Virus record (IMG/VR): IMGVR_UViG_3300035703_000036
Span: 40,663 to 104,662 of that record
Direction: 5' to 3' (one strand)
DNA from: a virus
Length of the DNA stretch: 64,000 nucleotides
This document shows, piece by piece, positions 1-64,000 of this stretch. The notes under the pieces were generated by a model. The model was not told where the DNA came from. It saw only the letters and a list, made by a program, of their open reading frames with translations, and made no database searches. Position numbers and translations under genes: made by a program. The number at the start of each line of letters is the position of its first letter. Within the stretch, counting starts at the first letter, position 1.

Positions 1-114
1 TAATTTTTTTCTGTCGTATTCTTTATCTGATTTTATTGTTTTATTAGGAGGCATCTTAACGCCTCTCGTCTTTATTTTAGGTAATTTAATTTTTATGCTC
101 TTAAATTTTCCCAT
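1..114 (-). CDS. Small basic protein, truncated by window edge
   Basis: An open leftward frame starts at ATG 114 and runs off the left edge after 38 codons without a stop. An AGGAG sits 3 bases upstream of the ATG. The visible part is very rich in Lys and Arg and includes the stretch KMPPNKTIKSDKEYDRKK. Small Lys-rich proteins of this kind are common in phages, but I cannot name the family. It is divergent from the baseplate gene at 205, and the gap between them holds the AATCTTTA inverted repeat, so both genes may share a late control region. The function is unknown. Confidence 0.6.
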   Translation of the reverse strand, partial: MGKFKSIKIKLPKIKTRGVKMPPNKTIKSDKEYDRKKL

Positions 115-126
115 ATACTCCTAAAA

Positions 127-166
127 TAAAGATTGCGAGTCACAATCTTTACATTGATATCAATAT
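127..166. promoter_or_regulatory. Candidate bidirectional late promoter region
   Basis: A perfect 9-bp inverted repeat, TAAAGATTG, 7 bases, CAATCTTTA (127-151), lies between the divergent genes at 114 and 205. It is followed by the 12-bp palindrome ATTGATATCAAT (153-164). AATCTTTA recurs before other structural genes (12309, 16231, 16257, 21175). At 12309 the downstream TGATATCAATAT follows at exactly the same spacing. There is no good sigma-70 -35/-10 pair here. I infer a phage-specific promoter or activator site. Confidence 0.5.
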
Positions 167-204
167 ATTACCACTCTTATCACTTAAATCAATCGGAAAT
201 TTTA

Positions 205-2853
205 ATGGCAAAGGGATTATTTCCAAATCTTAATAATAGTATAAATAAAGCCTTGGGTATTCAAGGGTCTACTAATATTGGAACTAATAAAAAAGCGCCT
301 TGGGAAAATTGGAACGGCTCTAATACTGATGGCGATATTTTTTTTAGTCCTTGGGTTATTAAACCTGAAAGATGGAATAAAACTTTTCCATATAGGTTAT
401 TAGTTTATGACGTAAGTAAAGGCGCAATAGTTGCCGGATCTAGTGGATCTGGAAATGTTACTAATGAATACTCATACTTAGAAGGTAATGGATTTATTCT
501 TTCTCAAGAGGCTGCTGATCCAAATTGGATTTATAATTTTCAATTAACTCCTCAGCAATTCACTGTCGCCGATCAATATTCAATAAATACTACATCAACT
601 ATGAGAGGGATTGTAGAAGAACATAATGGTGTAAAATTTAAAAATGTAACTATAGCCGGTACTACGGGTGTGTGGCCTAAAAAGCCTACAATTGCTGGAA
701 CCCCAAAAGCTCCCTCGTTTTTAGGTAGCGCTTTAGGCGGAACTTTAGAAGCTACAAAAAAACTTAATGAATCTTTGTCAAGAATTGCAAATGCCGCTAC
801 CGGAAAACATCCAAGCGGTTCTACAAATTGGGATAAACCTGAAGATTTAGGACAAATACAGTCTACTGGATATTACCAAGCTTTATTGTTAAGTCAATTT
901 TTAGAAAGATATGCTCAAGCAAAGAAGAATCCAGAAAATAAATCTTGGAGATTAGTTTTAGATAATCCAAAAGAAAATCAATCTTTTGTTGTTACGCCTA
1001 TAAATTTTTCTTTACAAAAAAACCAACAACATCCTCACATGTATAATTACAGTCTTCAATTGAAGGCTTGGAAAAGAATCAATTTAAGCATACAACCGAT
1101 TGATCCTCCTACTTTTCAAGGAATTGATGCTAATTTCTTGCAAAGAATGAACTCTACAATCAGAGAAACCAGAAGAGCCTTATCTAATTCTATTAATCTT
1201 ATAAAAGCAGTCAGAGGTGATTTTCAAGGGCCTTTAAATACTTTAAGACAAACAGCTTTGGCCGTAAAAGATCTTGGCGGATTAGCGTTCACAGCCGCAG
1301 ATTTGCCTCGACAAATTCAAAATGATTACAAAAGCTCTCTAAAAGACGCTTTATACATAACTAGAAATTCCTTCAAAAGAGATTCTACACAAAGAGCTAA
1401 TCAAGGTACAGGCGGCGCAAGCTCATCTTCTTTAAAGAATTCCAGCTCTACTGTTAGAGCGGCAGCGGCAGTTAGCGCGATCACTTCGGATAAACTGACT
1501 CATGAAGGAGTTTCAGATTCTTTCGTTGCTTCAGGCGCGTTGGGAGTGGGAGCTTCTCAGTTAAATCAAGTAGATCCTTTAAATAACATATTTCAAAATC
1601 CTGAAGAAAATTTTGAGTTATTTGATTCGGTTAATCTAGACTCCTTAACTTTAACCCCAGAACAGACTCAAAGAATTGAAGATGAAATAGAAAATATTAG
1701 ACTTATAAATATCGATGATCTAAGAAATTTCAGAAATACAATAGAATCTCTTGCGTATGATATTGCAAATAATTTTGGAGCCGGAGATAGTACTTACGCG
1801 TATGTCTACGGTAAGCCTACGCCTAAAACAAGAATTTTTGAAATGACTACAGAAGAAAACGAGCTTTTAACTTATTTATATGAAACTATACAATGTTACG
1901 ATGTATTGACAGCAACATTATCTTGGGATGATATTAAAATTGAATCTCCTCTAGGATATGTTGGCGGAATAGCTAAAGATGCAGGTTTAACTTTTAATGA
2001 TTCTTCATCAAAATTCCTAGTTCCTGTGCCATTTGGACTAACTATTGAGGCAATTGCAGCCAGATATCTTGCAAATCCTGACAGGTGGATAGAAATAGCT
2101 ACTTTAAATAATTTAAGATCTCCATATATTGATGAAACCGGCTTTACTTATAGCTTCTTATCTAATGGAGATGGAAGACAGTTTAATGTTGACGACAGTT
2201 CGCAGAAGCTTTATATAGGTCAAAGAATAGTCCTTCAAAGCGATACCGTTCCTCAATTTATCAGAAATGTGGTATCAGTAGAAAAAATTAGCGATACTAA
2301 TTATCTCATTACAGTGGATGGGTTGGCAAATTTAGATTCCCTAACTACAATTGGAAATGCCAGAATGAGGGGTTATTTGCCGGGCACTGTTAATAGTCAA
2401 AATCAAATATACATACCTTCTGATGCGCCTTCTGATCCTGACGATAGAGTTAAAAAAATAGATGCTTTTTCTGAAGATAAATTAGTTAAAATATCCAAAG
2501 TTGATTTTTTGATCACTGATGACGGAGATCTAGCTCTAAACTCTTTAGGAGAATTTAGACTTGCGGCCGGATTAAACAATCTAATTCAGGCTTTAAAAAT
2601 AAAGGTAAAAACTAAAAAAAATACTTTATTAAATCATCTAGATTTTGGCCTAGGATTAACTCAAGGAATATCTGTGGCCGATATTGAGGCTGGAGAATTA
2701 ATAAATGAATTCAATAGAATAATAAAACAAGATCCCAGATATTCTAGAGTTTCTAGGATACAAATTAAAGTTCAGCCCCCACAAATAACTATCGATATGG
2801 CGGTAGAAGTGGCGAATGGCAACGGGGTAATTCCTATAAGTTTTACTGTTTAG
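205..2853 (+). CDS. Baseplate protein with LysM-like and gp25/W-like domains
   Basis: 882-aa structural protein. The last ~90 residues (from about IQALKIKVKTKKN) match the gp25/GPW baseplate-wedge pattern: an acidic helix (VADIEAGELINEFNRI), a QDPRYSRV segment and an alternating beta strand (IQIKVQPPQITIDMAVEV). Around residues 625-660 a LysM-like segment (LTIEAIAARYLANPDRWIEI) would bind peptidoglycan or act as a hub stabiliser, as in T4 gp53-type proteins. The N-terminal half is not recognised. I chose ATG 205 rather than an upstream ATG at 133, because the added residues would read through the control region and a GGA precedes 205. The gene is followed by the baseplate-J gene, as expected for a wedge module. 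Fusion of the gp25 and LysM parts in one chain is notable. Confidence 0.75.
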   Translation: MAKGLFPNLNNSINKALGIQGSTNIGTNKKAPWENWNGSNTDGDIFFSPWVIKPERWNKTFPYRLLVYDVSKGAIVAGSSGSGNVTNEYSYLEGNGFILSQEAADPNWIYNFQLTPQQFTVADQYSINTTSTMRGIVEEHNGVKFKNVTIAGTTGVWPKKPTIAGTPKAPSFLGSALGGTLEATKKLNESLSRIANAATGKHPSGSTNWDKPEDLGQIQSTGYYQALLLSQFLERYAQAKKNPENKSWRLVLDNPKENQSFVVTPINFSLQKNQQHPHMYNYSLQLKAWKRINLSIQPIDPPTFQGIDANFLQRMNSTIRETRRALSNSINLIKAVRGDFQGPLNTLRQTALAVKDLGGLAFTAADLPRQIQNDYKSSLKDALYITRNSFKRDSTQRANQGTGGASSSSLKNSSSTVRAAAAVSAITSDKLTHEGVSDSFVASGALGVGASQLNQVDPLNNIFQNPEENFELFDSVNLDSLTLTPEQTQRIEDEIENIRLINIDDLRNFRNTIESLAYDIANNFGAGDSTYAYVYGKPTPKTRIFEMTTEENELLTYLYETIQCYDVLTATLSWDDIKIESPLGYVGGIAKDAGLTFNDSSSKFLVPVPFGLTIEAIAARYLANPDRWIEIATLNNLRSPYIDETGFTYSFLSNGDGRQFNVDDSSQKLYIGQRIVLQSDTVPQFIRNVVSVEKISDTNYLITVDGLANLDSLTTIGNARMRGYLPGTVNSQNQIYIPSDAPSDPDDRVKKIDAFSEDKLVKISKVDFLITDDGDLALNSLGEFRLAAGLNNLIQALKIKVKTKKNTLLNHLDFGLGLTQGISVADIEAGELINEFNRIIKQDPRYSRVSRIQIKVQPPQITIDMAVEVANGNGVIPISFTV

Positions 2854-2882
2854 TGTTAATATTATGTAAATGAGGTTTATAT

Positions 2883-5800
2883 ATGGCTGATCAACCAAAA
2901 GTTAAAAGTAGAGAGCAAATTTTAGGAGAAATGTTAGCTACATTTTTGTCTAAAACAGGTATTAACGATCTTAACGTAGGGTCTGTTAACACTTCATTTT
3001 TTGAAACAATGGCTCAGGCTATTTATAGAGCTTCTGGAGATACCTTATCTATATTAAGAGATTTTTCAGTAGATAGAGCTACGGGCGAGGCTTTAAAAAG
3101 AATTGCTACAGAAGAAAGAATTTATCCAAAATCAGCAAGAGTGGCTACTGGAAAGGTTACTATTATTGATACTTCTTTTGAAAAAATTTCAACAAAAATT
3201 TATGCAGGAGCCAACTCTCCAAACGTAGGATCTTCAATGATTCTAGTTTCTGACGCTTCTCTTTTTACTCCTGCTGGAGCTATCTATATTGGTAGAGGAA
3301 CTCCAAATGTAGAAGGGCCTATTTCGTATTCATCAATAACGCCAGTTGGAGGATATTATCAAATTAATTTATCTACTCCAACAACTAAATTTCATAATAT
3401 ATCTGAATCGGTAGTACTTTCTCAAGGTGGGCTTAGAAATATTTCAGTAGGAACCTCAGTAAGAGCGCCGGCTACAGGCGATACTGATGATATCGTTTTT
3501 TCTGTAACATCTGCTGCTGTTATTTTGGACGGAGAAAATCAAATTTCAAATGTTCCAGTCGCTGCTCAACAGCCTGGCACTGAAGGAAACGTTCCGAGAG
3601 GTGCTATTAGAGAGTTTGTGTCTCCTCCTTTTACTGGAGCTTCCGTTATCAATGAATCTCCTTTTTCTACTGGTAGAAATGAAGAAACCGATGAAGAATT
3701 AAGAGATAGAATTAAGAGATCTCGCATATCAAAAGGGCTAGGTACTTCTATTGCAATTAAAAATGCGGTACTAGGCGCTCAAGCTACAGATGAAAGCGCA
3801 GTAGTTTCATCAGACGAAATATTTTCTTTTGGATCAGACAACACAGTTCTTTATGTAGACGATGGAACTGGATATGAAGAAAAATCTTCTGGAGTAGGAT
3901 TAGAATTTATAATAGATTCAGCTCTTGGTGGAGAACAGTATTTTCAATTAGCTACTGGTGGTAGACAGACCTCTATTTCTAAAGCCACTTTAGAGTCTAT
4001 TCAGGATGGGCCTTTTGATATTATTCCTACAGATAGATTAGCTATTTTGGTCGGCGGAGTTTTAAGCGAACATATATTTAATTCAGGAGATTTTAGAAGT
4101 GAAGGTTTTGCTACGGCTTATGAAGTCGCAGCAAGTATCAATTCAAATTCTTCTTTAACTTTTTCGGCTTCAACTTCTTCAAATGGAAAAAGAGTAACTA
4201 TTCAGGCTAAAACCGAATCTAATGAAGAGCTTTTAATTACATCTCCCACAACTGGAAGAAATGCCGGAATTGCTTTATATTTTCCTTCAAACGAAATTCA
4301 AACTTTAAGACTTTATAAAAATAATAAACCTCTAAGCAAAAACGGTCAATCTGCTATTATTGAAAGTAGAAATCAAAGCGATTGGTCTAGCACTATTGGA
4401 TCAGGAGATACATTAATAATTTCTGTAGATAATACAGCTTCAATTACATATTCATTTACGGATGCTGATTTCCTAGCTGAAGGAAACTATATATCAGTAA
4501 ATAAAAACAATTCCCTTCAATCTTGGATTAATGTTATTAATAAAAAAGTTACCGGAGTAACCGCTTCTATAGATGGAAATAAAATAAAAATAATATCCAA
4601 TAAAGGCGCAAATTCTACGGCTGCTTTATCGATCGATGTATTATCAACTCTAGTAAGTAAAGGGATGTTTAGCGTATCTACAGGCCTAGTTTCTTCAGGA
4701 AAAGCTGCGGATTTTATCGTATCTAGAAATACAGCCCAAATCAAACTGACCAGCCCTTTAGAAGCTGGAGATAGCTTGGCGGCAGGTTCTGAATTTACAA
4801 AAGGATATATTTACAGTTCGCCTATTTTAGGCGGAAATTTGACTTTAACATCTGATGCTTATTTGTGGCTACTAATAGATAATGCGGACGCTGAAATTAT
4901 TAGTACTGGAGTAGTTGGAGATACATTAGTAGATGTTTCTAAACCTTTTGCCAATATAGTTAGATATACATCCAACTCACCTTCAGCATTTGCAAATGTG
5001 CAAGTTGGGGATACGGTTATTGTATGGTCTAATGAATTGAGCTTAGGAAATAGGCTTGAAGCTAAAGTTTACGCTAAAACTAATACTACTCTAGATATTA
5101 AGGTAACTTCAGCAGAATACGCTGCCGCTGTAGTGGAATCTGCAATTGTTTTTAAAGAAGGTTTTGTAGTTATTAGAACAGACAAGGCTGTACAAAAAAT
5201 AAAAATTGCTTCTGGGGCTTATAACATCAATACTATAGTTTCAATTATTAATTTACAATTAATAGGGGCTACATCTTCCGTAATTGGAGATGAGATTATT
5301 AATATTACGACTGATAGCGAAGATATCTATGGTTGTGTTTTATTGGTAGCTCAAAATGATGCTGGTAAAGGTCTTAATTTTACTTTAGCATCTTTTGCTA
5401 AAACTGAATTTTCTCAATTTGCTTTTTATGAAGCTAAAAATGCAGATAGCTATTTTCCGGCTTTTGTTCATTCTAAAATAACCGATGATAATTTTGCTGA
5501 CGTACCAAATTCTTTTATCACAAGTTTTAATTCTGCCGTAGTATTAGCTTCTGAAAATATTGATCCTAATTTTATGGTCTGTCCAGTAAACCCTTTTAGC
5601 CCTGTTGCTGATAATATATCGGACAATGAATGTGTTCAAATTAAAAATTTAAGCTCTAATACTGTAAACATCAATCAGAGTCCTTTAATTAGAAGATTAA
5701 GAATAGACGATAGATTTTATGCCGCTCTTCCTTTTGATTTTGGATATAATGATTCTGTTGTGGTAATTCTTGATGCTGACGCTACTAATAAAACTTTTCC

Positions 5801-8800
5801 TATACCGCTATATAGAAAAGCAATAGTGAATAATACTATGCCTGTAAGCGCAAATAATTTCAGAGCCTATGATTCTGATTCTGGGCCTACTACTCAATTT
5901 TCTCAATTTTTTGGATCTTCTTATAGTTTTGATAACTATAAAGTTCTAATGCAAGCTAAAAATGCTATCAATCCTGCTTCAAATACTATCAACGAAGACT
6001 CTATACTATTTAGAAGTGCTAGATGGGGAAAAGATGGAGAAAGAATTAATGTAGGATATTCTTATCCAACATCTTCTAATCTAGGTATTTCTCATACAAT
6101 CATAGTTGATTCTATGATTAATATAAAAATATCTTTAAAATCAAACGGAATAATTCCAAATACTATTGATGGCACTACAGAATGGGATGTGACTGTAACG
6201 CCAAATACCCCTGTAGCAGGAGTTGATTCAGTTACCTATTCTTGGAATAGTATAGGAACAGATCCTGCAATGACAACTCTAAGTCCTGATCACTACGTTA
6301 CAATAAACTCTTTAGGAGATTTTAGTCCGGAAAATATCGGAACTTTTAGAGTAGACTCTGCCACTTCAACATCTTTTACAGTTTTAAGGCCTAATGGCGT
6401 AGCTGTAAATGAGTCTGCAATTGCAACTTTAACTACTAACACCATTTCCTTATATCAGAATAATAGTACGACTGCTCAGGAAATTGTAAGTTATGTAAAC
6501 TCAAATCTTTCTGATTATATCTCAGCGTCTATTCTTGATGATAATGGAGTTTCTGGGGCTGGTATAATTAATAAAAGTACTTATGAAGATACCAATTTTG
6601 CTAATGAAGGCGTAGATTTATTTGATGGAATTAATTGGATTCTTTCGACTAATCTGTCTGCTCTTTCTCCTAGTCAACAATTTTCTTTTAAAAAATCTTT
6701 AACCATACCTAGCATCAATACCGCTACATCGGGGGCTTATAATTTTACGGACGGAGAAGAATTAAGACTTATTCCTACGACATCAAAACAAATTAGTGAA
6801 TTAATATCTACTTTAGCCGTTTCAGGTTTTACAACTTTAGGATCTGTATCAAGTTCAAATAGAGAGAGTCAATTACAAATATCTAGTCAAATATTAGGAT
6901 CTAACGGAGCCGTTCAGGTAACAGGAGGAACGGCTAATTCTGTTTCTGCTCAAGTTATAGGGCAATCAAGCAAAGTTTCTGGAACTGACTATATTAACGT
7001 CTCAGTTTTAAGATCTCAAGCGTCAGGCTTGCATGTAGATCAAATGGTTAAATTGAGCGCGTTCTATTCTCAGAAAAAAGAAACTGGAATTAGTGAGACA
7101 ACAGGTGTTACAATATTAAATAATCAGCCGACATTAGGTCAGGCTATTGTTGAATTATCGAATAGAGAAGCTCAAGATAATTATTTTGGAATTCCAAAAA
7201 ATTGTTTTAGAGATAGATCTAGAGCTTTTCATGTGGAAAAACAAGGGGCGTTAGTTTGCGTATCTTGGGATGAATCTACTGGAGGAAACCCGATTTTTAA
7301 TAAATTAGTTGAAATAAATGACGGCGGCGGTGGATCTTTATCGGTAGATTTTGACGCTAATTTAGGCGTGACATATTACACTGTAGCTTCAGGGAATATT
7401 AGATTTTTTGAAGTAAATAAGGGTGACAAACTAACTATATCAGTACTAGCTGACGCTCAAAATAATGGAACTTTTAATATTTTAGGAGTTTCTGAAGACG
7501 GCCTAACGATCGCTACCGATAATACTTCAGGATTAGATGCCTTACCTTCAGCAATAGCCCCAAATGATATCGCAATAAATACCGAAGTTCAAGAGGGTGA
7601 TACAGTTTCTATTTCTTCTCCTTTTTCTATATTAAATCAAGGAAATTTTAGAGTTATTAGAAAATATCAAAATAGTTTTTATATTGATAACCCATCTGCT
7701 GTAGAAGAAAGAGTGATTATTTCTGATAATTTGCAATCGTTAAATTTCGATGCTACAACTCAGTTTGATGTTTCAATATCTGACGGATCAATGAAAATTT
7801 CTTGGAATGGAGTTGGAACTGAGCCTAGTTTAAACAATGCTAAATTAGGAAATATTTTAAGAGTAGGATCTGCTTTTACGGCCAATAATCAAGGCGATTT
7901 CATGGTTGTTAGATCAGAAGGAAATCAGTATCAAAAATTTGAAATAAATTGTTCTGATGCCGTTTCAATTACAAGCGGACAATATTTTACATTAGATCTT
8001 CCAAACGGCGGAACTTCTTATTACGCTTGGTTTAATAAAGACGGATCAGGCGGAAATCCTTTTCCAATTGGCAAAACAGATATATCTGGAGGATCTGGAA
8101 TTGTAATTTCCACAGGCGATTCTTCTAGTATAGTAGCAAATGCAGTTCAGGCTGTTATTGATGCGGTTGTTGGTTTTACATCAACTGTTTCCGGAAATAT
8201 TGTCACAACAATCTGTGACAATGCAGGGCCTACAATCAATGCTGCAAATGTAGACGTTGGCGGAAGCTTCTCTATTGTAATTAAAAAACAAGGCGATTAT
8301 CAGTTTATTGAATGTGCTAACGCAAAAGCTTTTGCTCAGTCCGGCATAATGGTATCGGGAGTAGGTCTAGATGTTTTAGAAAGTCATATTCCTTCTCTTA
8401 TTTTTAGAGAATATGAAGCAGCTATAGCCGGAGATAAATTTGTAGTATCAGGAAGCGTATTAGGCTCAAACAATATTTCAGACTATACAATTTATGAAGT
8501 TTTAAGTAAAAATAAGATAGTAGTAAGTTCGAATATGGACGAAGTAGAAAGTCTAGTTTTAAATTCTGACTATATTCAAGTTTATGTAGAGGAACAAAAT
8601 CCTTACATTGGTTATAAAAAAATATATTCCATGCTAGTAGATCCTAGCAATTCAAATAGAATGAATTTAATTTTTGATACAAACAATCAAAGATTAAAAA
8701 TTAATGACGTAGGAGAAGTTACAATATCTGCAATTGGCAAGCTATCTTTTTCTGAAGTCGTTAAAAAAGGTCTAGATTCATACCGTTATAATACAGGATT

Positions 8801-9197
8801 AATTGCCGAAGCAAATAGAATTGTGTACGGAGATCCTAGAGATAACGTAACCTACTCAGGTGTAGCGGCTGCGGGCGCTGAAATTTTCATAAAGCCGCCT
8901 TTGCCTAGACGTATTACAGTATCTATTAGCGTAAGAGTTAATACTGGCGTTCCTTTTAATAAAATTTCGGAACAAGTTAGAAGTAATATTGCATCGCTAG
9001 TCAATTCTAGCCCTATAGGTCAGTCGATAGCTATCAGTGATATTGTCGCTACTGTTAATTCCATACCAGGTGTTTTTGCTGTAGCAATCAGCTCGCCTAC
9101 TTATGATGTATTAAATGATGTTATTGTAGTTAATCCTGCAGAAAAACCAATTATTATTGATATTGTCAATGATATTACAGTATCAAAGGTCGGATAA
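2883..9197 (+). CDS. Giant baseplate-J-like wedge protein
   Basis: 2104 aa. The N-terminal ~300 residues carry the Baseplate_J pattern of gp6/gpJ proteins: helical start, a GTSVRAPATGDTDD segment, then NVPVAAQQPGTEGNVPRGAI and the conserved NEETDEELRDRI. The last ~120 residues again look like gpJ (PPLPRRITVSISVRVNTG, then a domain ending in NSIPGVFAVAISSP). Between these two ends lie roughly 1500 residues of beta-rich, Ser/Thr/Asn-rich modules, several of them repeated (see repeats). Typical gpJ proteins are 300-500 aa and T4 gp6 is about 660, so the insertions are exceptional. These modules may decorate the baseplate surface. GAGG precedes the ATG. The gene stops one base before the ATG of the next one. 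Confidence 0.85.
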   Translation: MADQPKVKSREQILGEMLATFLSKTGINDLNVGSVNTSFFETMAQAIYRASGDTLSILRDFSVDRATGEALKRIATEERIYPKSARVATGKVTIIDTSFEKISTKIYAGANSPNVGSSMILVSDASLFTPAGAIYIGRGTPNVEGPISYSSITPVGGYYQINLSTPTTKFHNISESVVLSQGGLRNISVGTSVRAPATGDTDDIVFSVTSAAVILDGENQISNVPVAAQQPGTEGNVPRGAIREFVSPPFTGASVINESPFSTGRNEETDEELRDRIKRSRISKGLGTSIAIKNAVLGAQATDESAVVSSDEIFSFGSDNTVLYVDDGTGYEEKSSGVGLEFIIDSALGGEQYFQLATGGRQTSISKATLESIQDGPFDIIPTDRLAILVGGVLSEHIFNSGDFRSEGFATAYEVAASINSNSSLTFSASTSSNGKRVTIQAKTESNEELLITSPTTGRNAGIALYFPSNEIQTLRLYKNNKPLSKNGQSAIIESRNQSDWSSTIGSGDTLIISVDNTASITYSFTDADFLAEGNYISVNKNNSLQSWINVINKKVTGVTASIDGNKIKIISNKGANSTAALSIDVLSTLVSKGMFSVSTGLVSSGKAADFIVSRNTAQIKLTSPLEAGDSLAAGSEFTKGYIYSSPILGGNLTLTSDAYLWLLIDNADAEIISTGVVGDTLVDVSKPFANIVRYTSNSPSAFANVQVGDTVIVWSNELSLGNRLEAKVYAKTNTTLDIKVTSAEYAAAVVESAIVFKEGFVVIRTDKAVQKIKIASGAYNINTIVSIINLQLIGATSSVIGDEIINITTDSEDIYGCVLLVAQNDAGKGLNFTLASFAKTEFSQFAFYEAKNADSYFPAFVHSKITDDNFADVPNSFITSFNSAVVLASENIDPNFMVCPVNPFSPVADNISDNECVQIKNLSSNTVNINQSPLIRRLRIDDRFYAALPFDFGYNDSVVVILDADATNKTFPIPLYRKAIVNNTMPVSANNFRAYDSDSGPTTQFSQFFGSSYSFDNYKVLMQAKNAINPASNTINEDSILFRSARWGKDGERINVGYSYPTSSNLGISHTIIVDSMINIKISLKSNGIIPNTIDGTTEWDVTVTPNTPVAGVDSVTYSWNSIGTDPAMTTLSPDHYVTINSLGDFSPENIGTFRVDSATSTSFTVLRPNGVAVNESAIATLTTNTISLYQNNSTTAQEIVSYVNSNLSDYISASILDDNGVSGAGIINKSTYEDTNFANEGVDLFDGINWILSTNLSALSPSQQFSFKKSLTIPSINTATSGAYNFTDGEELRLIPTTSKQISELISTLAVSGFTTLGSVSSSNRESQLQISSQILGSNGAVQVTGGTANSVSAQVIGQSSKVSGTDYINVSVLRSQASGLHVDQMVKLSAFYSQKKETGISETTGVTILNNQPTLGQAIVELSNREAQDNYFGIPKNCFRDRSRAFHVEKQGALVCVSWDESTGGNPIFNKLVEINDGGGGSLSVDFDANLGVTYYTVASGNIRFFEVNKGDKLTISVLADAQNNGTFNILGVSEDGLTIATDNTSGLDALPSAIAPNDIAINTEVQEGDTVSISSPFSILNQGNFRVIRKYQNSFYIDNPSAVEERVIISDNLQSLNFDATTQFDVSISDGSMKISWNGVGTEPSLNNAKLGNILRVGSAFTANNQGDFMVVRSEGNQYQKFEINCSDAVSITSGQYFTLDLPNGGTSYYAWFNKDGSGGNPFPIGKTDISGGSGIVISTGDSSSIVANAVQAVIDAVVGFTSTVSGNIVTTICDNAGPTINAANVDVGGSFSIVIKKQGDYQFIECANAKAFAQSGIMVSGVGLDVLESHIPSLIFREYEAAIAGDKFVVSGSVLGSNNISDYTIYEVLSKNKIVVSSNMDEVESLVLNSDYIQVYVEEQNPYIGYKKIYSMLVDPSNSNRMNLIFDTNNQRLKINDVGEVTISAIGKLSFSEVVKKGLDSYRYNTGLIAEANRIVYGDPRDNVTYSGVAAAGAEIFIKPPLPRRITVSISVRVNTGVPFNKISEQVRSNIASLVNSSPIGQSIAISDIVATVNSIPGVFAVAISSPTYDVLNDVIVVNPAEKPIIIDIVNDITVSKVG
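6175..6440 (+). repeat. Beta module A, copy in baseplate-J protein
   Basis: Approximate boundaries. The encoded segment has the order TEWDVTV, YSWNSIGTDPAM, DHYVTINSLGDF, NIGTFRV, then VLRPNGVAVNESAI. The same order recurs at about 7750-7965 (ISWNGVGTEPSL, then NNQGDFMVV) and in the next gene at about 9880-10125 (ATWIGGADPSV, NDYVNIYGSSF, NRGTFTVV, INPSGVPETKAQ). Two shorter relatives lie near 7430-7540 and 7590-7720. I infer duplicated structural domains. Confidence 0.6.
7966..8305 (+). repeat. Beta module B, copy in baseplate-J protein
   Basis: Approximate boundaries. It encodes SITSGQYFTLDLPNGG, YYAWFNKDGSGGNPFPIG, IVISTGDSSSIVANAVQAVI and ends NAANVDVGGSFSIV. A close copy lies at 14319-14660 in the fibre gene and a more distant one at 13798-14136. 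The ends of the two close copies are nearly identical in DNA (GGCGGAAGCTTCTCTATTGT). This suggests exchange between tail genes. Confidence 0.7.
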
Positions 9198-9198
9198 T

Positions 9199-10797
9199 AT
9201 GGCAACAATTGAAGATGAAAAAAAGAGGTTAAGACAATATCTAAATCCTACTATCAAAGGGCCAAATGTAGATTCTGTTTTGGAATCTTTGGCTACTGGT
9301 ACTTCTCATTTAATAAACAATGTTGAAGCCGTAAATGATTCGCTATATATCGTCACAGCTCAAGGAAAATATCTTGATGCTAGATTAGCAGATAAAAATT
9401 TAACTAGACCAGAAAATGTAGGACTTTCAGACGAAGTTTTTAGACAAATAGGTATAGAAGTTTCCGCTAGAAAACAAGTAAGAGATTTAATTTTGTCTAT
9501 TCTAGGTATCGTTTACGGAGAAGAGTTTACAAAAGCCACAATGAATTCTACTGAATTTGAGCCTTATCAGCTTGAAAATGGTGACTCTTTAATGATTCAG
9601 TTTGATGATGAAGAAAAAGTAGAAGTATTCTTTGATTCATCTCAGTTTGCTAGTATAAATGCCGCTACAGCGCAGGAAGTTGCGGATACAATTACAAAAG
9701 AAATTAGAAGACTAGGAAGAAGAGGATCTGCAGTTGCTAAAAATGATGGTGTAGGCGGATATGTAATGCTAATGTCTGAAACTTTAGGCCCCTCTTCAAC
9801 CGTTAAGGTGGTTGGTGGCAAGGCTCAAAATAAATTAAAATTCCCAAGCATTAGACCTACTTCAGGACTTGCTTCAACTCAATGGAAACTGGAGCTAGTA
9901 GCGGGCGGACTTGTAAGAGCTACTTGGATTGGAGGAGCAGATCCTTCGGTTGGTAAAGTTAAAAAAAATGATTATGTAAATATATACGGATCTTCTTTTG
10001 ATTCTTATAATAGAGGGACTTTTACCGTAGTAAATGTCAATGGTGGACTTGCAGGTGAAGCTTATTTTGAATTTATAAACCCAAGCGGAGTTCCAGAGAC
10101 AAAAGCTCAAGGAATATCTGAAGGTGTTTTATTTTTTAATCCAATTAGAAATACTATAAATTCTAAAACAACTTTTGCTACATTGTATCAAACAGAATCT
10201 AGATTGCTGGAAGTTTTTATGCCAGCCACTACAAAAGTAGTGAGAAGAGAAAGGATAGGATCTGCCCATTTACATGAATCTGGAGCTTCTGCATCAGACG
10301 AGCTTGGGCCTTATATTTTTGATGTAACTAAACCCTATGTCATAGGCCAAGAAGAATGTAATACAACCACTCAAGTTGATTCTGGAACAGGAATTATTGT
10401 GAATGTGGATAATTCTGCCAATATACCAGATCAATCAGGATTTTTAGTGTTTGGCTTTGGAACTTCTTTAGAAGAAGGGCCCGTACCTTATATTGCCAGA
10501 CCGTCATCAAATAGTATTATGATCAATCCTTCTTATAAATTTAAAAATGTTCATGCTTCTGGAACTAATATATCGCTAGTTGCTCAAAATTACGCTTACG
10601 ATGTAGCCAGAGATGGTTCTGATTACGCTTTCTATATTACGGACGTAGTGGCCGGTAGAGTTTATGCGGAAGATTTAATTAAATTAGTTTATGCTACAGG
10701 TATTAAATTAGTGATTACAATCTTGTATCCTAATGATATCGGTCTTGGAAAATACGGAACAGAAAATTCAGAGAAAGTTGTTATTTGGGGAGAATAA
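9199..10797 (+). CDS. Baseplate/tail structural protein
   Basis: 532 aa. The start at ATG 9199 is one base after the stop of the baseplate-J gene, so an upstream in-frame start inside that gene is not used. The N-terminus is helical (IEDEKKRLRQYLNPTI; KYLDARLADKNLTRP) and resembles the entry segment of gpJ-like wedge proteins. Residues ~225-310 hold a copy of beta module A, also found in the preceding protein. The C-terminus is beta-rich with a short helix and strand (AEDLIKLVYATGIKLVITILY). No enzymatic motif was seen. Position and the shared module argue for a baseplate wedge or peripheral baseplate protein. The exact family was not recognised. Confidence 0.6.
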   Translation: MATIEDEKKRLRQYLNPTIKGPNVDSVLESLATGTSHLINNVEAVNDSLYIVTAQGKYLDARLADKNLTRPENVGLSDEVFRQIGIEVSARKQVRDLILSILGIVYGEEFTKATMNSTEFEPYQLENGDSLMIQFDDEEKVEVFFDSSQFASINAATAQEVADTITKEIRRLGRRGSAVAKNDGVGGYVMLMSETLGPSSTVKVVGGKAQNKLKFPSIRPTSGLASTQWKLELVAGGLVRATWIGGADPSVGKVKKNDYVNIYGSSFDSYNRGTFTVVNVNGGLAGEAYFEFINPSGVPETKAQGISEGVLFFNPIRNTINSKTTFATLYQTESRLLEVFMPATTKVVRRERIGSAHLHESGASASDELGPYIFDVTKPYVIGQEECNTTTQVDSGTGIIVNVDNSANIPDQSGFLVFGFGTSLEEGPVPYIARPSSNSIMINPSYKFKNVHASGTNISLVAQNYAYDVARDGSDYAFYITDVVAGRVYAEDLIKLVYATGIKLVITILYPNDIGLGKYGTENSEKVVIWGE

Positions 10798-10798
10798 T

Positions 10799-11227
10799 AT
10801 GGCACAGTCAGTAGTACTTAGAGGCGCTGATGTTAAATTGTATTTAGGTGGAAAATTGTATAATGAAGTGCAGAATGTTTCCTATACAATTGATTACGGC
10901 GAGGTTGAAATTTTTGGAATTGACTGTGAATTTGCCCAAGAAATCGCGCCCACAAAAGTTGTAGTTTCTGGAAGTGTATCCGGAGTAAGAGTAAAATATT
11001 CGGGCGGATTACAAGGTCATGATGCTAGATCTAAAATAAATCAAATTCTATATGCTCCATATATATCTTTTAGATTAAAAGATAGAGATAGCGATGTAGA
11101 TATATTAATGATTTCTGAAATAAAAATAACATCTGAAACAATGAACATACCATCAAAAGGCGTTGCAGTATTATCTTTTGCTTTTAAAGGAATTATTCCT
11201 CTAAACGAAGTGGATATTTTTGGCTAA
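10799..11227 (+). CDS. Small beta-rich tail protein, tube/hub-like candidate
   Basis: 142 aa, start ATG 10799 with GGGGAG 8 bases upstream and one base after the preceding stop. It is almost all alternating beta strands: VVLRGADVKLYLGGKLY, then VQNVSYTIDYGEVEIFGI, a KVVVSGSVSGVRVKYSG strand pair, and a C-terminal GVAVLSFAFKGIIPLNEVDIF. This layout fits the small tail-tube or baseplate-tube fold. I saw no signature that separates a major tube protein from a hub or tube-initiator protein. It ends the first structural block. Its last 35 bases overlap the convergent tiny membrane-protein gene at 11193-11321. Confidence 0.5.
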   Translation: MAQSVVLRGADVKLYLGGKLYNEVQNVSYTIDYGEVEIFGIDCEFAQEIAPTKVVVSGSVSGVRVKYSGGLQGHDARSKINQILYAPYISFRLKDRDSDVDILMISEIKITSETMNIPSKGVAVLSFAFKGIIPLNEVDIFG

Positions 11228-11321
11228 AATCTTCAAAAACTTTACTTGAAATTCTATCTCCAAGCGTAATAAAATACCCAAAAAATCCAACATATAAAAA
11301 CATCATAAAAATAACAAACAT
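11193..11321 (-). CDS. Tiny membrane protein (42 aa)
   Basis: A 42-aa frame whose ATG shares the A of the preceding lipoprotein stop codon (TAATG), which signals translational coupling. The N-terminal ~20 residues form one hydrophobic helix (MFVIFMMFLYVGFFGYFITL), followed by a charged tail (GDRISSKVFEDFSQKYPLRLEE). It is convergent with the tube-like gene and overlaps its 3' end by 35 bp. A lipoprotein next to a single-pass membrane protein recalls spanin pairs. However, neither gene has the long coiled coil expected of an inner-membrane spanin, so I do not assign that role. Confidence 0.5.
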   Translation of the reverse strand: MFVIFMMFLYVGFFGYFITLGDRISSKVFEDFSQKYPLRLEE

Positions 11322-11557
11322 TATAATTCTGCCTTATTGTCAGTCTGACCGTTTACCATGATTGGCAATTCTCTTTTTTCATGAATATCTTTACAAATAC
11401 TGTAGGCTATTTCTTCTCTAATATCTTCTCTGACCATTTTAACTACACAATCTTCAGTAGCAGTTTTTCTTTTATTTTTTCCAGTTACAGGCCCTAAAGA
11501 ACAACCGGTCAAATTGATCAATAATAAAAACGACATACATTTTAAAATTTTAGACAT
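11321..11557 (-). CDS. Small lipoprotein
   Basis: 78 aa. It has a signal peptide (MSKILKCMSFLLLINLTGCS) with a lipobox LTGC, so Cys19 would be lipidated. The mature part is short and charged (KNKRKTATEDCVVKMVREDI) and has further cysteines. The start overlaps the stop of the upstream gene as ATGTCTAA. An in-frame N-terminal extension to 11746 was rejected because it lies wholly inside that upstream gene and removes the signal peptide. It belongs to the inserted leftward cassette and probably sits in the host envelope. Its role is unknown. Confidence 0.7.
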   Translation of the reverse strand: MSKILKCMSFLLLINLTGCSLGPVTGKNKRKTATEDCVVKMVREDIREEIAYSICKDIHEKRELPIMVNGQTDNKAEL

Positions 11558-11810
11558 CTTCTTCTCCGCAATCTTTGCATTTATAATAAAAGGAATTAAA
11601 TAAAGGTTTCTTTTCTTTGTTTTCATGTTTACATAATTCTTTAGGTATAGGCGGCGGTTCATCTGGATATTCAAGATCCTCATCTTTAGGATAGCTATGA
11701 ATAATACCATAACCGCCATCGTCTTCAAATTCGAAGTCAAAATCATCCATAGAATCTAGCATTTCTTCAAATGCTTTTAATAAATCTTCATCTATCTTTT
11801 TATTCGACAT
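11550..11810 (-). CDS. Small acidic protein with C-terminal zinc ribbon
   Basis: 86 aa. The first ~45 residues are acidic and aromatic (MLDSMDDFDFEFEDDGGYG). The C-terminus is a probable zinc site: CKHENKEKK, then YYKCKDCGEEDV, with spacing Cys-x-His and Cys-x2-Cys-Gly-Glu-Glu. The same ending occurs in the neighbour at 12021-12251, so the two are likely paralogues. The gene overlaps both neighbours by a few bases. The function is unknown. Confidence 0.7.
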   Translation of the reverse strand: MSNKKIDEDLLKAFEEMLDSMDDFDFEFEDDGGYGIIHSYPKDEDLEYPDEPPPIPKELCKHENKEKKPLFNSFYYKCKDCGEEDV

Positions 11811-12024
11811 AAATTACAAGAGACGTTTTGCAGCCTTCTGTTTCCTTGCACGGTCTACGTGCTGATTTTAGTTTTTTAGGGTGAACATTTTTTTTCTGTA
11901 CAGATACGACCCGATTAACAGACCCATCCCAATCTCCCATATAAACAACATCGGGTTTATCAATATAAATTTCTGTATCTTCACTAAATTTATCTAACAT
12001 CATTTTTAATTCTTTGACCGTCAT
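11800..12024 (-). CDS. Small phage protein of MTVKELxxxL type
   Basis: 74 aa. ATG 12024 overlaps the stop of the upstream gene as ATGA. The start MTVKELKMMLDKFSEDTEIY follows a pattern frequent in small phage proteins: a helix followed by a DTEIYI strand. The C-terminal half is basic and contains two cysteines (RRPCKETEGCKTSLVIYVE). No function can be given. Tight coupling to its neighbours makes it a real gene of the inserted cassette. Confidence 0.65.
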   Translation of the reverse strand: MTVKELKMMLDKFSEDTEIYIDKPDVVYMGDWDGSVNRVVSVQKKNVHPKKLKSARRPCKETEGCKTSLVIYVE

Positions 12025-12251
12025 AGCTCCTCCCCACAATCTATACACGTATGATACGTACTTGTAAATAGGAATTTTTTCATTTTGTTAATATGCTGAC
12101 ATTTTTTACTTTGTTCGTATTGTTGAACAACAGGACAAGAAAGGTATGTATTTTCAGATAAACTATTAAGAGTTTCCCCTTTGGCGGAATAAGATTTGTG
12201 CATCTGAGCTAACCTATTGAATTTATTGCCTTTATACTTATCTTGAAACAT
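12021..12251 (-). CDS. Small protein with C-terminal zinc ribbon
   Basis: 76 aa, starting at ATG 12251 with AGGAG 8 bases upstream. A non-ATG extension upstream would run into the TATAAT promoter, so it was rejected. It is first in the leftward cassette. The C-terminus reads CQHINKMKKFLFTSTYHTC then IDCGEEL, with the same Cys-x-His / Cys-x2-Cys-Gly-Glu-Glu layout as the protein at 11550-11810. The basic N-terminus (MFQDKYKGNKFNRLAQMHKS) might contact nucleic acid, which is inference only. Confidence 0.7.
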   Translation of the reverse strand: MFQDKYKGNKFNRLAQMHKSYSAKGETLNSLSENTYLSCPVVQQYEQSKKCQHINKMKKFLFTSTYHTCIDCGEEL

Positions 12252-12271
12252 ATTCCAATCTCCTTTTTTCA

Positions 12272-12299
12272 ATTATACCATAAGTATGATTAAAGTCAA
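12272..12299 (-). promoter_or_regulatory. Sigma-70-like promoter of the inserted cassette
   Basis: Reading leftward: -35 TTGACT (12299-12294), 16-base spacer ending TGG, -10 TATAAT (12277-12272). It is placed 21 bases upstream of ATG 12251. It is the same TGGTATAAT extended -10 that recurs throughout the early region, here inside the structural region. Confidence 0.75.
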
Positions 12300-12308
12300 A
12301 GGAATAAT

Positions 12309-12331
12309 AATCTTTAATGTGATATCAATAT
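12309..12331 (+). promoter_or_regulatory. AATCTTTA late element before fibre gene
   Basis: AATCTTTA (12309-12316), three bases, then TGATATCAATAT (12320-12331). This repeats the arrangement at 144-166 with identical spacing. It lies 66 bases upstream of ATG 12383 and is divergent from the cassette promoter. It is a candidate phage-specific promoter. Confidence 0.5.
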
Positions 12332-12356
12332 CATGTCTTAAAAATCCCAACATTTA

Positions 12357-12366
12357 TGGTAATATT
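12357..12366 (+). promoter_or_regulatory. TGGTAATATT element
   Basis: TGGTAATATT resembles an extended -10. The same ten bases occur before genes at 48319 and 58624 (leftward), and TGGTAATAT occurs at 18000. A weak TTAAAA is found 16 bases upstream. It lies 17 bases before ATG 12383, just before the AGGG ribosome-binding site. Confidence 0.4.
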
Positions 12367-12382
12367 CTATTAGGGTGTAAGT

Positions 12383-15300
12383 ATGTCAGTAAGAAGAAGA
12401 CAATCGTTTATTTCACAATTAAGAGTTGACGTTCCTCATTTGCGTTCAATTGAATCGGCAACCTCGAATGATTTTGATGAATTATTAAGTGCGTTAGTCA
12501 CTGGAATAAGCAAAAGCTACGTAGTTAGAGGGTTAGAAATCTCTATGAGCGGCGCGATAGGATCTTCCGCCAATGGGTTACAGCTTATAGTGGCTAACTC
12601 TGCGATTTTACACGGAACATCAAATGTTTCCGGTACTTTTTATTCAATAAATAATTCCGCTCCAAATCAAACTCTTAGCTCAATTACAAACACAAGAGTT
12701 AGTGGATCTTTTACTCCGAGCGCTTTAAACTATATTGGGATAGAGCTTACTAGATCGGTAGACAATACTACGGCAAGCCAAGTATACCTTTGGAACCCTA
12801 CATCTAAAAATGAAATCACAAAAACCCTTCCCTTGGCAGAGGTTTTGGATTATAAAATAGTAATTACATCCTCAGTGTTTGCTTCAAATGTTTTGCCTAT
12901 AGCAATTATTGAAACGGATTCTGCAAATAACGTTCTTTCAGTTGAAGATAGAAGACCTCTTTTGTTTAGATTAGGAACGGCCGGATATACTACTCCAGAT
13001 CCTTTTTATGTTTATCCTTGGACAAATCATTCTGAAGGTAGAACAGAGAATTTTTATAAATCAAGCTCATCCGCAGTATCTCCTTTTCGTGGCGGAGATA
13101 AGCAAATTTCAAACTTAAAAGAAATGTTAGACGCAATTACTTCTAGTCTTAAAGAAGTAAAAGGTACGACATACTGGTACTCTTTAAATAAGGGCGGATC
13201 AATCTTTAAATTAAGAACTGATCTTGCGAATTTAGTCGTAACAGGTAGAGCGGCTTTAACTCATAGTGCAACAACTGCCGGTCGATTAAATTGGAATAAG
13301 GACATTTTTTTAAATTTAGTAGGAAGTCGTTTAAAGTATAAAATATCAGCTAACCCTAGTTCTTCTTATGTAGTTTTAGCAGACGATCAAGTAGCTTATA
13401 TAAAATTAATTAGAGGAGTAGATATTACTCCTAACTTAATTTTTACAAACGGTTCCGCTACAGTTAGTTCTGTAGGATCTGTCGCTTGGACGGCAAATGT
13501 ACTCGCTGGAGATTTCATCAAAAAAGCTGCTGAAGATGACGGCAAATATTATAAAATATTATCTGTAAACTCAGCTTCTCAAGTTACTTTAACTGAAAAT
13601 TTCGCTGAAACTTCTACAGGTTTAGCTGGAGCTGATGCTCAATATGCTTGGGGAACTTATAGCGCAGTAGCTGCGCCTTCTACTGATAGACATATCAAAG
13701 TTGTCAATCGTAAAGATATGGCAATTGAAGAAGATGTTTTTTGGTTATTTGCAAGAGATGATAACGGAACGGTGGGCCAAGAAGTTTCTCAAGTTGTGAC
13801 TTTAGCGGATACGGCAAATAGTCTAGATGGAACTTATTTTTTATTAAATGCCAACGATGATATTAGAAAATTTTATGTTTGGTACGATACTGGATCAAAT
13901 ACTGATCCGGCTATTTCAGGTAGAACAGGAATAAAAGTATCAATTTCTACAAACGATTCTGCGAATACGGTAGCCGCTAAAACTCAAGCGGTTATCAATA
14001 CTCAGCCTGATTTTTCGGCTTCTGTGATTGGAAATACCGTAAGCATTACTAATGTTTTTGATGGAGATTCTTCTGATATTTCTGATGGAGATACAGGCTT
14101 CAGTTTTTTAACTACAACTCAAGGCGGAAAGCCGAAAGTTTACGTTAGATTCGTAGGATCAGAAGTTGAACAAGGTGAAACTCGACAAACTTCTGACAAT
14201 ACTAATTATGAAATAATGCTGTACACAGGAATGAAATCCGAAGCAGATTCAGCTCCTGATTATACTAACGCTATAGATAATTTAACTCCTGAAGTTACAA
14301 CTATAACTCTACCTCCCGCAGCATCAATTACGAGCGGGCAATATTTTACAATAAATTCAGCGGGAGATGTATCTCGATATTATGTCTGGTTTAATAAAGA
14401 TGGAGCCGGCGGAGATCCTCTTCCGGTTGGTAAAATAGGAATTCAAGTAGCAATTTCTACAGGAAATTCTAATTTAGTAGTAGCTGCGGCTACTGCTTCG
14501 GCAATTCTTTCCGTATTAGATTTTAGTGTATTAGATAATTTAAATGGAACTATTACTGTTTCCAATAATACGGCCGGATATTGCACTAATGCTGCAAACG
14601 TGAATGTAGGCGGAAGCTTCTCTATTGTGACCGATATTGAAGGCGCAGGACATCCTAATTATTTTCTAGTAGATGGAGAAGATTTAACTAAATCTAATAA
14701 AAGATTAGATCAAGCAATTAATACTGCACTATCTGGATTTGATCATGAAGCGTACGATGAACTTCTAACAATAGTTTCCGGATCTCCAGCAAATGATAAT
14801 GAAGTAATGGGGCCAATTTCAGCTTCAACTATATTAACAATACCTCTTGATTCTAGATCTGGAAATATAGTAAAAGGATATATTGTAGGTCAGGCTGAAT
14901 TAGAAGTTTATTTAAACGGACAATATTTAGCTGTAAATAATTCTTGGGCTGAAGTCGGAGCATCTGGATCTGAGTCTGTTCAAATACAAATTTTAATTGA
15001 TTTAGTAGTAGATGACGTTCTAACTTTCCGTATTGATAATGGTACATTAGGTAATTTTGCTACAGCTACAGGTGAAGTTAATACGGGATCTAATGTAGGA
15101 ACTGGCGCTGGAGTTTTTAAAACCAAAGCCGGAGTCGATCTTCAATTTAGAACTTTAAAACAAGGATCAAATGTAACTATTGTTCAGACTGCTGATGAAT
15201 TAACAATTTCTTCTTCCGCCGGTACTGGCGTAAATAATATTCAATCTGTTGTGGGCACTGATTTTACAATTTTAGCTTCCCATGATTTTATTAAAGTTAC

Positions 15301-15523
15301 CAATAGCGGTGTAAATGTTACTCTAACTCTTCCTGATGCTTCTTTAGTTACCGGTAAAGAATATAAAATTAAAAAAATTGATTCAGGAAATATTCTGTAT
15401 ATTGAATCTGTTTCAAATCAAACTTTGGATGGAGTAGATATTACGGCTTCTCCACACGCTATTACTATTCAATATGAAAGTTTAATTATTGTATCTGACG
15501 GCAGTTCTTGGTGGGTTTTATAG
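12383..15523 (+). CDS. Large tail-fibre/appendage protein
   Basis: 1046 aa, AGGG ribosome-binding site. The N-terminus is basic and helical (MSVRRRQSFISQLRVDVPHL) and probably attaches to the baseplate. The middle carries two copies of beta module B (residues ~472-585 and ~646-760), shared with the giant baseplate-J protein. Residues ~790-890 (YDELLTIVSGSPAN, then ELEVYLNGQYL, then LVVDDVLTFRI) are homologous to the whole 106-aa protein at 18029. The C-terminus (VTLTLPDASLVTGKEYKIKK ... ITIQYESLIIVSDGSSWWVL) is the generic beta-helix end of phage fibres. No enzyme motif was seen. Its role is likely appendage assembly or host recognition. Confidence 0.7.
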   Translation: MSVRRRQSFISQLRVDVPHLRSIESATSNDFDELLSALVTGISKSYVVRGLEISMSGAIGSSANGLQLIVANSAILHGTSNVSGTFYSINNSAPNQTLSSITNTRVSGSFTPSALNYIGIELTRSVDNTTASQVYLWNPTSKNEITKTLPLAEVLDYKIVITSSVFASNVLPIAIIETDSANNVLSVEDRRPLLFRLGTAGYTTPDPFYVYPWTNHSEGRTENFYKSSSSAVSPFRGGDKQISNLKEMLDAITSSLKEVKGTTYWYSLNKGGSIFKLRTDLANLVVTGRAALTHSATTAGRLNWNKDIFLNLVGSRLKYKISANPSSSYVVLADDQVAYIKLIRGVDITPNLIFTNGSATVSSVGSVAWTANVLAGDFIKKAAEDDGKYYKILSVNSASQVTLTENFAETSTGLAGADAQYAWGTYSAVAAPSTDRHIKVVNRKDMAIEEDVFWLFARDDNGTVGQEVSQVVTLADTANSLDGTYFLLNANDDIRKFYVWYDTGSNTDPAISGRTGIKVSISTNDSANTVAAKTQAVINTQPDFSASVIGNTVSITNVFDGDSSDISDGDTGFSFLTTTQGGKPKVYVRFVGSEVEQGETRQTSDNTNYEIMLYTGMKSEADSAPDYTNAIDNLTPEVTTITLPPAASITSGQYFTINSAGDVSRYYVWFNKDGAGGDPLPVGKIGIQVAISTGNSNLVVAAATASAILSVLDFSVLDNLNGTITVSNNTAGYCTNAANVNVGGSFSIVTDIEGAGHPNYFLVDGEDLTKSNKRLDQAINTALSGFDHEAYDELLTIVSGSPANDNEVMGPISASTILTIPLDSRSGNIVKGYIVGQAELEVYLNGQYLAVNNSWAEVGASGSESVQIQILIDLVVDDVLTFRIDNGTLGNFATATGEVNTGSNVGTGAGVFKTKAGVDLQFRTLKQGSNVTIVQTADELTISSSAGTGVNNIQSVVGTDFTILASHDFIKVTNSGVNVTLTLPDASLVTGKEYKIKKIDSGNILYIESVSNQTLDGVDITASPHAITIQYESLIIVSDGSSWWVL
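13798..14136 (+). repeat. Beta module B, divergent copy
   Basis: Approximate boundaries. It encodes NSLDGTYFLLNANDDI, KFYVWYDTG, PAISGRTGIKVSISTND, AAKTQAVINTQPDFSASVIG and GFSFLTTTQGG. It is a diverged tandem neighbour of the copy at 14319-14660. Confidence 0.6.
14319..14660 (+). repeat. Beta module B, close copy
   Basis: Approximate boundaries. It encodes SITSGQYFTINSAGD, YYVWFNKDGAGGDPLPVG, VAISTGNSNLVVAAATA and NAANVNVGGSFSIV. It is very close to the copy at 7966-8305 in a different gene, including at DNA level near its end. Confidence 0.7.
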
Positions 15524-15530
15524 GGGTAAT

Positions 15531-15980
15531 ATGTCATACAGACCTTACGAAGCAATTATAGCGGCAGCGGCGGGGCAAGTTTCTACGTTGCGTATTTATT
15601 TGACTAATAATACGGGCATGACTATTGTTGATTTGTCGCCAGTAAGAGCTAACCTAAACGGTGAGATGGATACGGTAGATGTTTCCATAGAATCACAAGT
15701 CATGTCCGCTGTCGGAATCCTAGAAGCAGCCACATTAGACGGCTCGGATGGAAATGTTGTTGTAAGCGGGAAAATATCCAATATTTCAACCTCTTTTTCC
15801 CTTGGTGACTATGTTTACGTTTCTAAAATAGGCGGACTAACCAATATTCTTCCTTCGGAGGGTATTGATGGTTTTGAAGCCGGAGATTTCATAATTAGAG
15901 CTGGCGTAATAGCTAAAAATCCTATTAATCCTTTACAAAAAGATTTATTAGTAAATTTTGGTATAGTGGGGCAATTATAA
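15531..15980 (+). CDS. Small tail-fibre-associated protein
   Basis: 149 aa, ATG 15531 preceded by AGGGG. The N-terminus (YRPYEAIIAAAAGQVSTLRI) is followed by beta strands. The C-terminal half (FSLGDYVYVSKIGGLTNILP, then DFIIRAGVIAKNP ... DLLVNFGIVGQL) resembles the C-terminal module of fibre and decoration proteins, and of the 564-aa protein at 16300 (VRVGQVVATNKILIHSIQLVG). It is probably a fibre or baseplate accessory subunit. The stop overlaps the next ATG region at 15980. Confidence 0.5.
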   Translation: MSYRPYEAIIAAAAGQVSTLRIYLTNNTGMTIVDLSPVRANLNGEMDTVDVSIESQVMSAVGILEAATLDGSDGNVVVSGKISNISTSFSLGDYVYVSKIGGLTNILPSEGIDGFEAGDFIIRAGVIAKNPINPLQKDLLVNFGIVGQL

Positions 15981-16219
15981 TGGAAAATAGAATTAGAAAA
16001 GTGGACGTTGAAAAACTTAACGAAGAGCAAATTGCTAGAGTTGAGAAAAAAATTTCTGAGGAAGTAAGCTCTATTATTAATAGAGCAGATAGTGAAATCA
16101 ATAACTTACTGAATATTTACGGAATGGAAGCTGTGCTTTCTATCCAGTTTGGACTACAAGGGATTAAGGAAAAAGCCAAGAAAATAAAAGCTAAGAAAAG
16201 CCCTAAAACCTCCAAATAA
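15980..16219 (+). CDS. Small helical protein
   Basis: 79 aa, predicted to be all helical and highly charged (VEKLNEEQIARVEKKISEEV), with a Lys-rich tail (KEKAKKIKAKKSPKTSK). Its ATG overlaps the stop of the preceding gene. Such small coiled proteins between fibre genes are often chaperones or linkers, but nothing in the sequence proves that here. The function is unknown. Confidence 0.55.
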   Translation: MENRIRKVDVEKLNEEQIARVEKKISEEVSSIINRADSEINNLLNIYGMEAVLSIQFGLQGIKEKAKKIKAKKSPKTSK

Positions 16220-16230
16220 AGTTTAATAGT

Positions 16231-16264
16231 AATCTTTAAATTAATCGTTCGATCGCAATCTTTA
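16231..16264 (+). promoter_or_regulatory. Tandem AATCTTTA elements
   Basis: Two copies of AATCTTTA, at 16231-16238 and 16257-16264, 26 bases apart. They sit in the 80-base gap before the fibre gene at 16300. CAATATTA follows ~18 bases after the second copy. This matches the motif seen before 205, 12383 and 21245. Confidence 0.5.
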
Positions 16265-16299
16265 TATAAAAATACCAACAATATTAGGGAGATATATTT

Positions 16300-17994
16300 A
16301 TGGCAGACATTTCAGTTTTATCGCGTTTAGTAAATGCGGTTCCACGAAATGTGGATTTATCAACAAACGCTTTAGTAGTTGATAATATCAAAATTAAGTT
16401 GGGCGGATCTTTTTACGCTACTTTTTCTGGCTCTTTGACTGGCGCTAGAACTATTACAATGCCTGATGCTAATGTGAATTTAGGTCATATAGCAAATCTA
16501 AATACTCTTTCTGGTGTTTCTGCTGGAGATGTTGATCTGGGAACTTTCACAGGCTCAACTATTTCAGATAGTACTACAATTAAAAATGCTTTACAAGAAC
16601 TAGAAACAGCAATTGAGTCTGCCGCTAGCACTACAGAATTTCTAGATAGTGCTTTTAGAATTAAAGATCAATCTGACTCTACTAAAAAAATCGCTTTTGA
16701 AGCTTCTTCAATATCTGGCTTTGCTACCAGAACCATTACAATGCCTGATGCTGACGTAGATTTAGGGCAAGTAAATACCGCTATCTTACAAGACGGCACA
16801 AGATCAATGGCTGCCGCTCTAAATATGGGTACTTTCAGAATTACAAATCTAGGAAGTCCTACCTCAGGCTCAGATGCAGTTACTAAAAGCTGGGTTGAAT
16901 CTTACACTACAGGTCAGTTTAATTTCTTAGAAGATGTAGATGCAACAGTCGCTGACGCTACAACAACAGCGCCAGACGACGGATTACCGTCCGCGGTGGC
17001 TGGTCAAAGATATATTTTAGAAACAAACACTTCTTCTCTTCACGCTAATTGGGGAACCATTACGGGCGTTGGTGATGGTGATATTGTTCAATATGATGGA
17101 ACGGCATGGCTTGTTGCTATGGATGCTTCTTCTGCTTCAGCTGAAGGAAATCTTGCTTGGGATAAAAATTTAAATGTATTCAAAAGATATCTTTCTACTT
17201 GGTCTGAATTTGGAGGTCTTTCTGGAATTACAACGGGCGCAGGTTTAGACAAATTAGGGAATACAGTTTTTGTAGATTTAGCTACCGATCCAGCTCTAGA
17301 ATTTGACGCTTTAGGTGACGCCGGAAAATTAAGAGTAAAGGCTGATGAATCTACAATTGAAAGACATTCGGGCGGATTAAGAATTAAAGCTGGCGGTGTT
17401 AGTTCAAATGAACTAGGACTGGCTTCAGTTTTATTTTCAAAACTATCAGCTGACGTTATCACTGGAGCTACAGAAGAAACAGGCGCTGACGATGCTGACT
17501 CAATTTTAATTTACGACAATTCGACTTCTTTATTGAAAAAAATGACAAGAGCAAATTTCTTGTCAGGATATGAAATTGACGGATTAGTAAAACCGTTTGT
17601 TGCAGGAGAGTCTTTTGCAGCTGATACAACTTTCCTAGTAAGAGTAGCTATAAATGGCGAAACTTTAGGTAGAGTTTATAAAGCAGATAAAGCCGCAGGA
17701 GCTGAAGGTTCAGAAAATCATAAGTATTACGTAATGGGCGTTATGATGTCTACATCGTTAGTTTCTGCCGGAGATCCAATCCTAGTTAGAATGATTGGCG
17801 AACATACTTTAGGATCTTCTGACGCTAGCTTTTTGGCGGCGGATATTGGTAAGCCGGTATTTTTAACAGCTTCAGGAGCTTTCTCTTTAACTGCTCCTTC
17901 ATCAACTAATGAAGCGGTTGTTAGAGTCGGTCAAGTTGTAGCTACGAATAAAATTTTAATTCACTCTATTCAATTAGTAGGAATTCAAGCTTAA
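16300..17994 (+). CDS. Tail-fibre protein with repeated TMPDA motifs
   Basis: 564 aa, with TTAGGGAG before the ATG. Two repeats carry the motif common in phage tail fibres: GARTITMPDANVNLG (residues ~48-62) and TRTITMPDADVDLG (~144-157). The central part contains DGTRSMAAALNMGTFRITNL, another typical fibre-shaft phrase. The C-terminal ~150 residues form a beta-rich domain (GESFAADTTFLVRVAING ... DPILVRMIGEHTL) like those that cap fibres. This is likely a trimeric fibre or side-tail-fibre subunit. Receptor specificity cannot be read from the sequence. Confidence 0.7.
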   Translation: MADISVLSRLVNAVPRNVDLSTNALVVDNIKIKLGGSFYATFSGSLTGARTITMPDANVNLGHIANLNTLSGVSAGDVDLGTFTGSTISDSTTIKNALQELETAIESAASTTEFLDSAFRIKDQSDSTKKIAFEASSISGFATRTITMPDADVDLGQVNTAILQDGTRSMAAALNMGTFRITNLGSPTSGSDAVTKSWVESYTTGQFNFLEDVDATVADATTTAPDDGLPSAVAGQRYILETNTSSLHANWGTITGVGDGDIVQYDGTAWLVAMDASSASAEGNLAWDKNLNVFKRYLSTWSEFGGLSGITTGAGLDKLGNTVFVDLATDPALEFDALGDAGKLRVKADESTIERHSGGLRIKAGGVSSNELGLASVLFSKLSADVITGATEETGADDADSILIYDNSTSLLKKMTRANFLSGYEIDGLVKPFVAGESFAADTTFLVRVAINGETLGRVYKADKAAGAEGSENHKYYVMGVMMSTSLVSAGDPILVRMIGEHTLGSSDASFLAADIGKPVFLTASGAFSLTAPSSTNEAVVRVGQVVATNKILIHSIQLVGIQA

Positions 17995-17999
17995 TGATA

Positions 18000-18008
18000 T
18001 GGTAATAT
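18000..18008 (+). promoter_or_regulatory. TGGTAATAT element
   Basis: TGGTAATAT, matching the extended -10-like elements at 12357, 48340 and 58652. It lies in the short gap 20 bases before ATG 18029. No recognisable -35 is present, so this is a weak candidate. Confidence 0.3.
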
Positions 18009-18028
18009 ATTATTAGGAGAAAATATAG

Positions 18029-18349
18029 ATGGCTAATTTTCTAAAAATCTCAAATGGCGTACCAAGATCGGCTGCTGAAACAGCTAATATGCCAATTTAT
18101 GATGAGACTTTAGAGTTAGTATCCTCATCGCCAATTTCAGGTCAAATTTTAGGGCCAATTTTGACCGGAGCTGCAGTTACTCTTCCTAACAGTGGTTTTT
18201 ATACGGGCGACGAATTGGAAGTTTACCTTAATGGTAAAAGACTTTACGACGTTTACGATTACAATTATTATAGTTCTACTCAAACATCTTTTACCTTCGA
18301 TTTAATAGTCGGAGATGTAATTAGATTTAGAAAAGATAGGCCAGCTTAG
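18029..18349 (+). CDS. Small fibre-module protein
   Basis: 106 aa with an AGGAG site. Almost the whole chain matches a domain of the 1046-aa fibre protein at 12383: YDETLELVSSSP versus YDELLTIVSGSP, ELEVYLNGKRL versus ELEVYLNGQYL, and a DLIVGDVIRFR ending versus DLVVDDVLTFR. It therefore looks like a stand-alone version of a fibre domain, possibly a fibre tip or capping subunit. The function is inferred from this relation and from its position only. Confidence 0.6.
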   Translation: MANFLKISNGVPRSAAETANMPIYDETLELVSSSPISGQILGPILTGAAVTLPNSGFYTGDELEVYLNGKRLYDVYDYNYYSSTQTSFTFDLIVGDVIRFRKDRPA

Positions 18350-18358
18350 AGGTTAATT

Positions 18359-19705
18359 ATGTCAATACCCTTTGATACGCGACAGTCAGTACAAAGAAGT
18401 AACTTAAAAAATTTAGGTAAAACTTCTGGATCAAGACTAGACGGAATCGTTAGCAATATTAATACGGAACTTGATTCTCCGTTAAAAATGTACGCTACTT
18501 TTCCTGCTGCTGACGCTAAATTAAATTTTTCTGATGCTCAAGTCACATCTGCTGACGGTACTAAAAAAGTAGTATCTCCAATTTCTAATCAAGTTTTTAG
18601 CAGTCTATCATCTCTTTGGATTGATTTTCAAACACAGGCAGTTTCAAACGCTGCTAATTTTGATATTATTTGGCCAGTTGGCAGTACAGTAGGCAAGTTT
18701 AGATCGGCTGGAATTAGCTTAACAGATTCTGGAAAAATAAATGTTCTGTTTTCTTCCGAAGAAACTTCAGAATCCGCCCTACCAGATGCCGGAACTTTAA
18801 TGGCCTCAGGCGGACTTCCTTTAGGTTACATCATATTAGAATGTACTAATAGTTTAGGATATTTTAAAACAGCCGGAAGCTCTACTAGTATAATTGAAAA
18901 TACAAAAATATATAGATTTGGAGCGGGTTCTGGCGGCGGCGGTGGCTCCGGTGCTAATAATAAAGTAATATTCTCTAGCCGTGTTCTTGCAGACGGTTCA
19001 AGCGCAGACAATTGTTCTCTAGCTGTCGTTTCAAATAAAACCGAAGTAACTCTTTCTTCAGCTTATATATACGATCAAAATTCAGGAAATACTCAGGGAG
19101 ATATTTTTGTATATATTAACGGGCAAAAAATTGAAAGAAAAATTGCCGGTATCAACGATTATGTAGGTAACGTTATTTTTGAAGAAGACGTATCTGGTAC
19201 AAAAATTTATATTTATCAAATTGTATCAGGCCCTGCTACTCAAGAACTTTCTGGTTCTGTTTTAATAGAATGTTGCAAAGTTAATTATACAGTCGCATCG
19301 TTAGACTCTATATCTTCTGACCTCGTATCTACAATTAGTAATTATTTCAATATAGGAAATCTTGCTTTTTTTTGGAAAAGAGCTTATGTAGCTTCTTCTG
19401 TAACTAAAGATGTAGTTATTTCAGCATTAAATATCGACTGGTCATTAAGTAACACTTTCACTAAATCAATTTCAGCTACATCTACTTTTACTTTTTCAAA
19501 TTTGCCTAGTAGCGGAAATTCTCAGACAATTATCGTTATCGTAACTAATACCTCTGGAACGGATCGAACAGTGAATTTTCCAGCCGGTATAAAGTGGCCT
19601 GGCTCTTTTCCGGTCACTACAGTCCTAGCTAATAAATCTGTTATATATACTTTTATATGTGTACAGTCAGTAGTTTATGCCGTATCGGCAGAAGGAATGG
19701 GCTAA
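18359..19705 (+). CDS. Tail-fibre-like structural protein
   Basis: 448 aa with AGAGG before the ATG. The N-terminus is polar and probably helical (QSVQRSNLKNLGKTSGSRLD). A Gly-rich hinge (GAGSGGGGGSGANN) lies near residue 195. It is followed by a domain with DIFVYINGQKIERK, resembling the VYLNG modules of neighbours. The C-terminus (SKSISATSTFTFSNLPSSG ... NKSVIYTFICVQSVVYAVSA) is typical of fibre and appendage proteins. It is probably a fibre subunit that docks the glycine-rich protein that follows three bases later. Confidence 0.6.
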   Translation: MSIPFDTRQSVQRSNLKNLGKTSGSRLDGIVSNINTELDSPLKMYATFPAADAKLNFSDAQVTSADGTKKVVSPISNQVFSSLSSLWIDFQTQAVSNAANFDIIWPVGSTVGKFRSAGISLTDSGKINVLFSSEETSESALPDAGTLMASGGLPLGYIILECTNSLGYFKTAGSSTSIIENTKIYRFGAGSGGGGGSGANNKVIFSSRVLADGSSADNCSLAVVSNKTEVTLSSAYIYDQNSGNTQGDIFVYINGQKIERKIAGINDYVGNVIFEEDVSGTKIYIYQIVSGPATQELSGSVLIECCKVNYTVASLDSISSDLVSTISNYFNIGNLAFFWKRAYVASSVTKDVVISALNIDWSLSNTFTKSISATSTFTFSNLPSSGNSQTIIVIVTNTSGTDRTVNFPAGIKWPGSFPVTTVLANKSVIYTFICVQSVVYAVSAEGMG

Positions 19706-19707
19706 TT

Positions 19708-20727
19708 ATGTTACCTACACCAATGATTATTCAAGGTAATTGGCCATTTGGCAAAGACGGCGATTTGATCATTACTTCTGGTAATGTAGTAACTATACAG
19801 GCAGGTTCTATCAAAGACTACCATTCAATTAGAATCGATGCAGGATGTGCTTTAGTTATAGATGGAACAACTTCTACTTTACCAACAATAATTGGATGTA
19901 AAACAACCTGTGTTATCAACGGAGTTATCAGAAATAATTCAGGATATATAGCAGGGACTTTTTCTAAAACAGATCCATTTGGACAAACTTTATCTTACAC
20001 TACAGTACAAAAATTAGGTGGAGATGGAGGATTGCCAGCTTCCGGAGTGGGCGCTACTCCCAATTCAGGTCGAGGCGGTACGGACGGTTCCGGTGGTGGT
20101 GGACGCGGTGGAGATGGATCAGGATGGGCAGGTGCTGGTGGCGCCGGTGGTTACAATGGTAGCGGCGGTATATCAGGTATTTATAATTACTATCCTAGCG
20201 GTAGCAGTGGCGGTGTTTTAGTTGATAATGGAAATCTTACTTTTGGAGACGGAGAAACAACGATATATGGAAATATAGCGGGATCTAAAGGTGGTGGTTC
20301 CGGCGGCGGTGGCGGTGGCGGAAACGGAAGAGGGTATTCAGAAGATCATAACGCCAATGGCGGTGGTGGCGGTGGATATCGAGGCGCTCACGGCGGATGT
20401 CTATATTTGCATTGTTTAAGCAGTATAACTGGCGCAGGCTTAATTGACTGTAGCGGTAAAGTCGGTTTTAAAGGCGGAACAGGAGGCTTTGATGGTGGAC
20501 ATGGTAACTACTTGTCTTATCAGGCTGGAAATAGTGGTGGCGGTGGCGCTGGAGGTTCTGGCGGTAAATTAAAAATTAGATGTAGAACTGCTTTTTCGGT
20601 ATCTTATTCTGTTGCTGGAGCGGCAGGAGGCGTCGGAGGTTTGGCTAACTACGGAGATACAGTTACTTATCCAGGCCAACCGGGACAAACCGGAGATAAT
20701 GGAACTGCAGATATTGTGTTAATATAA
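19708..20727 (+). CDS. Glycine-rich adhesin-like tail tip protein
   Basis: 339 aa, ATG 19708 with AAGGA upstream. Residues ~1-100 are beta-rich (GDLIITSGNVVTIQAGSI). Residues ~110-340 hold long glycine runs in several blocks (for example GGGGRGGDGSGWAGAGGAGG and GGGGGGYRGAHGG). Between the blocks are hydrophobic strands such as CLYLHCLSSITGAGLIDCSG. Layered glycine-rich segments of this type build polyglycine-II sandwiches in known phage tip adhesins such as the gp38 of T-even-like phages. That makes this the best candidate for the receptor-binding tip. Whether it is a true homologue or convergent needs structure prediction. Confidence 0.6.
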   Translation: MLPTPMIIQGNWPFGKDGDLIITSGNVVTIQAGSIKDYHSIRIDAGCALVIDGTTSTLPTIIGCKTTCVINGVIRNNSGYIAGTFSKTDPFGQTLSYTTVQKLGGDGGLPASGVGATPNSGRGGTDGSGGGGRGGDGSGWAGAGGAGGYNGSGGISGIYNYYPSGSSGGVLVDNGNLTFGDGETTIYGNIAGSKGGGSGGGGGGGNGRGYSEDHNANGGGGGGYRGAHGGCLYLHCLSSITGAGLIDCSGKVGFKGGTGGFDGGHGNYLSYQAGNSGGGGAGGSGGKLKIRCRTAFSVSYSVAGAAGGVGGLANYGDTVTYPGQPGQTGDNGTADIVLI

Positions 20728-20741
20728 TTAAGGAATAATAA

Positions 20742-21143
20742 ATGTATCATTTATTTAATAAGGAAGAATATTTGGGCCATTATGTTATACGTGTAGATTT
20801 ACAAGTGTTTCTAGATACTTACGCTTTAAATCACTCTATTGGTACAGAAAATCTCCATATATATGAAAGCGAATACTTTGATGCTGCAGGAAAAGTTGTT
20901 AAATATTCTACTAAAGAAATATTATTATGTAAAATTGTTGATGAAGATATTTTTATATTAAGAAATGTCTACGATGAACTTAGATCAGATATAACTGAAG
21001 AAGAAAAAAATAATATTTTGGAAAATAAAGCCTGTATTGAAAATGGATTAGATCCAATTCATCCATGGCCAAAAAAAGAATTCAGAGAAATAGGCGGTAA
21101 AGAAGTGGTTTTAGAGACCTATCCGCTAAAGCTTGTTCTGTAA
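20742..21143 (+). CDS. Hypothetical protein, possible fibre assembly factor
   Basis: 133 aa, AAGGA site 8 bases upstream. It is mixed alpha/beta and acidic, unlike the Ser/Thr/Asn-rich fibres around it (for example FDAAGKVVKYSTKEILLCKI and LRSDITEEEKNNILENKAC). A small non-fibre-like protein placed directly after an adhesin gene is the usual position of a fibre assembly chaperone. I saw no known chaperone motif, so this is inference from position. Confidence 0.5.
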   Translation: MYHLFNKEEYLGHYVIRVDLQVFLDTYALNHSIGTENLHIYESEYFDAAGKVVKYSTKEILLCKIVDEDIFILRNVYDELRSDITEEEKNNILENKACIENGLDPIHPWPKKEFREIGGKEVVLETYPLKLVL

Positions 21144-21173
21144 TTGAGGCTAGTTATTAATCATATAAAGAAG

Positions 21174-21182
21174 CAATCTTTA
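21174..21182 (+). promoter_or_regulatory. CAATCTTTA late element
   Basis: CAATCTTTA, 62 bases upstream of ATG 21245, in a 100-base gap that has no gene. It matches the copies at 143-151, 12309, 16231 and 16256. Downstream lies TATAAAAGC (21219-21227), which could also act as a late -10. Assignment is by recurrence only. Confidence 0.45.
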
Positions 21183-21244
21183 TAGTAACATAGCTCAAAA
21201 TTTGTATGGATAATACTTATAAAAGCTATTTTTGGGAGCTTTAA

Positions 21245-23446
21245 ATGATAAAAATTTTAGGGGTAAGTCAAGTTATACCGGTCAATACTTTGACCGCTTC
21301 GAGTATTATTGATAACGGCAGCCTTATTCTCAAGTCTACAACTGATTCGGTTACCACTGGAGCAAACGCTACTTTAAATAACATATCAACTCCTATTATA
21401 CGAGTAACTAGCAGCTCATTAACAGGGCTAGACATGATACCTGCCGGCGTAGACGGTCAGGAAATAACTCTATCAAACGATACCGGATCTTCTTTAATTG
21501 TAAATAACGATTCAGGAAGTACTCCTGCTAATAGAATTTTTACTGGAGCTGGAACGAGTATTGTTCTTCTTAATAGATCATCTATTAAACTACAGTATAA
21601 TTCAACATCTCAAAGATGGTATGTGATAGGCGGATCTGGAAGCGGGTCAGTCGGAGCAGGCAATCTAGATATTTTGCTTTCTCAACCTTTTGACGGTTCT
21701 TCTTTAGTAGATTTTGTTCAAACAGGATTAGAGCTACTAGACAATCCAAATATTCAAGGAACAAAAACCGCTAGATTAACTCATCAGCCTTCAACGATCC
21801 AGTCTTTTAAGCAAATTAAAAGCGTAGATAATAAATTTCGAGGAAAAAATGTTAATCTAGAATTAGAAGTTAGATCAACAGCTCAATCTGGAAATGTTAC
21901 AATTCAATTTTATGATGAGTCAAATTCTCAAGATATCGGAACTGTTGAGACAGTAACTACAGGGTCAGAATTAATATCGGCTGATACTAACCTTAATAAC
22001 GTATTAACGAACATATCTAGTCTAGATATTTTAAAAATTAAAGTAGGACAGTCTATCACAGGATCTGGTATTCCTGCCGGAACTATTGTGTCAGATGTTG
22101 ACACGATGTCTTTAACTGTTACTATCTCTAAAAATGCTACATCATCTTCTTCTGAAATATTGAGCATCTCAGATATTTCAAGAAAACAAATTTTTTATTT
22201 TGATATTCCATTAAAATGTTCATCTCTTTCATATACTGTAAAAGCTTTAGCTGAAAGTGATTTTCCAGAAACTTATATAGACGATTTAGTTATCCAGCTT
22301 AGTCCGTCTTCTTCATCAGTTACTCCTCCAGTTATTAATAGCGATTTAGGATACATTGATGAATTTGGCAACACTGTAATGCCTTTAAGCCCAATTCTAA
22401 CTTCTATAGTAATTCAGGCTTCTGATTTACAAAACTGGGCTTTGACAGCTGACAATGATGGAAATATTCAGATTGAAACTACGACAAATACAGCAAGTAA
22501 TATTCTTTTTGTTGCTGATAATAGTCAGACTGTGGAAATTGATATTGAAAATGAATCTTTAGTGGTAAATACAGTTACAGGTACAGGAACTTTATATGAC
22601 AACATATACCTGTCCGCTCCAAACGGAATGGTTTTTCGTTTAGCTATAGATTCTAGCTATCAAATAAGCTTAGAAGATTCTGGTACTAATTCATTAAAGA
22701 TACAAGACAAATTAGGTGTAAACTTATTTAAGATACAGCAAACGGTCGATGGGGCTTTAGCATATTTAAAAGCATTTACAGGAAATTTACCAACTCCAGA
22801 AACTGTAACCGGATCTTTGCCGATAGCAATAGATGCTTCGGGATCTGGTAATCCTATTTTAAAACTTTGGAATTCTGTATCTAGTTCTTGGATGACTCTT
22901 ATAACAAAAGAAACAAAAAGCGACGCTTATCCTGTCGGAACAATAATAACTAGTTTTTTAGATTTGCAAACTTTTAGAACAGAGATGAATGATACTGGTA
23001 CTGTTAAAAAATGGAAAATGTTAGACGGATCAAGTGTTGCGACAGATGATCTTAAAACAGTATTAAACTGGAATATACTACCTGATGGTCGCGGTAAGTT
23101 TTTAAGGATGATGGATGACACCACGACTCCTGTAAGTGATTCGGATGTAGAGTCAAGACTTAGACATCAGAGTCAGTACATGGGATCGTACCAAGATGAT
23201 GCTATGCAGGGTCACAGACACTTTTTAGGATCTTCAGACGGTGACAATACAACGTCAGGACAAAACGTAGCAACTGGTTGGACACTTACCGGAGCTGCTG
23301 CTACCGCTAAAAATGTCATAACAGCAAGTATTATTCTTTATGCTAATGATCCTAGAACAGATAACACTAACGGAACACCTAGAACAACTTCTGAAACAAG
23401 ACCTAAAAATATAACTGTAAATTACTTTGTGAAAGTAAACAGATAA
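21245..23446 (+). CDS. Tail-fibre/collar-type protein
   Basis: 733 aa, GGGAG before the ATG. Residues ~1-140 form a fibre-type beta domain ending in LQYNSTSQRWYVIGGSG. A middle domain (residues ~150-365) looks like a carbohydrate-binding beta sandwich (ELEVRSTAQSGNVTIQFYDE). The C-terminal ~170 residues match phage tail-collar-like ends: DAYPVGTIITSFLDLQTF, WKMLDGSSVATDD, LPDGRGKFLRMMDD, GHRHFLG, and the final SETRPKNITVNYFVKVNR. Such ends cap fibres and often bind receptors. It is probably a distal fibre subunit. Confidence 0.75.
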   Translation: MIKILGVSQVIPVNTLTASSIIDNGSLILKSTTDSVTTGANATLNNISTPIIRVTSSSLTGLDMIPAGVDGQEITLSNDTGSSLIVNNDSGSTPANRIFTGAGTSIVLLNRSSIKLQYNSTSQRWYVIGGSGSGSVGAGNLDILLSQPFDGSSLVDFVQTGLELLDNPNIQGTKTARLTHQPSTIQSFKQIKSVDNKFRGKNVNLELEVRSTAQSGNVTIQFYDESNSQDIGTVETVTTGSELISADTNLNNVLTNISSLDILKIKVGQSITGSGIPAGTIVSDVDTMSLTVTISKNATSSSSEILSISDISRKQIFYFDIPLKCSSLSYTVKALAESDFPETYIDDLVIQLSPSSSSVTPPVINSDLGYIDEFGNTVMPLSPILTSIVIQASDLQNWALTADNDGNIQIETTTNTASNILFVADNSQTVEIDIENESLVVNTVTGTGTLYDNIYLSAPNGMVFRLAIDSSYQISLEDSGTNSLKIQDKLGVNLFKIQQTVDGALAYLKAFTGNLPTPETVTGSLPIAIDASGSGNPILKLWNSVSSSWMTLITKETKSDAYPVGTIITSFLDLQTFRTEMNDTGTVKKWKMLDGSSVATDDLKTVLNWNILPDGRGKFLRMMDDTTTPVSDSDVESRLRHQSQYMGSYQDDAMQGHRHFLGSSDGDNTTSGQNVATGWTLTGAAATAKNVITASIILYANDPRTDNTNGTPRTTSETRPKNITVNYFVKVNR

Positions 23447-23459
23447 CAGAGAGGAAAAA

Positions 23460-26400
23460 ATGACTAAAAAAACCCACTTAACCAAACAAGAAGAAGCTCA
23501 AGTTGAGCATGGATTACAGGTAAGAAGTGATAATCCTTCTTCTCCTTTATCGAACCATATTTGGTATAATAGTAGTGAAAATAAACTATCAATGTTTATA
23601 GGCGGTATTGAAAAAAGAATCAACGTAAGAGTTTTATCTGGAGATCCTTCATCGCCAGTTGAAAACGAAGTGTGGATCAATACTTCTGCAAGTGCTTTAA
23701 AATTTCACAGCGGAGGAGTTACTACTTCTATCAATTTTGGAGCTGGAATAGTAAACACTGATGTTCAAGATAATGGGGAACTTTATCTTTCTATTTTAGA
23801 CGATGCTGAACTTGCTTTAATTGCAGACGTCTCTATGAGAAATCCTAACTTTTTAATTGATTCATTTCAAGCTGTAAAAGAATCTTCTACTTATACAAAC
23901 ACTATTGTTGAAGCTTCTAGATTAGCGTTACCAAGCGCTAGCAATTCTGGTACTTACTCTAGAACAGAAAAAATGTCTAATTTTTCTAACAGTGTTGAAG
24001 GCGTTGCTGTTGTATCGGCGCAAGCTTTTGCTCCACATTTAGTAACTCACAATGGCGGAATAGTAAGTCCTACAAATGAAATGGTAGTTTTTTACGGCGA
24101 TTTAACTTCATATTTTGCTGCTAACAAAAAAATGTTATGCTACGAGCTTTATACAATCGATAGCGTAGATAAGCACTTATATGTTCTTGATTCAGAACAT
24201 AAACCACTAGTACTCACTATCGCTGCGGTTACTTATGATGCGGTTTTAAATAGAACATCAGTAGAAATCAATAGCAGTGGGACTGACTTAACTTTAGGTT
24301 ATGGATCAGCTTTACACTATGCTAAAATTAGATTTATTAATAACAACATTAAAGTAGAAGCTTCTGCGGGAACTACTCTTACTGAATTAGATATTAAAGA
24401 AGCTCACGCTACACGTTATAGACGTTTAATTGGAGAAACTAATCTAACAGATTTAACTTCACAATATGCCGGATCAGTCAATAGTTTTGTCTGTAAGGCT
24501 TCTCCATCTGGACAATATGTTTTTGTAATGGCCGCAGTGGAAAGAACGTCTAATTCAAATACTATTGTAATTTGGTATTCAACAGATTACGGTAAATCTT
24601 TTAAACAAGCCGATAATTTCAGCTCAAATCTAACTGAAGTCGGGGGCGATGAAGCTTACGTTCATTCTAATGCTTTTTTAAGTGAATACTCAAACGCTTA
24701 CATGTCTCCTAGAGGAATAGAGATTAGTGACGATGGTAAGGTTATTTTCACTCACTATATCTATAACGCTTCTGCTTATCCGCAAAATGCTTGTTTTTTT
24801 GCAAAATTAACTTCGCCTACTTTTGATTATAGACCAATAGCTTCTTCTGGATATAAGGGCGGATTCATTCAAAGAGGCGCTACTTGGTACGGAAACAGCT
24901 GCGCTTTAGCTATGGATTTTTCTAACAATATTTTAGCCGCAGTATTCAGTCAAAATGGTGATGGATACGTGAATTTTTATTCAATAAACTGGACAAATAT
25001 GTCTAGCTCTTATGGATCAAACGCCGCAATTGGAGGATCTACTGCGGGCGCTCAATATCCTATTGTAACTTTTTGGAAAACTTATGAGGGTGAACAGCAA
25101 TTGTTTATCGCTCTTACAAACAGCTCCAACGCTTATAATTATGCTTGGTCTATTAGATACAGTGAAGTTGCTGCTGGTATGGCGGCTTCAACTACCGTTA
25201 CGGCTAGAGGAGCTTTTGCTACTTCTCCTACATCTGGAAGAAATACAGACAGCACTTTTACACATTTGATTACTTCATCAGGATCTTTTGTTGATTGGTG
25301 TTTTAGTGATGATGGTAACGAGCTACTTATCTACAAGCACGATACGGACGGAGAACAGTATCTAATTACTTTAAATTTTGGAGTAACAAGTGCTACTACT
25401 TTCTTATACCACGGAAACCCTAGTAACTATAAATACAATACAGTCGGATCTTTAATTAGATTAGACGCCGCAGCTTTGATTGCTACCGATTATGACGGAA
25501 ACCCTGTTTCTACAGATCTAGCATATCTTAGAAGATATTCTAGCCAGAGAATGATCGCAAAAGGAAACACTATCCATGTTAACGTTCCTTTAAGAAAGAC
25601 AGTGGGAGCTACTTATACTTCTGCTCTTTCAACTTATATGAAAATACCAGACTATAAACAATTGCTTGGTCTTCATTATGTTAACGTTCCTGGCGCTCAA
25701 TCAAACGTATCTCTGAACTTACCGGCTGATGCTGCTGGTAACGGTACACGTTTTTATCAATCTGTTACTATCCCGACTTCTTCTAACTATCCTACAGCAA
25801 ACAACTATTCTACTTTTTATACTTCTGGCTTGGTTCCAATTAGAACTATTGCTTTATTGATGGGTAAAAACTATGCTACTAAATCAGCTTATAAAGTAAA
25901 TGGTAAAATTTCTGTAAAATTATACGGAGCAAATGGGGACGGTACGATTAATTTATCTAGCGTTTTAGCTACTTCTAAAAATGCTTGGATTGTAAACAAC
26001 CTTACTCAATATGCTGAAAATAACTGGTTTGAGTTTGTTTTTGATAACGTTCAATTAGCACCAGGTACAACTTTCTATATCGGAGTAGAGCCTGATTGGG
26101 ATATGAGTAAAGCCGCTAACTATAACCCAACCGGATTAGCTTTGACAACAAGAGGATTTGTAACTATTGGAGCAAGAGCCGGTACAGGATTTCCTAGATG
26201 TTATAGAGGATTAGATAATGATACGTTAGCCAACATATCATTAGCTAACTTTGAATTATGGTATAGAATTTTTGACTTCTTTAAATGTCCAGTTGGAACT
26301 ATGCAAGATAACCAATACTGGTATACAGCTTCAGACTGTAACGCTGATTATTTTGGAGCGGATTCAGAATCTACTATTGCTTGGTATAATAAAACAAGTA

Positions 26401-27605
26401 GTGAAATGACTGTCACTTATAAAAATGGCGCAGCTACACAGGCTATCAACAATGCTAATTACGGCACTGGTATGGATAGAACTTGGTACGGTAAAATTAC
26501 AGACTCTTTAGGAGCTAATTTTATGCCTGTCTTCTCAGCGCCTTCTGTGCTTGGTGTTGCTGATTCTCATGAAAAATCAATGCTATTTGCTGTAGCTTTA
26601 GGTTCAGATGATTCTAGAACTATTGACCCTAGAACAGGAGTTGCGGATAGTTCTAAATACAATTACAGAGCTATCGGTGGTATTCCGATTGATCCAGCTT
26701 CTAATACTAACTTGTCTAAAGCTATTACCGCATCTGGATTGACTTATGGGGTAACGGATGATTCTGATTTTATTCAAGGAAAATGTTTATCATTTAAAGG
26801 TAATACCTATCTTTATTATGACCAATACACACGTTTTTTAAGAATGTTAGGAAGTCGTGACTTTGTTGTTCAAGCAGAAATAAAGCCTGATAGTACTGAT
26901 TTAGATTTAGCTTACCATTATATTTTTGGTATGGAAGGTTTTGCTAGATTAAGTATATATCAAAATAAGCTAACTGCTCTTATCTGGGATAACGTAGGAA
27001 CAACTTACACATATCAATCGTCAGAATTAATGACTACAGCTTATAGAGTTGTAAGATTAAGTAAATCTAGTACTAGCGGTATTAAGTTAAGCTATAGTTT
27101 TGATAGAGTTAACTTTTTTGATTTAACCTTAACCGGATCAAACCCTTCAGAATTTTCTGGAGGAAGAACAGTCGGATATGCTGCGACTTCTTGGAGTTAC
27201 CTGTATATTGGTTCGCACACTTCAGCTTTACCTTTTTATGGTAAAATCGGAGAATTTAGAATTTATTATAATACAGCTACTCCTCCTTCAACTTCTCTTA
27301 CTAAGTTGAATTACGATTTACATCTACCAAGATTGAACGTTATCAATGGCGGAATTAGAATTTGCGCATTAACAGCTAATCATCATAATGCAACTAGTTA
27401 TAGAGAGAATTCTGCTAGAATGACTTTTTTACCTATTAATCATGGAAATTTAAATTCTATCGTTGCTACTAATGATCAGTTATTTAAATTTAACGAACCG
27501 GTAAACGAAGGCCAGAACGCTAAATTACAGATAACTATGGAAAGAGTTAGCAATAAAGATCCTAACAATGTTCAAGGTATCCTCGTCAATTATTTGAAAA
27601 AATAA
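23460..27605 (+). CDS. Giant fibre/lectin protein with C-terminal LamG-like domain
   Basis: 1381 aa, AGAGG before the ATG. The N-terminal ~90 residues have the fibre phrase DNPSSPLSNHIWYNSSENKL repeated as GDPSSPVENEVWINTSASAL, a tandem anchor module. The centre (residues ~320-750) reads like a beta-propeller or sialidase-type repeat (SPSGQYVFVMAAVERTS, IEISDDGKVIFTHYIYN, FSDDGNELLIYKHD). Residues ~1120-1300 resemble a concanavalin/LamG lectin fold (GKCLSFKGNTYLYY, DFVVQAEIKPDSTD, YLYIGSHTSALPFYGKIGEF). It is likely a receptor-binding or polysaccharide-binding tail spike. No clear catalytic motif was seen. A hairpin follows the stop. Confidence 0.65.
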   Translation: MTKKTHLTKQEEAQVEHGLQVRSDNPSSPLSNHIWYNSSENKLSMFIGGIEKRINVRVLSGDPSSPVENEVWINTSASALKFHSGGVTTSINFGAGIVNTDVQDNGELYLSILDDAELALIADVSMRNPNFLIDSFQAVKESSTYTNTIVEASRLALPSASNSGTYSRTEKMSNFSNSVEGVAVVSAQAFAPHLVTHNGGIVSPTNEMVVFYGDLTSYFAANKKMLCYELYTIDSVDKHLYVLDSEHKPLVLTIAAVTYDAVLNRTSVEINSSGTDLTLGYGSALHYAKIRFINNNIKVEASAGTTLTELDIKEAHATRYRRLIGETNLTDLTSQYAGSVNSFVCKASPSGQYVFVMAAVERTSNSNTIVIWYSTDYGKSFKQADNFSSNLTEVGGDEAYVHSNAFLSEYSNAYMSPRGIEISDDGKVIFTHYIYNASAYPQNACFFAKLTSPTFDYRPIASSGYKGGFIQRGATWYGNSCALAMDFSNNILAAVFSQNGDGYVNFYSINWTNMSSSYGSNAAIGGSTAGAQYPIVTFWKTYEGEQQLFIALTNSSNAYNYAWSIRYSEVAAGMAASTTVTARGAFATSPTSGRNTDSTFTHLITSSGSFVDWCFSDDGNELLIYKHDTDGEQYLITLNFGVTSATTFLYHGNPSNYKYNTVGSLIRLDAAALIATDYDGNPVSTDLAYLRRYSSQRMIAKGNTIHVNVPLRKTVGATYTSALSTYMKIPDYKQLLGLHYVNVPGAQSNVSLNLPADAAGNGTRFYQSVTIPTSSNYPTANNYSTFYTSGLVPIRTIALLMGKNYATKSAYKVNGKISVKLYGANGDGTINLSSVLATSKNAWIVNNLTQYAENNWFEFVFDNVQLAPGTTFYIGVEPDWDMSKAANYNPTGLALTTRGFVTIGARAGTGFPRCYRGLDNDTLANISLANFELWYRIFDFFKCPVGTMQDNQYWYTASDCNADYFGADSESTIAWYNKTSSEMTVTYKNGAATQAINNANYGTGMDRTWYGKITDSLGANFMPVFSAPSVLGVADSHEKSMLFAVALGSDDSRTIDPRTGVADSSKYNYRAIGGIPIDPASNTNLSKAITASGLTYGVTDDSDFIQGKCLSFKGNTYLYYDQYTRFLRMLGSRDFVVQAEIKPDSTDLDLAYHYIFGMEGFARLSIYQNKLTALIWDNVGTTYTYQSSELMTTAYRVVRLSKSSTSGIKLSYSFDRVNFFDLTLTGSNPSEFSGGRTVGYAATSWSYLYIGSHTSALPFYGKIGEFRIYYNTATPPSTSLTKLNYDLHLPRLNVINGGIRICALTANHHNATSYRENSARMTFLPINHGNLNSIVATNDQLFKFNEPVNEGQNAKLQITMERVSNKDPNNVQGILVNYLKK

Positions 27606-27610
27606 ATTTT

Positions 27611-27646
27611 AAACGCCAAGATAAGTGAATAACTGTCTTGGCGTTT
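27611..27646 (+). terminator. Hairpin after fibre operon
   Basis: An 11-bp perfect stem AAACGCCAAGA / TCTTGGCGTTT (27611-27621 and 27636-27646) directly after the fibre stop. The downstream T tract is poor (GTTTACC), so termination may be partial, with the stem also acting on the next start codon 12 bases away. Confidence 0.55.
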
Positions 27647-27657
27647 ACCTATCTACA

Positions 27658-28374
27658 ATGAATATAGATCAGTGGTTTAACCCTACACACGGACTTGAGC
27701 TAGAGCCTGATATTAATTTTGGCTCTAGAAATAACGAAAATGGAATACTGTTCTATTGTGTTTATATCATTTTATTAAAAGAAAGAAGAGAGCTATCGGT
27801 AGACGAAATTAATAGACTGGTATTTCTTTTAGAAGATCTTGAATCCTACGATAAAAACGGAAATAGAATAAGAGGATTGTACGATCGAGGAGCTAGGGAA
27901 TCTTTAACAATTCCTTACGACAAAAGAAGAACAATCTCTCACGATAATATCACAGCTATCTCATCTTTATCCCCAGATCATGCTAAAGATATTTACAAGT
28001 ATGGTTTAAAGCATTTCTTTATATACAATAACTGCAAGCCAAGATTGAGGGCTCCAATGAACCCTTCAAATTGGTCTATCTGGTCATACAATGGCGGATC
28101 TAAGTTTTTTTGGATGTTATTCGCATGGATATATGTCATTAACATGCTCATATCTTGTAATAAATCTCCAAAAGAAACTTCTTCAAAGCAGCTTTATTTT
28201 GTAGAATTATACAACGTAAAAGAAAGTAACTTATTTTGGAAATTGTGCTGGAAATATTACAAAAGAAAAATGACTAAACAATATGGTGAATTTTGGCTTC
28301 ATGAAATAGCTAAAATATACTATCAACATCCGGAACATCCTAATCGTATCCTGTCTGAAGGAATGAGGTTTTAA
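27658..28374 (+). CDS. Conserved-looking phage protein of unknown function
   Basis: 238 aa from ATG 27658. No Shine-Dalgarno is visible. The upstream hairpin ends 12 bases before the ATG. A GTG start at 27625 inside the hairpin loop is possible but also lacks a good site. Features are NENGILFYCVYIILL, a DRGARESLTIPYDKRR segment and TISHDNITAISSLSP. A hydrophobic segment (FFWMLFAWIYVINMLIS) lies near residues 143-159, and the C-terminus is basic and aromatic. The NENG and SHDN motifs suggest an enzyme-like fold, but I cannot name it. It is followed with no gap by the holin-like gene, so a role in lysis or virion exit is possible. Confidence 0.5.
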   Translation: MNIDQWFNPTHGLELEPDINFGSRNNENGILFYCVYIILLKERRELSVDEINRLVFLLEDLESYDKNGNRIRGLYDRGARESLTIPYDKRRTISHDNITAISSLSPDHAKDIYKYGLKHFFIYNNCKPRLRAPMNPSNWSIWSYNGGSKFFWMLFAWIYVINMLISCNKSPKETSSKQLYFVELYNVKESNLFWKLCWKYYKRKMTKQYGEFWLHEIAKIYYQHPEHPNRILSEGMRF

Positions 28375-28662
28375 ATGCAAGAATGGTGGAAAGAATTTGT
28401 TAATAAACTGAACGAAAAAGGAATTCCTTTGCCTACTCTTAAAGATCCTCAAACTGGAAAAGGGTCAGTCACTCTAACTCTAGTTTTTATATCGGCTAAT
28501 ATTGTCATAGTAGCTCTTTTAAATTCTTTTGCAAAGGTTTTTAAAGGCGTAGATACCGATAACGCTATTCAGTTCTTTTTAATATGCTTAGGCGGATATT
28601 TAGGTCGTAAATTTCAAACAAAAAATGGAAGCTCTATAGAGCCTCCATCAGATAAGAACTAA
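28375..28662 (+). CDS. Holin-like membrane protein
   Basis: 95 aa. The N-terminus is amphipathic (MQEWWKEFVNKLNEKGIPLP), followed by two hydrophobic segments at residues ~31-52 (VTLTLVFISANIVIVALLNS) and ~65-78 (IQFFLICLGGYLG), then a short charged tail (KFQTKNGSS). Size, two membrane segments and position as last gene of the late rightward operon fit a class II holin or an endolysin-transport membrane protein. No endolysin is adjacent, so this is not certain. ATG follows the previous stop immediately (TAAATG). Confidence 0.5.
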   Translation: MQEWWKEFVNKLNEKGIPLPTLKDPQTGKGSVTLTLVFISANIVIVALLNSFAKVFKGVDTDNAIQFFLICLGGYLGRKFQTKNGSSIEPPSDKN

Positions 28663-28698
28663 AATTCAAAACTTATCATTACGCACTTGTTAATAGGA

Positions 28699-28869
28699 TT
28701 AACGGAAAGGGATCGGCTTATCGGAAACTCTCCCTAATCGCTCTTGACGAGCCCTCACTTTTTCTAGGCAAGATTCTTTTTCAGATCCGATCTTACTGTC
28801 GCATGATAAATTAGATGAACTAGAGCATCCAAAAGTCATCACGGTAACCAATAATAAAATAAATTTCAT
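28699..28869 (-). CDS. Tiny lipoprotein (56 aa)
   Basis: ATG 28869 lies one base after the stop of the gene at 28871 (TAG T ATG). The product starts MKFILLLVTVMTFGCSSSS, a signal peptide with lipobox TFGC at Cys15. The rest is a short Ser-rich and charged mature part with Cys23 and Cys34. It is last in the leftward aminotransferase operon and converges with the holin-like gene. It is probably an outer- or inner-membrane lipoprotein. Its role is unknown, with immunity or envelope modification as options. Confidence 0.6.
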   Translation of the reverse strand: MKFILLLVTVMTFGCSSSSNLSCDSKIGSEKESCLEKVRARQERLGRVSDKPIPFR

Positions 28870-28870
28870 A

Positions 28871-29110
28871 CTATTCTTCCTCTTCTTTATTCGATTCTTT
28901 TTTATCTAGCTTGGCTAATTCCAAGTAAACTCTATTCAAAACGTGTTCTGGCTCTAGATAAAATTCATCTTTCCATCCATCGCCTGTGCTTTTATTTTTT
29001 ACAAAACCAAAATTGCTAAGTATTTGACCAAATCTTAGATCTGGATTATTCTCTATCAGATCATACAGTATTACCATTAGCTCCCTATTTGCGTTCTGCC
29101 TATCACTCAT
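28871..29110 (-). CDS. Small phage protein
   Basis: 79 aa. ATG 29110 is chosen because it overlaps the upstream stop by a few bases, whereas the in-frame extension lies inside the previous gene. The pattern RELMVILYDLIENNPDLRFG followed by QILSNFGFVK occurs in many small phage and prophage proteins of unknown function. The C-terminus is acidic (KKESNKEEEE). It is part of the aminotransferase operon. Confidence 0.6.
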   Translation of the reverse strand: MSDRQNANRELMVILYDLIENNPDLRFGQILSNFGFVKNKSTGDGWKDEFYLEPEHVLNRVYLELAKLDKKESNKEEEE

Positions 29111-29375
29111 CCTCATGCTCCAGATCTTCTTCCGCGTCGTAATCAAAATCCACTACACCTTTTTGTCTTAGCAAGATATTATCAAGCTCATCTTTCATAC
29201 TGTCTTCGCTTATTGCCTCGTACATATCGGCCGGAACAATATCAATTAAACAATTATCCTCAAAAGTAAATACTACATTAGTAGTCTGAATAGTGTCGTC
29301 TTCCCCTATTTCGTATTCGATATTAGCGGCGTCCAACATTCTTTCTAAAGTTTTCATGTCATTTTTAGCAGCCAT
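29103..29375 (-). CDS. Small acidic protein
   Basis: 90 aa, very acidic, ending DFDYDAEEDLEHEDE. The N-terminal part is alpha/beta (TLERMLDAANIEYEIGEDDT, TTNVVFTFEDNCLIDIVPAD). An AGGAG lies before the ATG. It may be a DNA mimic or a small binding protein, but there is no direct evidence for either. It sits between the aminotransferase and two other small genes in the same operon. Confidence 0.55.
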   Translation of the reverse strand: MAAKNDMKTLERMLDAANIEYEIGEDDTIQTTNVVFTFEDNCLIDIVPADMYEAISEDSMKDELDNILLRQKGVVDFDYDAEEDLEHEDE

Positions 29376-29383
29376 AATTCCTC

Positions 29384-30361
29384 CTATAATTTTTTAATTT
29401 CTTTTACCGCTTGCTTAGTGATATTACAATCCTGAGCTAAATTAAATCTTATTAACTTCTGTTCTTGATCTAAAGTAACAAATCCAACTCCAATGTCTTC
29501 TAATTTTTTCATCAAAAATTCATCAGCAAAAACAGGATAAAACATACCGTTTTCAGGAACTTCCTGAGAATCGAACAAAGAACTTAGTTTAGCCATCTCT
29601 TCTCTGTTGTAATCAATATATCTTGCTGCCTTTTTGTGAAATACATCTAAATCTGTTTTTTCTAAAATCTCTATCATAAATCTTTGAGATACCGTACTGA
29701 CATTCATTATAGTATATTTTACCGTATCAAAACAATTTTTGAATATTTCTTCATTATTTGTAGCGATCCATCCGACACGCCATCCGGCTAGTCCAAAAGA
29801 TTTACTATAAGATCCGACATTTACAACATGAGCAGGATGAGCGATTGCGCCTCTAATATCTCTAATTTTGCTTTTTTGGTAAGCAGGGCCTGCGTAGACA
29901 CTATCCCAAATTGTGTTAATTCCATTTATTTTACACGTAGATATGCTGCCCCAAGGATTACTAGGGCTATCGTCTATAACTAGTCCATCATGCTTGTCTA
30001 CTTCATCTCCACCAATTACAGGAGTCATTCCGGCTTTTTTTATAATTTGAGGATAATAAGGAAAATGCTGCTCTCTAATCAGAACTATGTCATTTCCTTT
30101 TTGAGAAAAGTAATTTAAAACAACAGATAAAGCATGGGTACAGCCGTCGGTTATAATTAAATACTTGTAGTCAATACCGATAGTATTTTTAATAAATTTC
30201 TTTGTTAATTCAACAAGCTTTTGCTCGCCGCCATATTCCCCATATCCTTGAGAAATAAGATCCGGCTTATTTATCTGAAGTCTACCGTTAAACTCTTCAA
30301 GTAAGGCTTTTCTAATACAGACAGGATCTCCCCATCCTAGCGGATATTTAATTTTATTCAT
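29384..30361 (-). CDS. PLP-dependent aminotransferase, fold type I
   Basis: 325 aa. All hallmark residues of class I/II aminotransferases can be placed: the N-terminal GYGEYGGEQKL; TDGCTHALSVVL (residues 71-82); PYY near 101; Asn135 in PSNPWGS; Asp153 and Tyr156 in IWDSVYAG; the PLP-binding Lys187 in GSYSKSFGLAGWRVGW; and Arg305 in LIRFNLA for the substrate carboxylate. The family usually has 350-430 aa, so this is a compact version. It should be an active cytosolic enzyme that moves an amino group between an amino acid and a 2-oxo acid. The substrate cannot be told. Neighbours are small unknown proteins, so no pathway is evident. The gene overlaps the upstream gene by 8 bases. Such a gene is rare in phages. 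Confidence 0.85.
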   Translation of the reverse strand: MNKIKYPLGWGDPVCIRKALLEEFNGRLQINKPDLISQGYGEYGGEQKLVELTKKFIKNTIGIDYKYLIITDGCTHALSVVLNYFSQKGNDIVLIREQHFPYYPQIIKKAGMTPVIGGDEVDKHDGLVIDDSPSNPWGSISTCKINGINTIWDSVYAGPAYQKSKIRDIRGAIAHPAHVVNVGSYSKSFGLAGWRVGWIATNNEEIFKNCFDTVKYTIMNVSTVSQRFMIEILEKTDLDVFHKKAARYIDYNREEMAKLSSLFDSQEVPENGMFYPVFADEFLMKKLEDIGVGFVTLDQEQKLIRFNLAQDCNITKQAVKEIKKL

Positions 30362-30803
30362 TCTTTTTGTCCGCCGTTTCTTGTAAAAACTTATCCATCT
30401 TCTCTATGTAAAAGCTGGTTTTAATCATCATGAAATCATTTCCAACATCTCTAATCTGTTGTTGGGTCAATGAATATTTAGTTGCAAGGCCTTCTATTGC
30501 TTTGTCTTGATATATTTTAAACTCTTCTTCTTTTTGCTTATCTAGTAAGTAATGATTAATTGCTTTCTTTTGCATAAAAGCATCTCGCCCACTTATTTTA
30601 CCGCATTCTTTGCAAACCGTATTATCATTAATAATTACCCAAGAATGAACTTTACATTGATTTTCTTCCATTTCTTTATATTTTTTGTTATTTTTATTTA
30701 ATCTAATCATTTCTTGTATTTGCTCAATTATCAAAATAAATATAATAAAAATAAGAACCGATATTACAATTACCGCAGATGCCGTTACTATTGTTTTTAA
30801 CAT
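30354..30803 (-). CDS. Membrane-anchored protein with zinc ribbon
   Basis: 149 aa. One N-terminal membrane helix (VTASAVIVISVLIFIIFILI) is followed by a charged helix. A Cys/His site at residues ~50-73 reads CKVHSWVIINDNTVCKECGK (C-x2-H and C-x2-C), like the zinc endings of the small proteins at 11550 and 12021. A long helical C-terminal part follows. The N-terminus is probably in the membrane with the ribbon in the cytoplasm. The function is unknown. It is co-translated with both neighbours (TAATG junction upstream). Confidence 0.6.
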   Translation of the reverse strand: MLKTIVTASAVIVISVLIFIIFILIIEQIQEMIRLNKNNKKYKEMEENQCKVHSWVIINDNTVCKECGKISGRDAFMQKKAINHYLLDKQKEEEFKIYQDKAIEGLATKYSLTQQQIRDVGNDFMMIKTSFYIEKMDKFLQETADKKNE

Positions 30804-31099
30804 TATTTTTTACCTTTTTTAATTTTCTTTTTAGCTTTTTTTACCTTCTTAGAAAGCTTAGCGCGCAAAACTTTACGATATTCTTTATGCACATTTATAA
30901 TATCTTTTTTAGATGGACATAAGCTTTGCTCTATTTCTTCCCAAGTAATTTCGCCTCTTTTTACAGCTAAACAAAGCTGAGTATATGCCATTTGAAAAGC
31001 AAAGCTATCGGGATCACGCTTGGGGTCTATCATAACCGTAGGCCCTCTTAAGTAAGAGCATTTTTTGATTCTTTTAATAGCGTTTTCCAAGATTGTCAT
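30803..31099 (-). CDS. Small Lys-rich protein, first gene of aminotransferase operon
   Basis: 98 aa from ATG 31099, preceded by AAAGGAGC. An in-frame extension upstream was rejected because it crosses the operator repeats. The N-terminus is helical (TILENAIKRIKKCSYLRGPT). The middle (SFAFQMAYTQLCLAVKRGEI) may be a small helical domain. The tail is strongly basic (AKLSKKVKKAKKKIKKGKK) and may bind nucleic acid or acidic proteins. As first gene behind an operator it could be an autoregulator, but no HTH is obvious. Confidence 0.55.
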   Translation of the reverse strand: MTILENAIKRIKKCSYLRGPTVMIDPKRDPDSFAFQMAYTQLCLAVKRGEITWEEIEQSLCPSKKDIINVHKEYRKVLRAKLSKKVKKAKKKIKKGKK

Positions 31100-31115
31100 A
31101 ATGCTCCTTTGTTCT

Positions 31116-31156
31116 ATAAAATAGAACAATTGTTACATAAAATAGAACAATTGTTA
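31116..31156 (-). promoter_or_regulatory. Tandem operator-like repeats
   Basis: Two perfect 20-bp copies of ATAAAATAGAACAATTGTTA (plus-strand sequence) at 31116-31135 and 31137-31156, period 21 bp, that is two helical turns. Each contains the palindrome AACAATTGTT. The distal copy also forms a palindrome GTTCTATAAAATAGAAC (31111-31127). The repeats lie between the predicted transcription start (~31163) and ATG 31099. A repressor bound here would block the aminotransferase operon. Confidence 0.7.
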
Positions 31157-31169
31157 ATTATTATATGTA

Positions 31170-31198
31170 ATTTTAGCACGATAATTAATTTAAGTCAA
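31170..31198 (-). promoter_or_regulatory. Sigma-70-like promoter of aminotransferase operon
   Basis: Reading leftward: TTGACT (31198-31193), 17-base spacer, TAAAAT (31175-31170). It lies immediately after the stop of the intein-containing protease gene and upstream of the two 20-bp repeats. Confidence 0.75.
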
Positions 31199-32698
31199 TT
31201 ATTTTTTAAGGCCTTCCCAATCATAAACACCGTTACCCCCAAAAACTTCGTCAGCAAATCCTAATTCTACGGCTTGTTGGGCACTTAGGAATACGTCTTC
31301 TTTTTTATTCATTTGATCAATAAGCCATTTTCTAATCGTTTCTTCTTTCTTGTCTTTCATAGATCCTTGTTTTTTAATAGAATCTATATAAATGTCCAGC
31401 ATTTGTTTTTGCCTAATATTTTCCTGCTCCATTTCAGTTCGAAATTGCTTGACTGTGCCGCTCATTCCTAGGGTTCCTTCGTGAAACATGAATACAGCAT
31501 GAGGCATCATGACTCGCTTATCTGCAGCCTGTAGGATTAGTGACGACATACTTCTAGCGTGTGTGTAGACTAGGATAATGATTTTATTTGGGCACGATTT
31601 AAGGGCGTCATAAATAGCCATACCCTCTGACCAGTCGCCTCCGCAATTGTGAACCGCCACATGATTAGCTACGTATGAGTGATCTTCTTCTACTGTAATA
31701 TTGTAGACTTTTTGTCTGTAAGTATTTTTTTTAACATGTTTACTGGTAACTTTTACTTTGCAAAATCCGCTTTCTTCATCGTATTCATACCAAGTATAGA
31801 AGCTTTTAGATGCCTGATTATTATATGGATGATGCCATACAACATCGTCTACATATTCCATAATTTTAGCGTTTTCATATTTTTGTTTTTTTACTTCTAA
31901 AGATTTACCTGTCATTTTTTCTACTTCAAAAGCTACTATTTTACCTTCCTTGTAGCCAATAATATCAGGTATAACTCCAGCGCCTACTGGAACTACTTGC
32001 CATCCTTCATTTTTAAGTTTTTCACAAAAAGGCAGTATGTCCTGTTCAAGATGAGATTGTTGGCTACCTATTCCTTTTCTTTTTAATCTGTCGCAATTAA
32101 AGTTCTTTTTTCTTCTCCAAAAAGGTACTTTTTCTCCTGTAAATTCACAATCTTTTGATTCTACAAAAATAACATCATCTTCCACTACATCTTTTATTGG
32201 TACAAAAATTTTTTTACCTTCACGCTCTACCATAATAGGATGATCGGCTGTGGCGGTTATTTTTGTAGATTGGTGTTTACTTCTACCATAATATAGAGTG
32301 ACCATATCTCCTTCATACATGTGAGACATAGTATCGATAACTTTTCTATATCTACCCTTATGGGTCATTACCATATCGCCTATTTTTATATCTACAATTT
32401 TTTTATTGCCTTTATCTGTAAGAATATTGGTTTTTCTTGAAAAACAAGTTTTCATGTGAATTAAGATAGGCTCATCAGATTTTCTCATAAGGATGTTAAG
32501 ATTCTTAATAAATCTATTGGCCATAACGTATTCCACGCCAGGCTCATCTCCTTCATGGACGTCTGAGTATGTATCTTCCCCAAACAGATATAAGGCGTTT
32601 GATTTTAAATCAATATTATACTCATGACTATGCCATACTGGGTCGTCAGTCTTATATCCTTTAACATTTTTTTCTTTAATGTGCGTTAACTGACTCAC
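31199..32698 (-). CDS. ClpP-like serine protease precursor with intein
   Basis: 499-aa precursor, GTG start at 32698 overlapping the primase stop (GTGA), AGAGG 6 bases upstream. Residues 1-84 and 352-499 join to a 232-aa ClpP-fold protease. The spliced sequence HMKT-CGGDWSEGMAIYDAL matches the oxyanion-loop GG region. Ser383 (ARSMSS) is the nucleophile, His406 (MFHEGT) the catalytic histidine, and EDVFLSA supplies the Asp, followed by AVELGFADEVF. Residues 85-351 are an intein (separate entry). No signal peptide, so it is cytoplasmic. In phages ClpP-like proteases commonly process proheads, but this gene sits with replication genes, so regulated proteolysis of host or phage proteins is equally possible. 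Confidence 0.85.
   Translation of the reverse strand: MSQLTHIKEKNVKGYKTDDPVWHSHEYNIDLKSNALYLFGEDTYSDVHEGDEPGVEYVMANRFIKNLNILMRKSDEPILIHMKTCFSRKTNILTDKGNKKIVDIKIGDMVMTHKGRYRKVIDTMSHMYEGDMVTLYYGRSKHQSTKITATADHPIMVEREGKKIFVPIKDVVEDDVIFVESKDCEFTGEKVPFWRRKKNFNCDRLKRKGIGSQQSHLEQDILPFCEKLKNEGWQVVPVGAGVIPDIIGYKEGKIVAFEVEKMTGKSLEVKKQKYENAKIMEYVDDVVWHHPYNNQASKSFYTWYEYDEESGFCKVKVTSKHVKKNTYRQKVYNITVEEDHSYVANHVAVHNCGGDWSEGMAIYDALKSCPNKIIILVYTHARSMSSLILQAADKRVMMPHAVFMFHEGTLGMSGTVKQFRTEMEQENIRQKQMLDIYIDSIKKQGSMKDKKEETIRKWLIDQMNKKEDVFLSAQQAVELGFADEVFGGNGVYDWEGLKK
31646..32446 (-). other. Intein with PD-(D/E)XK-type homing nuclease domain
   Basis: Encodes residues 85-351 of the protease precursor (267 aa). 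Block A starts at Cys85 (CFSRKTNILTDKGNKKIVDI). Block B has ITATADHPIMV (T-x2-H). Blocks F/G read VYNITVEEDHSYVANHVAVHN, ending His-Asn before Cys352 (+1). Between them, residues ~215-305 lack LAGLIDADG motifs. Instead they show a nuclease-like order: SHLEQ, then GVIPDIIGYKEGKIVAFEVEK, then VKKQKYENAKIMEY and DDVVWHH. PD then EVEK resembles a PD-(D/E)XK site with a variant last motif. Insertion right before the conserved GG of the active-site loop is typical of inteins. Confidence 0.85.
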
Positions 32699-33579
32699 TT
32701 ATTACCTCTCAGTACTTGATTAAATCCGTTCCTAATACTATTATACCATTCATTCCTGTTAAAATCTCTTTCTTCTTGATAAAACTTATCTAATTCTGCA
32801 GCGGCTTGATCTAACGTAAACCCTGCTTTACAAAACTCTATACCGAGCTTAAACCACGTATTTTGCCGTCCGCCTCTTTTGCTAAAATCTATTCCATTAT
32901 GAAGCTCAGCTAATAGCCATACAGGTAATGAAGTTAAGTTGCCTCCGGCTAATTTTACATCATATTCTCGATCTATTATTTTTGGCTTAGGCTTTTTATC
33001 GGGATGTTTGTTTAGCCATATATATAAATCCTCTTTCTTAATTCTTTCTTTTAGCCAAATTAAACGCTGAATATTGCCTGTCTCAACTCTTTTATTATTT
33101 GGAAATCTAATGCTTCTAGTAGGATTTTTAGTAAGCTGATCGGCCTTGCTCATTATGTTTAATATCCATTCCGCAATAAATTTATAGTTCTCTATACTCT
33201 CTAGATCTTTATCTAAAACTATTCCAAAATGTAAGCTTTTACTTCCTGAAAAAACACAGGCGCTAAAAGGCATTTCCATTTTATCAATATAGGATCTTTG
33301 CTCAGGAAGAGACAGTCCGTCCACTTCTACTAGAAAACTTCTAAAAGCAGTCACATTATCATCTTGTCTAAAACCTTTTACAGGGTTTAAGGCCATAAGA
33401 TTAATATCATATTCCGATATTTTAAATGGCTTTATATCTTTATTGGGAGATATCAAAGTAAAATCATCATTGAGATCTTCCTGATTAATACTATGGTATC
33501 CATATTTACTATTTGATACGCAAATAGTTTCACCCTCATTAAAAAAAAGATTAAGAAAATCCTTAGTCTCTTTTCTCAC
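32695..33579 (-). CDS. AEP-type DNA primase
   Basis: 294 aa, GTG start inside the 3' end of the helicase gene. Archaeo-eukaryotic primase features: the metal motif FRSFLVEVDGLS (residues ~80-91), the CVFSGSKSLHFGIVLD motif (~108-123) with its Ser-x-His, and a third region PTRSIRFPNNKR. The C-terminal ~90 residues (GRQNTWFKLGIEFCKAGFTLDQAAAELD) resemble PriCT-like helical primase ends. It should make RNA or DNA primers at the fork. Adjacency to the DnaB-like helicase supports a primosome pair. Overlap with both neighbours shows one transcript. The TGGTATAAT at 32740-32748 lies inside this gene and could drive the downstream protease. Confidence 0.75.
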   Translation of the reverse strand: MRKETKDFLNLFFNEGETICVSNSKYGYHSINQEDLNDDFTLISPNKDIKPFKISEYDINLMALNPVKGFRQDDNVTAFRSFLVEVDGLSLPEQRSYIDKMEMPFSACVFSGSKSLHFGIVLDKDLESIENYKFIAEWILNIMSKADQLTKNPTRSIRFPNNKRVETGNIQRLIWLKERIKKEDLYIWLNKHPDKKPKPKIIDREYDVKLAGGNLTSLPVWLLAELHNGIDFSKRGGRQNTWFKLGIEFCKAGFTLDQAAAELDKFYQEERDFNRNEWYNSIRNGFNQVLRGNK

Positions 33580-34666
33580 CAGAACCTCCGCCAGTGGTTT
33601 TTCTCATAAGCTCAGCGGTTTCTTTAGCGGTTTTCTCCAGTTGAATTCTGTTTTTAAATTCATCAGTATATTCAACATATTGCCCTCTATCAAATCCGCA
33701 AGTAATAGTAATCCCTGCTTGATGTGAGAAACGGTTTTTATGGAAAATAAATTCAGTACATCTATCGGCCTTATTTGCTTTAACTTCAACACCTACTGTG
33801 GCTGAGTTTAGGATAGATTTTCTACCTTCAATTCTTTGTTTAAAAGAAGCATTATCCTTGGTTGCTGGGTGTAGCTGGCTAAGTATGACTAGTGGGCACT
33901 TTAGTTTTCTACGATAAATATCTAGTAATTTACCCAGCCTGTGCTGAACCTGCAATTCTGTCATTTCAGGGAATTTTTTTGAAAATTCAATATTCTGGTA
34001 GTAATCCAGTATCACAACCCCATACTTCTCACCCTTACTCTCTTCAGCGACAATGTTATCTAAAATGGAAATGATACCTTCAAGGGAGGTCGTAAAACCC
34101 GACGATCCACCATAATTATCATCTAATACTAGCATTCTTTGAGATAGGATCTTTACAGATTCTTTATATACTGGGATTCTTTCTTTAGGGATAGACTGGT
34201 GATCAGTATAGGCCCACCCTTTAATTAAGGAAGTAACTCTATTGTAAACATCATCTTTAGATTCTTCGTTTGTAATTACAACTACTTTGTTTCTATCTGC
34301 ACTCTGTTTAATTGTTTGCAAACAAAGGTTAGAAGTTAAGGTTGTTTTACCTTCACCTGTTAAGGCTCCTAACAATATCAGATTCCTACCAAAAAATGGC
34401 ATTACTCCCTTGAATTGATTATTGATAAATACAGGTGCATTCCTAGCAAGCACGAAGTATTCTTCCATGCTTTCAGTGATATTGTTTACGTAGTCATCAT
34501 CGCCAAACTTAAGGTTAATTTTCTTAAAAGCTTCATTATCTTTTTCATTCTGAACAGTTCTTTCATATTCTCGATTAGTTTTTGCCTTCTTAAGGTAAAA
34601 CTGCTTATCACTGAGATCTGCCGCTTCTTTTAGCGTATCTTCAGGGGATTGGATTGCATTACTCAT
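33563..34666 (-). CDS. DnaB-like replicative helicase
   Basis: 367 aa. RecA-fold helicase of the DnaB/gp41 class: Walker A LLGALTGEGKTTLTSN (residues ~98-113), Walker B YGVVILDYYQNIEF, and motif PLVILSQLHP followed by an arginine-containing FKQRIEGRKSILNSATVGVE. No DnaB N-terminal helical domain is obvious. The first ~65 residues are short and charged, so it is compact compared with E. coli DnaB (471 aa). It unwinds DNA at the fork with the primase encoded next. The ATG overlaps the upstream stop (ATGAGTAA). Confidence 0.8.
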   Translation of the reverse strand: MSNAIQSPEDTLKEAADLSDKQFYLKKAKTNREYERTVQNEKDNEAFKKINLKFGDDDYVNNITESMEEYFVLARNAPVFINNQFKGVMPFFGRNLILLGALTGEGKTTLTSNLCLQTIKQSADRNKVVVITNEESKDDVYNRVTSLIKGWAYTDHQSIPKERIPVYKESVKILSQRMLVLDDNYGGSSGFTTSLEGIISILDNIVAEESKGEKYGVVILDYYQNIEFSKKFPEMTELQVQHRLGKLLDIYRRKLKCPLVILSQLHPATKDNASFKQRIEGRKSILNSATVGVEVKANKADRCTEFIFHKNRFSHQAGITITCGFDRGQYVEYTDEFKNRIQLEKTAKETAELMRKTTGGGSGEKRD

Positions 34667-35117
34667 TATTCTTTACCTCAACGCCCAAAAGTTTACAATA
34701 CTCTTCATCTATCTCCATAGACCTAAGCTCTTCTGCATCTATTGAAATTACCGGCTCATCTGCCGTTAGATCTACTTCATCCTCGTCAATAATTAAATTG
34801 CCTTCCTTGGCTTTTACATCTTCCTTAACTTTAACTGTCTTATTAATTAAATGGCCTAAAAAAACTATATTGATAGCTTTCTGTATGTCCTTCATTACAT
34901 AATTTCTTCTCTTTACTTCTAAACAATCCGGTGTGTTTTCTTCTAATTTACATGTTAAATTTAAAATATGATTGGCTATTTCTTCATCAAATAAATTCTT
35001 ATCCGCCCCTTCAATTCTGGATTTTACAAACAATTTAATTAACATTGTCAGTCTGCTTTCTGGAGTTACCAAAGCATAATCATAGCAAAGTTTTTTAAAT
35101 TCTATCTTATCCATCAT
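34659..35117 (-). CDS. Unknown protein upstream of helicase, leaderless candidate
   Basis: 152 aa (or 151 if the second ATG at 35114 is used). It is helical and acidic in its second half (NLIIDEDEVDLTADEP, then IDAEELRSMEIDEEYCKL). Position between a sigma-like gene and the helicase suggests a helicase loader or accessory factor, but no family is recognised. The start is odd: a TTGAAA-16-TATAAT promoter ends only four bases before ATG 35117, so transcription would begin at or next to the start codons and there is no room for a Shine-Dalgarno. Confidence 0.6.
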   Translation of the reverse strand: MMDKIEFKKLCYDYALVTPESRLTMLIKLFVKSRIEGADKNLFDEEIANHILNLTCKLEENTPDCLEVKRRNYVMKDIQKAINIVFLGHLINKTVKVKEDVKAKEGNLIIDEDEVDLTADEPVISIDAEELRSMEIDEEYCKLLGVEVKNNE

Positions 35118-35121
35118 TTCA

Positions 35122-35149
35122 ATTATACCACATTTCTCATATCTTTCAA
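35122..35149 (-). promoter_or_regulatory. Extended -10 promoter, leaderless type
   Basis: Reading leftward: TTGAAA (35149-35144), 16-base spacer ending TGG, TATAAT (35127-35122), then TGAA ATG ATG. The second ATG is 7 bases past the -10, the normal start-site distance. Confidence 0.75.
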
Positions 35150-36013
35150 AAGACGTCGTGCTATTTTTACTTCTTCCTTAAGAGTATCATTTGTCGCATG
35201 GTCATAAATGAACTTATTTAACATTTTTCTTTTGCTTTTTTTATCGAAATTTTGAAATTTCCTTTCTAAAGCCTCAAATTCCACCTCTTTCTGAAGAAAC
35301 GAACATGCGATTTCAGGATCTTCATAGTAGATATTTCTAGACATAAAGGCTTCTTCATGCTCTTCTACCGTAAGACTTCTCGGCATTTCCTCATAAATAT
35401 GAACTTTAAAGCCTTTATCGTCAAACATCTCCCCATACTCGCCTTTAGGCTTTTTCTTAATCTCTTTAAATTCATTCTGAGTTACAACTCTAAATCCATA
35501 TTTCTTAGGCTCTTTAGCAACCATATAAATATCAACTTTCTTTGACTTGTCAGTCTCAGCCAAATAGATCTTTACGTGAGATCCTCCCAATATATTTCTT
35601 CCTTTCCTCACAAAAACTAGGCAGCAATGGTACAATTTTTGTCTTAAAAAATTAATAAGGTTATTCCTTTCAACCCTATTAACTTCTTCTTTGGGAGGGT
35701 GGGCATCCTTGCCGTGCTTAGCTTTATACTTCATCAGGAACTTTTCCATAGCTTTTTCATTGTGCCTTAAACTATATAGGCTCATATAATATATGGCATA
35801 CATATTTGAAATAGAAATCAAATCTTCCATCTCAAAACCAACAATCCTCATAACATTATGATTTTGTTGATAAATTATCTCGGTAGTATTCCAAATAATC
35901 CCCCTATATTCTCTAATATAGGAGCCATCCATTTCAGCTATTCTTCCGGCCAAATCATGCCTCAAATACAGCTCCTCAAAATTATCATCAAATGTTTTTT
36001 CTCTTTTAGCCAC
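35123..36013 (-). CDS. Possible sigma-region-2-like protein
   Basis: 296 aa starting at GTG 36013, which has an AAGGAG 6 bases upstream. A longer in-frame reading upstream lies inside the next gene and was rejected. Residues ~70-105 (RIVGFEMEDLISISNMYAIYYMSLYSL) recall sigma-70 region 2 (a DLI motif after a short helix), but the match is weak. The rest is highly charged (KYKAKHGKDAHPPKEEVNRV; KYGFRVVTQNEFKEIKKKPK) and mostly helical, with no enzyme motif. Other options are a DNA-binding replication accessory factor. I keep it as unknown with a sigma-like hint. Confidence 0.4.
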   Translation of the reverse strand: MAKREKTFDDNFEELYLRHDLAGRIAEMDGSYIREYRGIIWNTTEIIYQQNHNVMRIVGFEMEDLISISNMYAIYYMSLYSLRHNEKAMEKFLMKYKAKHGKDAHPPKEEVNRVERNNLINFLRQKLYHCCLVFVRKGRNILGGSHVKIYLAETDKSKKVDIYMVAKEPKKYGFRVVTQNEFKEIKKKPKGEYGEMFDDKGFKVHIYEEMPRSLTVEEHEEAFMSRNIYYEDPEIACSFLQKEVEFEALERKFQNFDKKSKRKMLNKFIYDHATNDTLKEEVKIARRLLKDMRNVV

Positions 36014-36023
36014 GGTGTTCTCC

Positions 36024-36389
36024 TTATTTAAATATAAGTGTGTATTTTCCCTTGTAAACTTCAAGATTTTTTGGGTATACTTGCATATTTCTAACTGTTG
36101 AATTTCCCCAGCATTCTGTGGAGACGTCTCTAATTTCAATCTTCATCTCCTTTTCATATTCTTCATCTTTTTCTTGATTATACATTGAAACCATAGCCAT
36201 TACATCTTGGTTAGGTACTTCAATTTCAAACCCCTGAATTCCATCAGAGTAAATCTCCATAATCAGGCTCCACTTGATCTCTACTTCGGCTGAGCCGCCT
36301 TCCGCATCCACATGAAGGCTATTTTTGTAAATATCCATATTTACTTTAGATGTAAAGTCAATTTTTTGAAAACCTATAAATTTACTCAT
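36024..36389 (-). CDS. Small beta-rich hypothetical protein
   Basis: 121 aa, GGAGG 4 bases before the ATG. It has alternating strands (DFTSKVNMDIYKNSLHVD, AEVEIKWSLIMEIYSDGIQG) and ends in KYTLIFK. A candidate extended -10 TGATATAAT lies just upstream. It comes first in the transcript that continues into the sigma-like, helicase and primase genes. The function is unknown. Confidence 0.6.
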   Translation of the reverse strand: MSKFIGFQKIDFTSKVNMDIYKNSLHVDAEGGSAEVEIKWSLIMEIYSDGIQGFEIEVPNQDVMAMVSMYNQEKDEEYEKEMKIEIRDVSTECWGNSTVRNMQVYPKNLEVYKGKYTLIFK

Positions 36390-36407
36390 AAAACCTCCGA
36401 TATTGAT

Positions 36408-36416
36408 ATTATATCA
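36408..36416 (-). promoter_or_regulatory. Extended -10 TGATATAAT
   Basis: Reading leftward TGATATAAT, no good -35 (TAGAAA at 17 bases). It lies between the terminator at 36437-36466 and the GGAGG of the gene starting at 36389. It probably restarts transcription into the primase/helicase block. Confidence 0.55.
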
Positions 36417-36436
36417 GAAAATTATAAAAATTTCTA

Positions 36437-36466
36437 TAAAAAAGTGGGCTTTCGCCCACTTTTTTT
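36437..36466 (-). terminator. Rho-independent terminator after TIGR03299 gene
   Basis: Stem AGTGGGC / GCCCACT with a 4-base loop, flanked by A and T runs on both sides. Reading leftward it gives AGTGGGCGAAAGCCCACT followed by TTTTTTAT. It overlaps the stop codon of the gene at 36465. Confidence 0.85.
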
Positions 36467-37394
36467 ATGCTGCCATCTCAACTGCCGTGTTAAGGGCTCT
36501 TTCTAGGATCGTTTTTGACTGACCAAACCAAAGATTGTTTAGTCTTGTCTGGGCGTCAGTACCTCTTTCGTATTGAAGGTATTCTGAAACGCTATTATAA
36601 GCCGCCCAATATGTACCCTTAATTTCTCTCATATCGTTTCCGCGGCCCTTTTCAAAAAGCGGAATAATGTTGCTTAGTAGCTTCTTGCCTGAATCTTCTT
36701 CTTCCAATTTGAAGACTAATTTAATAAACTTCTCTAAATCTTTTCCATTGATATCTTTATTAGCAAGAAATTTATACTGGGCCAATGTAGCTTCAAAAGC
36801 GTTATTAGCTAGATTCATAACTTTACCGATAGCCTCAAGATTCTCTTCAACTTTTTGAGAATGCTTAATACGGATCAGTTGAGACTCGCCATTGTGATGA
36901 GCCATGCTTAAAGTATTTTGACAAACTACTCTCTGAGGAGTAAATCCAGCTCTTACTGCCATAGTTCCATCATGGCTATTAGAAAGTAGAATGTAGCGCT
37001 CAATAACGTCATTACCTTTAACTACGTCAAGGTCAGATTTAATTTTTGCTTGTACCCAAACTCTCTTACCTTTCATAAGAGATCCGGCAGTTTCAATCTG
37101 TGCCATTCCAGACTCAACGAATGGATTAAAGAAGTCAAAAGCATTTTTATTCTGTAATGGCTTGTAGTTATTTCCAACAACTCCAAGGATAGAGTTGTCA
37201 GAATCACGCACATTCGCCATAGCCGGAACATCTCTTCCGTCATCTAAATAGATTTTCTTTGTAGAAACAGTCCAATCAAGTCCTGCGGCTACCATAGCTT
37301 CTTCAAGAGTTTTAGGCGCCTCAATAAAGCGAGATCCAAGGTTGTGCCAAGGTGTTGCTCCTACATACATCATTTCTTCTACCATGTGTGCCAT
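36465..37394 (-). CDS. TIGR03299/DUF932 phage-plasmid protein
   Basis: 309 aa. The start MAHMVEEMMYVGATPWHNLG is the hallmark of the phage/plasmid-like TIGR03299 (DUF932) family. Further conserved parts are LDWTVSTKKIYL, LGVVGNNYKPLQN, GFTPQRVVCQNTLSMA and the C-terminal GTYWAAYNSVSEYLQYERG. The family is widespread on phages and plasmids and its molecular role is not established. A private promoter and its own terminator make this a single-gene transcription unit. AAGGAG precedes the ATG. Confidence 0.85.
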   Translation of the reverse strand: MAHMVEEMMYVGATPWHNLGSRFIEAPKTLEEAMVAAGLDWTVSTKKIYLDDGRDVPAMANVRDSDNSILGVVGNNYKPLQNKNAFDFFNPFVESGMAQIETAGSLMKGKRVWVQAKIKSDLDVVKGNDVIERYILLSNSHDGTMAVRAGFTPQRVVCQNTLSMAHHNGESQLIRIKHSQKVEENLEAIGKVMNLANNAFEATLAQYKFLANKDINGKDLEKFIKLVFKLEEEDSGKKLLSNIIPLFEKGRGNDMREIKGTYWAAYNSVSEYLQYERGTDAQTRLNNLWFGQSKTILERALNTAVEMAA

Positions 37395-37426
37395 AAAATT
37401 TTCTCCTTTGTTTTATTCGATAACTG

Positions 37427-37455
37427 ATTATACTACTAATAATAAATATGATCAA
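37427..37455 (-). promoter_or_regulatory. Sigma-70-like promoter of TIGR03299 gene
   Basis: Reading leftward: TTGATC (37455-37450), 17-base spacer, TATAAT (37432-37427), then a 32-base leader with AAGGAG before ATG 37394. Confidence 0.8.
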
Positions 37456-37464
37456 TACTTTTTT

Positions 37465-37734
37465 TTAAAAATCTTCGTCTTCTTCAATCATTTCAGCAGC
37501 TTGCTCATCAAAAGACTTTAAACTTTTATTAGAAGGTAAGAATTTAGAGAGATCATAGCTAGATTCTACTCTAAAAAAATCACTTAAAAATCCATCCATC
37601 AATTTCATTCCTGCTAAAAATGAGAGTACAATTAATGCTACCGATAGAGGATTCATTCCTTCTTTAACCATTTTTAATAAATTAAATCCAATCACAACAT
37701 CTAAAACAATAATTGCTAATAATTTCTTTTTCAT
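37465..37734 (-). CDS. Small membrane protein
   Basis: 89 aa. Two hydrophobic segments (LLAIIVLDVVIGFNLLKMV and SVALIVLSFLAGMKLMDGFL) are followed by an acidic cytoplasmic tail ending MIEEDEDF. A GGAG precedes the ATG. It is translated from the same leftward run as the two small genes upstream. The function is unknown, with a membrane role in host takeover or superinfection control possible. Confidence 0.6.
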   Translation of the reverse strand: MKKKLLAIIVLDVVIGFNLLKMVKEGMNPLSVALIVLSFLAGMKLMDGFLSDFFRVESSYDLSKFLPSNKSLKSFDEQAAEMIEEDEDF

Positions 37735-37742
37735 AATCTCTC

Positions 37743-38045
37743 CTATAGTGTTATTAAAAGTCCGGTTACTTCTGTAAAAATTTCTTGTAAATTTTCACTA
37801 TAAACATCTTCAAAAGATGCGATAGTTTTTGTCTTTGTTCCTCTTATCGAAAGAAACGTCATTTCGTATAAATCTTTTCCATAGACGTATTTAACTATTA
37901 CATGACTTACTTTTCCTGCGTTTCTTCCTAAGCCAAAAGATAAGTAGTCAGTTCCTGCCCCCAAATTTTTTGCTCCTGACATAATGACGAATCTATTTCC
38001 GCCTAACTGGTCTAATATTGTTTGAGCTACTTCTAATTTATTCAT
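37743..38045 (-). CDS. Conserved small mobile-element protein (LGGNRF type)
   Basis: 100 aa. It carries the pattern ILDQLGGNRFVIMSGAKNLG near the N-terminus and EIFTEVTGLLITL at the C-terminus. From general familiarity, this layout (LGGNRF, GAKN, a strand region, then FxxxTGL) is common in small proteins of phages and plasmids with no established function. AGGAG precedes the ATG. It sits next to the TIGR03299 gene, another protein shared by phages and plasmids. Confidence 0.65.
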   Translation of the reverse strand: MNKLEVAQTILDQLGGNRFVIMSGAKNLGAGTDYLSFGLGRNAGKVSHVIVKYVYGKDLYEMTFLSIRGTKTKTIASFEDVYSENLQEIFTEVTGLLITL

Positions 38046-38056
38046 AAAAACTCCTA

Positions 38057-38317
38057 TTAATTATTTACGATTTGATAGGCGTCAAGCATAAAATCGATTA
38101 CCATTTGCTCAGTCAAAGCATTCCAATAGCACATTTCTGATTTACTTCCTAGCCATTTAATATTAAAAAGTTTATCTTCAGCTCTATAAAAGACAGTAAC
38201 ATTACATACTATATCAAAAACCTTACAGTCAACAACGATAACTGATCCTTGTTTTTTAGCAAGGCGAATATCTTGCTTAGCAAATCTTGTAAGAGATTTT
38301 TTAAGTGATGCTTCCAT
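38057..38317 (-). CDS. Small hypothetical protein
   Basis: 86 aa. A basic N-terminal helix (SLKKSLTRFAKQDIRLAKKQ) is followed by beta strands (VIVVDCKVFDIVCNVTVFYR) and a C-terminal helix. An AAGGAG site lies before the ATG. The gene has a good private promoter at 38347-38375. The function was not recognised. Confidence 0.6.
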   Translation of the reverse strand: MEASLKKSLTRFAKQDIRLAKKQGSVIVVDCKVFDIVCNVTVFYRAEDKLFNIKWLGSKSEMCYWNALTEQMVIDFMLDAYQIVNN

Positions 38318-38346
38318 TTTTGTCTCCTTGTTTTAGGTTATAAGGT

Positions 38347-38375
38347 ATTATACAGTACAAATTAAAATAAATCAA
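38347..38375 (-). promoter_or_regulatory. Sigma-70-like promoter
   Basis: Reading leftward: TTGATT (38375-38370), 17-base spacer, TATAAT (38352-38347), upstream of the small gene starting at 38317. Confidence 0.8.
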
Positions 38376-38384
38376 CATTATTTT

Positions 38385-38678
38385 TTATCTTTCATTTTCA
38401 TATTTTTCATAATAGTACTCATCAGCTTCAGCCGCTCCAAGAAGGACAGCCATCAAATAATGTTTTGTATTATTTAAAAATTCTGATTCGCTAACTTTGC
38501 TTTCCAAGACCCATAAAATCTGACGGTCATCATTAAACCTTGCCGTCATTCTAAAAACGTGAGAAGGAAATTCCTTTTTAAAATCTTCTCTAGCTAAATC
38601 AACACAAGCGGCAAATACCGCGATCGCCTGCTCAGAGTAGCTATTAGCTGGACAACTTTTTCCCCAAATTGATTTCAT
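38385..38678 (-). CDS. Small hypothetical protein
   Basis: 97 aa, with GGAGG before the ATG. It is mixed alpha/beta (SEQAIAVFAACVDLAREDFK, RMTARFNDDRQILWVLESKV) and ends in an acidic and aromatic stretch (DEYYYEKYENER). It has its own promoter at 38702-38730. The function is unknown. It belongs to the group of small, individually promoted early genes. Confidence 0.6.
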   Translation of the reverse strand: MKSIWGKSCPANSYSEQAIAVFAACVDLAREDFKKEFPSHVFRMTARFNDDRQILWVLESKVSESEFLNNTKHYLMAVLLGAAEADEYYYEKYENER

Positions 38679-38701
38679 AAAAAACCTCCGTTATATATGG
38701 T

Positions 38702-38730
38702 ATTATAACATTTTTATAAAAAACAATCAA
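38702..38730 (-). promoter_or_regulatory. Sigma-70-like promoter with TG extension
   Basis: Reading leftward: TTGATT (38730-38725), 17-base spacer ending TGT, TATAAT (38707-38702), upstream of the gene starting at 38678. Confidence 0.8.
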
Positions 38731-38768
38731 GAAAAAAGATAGCACATAAGTACTTGATATTAATGAAG

Positions 38769-38789
38769 AAGGCCCCTTCATGGGGCCTT
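38769..38789 (-). terminator. Hairpin after RecA-like gene
   Basis: 8-bp stem AAGGCCCC / GGGGCCTT with a 5-base loop. Reading leftward it is followed by CTTCATTAA, a weak T tract. It lies 20 bases after the RecA-like stop. Partial termination is likely. Confidence 0.65.
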
Positions 38790-38808
38790 TGGGAGGGGAA
38801 GGAGAGAG

Positions 38809-39849
38809 TCACAGGTCTCTTGCGTAGACCTGATCTAGTATTTTCTTAGCAATTTTTTCGTCCTTCAAAGCCTCAGCAAACTCGGCTTTGGAACTATACT
38901 GTACGCCATCCATGACGTAAGTTCTATTATTTGGTCGCTCTACAAGACCTAAATTTTTTGCCATCTCAAAAACTTCTTCATAAGTATTAACGAGACCTTC
39001 TTTGTAGCTCAAAGTAAATTCACCGCTTCTTCCTGCCACACCTACTGATGATTCGGACATCTTAGCGTAAATTTTATGTCCTGTTACTTCTTTATTTCCA
39101 CGAAAATCTTTTGCGCCATCATCCTCAAATTTATTTCCCAAAACATCTGCTTTACTCTCGGCACTATTATCTCTTTTGATTTCTACAAAATATTCAAAGA
39201 AATGTTTTTGAGCCCAAGCTCCGGCCATTTTTTCTTTTGGGCCATACATGCCAGCATCTAAATTAGCTCTGATATGTGAAGTACAAATTAAGGCTATTTT
39301 ATGTTTTCTAATAATAGGCAAAATAGCTTTCAATCCTTTCTGAATAGTAAGCGCGCTATCTCCGATTTGTTGATTAGTAATACTTTCTGCTTGAGATTCG
39401 CGAATACCCTGAATGCCCTGAAGTGAATCGATAACAATCAACTTAAGAGGCATTCCGTCCTCAACCATAGGTGCGATTTCGCGCACAATCCTATCAAAAA
39501 TTAATTCTGGCTGGTTTACGTTATATGCGATATATCTATCTTGATCAACGCCCCAATAATCGGCCATCTGACCTTCTTCTCTCATTTCTGTATTAAATTT
39601 GATGACCATAGCGTTTTTATCTGCCTGATGCAATGCTCCTGCAAACAAATTTGATACTAAAGATTTACCTGATTTTGGAGGGCCAAAAAGAACCGCACTA
39701 TATCCAAAAGGAATGCCTGCTCCCTTTCCAAAAATCCAATTTAAACTAGGTGATTTTGATTGTAATACATTTCCTTTTGCAAAAGGATCGTATTCTTTAT
39801 CTACCGCTCCATCCATGCTTTGGAGAGTCTTCATCCATTTATTACTCAT
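38809..39849 (-). CDS. RecA/UvsX-like recombinase
   Basis: 346 aa. RecA-family core: Walker A FGPPKSGKS (residues ~55-63), Walker B LKLIVIDSLQGIQG, and KHKIALICTSHIRAN as the sensor strand. The C-terminal ~60 residues form a small extra domain (GLVERPNNRTYVMDGVQYSS). In this setting it is the strand-exchange protein that starts recombination-dependent replication, with the SSB-like and UvsY-like candidates encoded just upstream in the same transcript. It ends near a hairpin, so the recombination operon probably stops here. The family is sure. UvsX versus bacterial RecA origin is not resolved. Confidence 0.8.
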   Translation of the reverse strand: MSNKWMKTLQSMDGAVDKEYDPFAKGNVLQSKSPSLNWIFGKGAGIPFGYSAVLFGPPKSGKSLVSNLFAGALHQADKNAMVIKFNTEMREEGQMADYWGVDQDRYIAYNVNQPELIFDRIVREIAPMVEDGMPLKLIVIDSLQGIQGIRESQAESITNQQIGDSALTIQKGLKAILPIIRKHKIALICTSHIRANLDAGMYGPKEKMAGAWAQKHFFEYFVEIKRDNSAESKADVLGNKFEDDGAKDFRGNKEVTGHKIYAKMSESSVGVAGRSGEFTLSYKEGLVNTYEEVFEMAKNLGLVERPNNRTYVMDGVQYSSKAEFAEALKDEKIAKKILDQVYARDL

Positions 39850-39857
39850 ATTTACTC

Positions 39858-40385
39858 CTATTTAGTTACGTATTTATCGCCAGAAATTCCGCTTCTAATT
39901 ACTAAGTCCATTTCTTTCTTGATAAATCTAGAAACATTTTCAAAATATTTAATATAGCTACCTTCAATAAGTTCAGACATAGCCTTTAAAGAATCGATCC
40001 TATCCTGAGCTTCAACATAATCTTTTTGCTTTTCTAAAAAAGCATCCCTGATTGTAGCGTTGTCCTTCAATCCCTTATCCTTAAGAAATTGAGGATAATC
40101 ATCTAAAATTGCTCTTGATCTGGCTTCTCTAAGGGCTTTTTCTGCCTGAGTTATCTCATAATTAATGACGGTTAATATCTTCTTTCCTTGACGATATCCT
40201 TCATTAAAAGTGTATTCTAAATCATAGTAGGTAGCAGGGTTAACAGCTTTAGCTTCGATCAATCTTTTTCTAGCGTCCATCATCTTAGTCATATCAAGAT
40301 AAATTGCTGGCTTGGAATTAAAGGCCGGTATTACTAACTCGGCCTTTTCGTCAAAATTTGTAGGCAAAGATTGATCGTTGCTCAT
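39858..40385 (-). CDS. Helical protein, UvsY-like mediator candidate
   Basis: 175 aa. The N-terminal strand and helix (KPAIYLDMTKMMDARKRLIE) are followed by long helices (ITQAEKALREARSRAILDDY; EAQDRIDSLKAMSELIEGSY). Placement between a gp32-like SSB and a RecA-like recombinase, the size and the helical layout all fit a recombination mediator such as T4 UvsY. Sequence similarity cannot be shown by eye, so the role is inference. The ATG shares a base with the SSB stop (TAATG). Confidence 0.45.
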   Translation of the reverse strand: MSNDQSLPTNFDEKAELVIPAFNSKPAIYLDMTKMMDARKRLIEAKAVNPATYYDLEYTFNEGYRQGKKILTVINYEITQAEKALREARSRAILDDYPQFLKDKGLKDNATIRDAFLEKQKDYVEAQDRIDSLKAMSELIEGSYIKYFENVSRFIKKEMDLVIRSGISGDKYVTK

Positions 40386-41449
40386 TATCTACTTCCTAAA
40401 AAGCTCATAAAATCTTCATCGCTCATCTTGCTAATATCAACACCGCCCGCTGTAGCTGTCGTTGTTGTTACGGTTGCCGCCACAGTCGCTGTTGCGGTTT
40501 CTTGTTTTGATACATTTAACAAGTTTTCATCTACTGTAAGTGTTGCTGTTTTAGCGGTAGCACTTGTAGTATTTGAAGGTAGTACTTCAGATAAATTACT
40601 AGTTTGTTTTTTTAGAGCCGGCTGTTGCGTAACGGCTGTATCCATATCTGGCTCATCATCTTCCACTGTAGATGTTGATGTATTATTTTTTCTAGCTTCT
40701 AAAATTGCAGTAAGTGCTGAAGGCCCGCCTTTAACTACTGACTCTACTTCTTCAGGACTTAATCTTAGATACATTTTATCAAGCTCTGTAGCTTCAGTTG
40801 ATAGCCTGCTCAAGATTCCATCGTCAAGCTTGTGGATAACATCTTTTTCAACCATTCCAATTCCATCTACTTTGATTTTTTCCTTAAGAACAGATACCTG
40901 ATGTAGTGTATCTAGACCTCTTCCGCTACGAGAAAAAACAAAAAAACGTCCGTTATTAACTGAGGTTGGATCGACGCCTTCAGACATTAATTTCTTAATA
41001 GTTTCATCTAGGGCCTGCTTTGCTCTATGAGGGATTTTAAGAACTCCAATTTGACCGTTTTTGTCAACCACATTCATGTGCCATTTAGAGTCTTGATTAA
41101 AGTTGTCTACCATTTCTTTAACTTTATTTAAGGTAGCTTCATCGGCGCCATTAATTTTAAGTTCATTAAGTTTTGCTTTTAATTGCTCACGACGAACATG
41201 TGCTGCTGATTCTACTTCGACCATCTTATTCTGTCTATTAACAACTCTTACATCCAAGAACGGCTTCATTCTACCTGAAGTATCTTTATACCCATATTCA
41301 ACACGGTAAAATACTGCCCAAGTTTTCTTGTCAGCTAGATCAAACATAGGAGGTAGAATACGGTATACGTTTTCCCCGTCTTTTAGTGAGAAGATGTTTT
41401 TCTTAGCACCTTGCTTTTCATAACTTGCTGTTCCAATTTTAACGCTCAT
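40385..41449 (-). CDS. gp32-like single-stranded DNA-binding protein
   Basis: 354 aa. The layout matches phage SSBs of the gp32 type. A basic N-terminus (SVKIGTASYEKQGAKKN) leads into an OB-like core with VYRILPPMFDLADKKTWAVFY and SKWHMNVVDKNGQIGVLKIP. Then comes a long Thr/Ala/Val-rich linker (residues ~265-335). The acidic aromatic tail MSDEDFMSFLGSR is the type SSBs use to dock partner proteins. No zinc-binding cysteines were seen, unlike T4 gp32. It protects ssDNA and recruits replication and recombination enzymes. An AAGGAG and an extended -10 promoter lie directly upstream. Confidence 0.75.
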   Translation of the reverse strand: MSVKIGTASYEKQGAKKNIFSLKDGENVYRILPPMFDLADKKTWAVFYRVEYGYKDTSGRMKPFLDVRVVNRQNKMVEVESAAHVRREQLKAKLNELKINGADEATLNKVKEMVDNFNQDSKWHMNVVDKNGQIGVLKIPHRAKQALDETIKKLMSEGVDPTSVNNGRFFVFSRSGRGLDTLHQVSVLKEKIKVDGIGMVEKDVIHKLDDGILSRLSTEATELDKMYLRLSPEEVESVVKGGPSALTAILEARKNNTSTSTVEDDEPDMDTAVTQQPALKKQTSNLSEVLPSNTTSATAKTATLTVDENLLNVSKQETATATVAATVTTTTATAGGVDISKMSDEDFMSFLGSR

Positions 41450-41467
41450 GTTTTTCTCCTTTTTTCA

Positions 41468-41476
41468 ATTATACCA
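41468..41476 (-). promoter_or_regulatory. Extended -10 TGGTATAAT before SSB
   Basis: Reading leftward TGGTATAAT, then TGAAAAAAGGAGAAAAAC and ATG 41449. No convincing -35, so it relies on the TG extension. It gives the SSB, mediator and recombinase genes their own promoter. Confidence 0.65.
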
Positions 41477-42247
41477 CTAATTAATGTTTTTTTTGATGGC
41501 AATTAATGCGCTTTCAATTTCTTTTTTTGATACTTTTTCAATTGTTACTGTTGATTGATTTAATAATTTTTCATTTTCTACTTTGCCCGCTGATATTAGG
41601 AATACATTTCTACTAATTAAAGACAAATCTTTTAATAGATTATTCAGAAGCTTTTCATCTTTAACATTAATCATTACCGGCACAGTTTTACCCTTGTACC
41701 CTTCGTTAATTGCCTGATGAGCGGCTTTGTCTATCGCAAACACACCGATGGCCTCAGATCCTACAATATCAGTAAAAACATCTCTCATCAATGAAATTAG
41801 GTCATCTTTACTCTTAAGAATTCTTTGATATTTAGTATCAAATAACATTGCTTTAAAACTAGAAATCCCAATATCTCTTGCAATTTTTTCAAAGTTAGCT
41901 TGAATTAAATCAAAAACCTTAGAAGAAGAAGATTGATTTAAGTAGTTAGCTTCATGAATTTCGTCAGCAATAGTTATCAACATATCGTCGGAATTACTCG
42001 TAAAGCAATTAAAGTCTTTTTTACATATAGAGATAACCTTATCGGATTCATCACCATTAACTAGCATAAAAACTACATTATTAAGAACTTCTTTTCTATA
42101 TTCTAGAAAAAGTTCTTCTAGGTCTTCTTTTGCCTTTCTTTTCATTCCCATTCTCATATTAAGAGTAGAAGGGTTGCTGCCGTCTATTTCCATAGTTGCT
42201 AATTTTTTTGTTTCATCAATTTTCTCTAATAGATTTTCAAAGCTCAT
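41477..42247 (-). CDS. Unknown alpha/beta protein
   Basis: 256 aa. It is helical in the first half (FENLLEKIDETKKLATMEID; KRKAKEDLEELFLEYRKEVL). The second half has a Rossmann-like alternation (FTDIVGSEAIGVFAIDKAAH; KTVPVMINVKDEKLLNNLLK; SRNVFLISAGKVENEKLLNQ). It could be a DHH- or DHHA1-like C-terminal domain, but without the conserved glycine motifs I do not claim this. It overlaps the upstream 80-aa gene by 4 bases and precedes the SSB gene. Confidence 0.55.
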   Translation of the reverse strand: MSFENLLEKIDETKKLATMEIDGSNPSTLNMRMGMKRKAKEDLEELFLEYRKEVLNNVVFMLVNGDESDKVISICKKDFNCFTSNSDDMLITIADEIHEANYLNQSSSSKVFDLIQANFEKIARDIGISSFKAMLFDTKYQRILKSKDDLISLMRDVFTDIVGSEAIGVFAIDKAAHQAINEGYKGKTVPVMINVKDEKLLNNLLKDLSLISRNVFLISAGKVENEKLLNQSTVTIEKVSKKEIESALIAIKKNIN

Positions 42248-42486
42248 TTTAAACCTCCTAAGCCAAAATATCCTTTAACTTTTTCATCTGTGTCAAATTG
42301 TTTAACTGTATTTTCCATATTTTCTATACCAAAAATATTATTAGTAAAACTCTTCTGAATTCTAAACTTTCCTTCTTTATAAAAAATATCTAAAAACATT
42401 GTAGATTGATCTAAAGACATTAGAATATTAATTTTTAAATCCCTTGAGATTTTTTTTGTCTCAATTAATCTTTTTTCTATTTCCAT
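42244..42486 (-). CDS. Small hypothetical protein
   Basis: 80 aa. The N-terminal helix is basic (EIEKRLIETKKISRDLKINI) and is followed by strands (FLDIFYKEGKFRIQKSF) and a Gly-rich end (GYFGLGGLK). It overlaps the downstream gene by ATGA. The function is unknown. Confidence 0.55.
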   Translation of the reverse strand: MEIEKRLIETKKISRDLKINILMSLDQSTMFLDIFYKEGKFRIQKSFTNNIFGIENMENTVKQFDTDEKVKGYFGLGGLK

Positions 42487-42494
42487 AAATCTCC

Positions 42495-43160
42495 TTAATC
42501 CTTGAATAATTTACCAGTATATATTGCCGTAGCTTGACTTGTTCCAGTTAAAGACGGTATACCCTTTTGAACTCCGTCTTCCTTGTCTTCAACTATATTA
42601 CCATAATTAGATTTAAAATTACCTATTGAAGTGCTAGATCCTATAACTCTAAATAAGCTCGTATTCTTAACCATTGTTTTATAACATGCAGGATAAGTAT
42701 TGCATTCTTTGTTTAAATTCACTCCGTCATTTCCAGCGGCTACTGACATGCCTATATTTTGGCTATTTATTTTATTTAATAAAACATATTCTTTAATATT
42801 AAATCCATCACCAGCAAGCGACATGTTTACCCAGATTACATTTTTTTGCTCTAAAACCATATCTAAAGATTTATTTAGGCCTTCCATAGCCCCTTCTCCT
42901 CCAAATCCTGAGTGAAATTTGATGGATACAATACAGTATTCTTTTGAGTTGATTTGGTCTCCAATTAGACCGGTAATGTTAGATCCATGAGGATGCTGAG
43001 CAAGTCCTTTATCATCTACGGCAGATAAGACTCCATGATCGCACATGTAGTCCTTAGACTTTTGAGATATTGACACGCCCGTATCGATAACTACTATTTT
43101 CTTTCTCTCTAAGGAAAAGACTTCAGAAGCAAAAATTAACGAGAATATTATTCCGATCAT
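42495..43160 (-). CDS. Exported subtilisin-like serine protease
   Basis: 221 aa from ATG 43160, which has GGAGG 4 bases upstream. A longer frame to 43205 was rejected because it contains the TTGACA/TATAAT promoter. A signal peptide (MIGIIFSLIFASEVFS) leads into a minimal S8 subtilase: Asp26 in KIVVIDTGV, His58 in HPHGSNITGL, oxyanion Asn144 in VAAGNDG, and Ser208 in LTGTSQATA. The usual core is about 275 aa, so this one is short and has no propeptide. It should act in the periplasm or outside the cell. A secreted subtilase in a phage early region, next to the replicative polymerase, is very unusual. Possible roles are degrading envelope proteins or blocking superinfection. Confidence 0.8.
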   Translation of the reverse strand: MIGIIFSLIFASEVFSLERKKIVVIDTGVSISQKSKDYMCDHGVLSAVDDKGLAQHPHGSNITGLIGDQINSKEYCIVSIKFHSGFGGEGAMEGLNKSLDMVLEQKNVIWVNMSLAGDGFNIKEYVLLNKINSQNIGMSVAAGNDGVNLNKECNTYPACYKTMVKNTSLFRVIGSSTSIGNFKSNYGNIVEDKEDGVQKGIPSLTGTSQATAIYTGKLFKD

Positions 43161-43175
43161 AAAACCTCCAAAAAA

Positions 43176-43205
43176 ATTATACCATGAAATAGGCTTAGTT
43201 GTCAA
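43176..43205 (-). promoter_or_regulatory. Consensus promoter of the subtilase gene
   Basis: Reading leftward: TTGACA (43205-43200), 18-base spacer ending TGG, TATAAT (43181-43176), then TTTTTTTGGAGG before ATG 43160. The -35 lies in the end of the polymerase gene. Confidence 0.85.
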
Positions 43206-46200
43206 TATAAGAATCTACTGAGGTTTTTATTATTGACATCCAAGGGCTATTTGCTTTCTTGTGGTAAAAAAAGTGAACAATACATCCTTTTTTTAGATCT
43301 TTAGGATAAGATAATAATCCGGTTTCTCTATCGGGCCAAATTACTTTTTCTGAAATATAGCCTGAGCTATCGATTAATATTTTTAAAGCTTTTTTAGTTC
43401 CATTTTTATAGGCAAATTCTTTAGCGTCTATGACATATCCGCTAACGCAAAAATATACATCAGAATTGGTCTCCATAGAATCTAATCTTTGCAAAACTTC
43501 TCCGCTAAAGTAATTAAATTCTTTTCCTGTTTCATCACAAATTACAGGCTGTTTTCTGTCTGAAAATATCTTTAATTTAGAATCTTTAAGTAATATTCTG
43601 TGTAAGTCCATGATCATTGTAGGAAATACATTCTTTTTTAATAAGAAGTCTTGCTTAGGAGAGAGACCTAGAAATCTTTCGTCTATCTTTCCTTTCTTAG
43701 GAGGCTGAGCTTTTACGCCTTCGTTAATCTTTTTATTGTAAAGCCTTATTCTTTCAGCGTCTTCTAGTCTTTGCATTTTCTGTTCTAAATCAAGGCCCGA
43801 TTCAAACAAGCTATCTAAAACTCCAACATGCGTTAATTTTCTAGACAATTCCATTCCACAAGGGTTTTTATTTACAAAATCCTGAATATCTTTGTAGGGT
43901 CTTTTTTGGATAATGTTTTCAGATACCTTTGCACCTAAACCACTAATAATAGATAGCTTTGATCTAATTTTGCCGGTCGTATAATCGATAATCATTTCTT
44001 CGCTAGATAGGTTTATATCTGGAGCAATTACAATATCTTTAACATGTTTCCAAAAAATTTCTTTAATCTCTTTTTCTTCGGCGTTTGATAGAACTGAAGC
44101 CCACCATTCTAAAGGATAGTGATGTTTTAAATACATACAGGCATAGGATATCATAGAATACCCTACAGCGTGAATAATTGAAAAACCGTATCGAGCAAAA
44201 GTTTCCATCTGATTCCAGATCTCCTCTGCCGTCATCTGATCAACAACCGTAACTGCACCTTCCATAAATTTAGGCTTTAGAGCGGCAAGATCTTTCTTTC
44301 TTTTCTTGCTCATGAAAATACGAAGATTTTCAGCATCAATCGGATTCATCTTACCTATTTCTTTTCCGATTTTTGTGATGTCTTCTTGAAAACATAAAAT
44401 ACCGTAAGTATCTGGAAGCAACTCTTCCATTATCGGTATTTTACAGCTAGAATTACCGAATCTTCTTTCGATGTATTCCTCTGCCATGTTTCTTCCGGTT
44501 TCTGGATCGATAAAATCAAGAGGGCCTGGTCTAACTAAAGCTGAAATTGTCGCCATGTCCATAATAGATCTAGGGCATATCTTTTTAACAAAAGGATACA
44601 TTGATACTGTGTTTAACTGAAAGATACTAACCGTATCTCCGTTATTTAACTGATCATAAACCGCATCATCATGCGGGAGATCCCAAATGTATTCTTCTTT
44701 TCCGTCTTTAATAAAGTTACCGGCAACTAGGTTATCTCCATTTTTCTGATTAATTTTTTTTATTGTCATACCAATATCTTTCAAAGCGGAAACTACTAGA
44801 AAGTCGTATTTGATTAGCTTTGCCCATTCCACCTGTTTAGCTTCAAACTGTGTAATGCTGCCAACCCCTCCGACTTCAAAAGTAGGGATAATATCTGTAA
44901 TTGGTTTATTGGCAATAACAAAAGCGCAGGCATGGCGGCCAAATTGACGAGAGATACCTAGAGCTTTTTGAACTACTTCCCATTCATCCGGTCTATTTTT
45001 AATGTATTTTTTTAAATCTGAAGATTTCTCTATTAACCCCTCAACATGGTTCCCTTCTTCGTCAGTATAGCCAAAAACAAAATCTTTATCGTTAATGCCT
45101 TGTGGAGCGGAGGGTAATGATTTTGTAAAATCTTCGATTGACTCTTCTACGCTTCCTTTTTTATATCTGTTTACATCCTTAATTGATGACTTCAATCTCA
45201 AAAGCGTTCTTGTCGATATTTGAGCGGCTTTATCTCCCCATCTGCTATATAGATATCCCGACTGACCATTAGAGCCAACCAAAAGCTCTCTATGGGGCAA
45301 ATCTACGTCCACATCGGGAAAATTACCCTGCTGAATACGATCGGCTGATAGAAATCTGGAAAATGGTAAATTATATTTGATTGGATTTAGCTGTGTAATA
45401 CCCATAAGATAAAGAAGCAACGATCCGCCAGCAGATCCGCGAGAAGGGCCTGTAACTTCGCCTTTTTCCTTGTAATGATTTAAAATATCTCTAATTGGAA
45501 AAAAGTAAGGAATGAGGTTAATTACACCGTTGTTTTTAATAACGTCGATTTCATGCTTAAGCCTCTCTACATAAACCGGATCTTCCCACTTCATCCTTCC
45601 GTTTTCTTTAATGATCTGAATCATTTTCTTTTCAAAATCAGGGCCAGCATCTGGTAAACTATAGTCATACTCTAGTTTAAAATTATCAAAAAGAGAGGCC
45701 CAGTTATTGTTGTTTTCAATAATAGACAAAACATCTTCCTGTGACATACCCATTTTTGTAGACAAATATTCGTAAGCCTCATCGCCGCTTTTCATGTGCG
45801 TATACTGCGATATTTTACGGTCTTCCAGCATCATATCCTGTACCATTTTATCATCCTTATTGGCATAATAAGAATATGAGGATAGAAGAATTTTATCGTT
45901 ATTTCTATTTGCTAAAGCCTTAATTAATTTATTGGCAATTAATTGTAAATCACCCTGTTCAAAATTTGTAAACTTAGAAATTAAAACCGCGGTCTTGATT
46001 GGCTTATTTACTGGGTATTTAATTTTATTAATGTAGATAGATTTTAAAATTTTATGCTTATTGTATCTATCTTCAGCCAGTTCCTTAGCTATCATATTTG
46101 TTTTAGATTCACTTTCAACCCTATCTGTGGAAGGTATGCTAACAATATGTCCGTTTATATTCAGCTCTACAAAACTTTGCCAGTATTGAGAATGTTCAAA

Positions 46201-46740
46201 AGGAATAATACAAGCAAAAAAGTTGTCTTTAAAAATAGATTTTAACTTAGAATAATATTTTACGCTTAGATCTGGTCTGTTTACTAGTAAATGTTTTGAT
46301 ACCATACACTCTATATTACTAGTGCATACGGTAACGTTTTCCTTAGATAGCTCTTCTAGATCGGCCCAGTTAAAAATAGGATATTTATTTTCATTAATAA
46401 TAATTGTATCTTTTTTATCAGAAGACATCTTTATCATTTTTTGATAAGATTTTTGATCTTTAAAATGTACAACTAATTGAAAATATTTAATTTTTTCTGA
46501 TTCTGTATTTTTAATAATATCACAGTTTTTATCTTTAAAATAAATCTCAACCCCTGCGATAGTTTTTACGTTAGATTTTTGCCCCATATTGTAGGCCTTC
46601 AATATAGACATCATATAGCCATGATCAGTTACGGCTAGATATTTTAAGCCTAATTCCTTAGTTCTACCGATCATTAGATCAACAGTAGATGCCGATAAAT
46701 AGGACTCAATATGGTTTACTGGGCTTACAAAATTAATCAT
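43195..46740 (-). CDS. dnaE: DNA polymerase III alpha subunit (DnaE-like)
   Basis: 1181 aa, close to the usual ~1160. Domains in order: PHP (1-~270), polymerase core (~350-900) with GPSRGSAGGSLLLYL, catalytic PDVDVDLPHRE (~475-484) and the third acid in IKYDFLVVSALKDIG (~643), a helix-hairpin-helix region around KLSIISGLGAKVSENII, and an OB-like C-terminus (YFCVSGYVIDAKEF). In the PHP domain the first metal motif, usually His-x-His, reads SPVNHIES and lacks one or both histidines, while AVTDHG is kept. The PHP nuclease is therefore probably inactive, which fits the separate exonuclease gene upstream. This is the replicative polymerase. T4-like phages use family B instead. The ATG overlaps the exonuclease stop (ATGA). 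Confidence 0.9.
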   Translation of the reverse strand: MINFVSPVNHIESYLSASTVDLMIGRTKELGLKYLAVTDHGYMMSILKAYNMGQKSNVKTIAGVEIYFKDKNCDIIKNTESEKIKYFQLVVHFKDQKSYQKMIKMSSDKKDTIIINENKYPIFNWADLEELSKENVTVCTSNIECMVSKHLLVNRPDLSVKYYSKLKSIFKDNFFACIIPFEHSQYWQSFVELNINGHIVSIPSTDRVESESKTNMIAKELAEDRYNKHKILKSIYINKIKYPVNKPIKTAVLISKFTNFEQGDLQLIANKLIKALANRNNDKILLSSYSYYANKDDKMVQDMMLEDRKISQYTHMKSGDEAYEYLSTKMGMSQEDVLSIIENNNNWASLFDNFKLEYDYSLPDAGPDFEKKMIQIIKENGRMKWEDPVYVERLKHEIDVIKNNGVINLIPYFFPIRDILNHYKEKGEVTGPSRGSAGGSLLLYLMGITQLNPIKYNLPFSRFLSADRIQQGNFPDVDVDLPHRELLVGSNGQSGYLYSRWGDKAAQISTRTLLRLKSSIKDVNRYKKGSVEESIEDFTKSLPSAPQGINDKDFVFGYTDEEGNHVEGLIEKSSDLKKYIKNRPDEWEVVQKALGISRQFGRHACAFVIANKPITDIIPTFEVGGVGSITQFEAKQVEWAKLIKYDFLVVSALKDIGMTIKKINQKNGDNLVAGNFIKDGKEEYIWDLPHDDAVYDQLNNGDTVSIFQLNTVSMYPFVKKICPRSIMDMATISALVRPGPLDFIDPETGRNMAEEYIERRFGNSSCKIPIMEELLPDTYGILCFQEDITKIGKEIGKMNPIDAENLRIFMSKKRKKDLAALKPKFMEGAVTVVDQMTAEEIWNQMETFARYGFSIIHAVGYSMISYACMYLKHHYPLEWWASVLSNAEEKEIKEIFWKHVKDIVIAPDINLSSEEMIIDYTTGKIRSKLSIISGLGAKVSENIIQKRPYKDIQDFVNKNPCGMELSRKLTHVGVLDSLFESGLDLEQKMQRLEDAERIRLYNKKINEGVKAQPPKKGKIDERFLGLSPKQDFLLKKNVFPTMIMDLHRILLKDSKLKIFSDRKQPVICDETGKEFNYFSGEVLQRLDSMETNSDVYFCVSGYVIDAKEFAYKNGTKKALKILIDSSGYISEKVIWPDRETGLLSYPKDLKKGCIVHFFYHKKANSPWMSIIKTSVDSYIDN

Positions 46741-47375
46741 TGTTCAATAATCGCAAGTAGTGAGTTATTTGAAGATCCTGCAAAATCTGTCTTTTTGCTT
46801 ATAAACATATTTTTAAATTTTTTATAAACTTCAATTGTCATCAAAACATCTTCCTTTTCATTGTGGTAATCTCCACTTGGAATATTAAAATATTTGACTA
46901 AACTTTCTAAATTTCCTAAATCATCAGGAATAAAACTTATATCTTTTAAAAACGTTACAATCTGCAGGGTGTCTAGAGAGTTGTAGTGAACCCCTAATTC
47001 GTCAGACCATACATCTTCCGGTATTAGAAAAGCATTAACAGCCTTAATATCATAGGCTACATTTTGACCTAATGGTCTAAAATGTTTTCTTTTATTTTTT
47101 ATTTTATGTTTTTTAAGAAAGGCAATTAATAGTTTGGATGCCTCAGAATATACTATAGCTTCTTTATCGTGTTCTTCCAGATTAATTTTGGTTATTTTTA
47201 AAGCTTCTTCGGTTACATTGTATTCTTGTCCGGCGCTTTTATCGGGCTTTATTTTCAAATGGATATCATCTATAAACTCTAAGCTATCGCTTAAAACTCT
47301 CATATAGATGGTTAGTGGAGAGTGTTTTTGAGGATCTTTTCCTCCGGTTTCTAGGTCAAAAGCTAAAATATTCAT
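46737..47375 (-). CDS. DnaQ-like 3'-5' proofreading exonuclease
   Basis: 212 aa. DEDDh exonuclease motifs: Asp7 and Glu9 in AFDLETGG, Asp109 in GQNVAYDIKAV, and His171 with Asp176 in YHNEKEDVLMT. It should remove mispaired 3' ends. It is translationally coupled to the PolIII alpha gene (4-base overlap), the same partnership as bacterial alpha and epsilon. A C-terminal tail (MFISKKTDFAGSSNNSLLAI) may hold the polymerase-binding segment. The promoter TTGCAT-16-TATAAT lies directly upstream. Confidence 0.85.
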   Translation of the reverse strand: MNILAFDLETGGKDPQKHSPLTIYMRVLSDSLEFIDDIHLKIKPDKSAGQEYNVTEEALKITKINLEEHDKEAIVYSEASKLLIAFLKKHKIKNKRKHFRPLGQNVAYDIKAVNAFLIPEDVWSDELGVHYNSLDTLQIVTFLKDISFIPDDLGNLESLVKYFNIPSGDYHNEKEDVLMTIEVYKKFKNMFISKKTDFAGSSNNSLLAIIEQ

Positions 47376-47390
47376 AATACCTCTTACCCT

Positions 47391-47418
47391 ATTATACCAT
47401 TATTTTATATTAATGCAA
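47391..47418 (-). promoter_or_regulatory. Promoter of the polymerase operon
   Basis: Reading leftward: TTGCAT (47418-47413), 16-base spacer ending TGG, TATAAT (47396-47391), then AGGGTAAGAGGTATT and ATG 47375. Confidence 0.75.
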
Positions 47419-47618
47419 TCTCTTATTTTATTCACCGCTGATTGAAATATATCTTCAACTTCTTTTTCAGAGATCATGAGGGCTTTAGCGATTTTGTCGT
47501 TATCTAATCCATCTGGATTTTTTTGAATTAATAATTTTAACGAGTTATTTAGTCTAGGATAGTAGATAAAATCTTCTTCATTTTCAATTCTTAATCTAAT
47601 CTTGTCCGTTACCGCCAC
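47400..47618 (-). CDS. Sigma region 4-like HTH protein
   Basis: About 72 aa with GTG 47618 as start. Earlier ATGs at 47693-47675 would overlap the upstream gene by ~90 bases and add a Lys-rich tail, so the start is uncertain. The C-terminal ~45 residues (NSLKLLIQKNPDGLDNDKIA, then KALMISEKEVEDIFQSAVNK and IRDCI) follow the order of sigma-70 region 4.2: helix, turn with I-S, recognition helix, and a final A-x2-K-x-R. There is no region 2 in this protein. It could complement the sigma-like protein at 61529, which ends where region 4 starts, or act as a gp33-type co-activator. Confidence 0.55.
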   Translation of the reverse strand: MAVTDKIRLRIENEEDFIYYPRLNNSLKLLIQKNPDGLDNDKIAKALMISEKEVEDIFQSAVNKIRDCINIK

Positions 47619-47997
47619 TTTCCTTTTTTCTGAAGAGCAGGACAACTTTTTCTTTTTCTCTGTTTTTGTATTCATTTTCATATTCCTTTGCAATTAATTC
47701 ATACTCTCTTTGAAGCTTGTCTAATCTGTTGGCGATTTTATTTCTAACTGAAGTTATTTTTTCAAGTTTTTGCCTTACAAAATCTAATTCTATTATTGAC
47801 TTCCTATACTCAGAGGCCACAGTTATTATTTCTGGTTTTTTAAGCAGGGTAATATTGTCTATAAGAGTGTCTATTAATTTAGACATATAAGCAATGTCTT
47901 CGTTATAACTTAGCAGGTCTTGTTCCATTATATTTAGCTCTATTTCCATAGCTATTAATCGTCCTGCTAAATCTTTAAATTTTTGTTTATCACTCAT
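47596..47997 (-). CDS. Coiled-coil protein
   Basis: 133 aa, predicted to be nearly all coiled coil (EIELNIMEQDLLSYNEDIAY; LEKITSVRNKIANRLDKLQR; YELIAKEYENEYKNREKEKV). Its ATG overlaps the stop of the gene upstream (47990), and its 3' end overlaps the sigma-like gene. It may be a scaffold or interaction partner of transcription proteins. No function can be assigned. Confidence 0.6.
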   Translation of the reverse strand: MSDKQKFKDLAGRLIAMEIELNIMEQDLLSYNEDIAYMSKLIDTLIDNITLLKKPEIITVASEYRKSIIELDFVRQKLEKITSVRNKIANRLDKLQREYELIAKEYENEYKNREKEKVVLLFRKKESGGNGQD

Positions 47998-48319
47998 TAA
48001 TTTTTTCCGCAGAACCGCATGACAAGCATTTCATCATGTGAGAATTTTTTCTCTTTATAATTCTGACTTTTTCACTATAGCATTGAGAACAGCTACCAGA
48101 ATTTTGTGTGGATGACTTTTTATCGTTAGCTCCGATTAAATCTTCTAGCTTTTTGTTTTTAGTCATTTCTTTTATGTGATGTTGAGTTTTATACCAAGCA
48201 TCCTCTAAGGTTTGTATTTCTGATTTAAGCTTTTTATTCTCTGACACTAATCCTCTTACTTTCTCTTTTAGTCTTCTATTTTCTTCGGCCAGATATTTTT
48301 CTTCTTTTTTATCACTCAT
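47990..48319 (-). CDS. Coiled-coil protein with zinc ribbon
   Basis: 109 aa. A coiled coil in the first 60 residues (EENRRLKEKVRGLVSENKKL, KSEIQTLEDAW) is followed by a Ser-rich linker and a four-cysteine site: CSQCYSEKV then MMKCLSCGSAEK (C-x2-C ... C-x2-C). A TGGTAATATT promoter-like element precedes the gene. Zinc ribbons of this type bind nucleic acid or polymerase, but the target is unknown. Confidence 0.6.
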   Translation of the reverse strand: MSDKKEEKYLAEENRRLKEKVRGLVSENKKLKSEIQTLEDAWYKTQHHIKEMTKNKKLEDLIGANDKKSSTQNSGSCSQCYSEKVRIIKRKNSHMMKCLSCGSAEKINE

Positions 48320-48339
48320 ATTTTCCCTGCCATTTATAA

Positions 48340-48349
48340 AATATTACCA
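48340..48349 (-). promoter_or_regulatory. TGGTAATATT element
   Basis: Reading leftward TGGTAATATT, 20 bases before ATG 48319 and just after the terminator at 48371. No clear -35. Identical ten bases occur at 12357 and 58652. Confidence 0.5.
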
Positions 48350-48370
48350 TAAAACAGCATTTTAAAAACT

Positions 48371-48397
48371 AAAAAGCCCCTTTCGGGGCTATTTTTT
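48371..48397 (-). terminator. Rho-independent terminator after phosphoesterase
   Basis: Stem AGCCCC / GGGGCT with a TTTC loop, flanked by A and T runs. Reading leftward AGCCCCGAAAGGGGCT is followed by TTTTTAG. It overlaps the stop of the phosphoesterase gene. Confidence 0.85.
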
Positions 48398-49604
48398 ATT
48401 CATTTGGATTTAAGCAAATGGGAAAACTTCTAAAAAATGATCTTTTACGAGTCTTAGGTTCTACATAATAATTCAGTACTTGAATAGCTTCTGAAGCAAA
48501 ACCTTTATTCTCAGCATAATTATCTTGACCAGGCACAGATCCATTAACAATCATTCTACCTCTGGCATATACCGTGTATTCATGCCAGTGCCCTACCCTA
48601 TAGTAATCTACGACCTTATTAATCTGATTACCTCGTTTAGACATCAGATTTTGAATGGTATCCCTATTTAGATTCTTAAGCTCGTCTCCATGTTCATAGA
48701 CTACTGTGTTACCATATATTTCAGTCTGTAAATACAGCCCTAAAGCAATCTTAAACTTAACATGCTTAAAACCCGCCTGTACACACATGATTTCTAATGT
48801 TTTATAGATAATATATGTCAGGTTTTCTTCGCCAGGATCATTATAGCTTTTATGATCTTCAGGTCGATCATGATTTCCTGTTACGCAAGGAATCTCTACT
48901 TCGATACCTAACGGAGCGGTAGCTATAGCGATAGGCTTAATTAAATCTTCAAACATAGATTCGATGGCTACGGCAGTTTGTTTTGAAGAACTAAATTCAC
49001 TAGACTTTCTAGACTCTTGACCATGAAAGTGAGCGTTTTCGATAATATCTCCAATCATAGCGATAATGATTTTATGAATATTAAAAGACTTACTTTCTCT
49101 TTGGACTTCATCAAGAACTACCTTGGTGATTTTGCTAACTCTTTGCCTAATAACGGAAGCGTCTACTTGATTATTTTCAATACTTTTAATAAGTTTTCCA
49201 TAGTGGACATCTGAAAAAAGAAGTTCAAGGGTCATATTTCTTTTACCCTTGACCGAGCTTTTTTTAGCTTTATTAATCTTTACCTTATTAATTCTTGAAA
49301 CAACACCCTTGATCTCATCCATAAGATCTTCGCGCTTAGTAAGGTAGTCCGTTAAGATCCTATTTTCTTTAGCAGTTTCAGATTTAACCTTTTTTTGTCT
49401 AAAAATATCCTTAATATTCTTAACTTGATATTCCTGATCAGAGGCTAAATCTCTATACCGATAATATGTTTTCTTTATATTATCGGCAGTTTTATTCTTT
49501 TTAAATCTAGTATTGTAAAGCTCGGCAATCTCATTGAATTGGAGACCTTTTTGCTCTCTTTTTTCAATAATAAAAGCGACTTCTTTTTCGTTAAACAATT
49601 CCAT
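48396..49604 (-). CDS. HTH-linked calcineurin-type metallophosphoesterase
   Basis: 402 aa. Residues ~1-60 look like an HTH DNA-binding segment (LQFNEIAELYNTRF, KTADNIKKTYYRYRDL). The phosphoesterase domain (~125-370) carries all motifs: SDVHYG (Asp132, His134), AMIGDIIENAHFHGQ, VTGNHDRPE, YEHGDE and GHWHEY. It probably acts as a DNA nuclease or phosphatase, directed to DNA by the HTH. It is distinct from the gp47-like nuclease at 60274. It is followed by a strong terminator and lies in the transcript with two coiled-coil proteins upstream. Confidence 0.75.
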   Translation of the reverse strand: MELFNEKEVAFIIEKREQKGLQFNEIAELYNTRFKKNKTADNIKKTYYRYRDLASDQEYQVKNIKDIFRQKKVKSETAKENRILTDYLTKREDLMDEIKGVVSRINKVKINKAKKSSVKGKRNMTLELLFSDVHYGKLIKSIENNQVDASVIRQRVSKITKVVLDEVQRESKSFNIHKIIIAMIGDIIENAHFHGQESRKSSEFSSSKQTAVAIESMFEDLIKPIAIATAPLGIEVEIPCVTGNHDRPEDHKSYNDPGEENLTYIIYKTLEIMCVQAGFKHVKFKIALGLYLQTEIYGNTVVYEHGDELKNLNRDTIQNLMSKRGNQINKVVDYYRVGHWHEYTVYARGRMIVNGSVPGQDNYAENKGFASEAIQVLNYYVEPKTRKRSFFRSFPICLNPNE

Positions 49605-49606
49605 AT

Positions 49607-50173
49607 TTATCCTTGCTGATTTTGATCCTGTTCAAAATTAAGGTTTTTTTCCGTTTCAACAATTTTATAAAGTTCAGTAATTTCTGTAGAAACTTCAGAT
49701 TTATCTGTAGTAATAATATCGCCTACTTTTTTACCTAAAATTAATTGCTTATTTTCTTCTCTAAGAGACGGAATAGAGAACTGAAGTCTAGGCACTACAA
49801 CTTCTCCATTTAAAAGATCTCTAGCAACAACAAAGGAATTGCTATTAACAGTTCCTTCTTCATCTTTTACCAATACACCCTGATCAACTAGGAATTTAAT
49901 TTTTTCTTTTAAATCATTAACTTCATAATCCTCTATCTTTCTAGTTACCTCGTCATTATTTGCAATATTTTTGTCGGTTAAAACATCTACAATTGCATTT
50001 TGTCTGCGAGCTAAAAAAGATAAGTTAACATTGGTACGCTCAATTTCTTCAGCCATAACCTCGATAGATCTTCTGTCTGCCATCACCAGCTCGTTTAATT
50101 GGGCAATTTTGCTTTCTAATTGCTCTAATTTTTGAGCCGCTGTTAAGTTCGTGTTCTTTTTCTCATTTGCCAT
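49607..50173 (-). CDS. Coiled-coil hypothetical protein
   Basis: 188 aa. The first 70 residues are coiled coil (AAQKLEQLESKIAQLNELVM, EVMAEEIERTNVNLSFLARR). They are followed by a small alpha/beta domain (NGEVVVPRLQFSIPSLREEN, LGKKVGDIITTDKSEV). The GKKVGDII phrase recalls FKBP- or GreA-like C-terminal domains (GKKVGDxI), so a GreA/FKBP-related fold is possible but not proven. It is two bases upstream of the phosphoesterase gene. Confidence 0.5.
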   Translation of the reverse strand: MANEKKNTNLTAAQKLEQLESKIAQLNELVMADRRSIEVMAEEIERTNVNLSFLARRQNAIVDVLTDKNIANNDEVTRKIEDYEVNDLKEKIKFLVDQGVLVKDEEGTVNSNSFVVARDLLNGEVVVPRLQFSIPSLREENKQLILGKKVGDIITTDKSEVSTEITELYKIVETEKNLNFEQDQNQQG

Positions 50174-50182
50174 AGTTTCCTC

Positions 50183-51202
50183 CTAATCTACTTGTTGTAT
50201 TCTTGACCCGCCTTTTTTAGAGGCGAGAACTCTTGCTAGTACATTTTCAAATCCGGATTTGTCATTTCTACCTGAATCCATAGCTTGTTGCATTTCATAG
50301 TGAGAAGCTATTTGTTCGGCAGTAGGTAAAGGTCTGGGATTTTCTGGCACAGCTTTAACCCCTGTTGCAATTTGCGAGTTAGCTCTTGCCAATTCTTCAG
50401 ATGACATTTTACTTGCGGGCTTTCTATTTTTCATTTTTTTCAAATCTTCTCTGGCGATTTCTTCAATGCTCTTACTTACATCAGAAACAGGAACTACATT
50501 TTTTGCAGGTTTTTGAATTGAAGTAGCTCTTAACGGTTCTTCTTTTTTTGCCGGAGTTTTAGTTTTCAAAGAAGGTTTAACGGTAGAAGTTTGCGCCTGA
50601 TTGATCGGAGCCAATCCTTTAGGCTTTGTTGGTCTAGTTGTTTCCGACATTTTTTTAGGAACAGTATTTTGAACGGAAACAGACTCTTCTCTAGCGCTTG
50701 ACTCGGTAGATAGGTAGACATCATCTCCATTAGTACTTGCGCCTTGGGTTCCTTTGTAAGATAATTGCTTTAAAAATTCCACTTCAACAGTATTGAAAGG
50801 CAATTTAACTGAAGATTCTACTACATGAATAGTTTCGGTTTTTTCCGTTTTTTCAGATTTAATTCCTAAAAGAATTTCTAATCTTTGAACGATAAATTCC
50901 TTGATCTCTTTTTCGACATTTTTAAGCGCCGTAGGGTTGGCTTTAATTCCTTCAAATAGATTGTGCTTAATCAACATCTCATAGAGTCTAGCCTGTTCTA
51001 ATCTGACCATAGCTTCGCCAATAACGCTTCTTTCTCTTTCCGTTACAGTTTTGTAAGGAATCTTAACCGGCTCGGTTCTAGGCTCATCTTCCATAGTTTC
51101 AGGAATATCATCCTCATCAATAGAATCCGCATATTGTTTATTAACCTCTTCTATCAGATCGATTTCTGAAGTGTCTTCATTATCCCAATCAAAATTACTC
51201 AT
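50183..51202 (-). CDS. Acidic and Lys/Pro-rich hypothetical protein
   Basis: 339 aa. Acidic N-terminus (DEDDIPETMEDEPRTEPVKI). A helical core at residues ~50-125 (SVIGEAMVRLEQARLYEMLI, then EFIVQRLEILLGI) is followed by a long low-complexity Pro/Lys/Thr linker (PTKPKGLAPINQAQTSTVKP) and a C-terminal helical piece (ASHYEMQQAMDSGRND). AGGAG and a TGGTATAAT promoter lie upstream. It looks like a scaffold or adaptor protein. No family was recognised. Confidence 0.5.
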   Translation of the reverse strand: MSNFDWDNEDTSEIDLIEEVNKQYADSIDEDDIPETMEDEPRTEPVKIPYKTVTERERSVIGEAMVRLEQARLYEMLIKHNLFEGIKANPTALKNVEKEIKEFIVQRLEILLGIKSEKTEKTETIHVVESSVKLPFNTVEVEFLKQLSYKGTQGASTNGDDVYLSTESSAREESVSVQNTVPKKMSETTRPTKPKGLAPINQAQTSTVKPSLKTKTPAKKEEPLRATSIQKPAKNVVPVSDVSKSIEEIAREDLKKMKNRKPASKMSSEELARANSQIATGVKAVPENPRPLPTAEQIASHYEMQQAMDSGRNDKSGFENVLARVLASKKGGSRIQQVD

Positions 51203-51221
51203 AAATAAAACTCCTTAACAT

Positions 51222-51230
51222 ATTATACCA
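51222..51230 (-). promoter_or_regulatory. Extended -10 TGGTATAAT
   Basis: Reading leftward TGGTATAAT then ATGTTAAGGAGTTTTATTT before ATG 51202. No clear -35. It lies in the gap between nrdA and the acidic protein. Confidence 0.6.
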
Positions 51231-51232
51231 CA

Positions 51233-52942
51233 TTATGCTTCACAAGCCTTACATTCGTCACCTCTTGAAGCGCTATCGGCCCTTAAAACGCTAGAAGTTC
51301 GGCAATAATACAAAGTTTTTATCCCCATTTTCCATGCCTCTAAGTGAACTTTGTGAATAAATCTAGGATCTGCGTTAGCCGAGAAAAATAGATTTAAACT
51401 TTGAGATTGACATATATATTTTTGCCGTTGAGATGCCTGCCTAATGATGGCCATTTGATTAATCTCATACGCCGTTTTAAACACTTCCTTTTCTTCAGGA
51501 GAAAGAAAATCTAAATGTTGTACAGATCCGTATGCGGCATTGATCGATTTCCATACTTCAGGTATATCTCTATTATGTTTTTTAAGAATAATTTTTAAAG
51601 TTCTATTTTGTCTTAAAAAGACTCCTTTAGCTGTTTTATCTGTATAAGCATTAGCAATAATCGGTTCAATTCCTGCGCTAACGTCTCCGCTTATAATTGA
51701 GTTAGATCGAGTAGGAGCTACAGCTAAAAGATGACTATTGCGCATACCCGTGCCTTTTAACCATTCCGGCTCACCATAGGCTATTGCTAGTTCTTTGCTG
51801 GCATTTACCGCTTTTTCTTTAATACTTTTAAACATTTCATTATTTAATGCCATAGCTTGAAAAGAATCAAAGGGAATCATTTTTTCTTGCAGCAGAGTAT
51901 GCCACCCTAATACGCCTATTCCAATAGCCCTACCTTTGACTGCGCTTCTAATAACTTTTTCAAAACCAGACATAGCTGAAGCTTTTTCTATAAATTCTGA
52001 CAAAACCGCATCAAGAAATAGTGTCGTATAAAAAACTAAGTCTGAATCTTTCCATTCATCGTATTTTGCGGCATTTAGAGAAGATAGGCAGCAAATAAAA
52101 CTATGGTCGCTATCAGTAAATAAAGTAATCTCGCTGCAAATATTGGTCATGCCTACTTTTAAATTATTAAGGTTATAACCTTCAGGATTGTTTTTGTTTA
52201 CTGTATCAGAAAACATAATATAGCTTTCGCCGGTTTCCATTCTGGTTTTGAGTAGTTCTCTCCATTTTTCTCTAGCTTCTTTTTCCCCATCTACAACTTT
52301 TTTCATAAAACTGTCGGGAATAATAGAGCAATGGTGTGTGTTTAGGCATTGAAAATTAACATCGCCTTCAGGCCTTCTCATTCGAATAAAATGAGGCCAA
52401 TCTTTATGTGTAATACTAAGATTTGCACTGTACGCACCTCTTCTGACTTGACCTTGACTAGTTACCGCTCCGGTAGCGTCATATATCTTAATCCATCCTA
52501 AGATACTTCCTGTTTTACCGTTTAATCCACCTTTAATAGGAGATCCACTAGGTCTTAGTCTATCAAAATTAATTCCTACACCGCCAGAAGCCGCGCTTAA
52601 TTTTCCTGCTTCTCTTACGCCGCCGAAAATTTCATCTAGGTTGTCTCCCACATCTGTTCCATAGCAGGAAATAGGAAGAGCCCTGTCAGTTCCCAGATTA
52701 CTTAAAACTGGCGTAGCTGGGCATAGCCAATTTCTCCACATCAAATCAAAAAAAATGTCTTCCAGATGATTTGTAGCATTATAATTACTTAAATAAGAAG
52801 CCGCAGATTTGGCTACTCTTTTGTACATTTGTTTTGGAGTTTCATTGTCAAGCAAGTATCCTCCGCAAACTGTAGTATAACTTTCTTCGCTGTACCATTC
52901 AGGGGCTTCCCCTGTTTTCTTTAATTCCTCTAAATTAGACAT
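51233..52942 (-). CDS. nrdA: Ribonucleotide reductase large subunit, class I
   Basis: 569 aa from ATG 52942, overlapping the nrdB stop (ATGTCTAA). Active-site features: LPISCYGTDVGDNLDE (first redox Cys), TNICSEITL (Asn, thiyl-radical Cys, Glu), FICCLSSLN (second redox Cys), TLYYCRT (the tyrosine pair of the radical path), and a C-terminal CKACEA redox pair. The N-terminal ATP-cone is missing: the protein starts only ~35 residues before the catalytic barrel, against ~760 aa for E. coli NrdA. It may therefore escape dATP inhibition, which would suit phage DNA synthesis. It works with NrdB encoded directly upstream. Confidence 0.9.
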   Translation of the reverse strand: MSNLEELKKTGEAPEWYSEESYTTVCGGYLLDNETPKQMYKRVAKSAASYLSNYNATNHLEDIFFDLMWRNWLCPATPVLSNLGTDRALPISCYGTDVGDNLDEIFGGVREAGKLSAASGGVGINFDRLRPSGSPIKGGLNGKTGSILGWIKIYDATGAVTSQGQVRRGAYSANLSITHKDWPHFIRMRRPEGDVNFQCLNTHHCSIIPDSFMKKVVDGEKEAREKWRELLKTRMETGESYIMFSDTVNKNNPEGYNLNNLKVGMTNICSEITLFTDSDHSFICCLSSLNAAKYDEWKDSDLVFYTTLFLDAVLSEFIEKASAMSGFEKVIRSAVKGRAIGIGVLGWHTLLQEKMIPFDSFQAMALNNEMFKSIKEKAVNASKELAIAYGEPEWLKGTGMRNSHLLAVAPTRSNSIISGDVSAGIEPIIANAYTDKTAKGVFLRQNRTLKIILKKHNRDIPEVWKSINAAYGSVQHLDFLSPEEKEVFKTAYEINQMAIIRQASQRQKYICQSQSLNLFFSANADPRFIHKVHLEAWKMGIKTLYYCRTSSVLRADSASRGDECKACEA

Positions 52943-53918
52943 CGGCCATCCCCTCTTCTTTGTCGTACATCTTATCCCAGTCAATGTGTCCCTTAGAATA
53001 CTCAGTTACTTTCTGAGCGAAAAAATCTTGAAATTCTACGCCAGAACTAATATACTCGAACCATTCCATTTTTGCAAGAGATTCTTTATCAATATTTTTC
53101 CAGTTAACTTTTAAGTTTAAATCCTGAAGTTTTGTATTAGTTCTGTGCCTAATAAAGTTTTTAAGATCTTTAGGATCTAACCCTCTAATTTCTCCTAAAG
53201 AAAAAGCTTTATCAATAAAATTATCCTCTAATTCCACAGTTATTCTAGCAGCTTCATAGATTTCTTTTTTTAAATCATCCGTCCATATTTCAGGATTTTC
53301 TGAAATAAACTCTCTAAATAGTCTGCATCCAGCTTCCGAATGTAGGCTTTCATCTCTAATTGACCAGCTTACAATCTGAGATACACCCTTCATCATATTA
53401 AATCTACTGAGATTTAATAAAATCGCAAAAGAGCTGAATAAATTAACGCCTTCAGTAAACCCAGAAAAAATAGCCAAACTTCTAGCTATGTCTTTCTTGT
53501 CCTTGGTTTTTACATATTTTAATCTATCTAATTTGGCCATAGCCGAATCATCTTGAAGAAAAGCTTTATAATCATCCAAACCTAATGAGTCATTTAGATA
53601 ACTATATCCCCACATGTGGACACATTCCATATTGCTGAATGCGCTAGACATCATACATATTTCAACTACCGGAAACCATTTGGAAACTCTTTTACTCCAA
53701 TAATCATTGACATAAGTTTCAGTTTGAGTAAAAGATTTTAAGATCTGTCCTAATACTTGTCTTTCTGATTCAGTTAGATTTTGATTCCAATCTTGTATAT
53801 CTCCTGACATGGCAACTTCCGTAGGTAGCCAATGAGCTTGGTTTTGTTTTTGGCAATAATCAAACGCCCAATCATATTGAAAAGGCTTGTAGTAATCCCT
53901 AGTCTTAGTTAGAGACAT
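52935..53918 (-). CDS. nrdB: Ribonucleotide reductase small subunit
   Basis: 327 aa. The di-iron and radical motifs of class I R2 proteins are present: FSNMECVHMWGYSYLND supplies Glu98, His101 and the radical Tyr105 (Glu+7, as in E. coli Glu115/Tyr122). TEGVNLFSSFAIL and SIRDESLHSEAG supply the remaining Glu and His ligands. An SD AAGGA lies upstream. Order nrdB-nrdA with an 8-base overlap suggests coupled, stoichiometric production. It makes dNTP precursors for phage replication. Confidence 0.9.
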   Translation of the reverse strand: MSLTKTRDYYKPFQYDWAFDYCQKQNQAHWLPTEVAMSGDIQDWNQNLTESERQVLGQILKSFTQTETYVNDYWSKRVSKWFPVVEICMMSSAFSNMECVHMWGYSYLNDSLGLDDYKAFLQDDSAMAKLDRLKYVKTKDKKDIARSLAIFSGFTEGVNLFSSFAILLNLSRFNMMKGVSQIVSWSIRDESLHSEAGCRLFREFISENPEIWTDDLKKEIYEAARITVELEDNFIDKAFSLGEIRGLDPKDLKNFIRHRTNTKLQDLNLKVNWKNIDKESLAKMEWFEYISSGVEFQDFFAQKVTEYSKGHIDWDKMYDKEEGMADV

Positions 53919-53930
53919 ATATATCCTTAG

Positions 53931-54590
53931 TTATTTTTTGTTTGTTTTAAGTAGCTTCTTTTGTTCTCGTAAACGCTTTCGCTCTTCTTTCTCCTCAAGT
54001 TCACGGCGTTGTTTTTGTAGATGGTTTTGGTATAGCTTTTCAAATTCTATATTCCTTTTATTGATAAACTCTTTATCGAATTCATTTTCAGGATTAAGAT
54101 GAAAACCGTTATCCATTTCTTGATCAATCGCAAAATCATTCCATCTATCTCTGAAAAAGTTTTCTTTTGTACTTTTCCAGCTATGACAACTTTTTTGTCC
54201 TTTAGGAAGATCTTTTGATTTTGTACTACATAGTACTTGAAGATTAGATATTTTGCAAAATATCCCTCTGGCGAGTTCGTCGTAAGTCATCTTTTCTTCC
54301 TTTTTCCATAGAGGAACTACAGGTTCAATGTGATCTACTTGAACATTCTTTTGGGAAAACAATCCCTCACAATGAGCGCATCGGTATCTTACTTGGTTTT
54401 TTTTGCCAACAGATCCATCTTTAAGAGTCTTAGGAGGAAGCTCTACTCTGGCGGCCTGTAGAACTTCCTTCATTTGAGGAGAAAGTCTAAAAGATCTACG
54501 CATAGCTCCTTTTATTCTTCCTCTTTCTTCAACCCACCGACCATTTTCGTCGTATAAAGATTTTTCTTTTTTATTTAGTTTCTTCGGCAT
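53931..54590 (-). CDS. HNH nuclease
   Basis: 219 aa. The HNH site is complete: RYRCAHCEGLFSQKNVQVDH (zinc Cys pair and first His), IEPVVPLWKK, then KISNLQVLCSTKSKD with the Asn and zinc Cys, and QKSCHSWKS. Flanks are Lys/Arg-rich, and the C-terminal tail is a basic coiled coil (QKQRRELEEKEERKRLREQK). It overlaps the upstream gene by 20 bases, so it is co-translated. It may be a free-standing homing nuclease near nrdA/nrdB, a favourite target of such elements, or a nuclease for host or phage DNA processing. Confidence 0.8.
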   Translation of the reverse strand: MPKKLNKKEKSLYDENGRWVEERGRIKGAMRRSFRLSPQMKEVLQAARVELPPKTLKDGSVGKKNQVRYRCAHCEGLFSQKNVQVDHIEPVVPLWKKEEKMTYDELARGIFCKISNLQVLCSTKSKDLPKGQKSCHSWKSTKENFFRDRWNDFAIDQEMDNGFHLNPENEFDKEFINKRNIEFEKLYQNHLQKQRRELEEKEERKRLREQKKLLKTNKK

Positions 54591-54873
54591 CGCCTGACTT
54601 TTCCTTAATCAATAAATTAATATAAGCTAATTTATCTTTTAAAGCAGACAAAGCATCCCTATATGGGCCCGACAATTCTGATAACTTATCTTTAGTAGCC
54701 TCTAACTCTTCATCGTTTTTCTTTGCCAAAATAGTATCTTCTCGATGTTTAGCGTAAGTCATTAGAGTTTTTTCTAGATCGGCAATGTTAAGGCCGTCTA
54801 CTGAATCAGTAAATGACCCGTATTTTTTTTGAATTTTTTCTTTTTGCGTTCTTGAGCTTAATTTTTCAGACAT
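54571..54873 (-). CDS. Small helical protein
   Basis: 100 aa, helical and charged (LEKTLMTYAKHREDTILAKK; YRDALSALKDKLAYINLLIK), acidic tail (SGDAEETK). It overlaps the start of the HNH gene. AGGAG precedes the ATG. The function is unknown. Confidence 0.55.
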   Translation of the reverse strand: MSEKLSSRTQKEKIQKKYGSFTDSVDGLNIADLEKTLMTYAKHREDTILAKKNDEELEATKDKLSELSGPYRDALSALKDKLAYINLLIKEKSGDAEETK

Positions 54874-54884
54874 ATTTCCTCCTG

Positions 54885-55238
54885 TTAAAAACTATCGTCC
54901 GTTCTATAGTCAAATTTAGGTAATCTTTTTAAACAATCATTTTTATTTAAAAAAGCAATCGTAGATTCCACTATACACAGAACACTCTGATGTTCCTCTT
55001 GAATTTTTATTTTGCTAACTCCTAGATATGTTGGAAATAGTTTATTTGCCATCATACTTTTTGCGGAGCTAGTAATTTGATGTAAGCTATTGTAATCCAT
55101 ATTAAAATTAGATTTACTTAAATGAGTATATTTATCAAGCAAATTAATTAAAGTTTTAACTTTATCATTATGATCTTGGCTTTCGATATTTTCAAAAAAT
55201 CTAAGAACATCTGCTCGTATCTGATCTTCTAAATTCAT
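54885..55238 (-). CDS. Small hypothetical protein
   Basis: 117 aa. It is mostly helical (DQIRADVLRFFENIESQDHN; KVKTLINLLDKYTHLSKSNF) with a C-terminal basic part (NDCLKRLPKFDYRTDDSF). It starts after GGGG and a TGGTATAAT promoter that overlaps the stop of the SbcC gene. The function is unknown. It is the first gene of the nrd transcript. Confidence 0.55.
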   Translation of the reverse strand: MNLEDQIRADVLRFFENIESQDHNDKVKTLINLLDKYTHLSKSNFNMDYNSLHQITSSAKSMMANKLFPTYLGVSKIKIQEEHQSVLCIVESTIAFLNKNDCLKRLPKFDYRTDDSF

Positions 55239-55255
55239 TTTTACCCCTTTCCATA

Positions 55256-55264
55256 ATTATACCA
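55256..55264 (-). promoter_or_regulatory. Extended -10 TGGTATAAT of the nrd transcript
   Basis: Reading leftward TGGTATAAT overlapping the SbcC stop codon, then TATGGAAAGGGGTAAAA before ATG 55238. No good -35. Confidence 0.6.
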
Positions 55265-57311
55265 TACTAACAGAACTTTCTTCACCGTTTCTTATAACTG
55301 TAACAACTTCTGACATCATTTCTTTTAATTCTGAACTGTGATCTACCAATACGATTGATTTATTAGTGTCTATATTTTTTAGTAATTCTAAACACTGAGT
55401 TTTATTAACTGAATCTAGACCATCAAATGGCTCATCTAAAATAAAGATATTTAGTCCCTTACCGGCCTTATCTTCAATCATATCAATTACAGCTAAATCT
55501 ACAGCTAGATCAATTGCTGTTCTTTCGCCTCCGGATAATGTTTTAATAGGGATATTGCCTTCACCGTCTAAATTTACTACCGCATTAACTTCTTCTTTGA
55601 TAGTTCCGTTTTTAGTTTCCTTAGAAGATTCAAAATAAATAGTAGCGCCAGTCATATTAGGTATTCCGGATAAAATATCTGTGGATTTATTGCCAATATA
55701 ATCTAGGGTATCTTGAAATACTTGTAAGGTGTAGGATTTTATTAATCTTTTAGATTCTTCTGCTATCAGAGATTTTCTAGAAAGAGCTTCTATATTGTTT
55801 TGAATATTCTCTAGTTCTTTTTGGTTTAACTGCTCCATTTCTGCTATTCTTTGAAGATTATCCTTAAAATTTTTAAGTTTTATGAAATCCATTTGCTTTA
55901 AAGACTGTTGGGTTGATATGATTTTGTTAAGATTATTGATTAGATCATTCTCTAATCTAATAAGCTCGTTATATTCCTTATCAATCGCAGATAGCTTACC
56001 TATATATTCTGATTGAGCAAGTGAGTTTTCTAGATTTATAGTTTTGTCTAGATTTGCTTTGACGCTATTTAATTCGGCTATTTCTTGTTTTATTTGTAAG
56101 ATTTTTACATCGACTTCAGAACTTGCATTTGTAGATCTTAACTTATTTAATATATCCTGAGCCCTACTTAAATTAAGATTAATTTCTTGTTCTTTACTTA
56201 TTTCCAATAATAGGCTTTCTATTTTTTTAGCCGAATCAACAATACTAGAACTAATCTGATTTAATTTATCTGCCGCAGAATTACCTACCCATATTTGAGA
56301 ACATGTCGGACAAGAGTTGTCTTCTATGTGTTTTTTTTGATCATTTAATTCCTTGCTTTTAATTTTTAGCATTTCAACAGTTTTTTTATGCGTGTTGATT
56401 GTAAATAATTCTGAGTTTAAGTTTTTAATTGCCGTTTCTACTTTAAATATCTTTTCATTATGTGCCGCCATAATTACAGCTTTATCTTCATTAAGCTTTG
56501 TTAATTCGTATTCGGCCTCTTTAATCCTATTAAATTGAGTATAATCTGGGGTTTTAATAATCGGTGCGATTATAGATTTTTTTAAATTTTCCTGTGTATC
56601 GGATAGTTTTTGAATATTCTTTTTAACTACCTCTAATTTTTCTAATGCCTCTTTTTCTTCTTCCTCATTCCATTCGGGCTTAGGAGGCTCAGTTACTATT
56701 CCATATCTAAGCTGGGTGTTTTTATCAAAAACCACGCTTTTTTTATTATTTAATTCATTTAAATTTAAAGTAATTTTTTTAATGTCTTCGTCAATCTTGT
56801 CAATTTTTTTAGACCATTCTTCAAGACCTAGTACAGAAATTAAAAAATCGTAACTTTCTTTAGCGGTTAAATTTAAAAAAAAGCCTCCCTCTTTTTGTTT
56901 TTTATGAAACATTTTTTTAAAAAGCTTTCTATTGATACCTATAATTTCATCAAGTTTTTCTTCGGCTATTTTTGAATTTCCTGATACTGACTCTCCATCA
57001 ACCTCTATAGTTAAACCGTCTTTTTTTGACCTGCTTATAACTATGTTTTTCTCATTTATAATAAACTTTGCAGATACGTTAATACCATCTTTTGTGACTC
57101 TAGATTGTAAAGCTGTTGCCGGTATTTCATTTACGCCTAACAAATAATCTAAGGCATGGAATACAGTAGATTTACCAGATCCAGAAGATCCTCCGGTATT
57201 AAGATTTTTTCCGTCTACTTGAACTATTTTGCCTAGAGTATCAAAATTTATAACTTGTTTGTCTACAAATCTTCCAATACCACTAAATGACAATTCCTTT
57301 AACGTAAGCAT
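55257..57311 (-). CDS. SbcC/Rad50-type ATPase (gp46-like)
   Basis: 684 aa. SMC-like repair ATPase: Walker A GGSSGSGKSTVFH (residues ~40-52), long coiled-coil arms, a zinc hook CPTCSQIW at ~334, ABC signature KTLSGGERTAIDLAVDLAV at ~588, and Walker B IFILDEPFDGLD at ~620, with a final His in LVDHS. It forms a nuclease complex with the Mre11-type protein at 60274, resecting DNA ends for recombination-dependent replication. T4 gp46 has 560 aa. The ATG overlaps the stop of the zinc-ribbon gene. The two complex subunits are 3 kb apart rather than adjacent. Confidence 0.85.
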   Translation of the reverse strand: MLTLKELSFSGIGRFVDKQVINFDTLGKIVQVDGKNLNTGGSSGSGKSTVFHALDYLLGVNEIPATALQSRVTKDGINVSAKFIINEKNIVISRSKKDGLTIEVDGESVSGNSKIAEEKLDEIIGINRKLFKKMFHKKQKEGGFFLNLTAKESYDFLISVLGLEEWSKKIDKIDEDIKKITLNLNELNNKKSVVFDKNTQLRYGIVTEPPKPEWNEEEEKEALEKLEVVKKNIQKLSDTQENLKKSIIAPIIKTPDYTQFNRIKEAEYELTKLNEDKAVIMAAHNEKIFKVETAIKNLNSELFTINTHKKTVEMLKIKSKELNDQKKHIEDNSCPTCSQIWVGNSAADKLNQISSSIVDSAKKIESLLLEISKEQEINLNLSRAQDILNKLRSTNASSEVDVKILQIKQEIAELNSVKANLDKTINLENSLAQSEYIGKLSAIDKEYNELIRLENDLINNLNKIISTQQSLKQMDFIKLKNFKDNLQRIAEMEQLNQKELENIQNNIEALSRKSLIAEESKRLIKSYTLQVFQDTLDYIGNKSTDILSGIPNMTGATIYFESSKETKNGTIKEEVNAVVNLDGEGNIPIKTLSGGERTAIDLAVDLAVIDMIEDKAGKGLNIFILDEPFDGLDSVNKTQCLELLKNIDTNKSIVLVDHSSELKEMMSEVVTVIRNGEESSVSMV

Positions 57312-57559
57312 TAGTCCCCCTTAGAAAAGCGTTCAGACTCCTTATTAACAACCTCATTCATAATCTCTATATCTTTTGTAAGACCGCCATTATTTACAAA
57401 TTGAGTGGTTTTGGTAGTAGGGGCTCCAAGTTGTCTTTCTAATTTTCCAACGCTACAGGCTCCGCAATCTAAAAAAGGCGGAATATCCTTGTGTGTCCGA
57501 AACATTTTCTCTATTTTATTGTGGCAATCAGGATTGTTGCAAGCAAAAAGTATCATCAT
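57311..57559 (-). CDS. Small zinc-ribbon protein (FmdB-like)
   Basis: 82 aa from ATG 57559 (a second ATG follows at once), with AAGGAG 5 bases upstream. A longer reading upstream would cross the promoter and terminator. It has four cysteines in two pairs: FACNNPDCHNKIEKMF and LDCGACSVGKLERQLGAPTT, the layout of FmdB-type zinc ribbons, including the LxRxxGAP ending. The partner is unknown. It is coupled to the SbcC gene, so it may assist that complex. Confidence 0.65.
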   Translation of the reverse strand: MMILFACNNPDCHNKIEKMFRTHKDIPPFLDCGACSVGKLERQLGAPTTKTTQFVNNGGLTKDIEIMNEVVNKESERFSKGD

Positions 57560-57581
57560 AAAATTCTCCTTGTTCTTATCA

Positions 57582-57590
57582 ATTATACCA
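57582..57590 (-). promoter_or_regulatory. Extended -10 TGGTATAAT after terminator
   Basis: Reading leftward TGGTATAAT then TGATAAGAACAAGGAG before ATG 57559. It directly follows the T run of the upstream terminator, giving a back-to-back terminator and promoter. Confidence 0.65.
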
Positions 57591-57597
57591 CAAAAAC

Positions 57598-57624
57598 AAA
57601 AAAACCTCCCCGAAGGGAGGTTTT
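57598..57624 (-). terminator. Rho-independent terminator after exported protease
   Basis: 10-bp stem AAAACCTCCC / GGGAGGTTTT with a 4-base loop. Reading leftward, TTCG-loop stem followed by TTTTTTTG. It lies 17 bases after the stop of the gene at 57641. Confidence 0.9.
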
Positions 57625-57640
57625 GAGGGGAGGGGCACAA

Positions 57641-58624
57641 CTAGTAAGAGCGAATAATATTCTCTCGTCTAGATTTCGTTAAACTTTCTTTAACTTCACT
57701 GATTTTCTTTTCAATTTCTTCCATTGTTAATTTAGAATTTGCAGCACAAGTTTTTTCTTTTCTAGTTTTAGTTTCTTCATCAGAGTTATAGTAGTAAGAT
57801 CCTGAAGATTCTGTTTTAGTACATTCTGGCCCAAATTGACCGTTATTTTTAATAAAATCATTTAGACTCATATTTCCTTTATTTGTTTGAATATTTACCG
57901 TAATACTTAAAGGCGCAGTATTCATAGGACAATTAGAGTATTCTACTGTTAGAGTGAACAAGAAAGCGTCGTAATTTACCGAATGTCTACCTTCTCTTAA
58001 CGAAGCGTCACATTTTACGTTTACAACAGCGTCAGCATATCCTTGCTCAACAGCATCTTTTCCAGTTAACCAAAGTTCATTTTCATAAGCAGATCTGTAT
58101 GATTGTAGAGTTTGTTTTCCATTAGTACGATCAACAGTAATTTTATCTAACTCATCAATTCTGCGTAACCATAAACCATATCTAGAATCAAGCTGAGATA
58201 AACCGCCGCCAAACTCACCAGTAAAGCCACCTTTAGCTTTATGAGACATTAGAACTCCGTTTCCAACAATCAATCTTTCGCCTAGATTTTGAACAGCTTG
58301 AAAGCCCATCGAAGCCGCAAATAAAGTAATGGTATGAACAGGACGATTTAAACCTTTAACAAATTCAAAAAGTTCGAGACCCGCCTGAATGCTTCCTCCT
58401 GGCGTATCTAGAAATAAATAGATCGGATATCCATTTGGAAGATCTGAATCAATTTTCATGATTTGCTGCATTACAATAGATACTGATTCGCTATTAAAAT
58501 CTTGATTTAGAATAACAGTGTTGTCAGCGGATAAAGTAATTTCTTTGTTTGCCGTTTTCTTTTCTTCTGCCATGACTGCAAAACTGAAAGTCATAGCAAT
58601 GATTAAGGTTACAATTTTTTTCAT
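57641..58624 (-). CDS. Exported ClpP/SppA-fold serine protease
   Basis: 327 aa, AAAGGAG before the ATG. Signal peptide MKKIVTLIIAMTFSFAVMA, then a ClpP-type domain: oxyanion loop FLDTPGGSIQAGLELFE (Gly76-Gly77), nucleophile Ser105 in FAASMGFQ, His128 in LMSHKAKGG, and the ELWLTGKDAVEQGYADAV segment where ClpP has its Asp (here Asn/Glu). A C-terminal extension of ~130 aa contains three cysteines and a charged coiled coil (TMEEIEKKISEVKESLTKSR). A ClpP fold with a Sec signal is exceptional: ClpP normally acts in the cytoplasm with an AAA+ partner, so this one probably degrades peptides or membrane proteins in the periplasm, like SppA/NfeD relatives. Confidence 0.75.
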   Translation of the reverse strand: MKKIVTLIIAMTFSFAVMAEEKKTANKEITLSADNTVILNQDFNSESVSIVMQQIMKIDSDLPNGYPIYLFLDTPGGSIQAGLELFEFVKGLNRPVHTITLFAASMGFQAVQNLGERLIVGNGVLMSHKAKGGFTGEFGGGLSQLDSRYGLWLRRIDELDKITVDRTNGKQTLQSYRSAYENELWLTGKDAVEQGYADAVVNVKCDASLREGRHSVNYDAFLFTLTVEYSNCPMNTAPLSITVNIQTNKGNMSLNDFIKNNGQFGPECTKTESSGSYYYNSDEETKTRKEKTCAANSKLTMEEIEKKISEVKESLTKSRRENIIRSY

Positions 58625-58651
58625 AGTTTCTCCTTTTTTATTGCCTTAATT

Positions 58652-58661
58652 AATATTACCA
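58652..58661 (-). promoter_or_regulatory. TGGTAATATT element before exported protease
   Basis: Reading leftward TGTGGTAATATT, 28 bases before ATG 58624. An approximate -35 TTGCCG is too far (20 bases). It is identical to the elements at 12357 and 48340. Confidence 0.5.
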
Positions 58662-58665
58662 CATA

Positions 58666-58938
58666 TTAAAAAATTTTTCGGCAATTTAATTGATAAGTTA
58701 TTTCGTGACCGCTGGAATTTCTTATAGAGATATAGTCTTCAAGTGAATTCAATGTGTTAGAGTTTTTAATAAAAACACTATACTGTAAACCGTTGATTTT
58801 TCTATCCATGTAAATTGGCTGATTGGCATATCCCGAAAAAGCCATTTCTTCCATTTCATTTTTAAAAGTACAAGATATAGTTACAATTTCCGCATAACTA
58901 TTGCAGCAGATAAACAAAAAAACAAATAAAAATCTCAT
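58666..58938 (-). CDS. Small exported protein
   Basis: 90 aa. Signal peptide MRFLFVFLFICCNSYA followed by a beta-rich mature part (EIVTISCTFKNEM, YANQPIYMDRKINGLQYSVF) that ends QLNCRKIF. Two cysteines could form a disulfide in the periplasm. AGGAG precedes the ATG. It lies between the exported protease and another exported protein and begins with the same MRFL. The function is unknown. Confidence 0.65.
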   Translation of the reverse strand: MRFLFVFLFICCNSYAEIVTISCTFKNEMEEMAFSGYANQPIYMDRKINGLQYSVFIKNSNTLNSLEDYISIRNSSGHEITYQLNCRKIF

Positions 58939-58946
58939 AAACTCTC

Positions 58947-59288
58947 CTAAAAAGATATGCTTATATTTAAAATGCCTCTAGTTTCAGATCCGTTAAATCT
59001 ATGTAAAACATCAGGTCTAATAAATATGTTTTCATCTAAATGAAATTTTAAAGATTTTATTTTAGAGGTATCTATAGATCCAGAAGCTGCCATTTGAGCG
59101 GCAGACAGTACCATTACGGCGGATTCTTTATTTAAAGGAGATTTTCTTTCTACGTAATTTGTTATATTTTTAGAATATAATTTAGCTGTTTCAGTTTGGG
59201 TGAAAGCCTTGAAAGCTTCTCTCGAAGCTCTTATTCTATCGTCGGCATTGGCTGAAAGGGAGACTATGAATATAATTAAAAATCTCAT
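58947..59288 (-). CDS. Small exported protein, leaderless candidate
   Basis: 113 aa. Signal peptide MRFLIIFIVSLSANA, then a helical mature region (IRASREAFKAFTQTETAKLY) and a C-terminal beta end (FNGSETRGILNISISF). ATG 59288 lies six bases after a perfect TTGACA-17-TACAAT promoter (CCCTGT between), so the mRNA should begin at the start codon without a Shine-Dalgarno. It starts the exported-protein cluster at 57.6-59.3 kb. The function is unknown. Confidence 0.65.
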   Translation of the reverse strand: MRFLIIFIVSLSANADDRIRASREAFKAFTQTETAKLYSKNITNYVERKSPLNKESAVMVLSAAQMAASGSIDTSKIKSLKFHLDENIFIRPDVLHRFNGSETRGILNISISF

Positions 59289-59294
59289 ACAGGG

Positions 59295-59323
59295 ATTGTA
59301 TCATGCAAACATTAATGTGTCAA
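59295..59323 (-). promoter_or_regulatory. Consensus promoter, leaderless type
   Basis: Reading leftward: TTGACA (59323-59318), 17-base spacer ending TGA, TACAAT (59300-59295), CCCTGT, ATG. The -35 overlaps the stop codon of the gene at 59320. Confidence 0.85.
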
Positions 59324-59955
59324 GAATTTCCGTCATCTTCCTCTTCATCTTTGATTGCCGCTAATTTTTTCAATACGTTACCTACAGTGCTATCATTAAT
59401 TTCAATAGTATTTTCACCTGTTTTTTTGACTTCAACGTTCGAGCCTACATTTACATTGATTGTGGGTTTATTTGGAGTTTCGATAGATTGATTAGGATTA
59501 GCTAAAGTATGGAAAGTCTTAATTGACTGATAGTACTGAGTTAATAGTTTTGTATCCAATCCTTCAATTAAACTATTATCTTTTGATGATAAATACTTTG
59601 TAAACTTATCTTCATAGTATTTATTTAATCCCATCATAATTGAGGATAGGGTATTCATAGAACTTATCTTTACTTGGCTCATTTTTTTTGTCATATTTAA
59701 AGCTAAGTCTTCGTAATACTTCATTCTTTTTTCGTGCCATTTCATCTTATTGCTTACATAAAGAATAAGATCTTTTTTGTCGGAAGTAATTTCAGCTATT
59801 TCGTTATAGCTTTTGCCTGACATATAAAGCTCAAACCATTTGAAGACTTTATTATCATCAATTTTAGTTAGACCAGGGCATCCATTTTCTTTAAAACTTG
59901 CCAATGATTTTTTATCGTCTTCAGTAAAATCTTCGCTATATTCTATCAGATTCAT
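59320..59955 (-). CDS. HTH protein, terminase-small-subunit-like candidate
   Basis: 211 aa. Residues ~35-75 form an HTH-like segment (KWFELYMSGKSYNEIAEITS, then KKDLILYVSNKMKWHEKRMK). A helical oligomerisation-type region follows (SSMNTLSSIMMGLNKYYEDK), then a beta and Pro-rich part and an acidic tail (AAIKDEEEDDGNS). This order resembles terminase small subunits, but no large terminase is in the window, so the match is only structural. It could equally be a transcription regulator. It overlaps the upstream gene by 20 bases. Confidence 0.45.
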   Translation of the reverse strand: MNLIEYSEDFTEDDKKSLASFKENGCPGLTKIDDNKVFKWFELYMSGKSYNEIAEITSDKKDLILYVSNKMKWHEKRMKYYEDLALNMTKKMSQVKISSMNTLSSIMMGLNKYYEDKFTKYLSSKDNSLIEGLDTKLLTQYYQSIKTFHTLANPNQSIETPNKPTINVNVGSNVEVKKTGENTIEINDSTVGNVLKKLAAIKDEEEDDGNS

Positions 59956-60277
59956 ATAGGACTCTTTTTTTGTTTTTAATTATAATTTTTGTATCTTCAA
60001 AGAATAAAGTTTTAATCCAGCTCTCTATTCTTTTGCATTTTATATCAAATAGTTCTTTGTCATCTTTTTTTCTAGGAATTGTTATGTTCGAAATAAATTC
60101 TACTTTTCCACTTCCAATAATTCCATTTTCACCTTCAGTAAAATCATATTGGATCTCTAATTCTTTAGGATTAAATAGGCCATAAAACCATATTTTCATA
60201 TTGTTAATTTGAAAATCTGACATCTGACCCGATAGAACGAACATTTTTCTATGTTCTTCAAGTATTTTTTCGCTCAA
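59936..60277 (-). CDS. Small hypothetical protein
   Basis: 113 aa, mixed alpha/beta (NMKIWFYGLFNPKELEIQYD; GIIGSGKVEFISNITIPRKK) with a basic C-terminus (KTLFFEDTKIIIKNKKRVLY). It overlaps the gp47-like gene upstream by 4 bases. The function is unknown. It is probably expressed with the recombination nuclease. Confidence 0.5.
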   Translation of the reverse strand: MSEKILEEHRKMFVLSGQMSDFQINNMKIWFYGLFNPKELEIQYDFTEGENGIIGSGKVEFISNITIPRKKDDKELFDIKCKRIESWIKTLFFEDTKIIIKNKKRVLYESDRI

Positions 60278-61245
60278 TTTAAGCTCCCTAAATATTCTTT
60301 TATTTCTTTCTTTTCAAGACCGTTGACTGTATCAAAATAAGATTCCATAAAAGAGAAGATGTCTTCTTTTGAAACTTTGTCGCTTTTATCTACTAGGCTA
60401 ATCCTATCTGTAGGTTTTGCTTTAATATTAGCTTTGCCTTTATATTTCTTTTTCATCTTAGTGATCCAAGCAGTTTTGCCGTTAAGTTCTAAGTAAATTC
60501 TACCAGTAGGAAGTTCAGCCTCTTCATCTCCTTCATTTAAGATAATTTTTGAGATAGGAGTAACAATTTTTTCTGTTGAAATAAACTTAGCTTCAGCAAT
60601 AGATCCATCCTCATTATGAGTAAATAGTTCTATGCCCTTTTTTTCATTTGCGTCCGATACGGAATCCCATTTAGGAGTCCCTATGTAGATACATTTTCCT
60701 ACTTTTTGCCTTTTATGGATATGTCCTGAAATAATACAATCCACATCTAATAATGCTGGATCTATGCCATCCGGAGCGTAAAATCCATTTTCATACTGAG
60801 AACCGGTAAAAGTTTGGTGAGCAATTAAAGTCTTACTTCCTCCAAATTTTTCATTTATATCGGTAACATATTTTGCATGATCAGAATAATACGGAGCGTA
60901 AACTATATTGTCTATTTTTCTAACTGAGTCTACTACGGTCAATCCTTCGATTGAAAACGGAAGTAAGGCGTGTAGACCTTCGGCTTCTTTAGAGCCTTGC
61001 ATATCATGGTTTCCTACAAGATATACTACTTTAAAATTTTTAACCATTTCCTGCAGCCATTTTTTCCAAAAAGCTAGTATTTCTACCCTGACAACAGCGT
61101 GGTTATGGAACCCGTCGCCCATAAACTCTATTTGCTGAGCGCCTTCGTCATACGCGGTTTTAAGTACGAAATCCATAAGCTTTTCTGATTCGCTTAAATT
61201 TCCAATTTGAATATGAGGATCGCCTACGCGAAGTATTTTTTTCAT
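60274..61245 (-). CDS. SbcD/Mre11-type nuclease (gp47-like)
   Basis: 323 aa. Metallophosphoesterase nuclease motifs: GDPHIQ (Asp9, His11), EFMGDGFHNHA, YLVGNHDMQG, LIAHQTF and CIISGHIHKRQ. A capping region follows (GRIYLELNGKTAWITKMKKK). It is the nuclease partner of the Rad50-type protein at 55257 and resects double-strand ends for recombination. It overlaps its neighbours by 4 bases each side. Confidence 0.85.
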   Translation of the reverse strand: MKKILRVGDPHIQIGNLSESEKLMDFVLKTAYDEGAQQIEFMGDGFHNHAVVRVEILAFWKKWLQEMVKNFKVVYLVGNHDMQGSKEAEGLHALLPFSIEGLTVVDSVRKIDNIVYAPYYSDHAKYVTDINEKFGGSKTLIAHQTFTGSQYENGFYAPDGIDPALLDVDCIISGHIHKRQKVGKCIYIGTPKWDSVSDANEKKGIELFTHNEDGSIAEAKFISTEKIVTPISKIILNEGDEEAELPTGRIYLELNGKTAWITKMKKKYKGKANIKAKPTDRISLVDKSDKVSKEDIFSFMESYFDTVNGLEKKEIKEYLGSLN

Positions 61246-61532
61246 TTAACAAAACTCACAAATTCTGGCTCTACTATAATAAACTTTTTCTCAATACCTT
61301 CAGCGTCATAAGTTTTTTTAGCCCAAGGAGCTGAATGAAGAACTTCTTCCGGAATAAAGACCTTCTGTCCGGTAACAAGCTTAAAATCTTTGCCATCATA
61401 ATCCATAAGAACTTTAAGTCCAATTAGTGTTGATTTTTGTTTGATTGAAGCAAACCCTCTAGATTCGCTAGACTCAATTTTCATTTTCCCTTCGTAAGGC
61501 TCGCAAACAATACAGCGGTTTAATGATTTCAT
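61242..61532 (-). CDS. GroES/gp31-like co-chaperonin candidate
   Basis: 96 aa, close to the GroES length (~97). The order of segments fits GroES: N-terminal NRCIVCEPYEGK, a mobile-loop-like region (ESSESRGFASIKQKS), LIGLKVLMDYDGKDFKLVTG, QKVFIPEEVLHSA, then FIIVEPEFVSFVK, where GroES ends with a strand such as ILAIVEA. The match is by pattern and length. The mobile-loop hydrophobic tripeptide is not obvious. T4 gp31 redirects GroEL to fold the capsid protein. If real, this protein could do the same. AAAAGGAG precedes the ATG, which overlaps the sigma-like stop. Confidence 0.45.
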   Translation of the reverse strand: MKSLNRCIVCEPYEGKMKIESSESRGFASIKQKSTLIGLKVLMDYDGKDFKLVTGQKVFIPEEVLHSAPWAKKTYDAEGIEKKFIIVEPEFVSFVK

Positions 61533-62569
61533 AAATCTACTCCTTTTAATCTTATCACTTTTCTTTCAATTACTTTTAATTTTTGAGCGGCATAATATAT
61601 CTTGTTAGATATATCAGTCTTAATAATATTATCTTCAACATTTGAGGAATAATCTTCTGTTTTGTCATAAACCCCAAATCCTTCTTCATCGTTTGACGAC
61701 TCCACACTGACATATCCTGAGCCGTTCATAAGATGAGTTAAATAAGATTCGGTGATAGGTAGCTTAGGTATTTTTTTTCCTTCTTTAGCATCTACTTTAA
61801 ATGACTCGTTTACTGCCTTTGTAAGATCTTTAATATCTTCGATCCCTTGTCTAAACTTGATTGAATTAGCTCGGTATAGGATCTTTCTGTCAGAAGGGTA
61901 CATTTTAAGAAAGCTTTTGGAATATTCCTCGATCATATTTCCAACCATACGGCCAATACAAACAGATCGCCAAACTTTTCTATATTCCCCAGCATATTTA
62001 TCTACACCGCTACTTAAGCCATAAATACAAATATCAATTAAATCAATTAAGGATAAATGAGATGCGGGAGTTTTTCTGTAAAAAATTTTCGCTCGATTTA
62101 TTGCTAGGGGGATATTATTTTCAATTAGGACATTTCTGGCTTTAATAAAATTATCATAAGTTTCCTGTAGAACTGGAGGAAAATTGTCTCCCCAATTGTC
62201 TACAATAAAACTAATAAATTGATAGTTTATATTGTAAGTCATTAATTTTTCTACATTTTTTTCTTTTATAGTAGGAGTAATCTGCTTGTTAAATACGGAA
62301 GATTTCTCTCTAAAATACGGCCTAGCACTTAGCATATTACCTTTATCTTGAGAGACCATTTCGATAAATCTGTAATAGATATCTTTAGATCTAGAGTATT
62401 TACAGGCTAGTCTTTTAAATCTTTTTTCTAAAGCAAACAGTTTTTCGACCTGTTCTTTTTGTTTGTCAGGGTGAGTTAATTTATTTTTCTTATTATTTTC
62501 TAATACAAAATTAACTTTTTCTGCCAGCTTCTGAAATTCTCTATCTGATTTTATTAAATTTTTTCCCAT
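61529..62569 (-). CDS. Sigma-70-like factor lacking region 4.2
   Basis: 346 aa from ATG 62569. Residues ~144-220 match sigma region 2: IENNIPLAINRAKIFYRK, SLIDLIDICIYGLSSGVDKY (the DLI and G-x5-DKY landmarks), then VWRSVCIGRMVGNMIEEYSK. A region-3-like helical part follows. The last residues, QKLKVIERKVIRLKGVDL, equal the start of region 4.1 (usually L-x-RER-x-VI-x-LR-x-GL), where the chain stops. The -35-binding HTH is absent. The stop is followed at once by the next gene, so it is not an obvious sequencing break. The start is leaderless: TATAAT, TATAAT, ATG. It likely directs RNA polymerase to phage promoters, perhaps with the region-4-like protein at 47400. Confidence 0.7.
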   Translation of the reverse strand: MGKNLIKSDREFQKLAEKVNFVLENNKKNKLTHPDKQKEQVEKLFALEKRFKRLACKYSRSKDIYYRFIEMVSQDKGNMLSARPYFREKSSVFNKQITPTIKEKNVEKLMTYNINYQFISFIVDNWGDNFPPVLQETYDNFIKARNVLIENNIPLAINRAKIFYRKTPASHLSLIDLIDICIYGLSSGVDKYAGEYRKVWRSVCIGRMVGNMIEEYSKSFLKMYPSDRKILYRANSIKFRQGIEDIKDLTKAVNESFKVDAKEGKKIPKLPITESYLTHLMNGSGYVSVESSNDEEGFGVYDKTEDYSSNVEDNIIKTDISNKIYYAAQKLKVIERKVIRLKGVDL

Positions 62570-62575
62570 ATTATA

Positions 62576-62584
62576 ATTATACCA
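62576..62584 (-). promoter_or_regulatory. Extended -10 of sigma-like gene, leaderless type
   Basis: Reading leftward TGGTATAAT (62584-62576), six bases TATAAT, then ATG 62569. No -35 is seen. The start codon lies at the expected transcription start. Confidence 0.7.
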
Positions 62585-64000
62585 CAATTATAGGGCCGCC
62601 AGATTCTCGGTAAAACCCTATTCTTTTCTTTAGCATAGACAATAAAATATGTTGGGAGCTTACGTCAAAATCGTATATTGTAGAATAAGGTTTAGGATTG
62701 TGAAAATCCTTAAATCGACTGATCTCTAATTTTCTGGTGGATCTACCCATAGCCCCTTGTTTAGTCATAATCTCACTAGAACCTCCACACCAATTAATGA
62801 CATGATGAGTAGGGTATAAATTGGTTCCGGTAGCTATTGCCTTTGTTCCTATTAATACTTTTATTTCACCCTTATTAAATCTAGCCACTTCTTCCGTTGT
62901 ATCAACTTGTTTAAGGCCGTATTCAGCGGCTTCTTTTTTAGATGCGGAATGTACGTAAGAAAAAGGTACATTTAAAAGATTGGACAACATTTGAATTTGA
63001 ACTAATTCCTCAACTAGTATTAGAGTTGATTCTTGTTTTACATTCCACGCTGAATTAGCTATTTTTGAGGCATATTGAGCTATATTGTTATTATAAAGAA
63101 AATGCTCTCTTTTACATTCTAGAGGATCTTTTGTATACAGGGTTGATGGAGAAAAGGTTTTAATTATTTTAAAATGAAGCGGACAAAGATAGTTTTTATT
63201 AATAGCGTCTTTAATTTCCATCTCAAGCACGACTTTACCTATAATTGACTGGAGCAGAGTTTCCGTTCCGTCTCCTCTCGTCTGAGTTGCTGAAACAAAA
63301 AATCTATAGGGAATTTCAGATAAGACTCCATGACACACAGTTTCTAACTGTTCGGCTCCAAAAGTGTGAGATTCATCAACAAGTAGGAGTTGTTTATTTT
63401 TAAAAAAATCCTCTTCTTTAGATCCGGCCTTGATCATAGCGAGGCTTTTACCTATTGCAATAGTCACGGATTTGTTGATTTCTTTTTTTCCATTTCCAAA
63501 TCTTCCTACGTATTTTGATCCTAAAGCTTCGGTAAAATCCTTATAAAGCTCTTGAAATATAGATTCGCTAGGTGTGACCACAACAGTTCTTAATCCCATA
63601 TCTCTAGTTGTTTTTAATAATATATAGGATTTTCCACATCCAGTAGGAAGACTGACGGCGCCATGTTTTTCTTTTATAAGCTTTTCTTCGGCTTCTATTT
63701 GATAAGGATATGGCTCAAAAAGAGGTTTTTTAGCCCAAGGATAGGGCTTGGGGGTGGGATAGACAATATCGTTAGAGACGATCTCCGCGTTGTCCACATA
63801 AGGCAAAAGACCTGGTTTAATTTCAAAAGCTTTTACTTCCGAATTGTACGTGACTAAATTTCCATTAAGTTTCGACTCTAAGTCTTTAACTGAATTTTCC
63901 CACGCTAAAGGATTTTTCTTTTTAAACCATTTGTTATTTTTAAGTTTATCTAGCCCATATTTAATTGAAGTTCTTTGAAATTCAAACTTTTTAAGTAAGA
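62577..64000 (-). CDS. UvsW-like superfamily 2 helicase, 5' end outside window
   Basis: The frame is open to the right edge (about 474 codons seen). The TTG near 63806 is an internal codon, not the true start. The motifs are those of SF2 helicases: EPYPYQIEAEEKLI (Q-like region), Walker A VSLPTGCGKSYIL, Walker B LLVDESHTFG, motif III FVSATQTRGDG, VLIGTKAIATGTNL (motif V) and QGAMGRSTRKLE (motif VI). A partial N-terminal domain ends FEIKPGLLPYV, as in T4 UvsW, which remodels recombination intermediates and removes R-loops. This fits the gp32/UvsX/gp46/gp47 set of this phage. Its stop lies inside the promoter of the sigma-like gene. Confidence 0.8.
   Translation of the reverse strand, partial: LLKKFEFQRTSIKYGLDKLKNNKWFKKKNPLAWENSVKDLESKLNGNLVTYNSEVKAFEIKPGLLPYVDNAEIVSNDIVYPTPKPYPWAKKPLFEPYPYQIEAEEKLIKEKHGAVSLPTGCGKSYILLKTTRDMGLRTVVVTPSESIFQELYKDFTEALGSKYVGRFGNGKKEINKSVTIAIGKSLAMIKAGSKEEDFFKNKQLLLVDESHTFGAEQLETVCHGVLSEIPYRFFVSATQTRGDGTETLLQSIIGKVVLEMEIKDAINKNYLCPLHFKIIKTFSPSTLYTKDPLECKREHFLYNNNIAQYASKIANSAWNVKQESTLILVEELVQIQMLSNLLNVPFSYVHSASKKEAAEYGLKQVDTTEEVARFNKGEIKVLIGTKAIATGTNLYPTHHVINWCGGSSEIMTKQGAMGRSTRKLEISRFKDFHNPKPYSTIYDFDVSSQHILLSMLKKRIGFYRESGGPIIVV

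Follow-up and report, generated by a model that had tools for sequence, protein, structure and literature searches.

What interrupts the ClpP-like protease gene of this phage directly before its active-site loop, and what kind of nuclease does the interrupting element carry? The gene lies in the window, meaning the whole 64,000-nucleotide stretch that we analyzed (positions 40,663 to 104,662 of IMG/VR record IMGVR_UViG_3300035703_000036), which is contained in a virus record of 104,662 bases. The record encodes a DnaE-type polymerase, a UvsX/RecA-like recombinase, a DnaB-like helicase, a primase, a ribonucleotide reductase and tail genes. Judged by its polymerase, the closest named relative is Myxococcus phage Mx1, and the 35% identity there points to no more than a distant relationship with isolates. 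The precursor is a single frame of 499 codons on the minus strand (31199-32698), with a GTG start and GAGAGG upstream, and is laid out as follows.

31199..32698, minus strand: whole precursor, ClpP-like protease with intein, 499 aa (GTG start, stop included)
32447..32698, minus strand: N-extein, residues 1-84, ending ...LIHMKT (alignment with 23 uninterrupted relatives)
31199..31645, minus strand: C-extein with the Gly-Gly loop (Pfam CLP_protease, invariant columns)
31550-31552, minus strand: protease catalytic Ser, 3' of the intein, in the C-extein
31481-31483, minus strand: protease catalytic His, 3' of the intein, in the C-extein

The C-extein matched the Pfam CLP_protease profile (E 2e-18), and the best description of the C-terminal part among PHROG families was head maturation protease. 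In the numbering of the joined protein, S116, H139 and G86-G87 were invariant in 19 aligned sequences, so that profile, triad Ser and His, and Gly-Gly loop together mark the host protein as a ClpP-like serine protease. The window holds a second ClpP-like protein of 327 aa (57641-58624, minus strand) with an apparent signal peptide, MKKIVTLIIAMTFSFAVMA, and TPGG, SMG and SHK motifs; it lies near SbcC-like and SbcD-like genes and is possibly an exported ClpP-like protease. Also in the window, an HNH endonuclease gene (53931-54590, minus strand), possibly a free-standing homing endonuclease, adjoins the gene for the ribonucleotide reductase small subunit.

We then considered the insert itself, the features of which are listed below.

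31646..32446, minus strand: intein, 267 aa, precursor residues 85-351 (Intein_splicing, intein_Cterm, empty sites in relatives)
32444..32446, minus strand: Cys1 (Cys85), first splicing nucleophile (alignment with other phage inteins)
32156..32446, minus strand: N-terminal splicing (Hint) half, intein residues 1-97 (alignment with 16 other phage inteins, AlphaFold, Foldseek)
32240..32251, minus strand: block B, T66-x-x-H69 (H69 invariant in 17 inteins)
31646..31720, minus strand: C-terminal splicing half, blocks F and G, ending VAVHN (intein_Cterm above cut-off)
31646-31648, minus strand: Asn351 (intein Asn267), last intein residue
31643..31645, minus strand: Cys+1 (Cys352), part of the protease family's own KTCGG (motif counts over 102 loci)

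Class 1 inteins are defined by Cys or Ser at position 1, a TxxH in block B, a C-terminal His-Asn and Cys, Ser or Thr at +1 (PMC4031507). All of these residues are present as Cys1, T66xxH69, His266-Asn267 and Cys+1, and the insert exceeded the cut-offs of both Pfam Intein_splicing PF14890 (49.6 bits against 35.8, E 5e-13) and NCBIfam intein_Cterm TIGR01443 (26.1 bits against 15.6). AlphaFold, supplied with other phage inteins as an alignment for the N-terminal half only, modelled the Hint half at a pLDDT of about 80-95 over most of its length. Foldseek matched this half to a hedgehog Hint domain and to the MchDnaB-1, M. smegmatis DnaB and gp41-1 inteins at probability 1.00, with weak E-values (0.004 to 0.04) because the remaining model is poor. 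The sequence-only reading had drawn an intein from Cys85 to Asn351, with Cys352 at +1 (31646-32446), directly ahead of the Gly-Gly loop and of both catalytic residues, Ser and His; these coordinates proved exact, the order of the protease residues stands, and the expectation of a Hint fold is borne out by profile and structure search alike. Judged by sequence, this phage ClpP-like protease holds a canonical class-1-type intein, which is predicted to splice.

The intein sits between KT and CGG, with the Gly-Gly loop and both catalytic residues downstream. When we scanned viral contigs twice with the joined protease as query, all 102 related loci, some of which share a contig, were uninterrupted at this site; the larger scan used two search patterns, one of which does not reach across the site, leaving room for interrupted copies to surface. 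The closer relatives among these loci (35-61% identity) carry MKTCGGDW or variants of it at the site, and the order helicase-primase-protease is kept in 4 of the 102. So many empty alleles indicate that the insert is neither a constitutive domain nor a product of chance. The sequence-only reading had named homologues carrying the insert constitutively as evidence against an intein, and 0 of the 102 loci do so. An extra protease domain or an assembly artefact would fit an insert that was seen once, and nothing else speaks for either; the full set of splicing residues, the intein models above cut-off, the uninterrupted relatives and the one open frame all speak against them, leaving this explanation scarcely credible and, for a constitutive domain, refuted at the level of sequence.

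The position of the insert also bears on why it is there. Conditional splicing is known for some other inteins, and this one might be retained because such splicing regulates the protease: as it lies ahead of the Gly-Gly loop and of both catalytic residues, the precursor should have no activity until it splices. Inactivity of the precursor is, however, expected of any active-site intein; homing favours conserved sites and accounts for the position, and with an intein at this site in 0 of 102 relatives, regulation by an intein is not a family trait. We consider retention for regulation improbable. A mobile intein would have found the site ready for use, since Cys+1 is the residue common to the protease family there and no alteration of the host protein was required. 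The site has no striking pseudo-palindrome: the best dyads nearby match at 7 of their 14 pairs, where the gene as a whole averages 3.6 and peaks at 9. Neither a second copy of the intein nor a relative of its nuclease was found in 18 related viral records or in the viral-contig, genome-contig, phage and plasmid collections, where the matches were other inteins that share just the Hint part, or free-standing archaeal resolvases.

Between the two splicing halves lies the domain that sets this intein apart.

31721..32131, minus strand: middle nuclease-like domain, intein residues 106-242 (Pfam Hjc, own Hjc profile, hhalign)
31844..32023, minus strand: Hjc-aligned stretch, intein residues 142-201 (own profile, 30.1 bits)
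31964..31969, minus strand: PD (P160-D161), opposite the invariant PD of Hjc (alignments)
31916..31927, minus strand: E174-V175-E176-K177, opposite the E-V-K of Hjc, with Glu at the Lys position (alignments)
32045..32047, minus strand: E134 within the predicted first helix, one turn ahead of the Hjc helix Glu and possibly its counterpart (sequence and AlphaFold, in a putative register)

LAGLIDADG and HNH identities were rejected, as neither gave a Pfam match in the middle domain up to E 10. Searched alone, the domain had Hjc (PF01870) as its sole Pfam match to E 10 (E 2e-4, 21.7 bits against a gathering score of 21.1), a score that recurred in a six-frame search; with the whole intein as query it was 20.3 bits, under the gathering score. 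Its best PHROG match was Holliday junction resolvase (E 0.004), and a search of 50,697 phage records (E<=10) returned only 8 matches, namely 4 archaeal viruses each recorded twice, with proteins annotated as Holliday-junction resolvases. Our own Hjc profile, made from six resolvases that include the query's own best matches, scored 30.1 bits, a value that 5000 shuffled copies did not approach (13.3 at best), and hhalign against five Hjc sequences gave 93.9% (E 1.6e-7). The Hjc match spans about 60 residues, with the C-terminal third of the domain outside it, and within it D161 of the PD and E174 of the E-x-K align with the active-site Asp and Glu of Hjc. The sequence-only reading had proposed a nuclease lacking LAGLIDADG and HNH motifs, with a PD followed by an EVEK as in PD-(D/E)XK enzymes and the Lys shifted by one; each of these points holds, and the match can now be sharpened to archaeal Hjc. 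Assignment of the middle domain to the PD-(D/E)XK family, and specifically to the neighborhood of archaeal Hjc, thus holds at the level at which it was made, that of sequence.

The one departure within the active site concerns the catalytic Lys, which is invariant in the five resolvases compared; the aligned residue here is Glu176, with Lys177 directly after it (FEVEK). Because the Lys is absent from its aligned position, we call the domain Hjc-like rather than filing it as Hjc, and with Glu in its place the activity of the nuclease could be changed or lost. This substitution, along with the fact that a second copy of the intein was seen in no relative, could mean that a real intein holds a decayed or DNA-binding-only PD-(D/E)XK relic, having kept splicing and lost homing. 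On the other side, the metal ligands Asp and Glu are kept, a Lys follows directly and the frame is intact. BamHI is among the active enzymes that have an E-x-E at the corresponding place, so Glu176 does not by itself imply an inactive nuclease. We regard a relic as possible, if on the whole unlikely.

Structure models of the middle domain are consistent with a PD-(D/E)XK fold and are not proof of it; the fold is supported by the sequence. The first AlphaFold model, made from an alignment holding no Hjc or other relative of the middle domain, gave a helix (128-146) and strands at 150-154, 161-166 and 169-178 at a pLDDT of about 67-87 and was unreliable past intein residue 195. In it the PD begins strand 2 and EVEK lies within strand 3, as in PD-(D/E)XK enzymes. 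With five Hjc sequences added, AlphaFold returned a helix, three strands, a helix and two strands at a pLDDT of 45. The order of elements in both models, of modest to low confidence, agrees with the alpha-beta-beta-beta-alpha-beta core of the family. Foldseek on the low-confidence model of this domain found nothing significant, and a Holliday-junction enzyme ranked 7th (probability 0.38). A single short match and a low-confidence model that lacks a significant fold match would suit an unrelated fold that resembles Hjc by chance. Yet Pfam, PHROG and phage-record searches all name Hjc, shuffled sequences never come close and the catalytic Asp and Glu stand at aligned positions, which makes chance resemblance very unlikely.

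We next compared the intein with other mobile elements. Nuclease-bearing inteins mostly carry LAGLIDADG domains and less often HNH domains. Intein nucleases are generally described as LAGLIDADG (PMC5050341), and the LAGLIDADG or HNH inteins of the mycobacteriophage set in that study have the same Hint domain and block layout, with the nuclease between blocks B and F, whereas the nuclease here is of Hjc-like PD-(D/E)XK type. Among 22 distinct related phage inteins gathered with the Hint part as query, Intein_splicing was matched in 21, LAGLIDADG_3 in 10 and Hjc in 0. The inteins of Gordonia phage Barsten and Bacillus phage G matched end to end, but we set them aside as counterparts, their middle parts lacking the PD/E-x-K arrangement.

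Several observations on other phage intein loci stand apart from this comparison. Several inteins (L111, L118, L129, L131, L133 and L136, from about position 3001), a good many of them within terminase-like genes, seem to have in common a middle part with a motif like LhYIGrFGLI...KM.T...TKLK that has no Pfam nuclease match, and this shared part is a possible unrecognised intein-associated domain. A terminase-like phage frame of 1800 codons (L002 and L003, 963-6362) holds three apparent inteins. In Bacillus phage G, an annotated homing endonuclease gene (gp330; L029, 2611-3408) directly follows an intein-carrying DnaE gene.

Inteins in ClpP are already known; Wang and Liu reportedly described one in the chloroplast of Chlamydomonas eugametos in 1997. 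ClpP inteins have been reported from chloroplasts and bacteria (PMC5784728), and these green-algal chloroplast and bacterial cases likewise place an intein within a ClpP-type protease. The host gene lineage differs here, being phage ClpP-like with a KTCGG loop, and the nuclease-bearing eukaryotic inteins of the same survey carry LAGLIDADG where the phage intein is Hjc-like. PD-(D/E)xK is listed among the homing endonuclease families of group I introns (PMC3943268). One of these, I-Ssp6803I, likewise places a PD-(D/E)XK nuclease in a mobile self-splicing element, with the difference that its carrier is an RNA intron and the carrier here an intein; a PDB search gave no sequence match between it and the middle domain. 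With archaeal Hjc (PF01870; 2eo0, 1hh1, 1gef) and the Hjc of Acidianus rod-shaped virus 2, the domain shares the active-site PD and E, the predicted strand order and about 60 residues at about 29-45% identity; it differs in being embedded in an intein, in the Glu at the Lys position, in a helix Glu that is out of register and in its C-terminal part. In the literature searched, which took in few subscription journals, we found no description of an intein with an Hjc-like or PD-(D/E)XK domain. The nuclease type is the new part of this finding, and we make no claim to the first of its kind.

Collectively, these data make it probable that the insert is a mobile class-1-type intein whose Hjc-like PD-(D/E)XK nuclease acts as a homing endonuclease now or did so recently. 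Such an intein would have invaded the most conserved stretch of the protease gene (KT/CGGDW), and following translation it would excise itself through Cys1, His-Asn and Cys+1 chemistry to leave an intact protease, while an unspliced precursor would keep the Gly-Gly loop and catalytic residues apart from the N-terminal part. The nuclease would cut the uninterrupted gene of a co-infecting relative, and recombination would then copy the intein in. It is from the residues, empty alleles and Hjc relationship described above that we infer splicing, DNA cleavage and homing for this intein. A bolder version, to which we give little credence, holds that the homing nuclease descends from Hjc, has an E-x-E(K) active site, selects its DNA by structure and resolves junctions; it would both open the empty allele and help to resolve the recombination intermediates by which the intein is copied.

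If that version were true, a junction-resolving homing nuclease of Hjc type would be a new class of intein homing enzyme. An Hjc-like PD-(D/E)XK domain in the nuclease slot would reveal an intein scaffold able to take up a nuclease of recombination, a resolvase. It would also offer a testable example of DNA repair enzymes giving rise to homing endonucleases, as well as a new nuclease housed in a compact splicing element of 267 aa.
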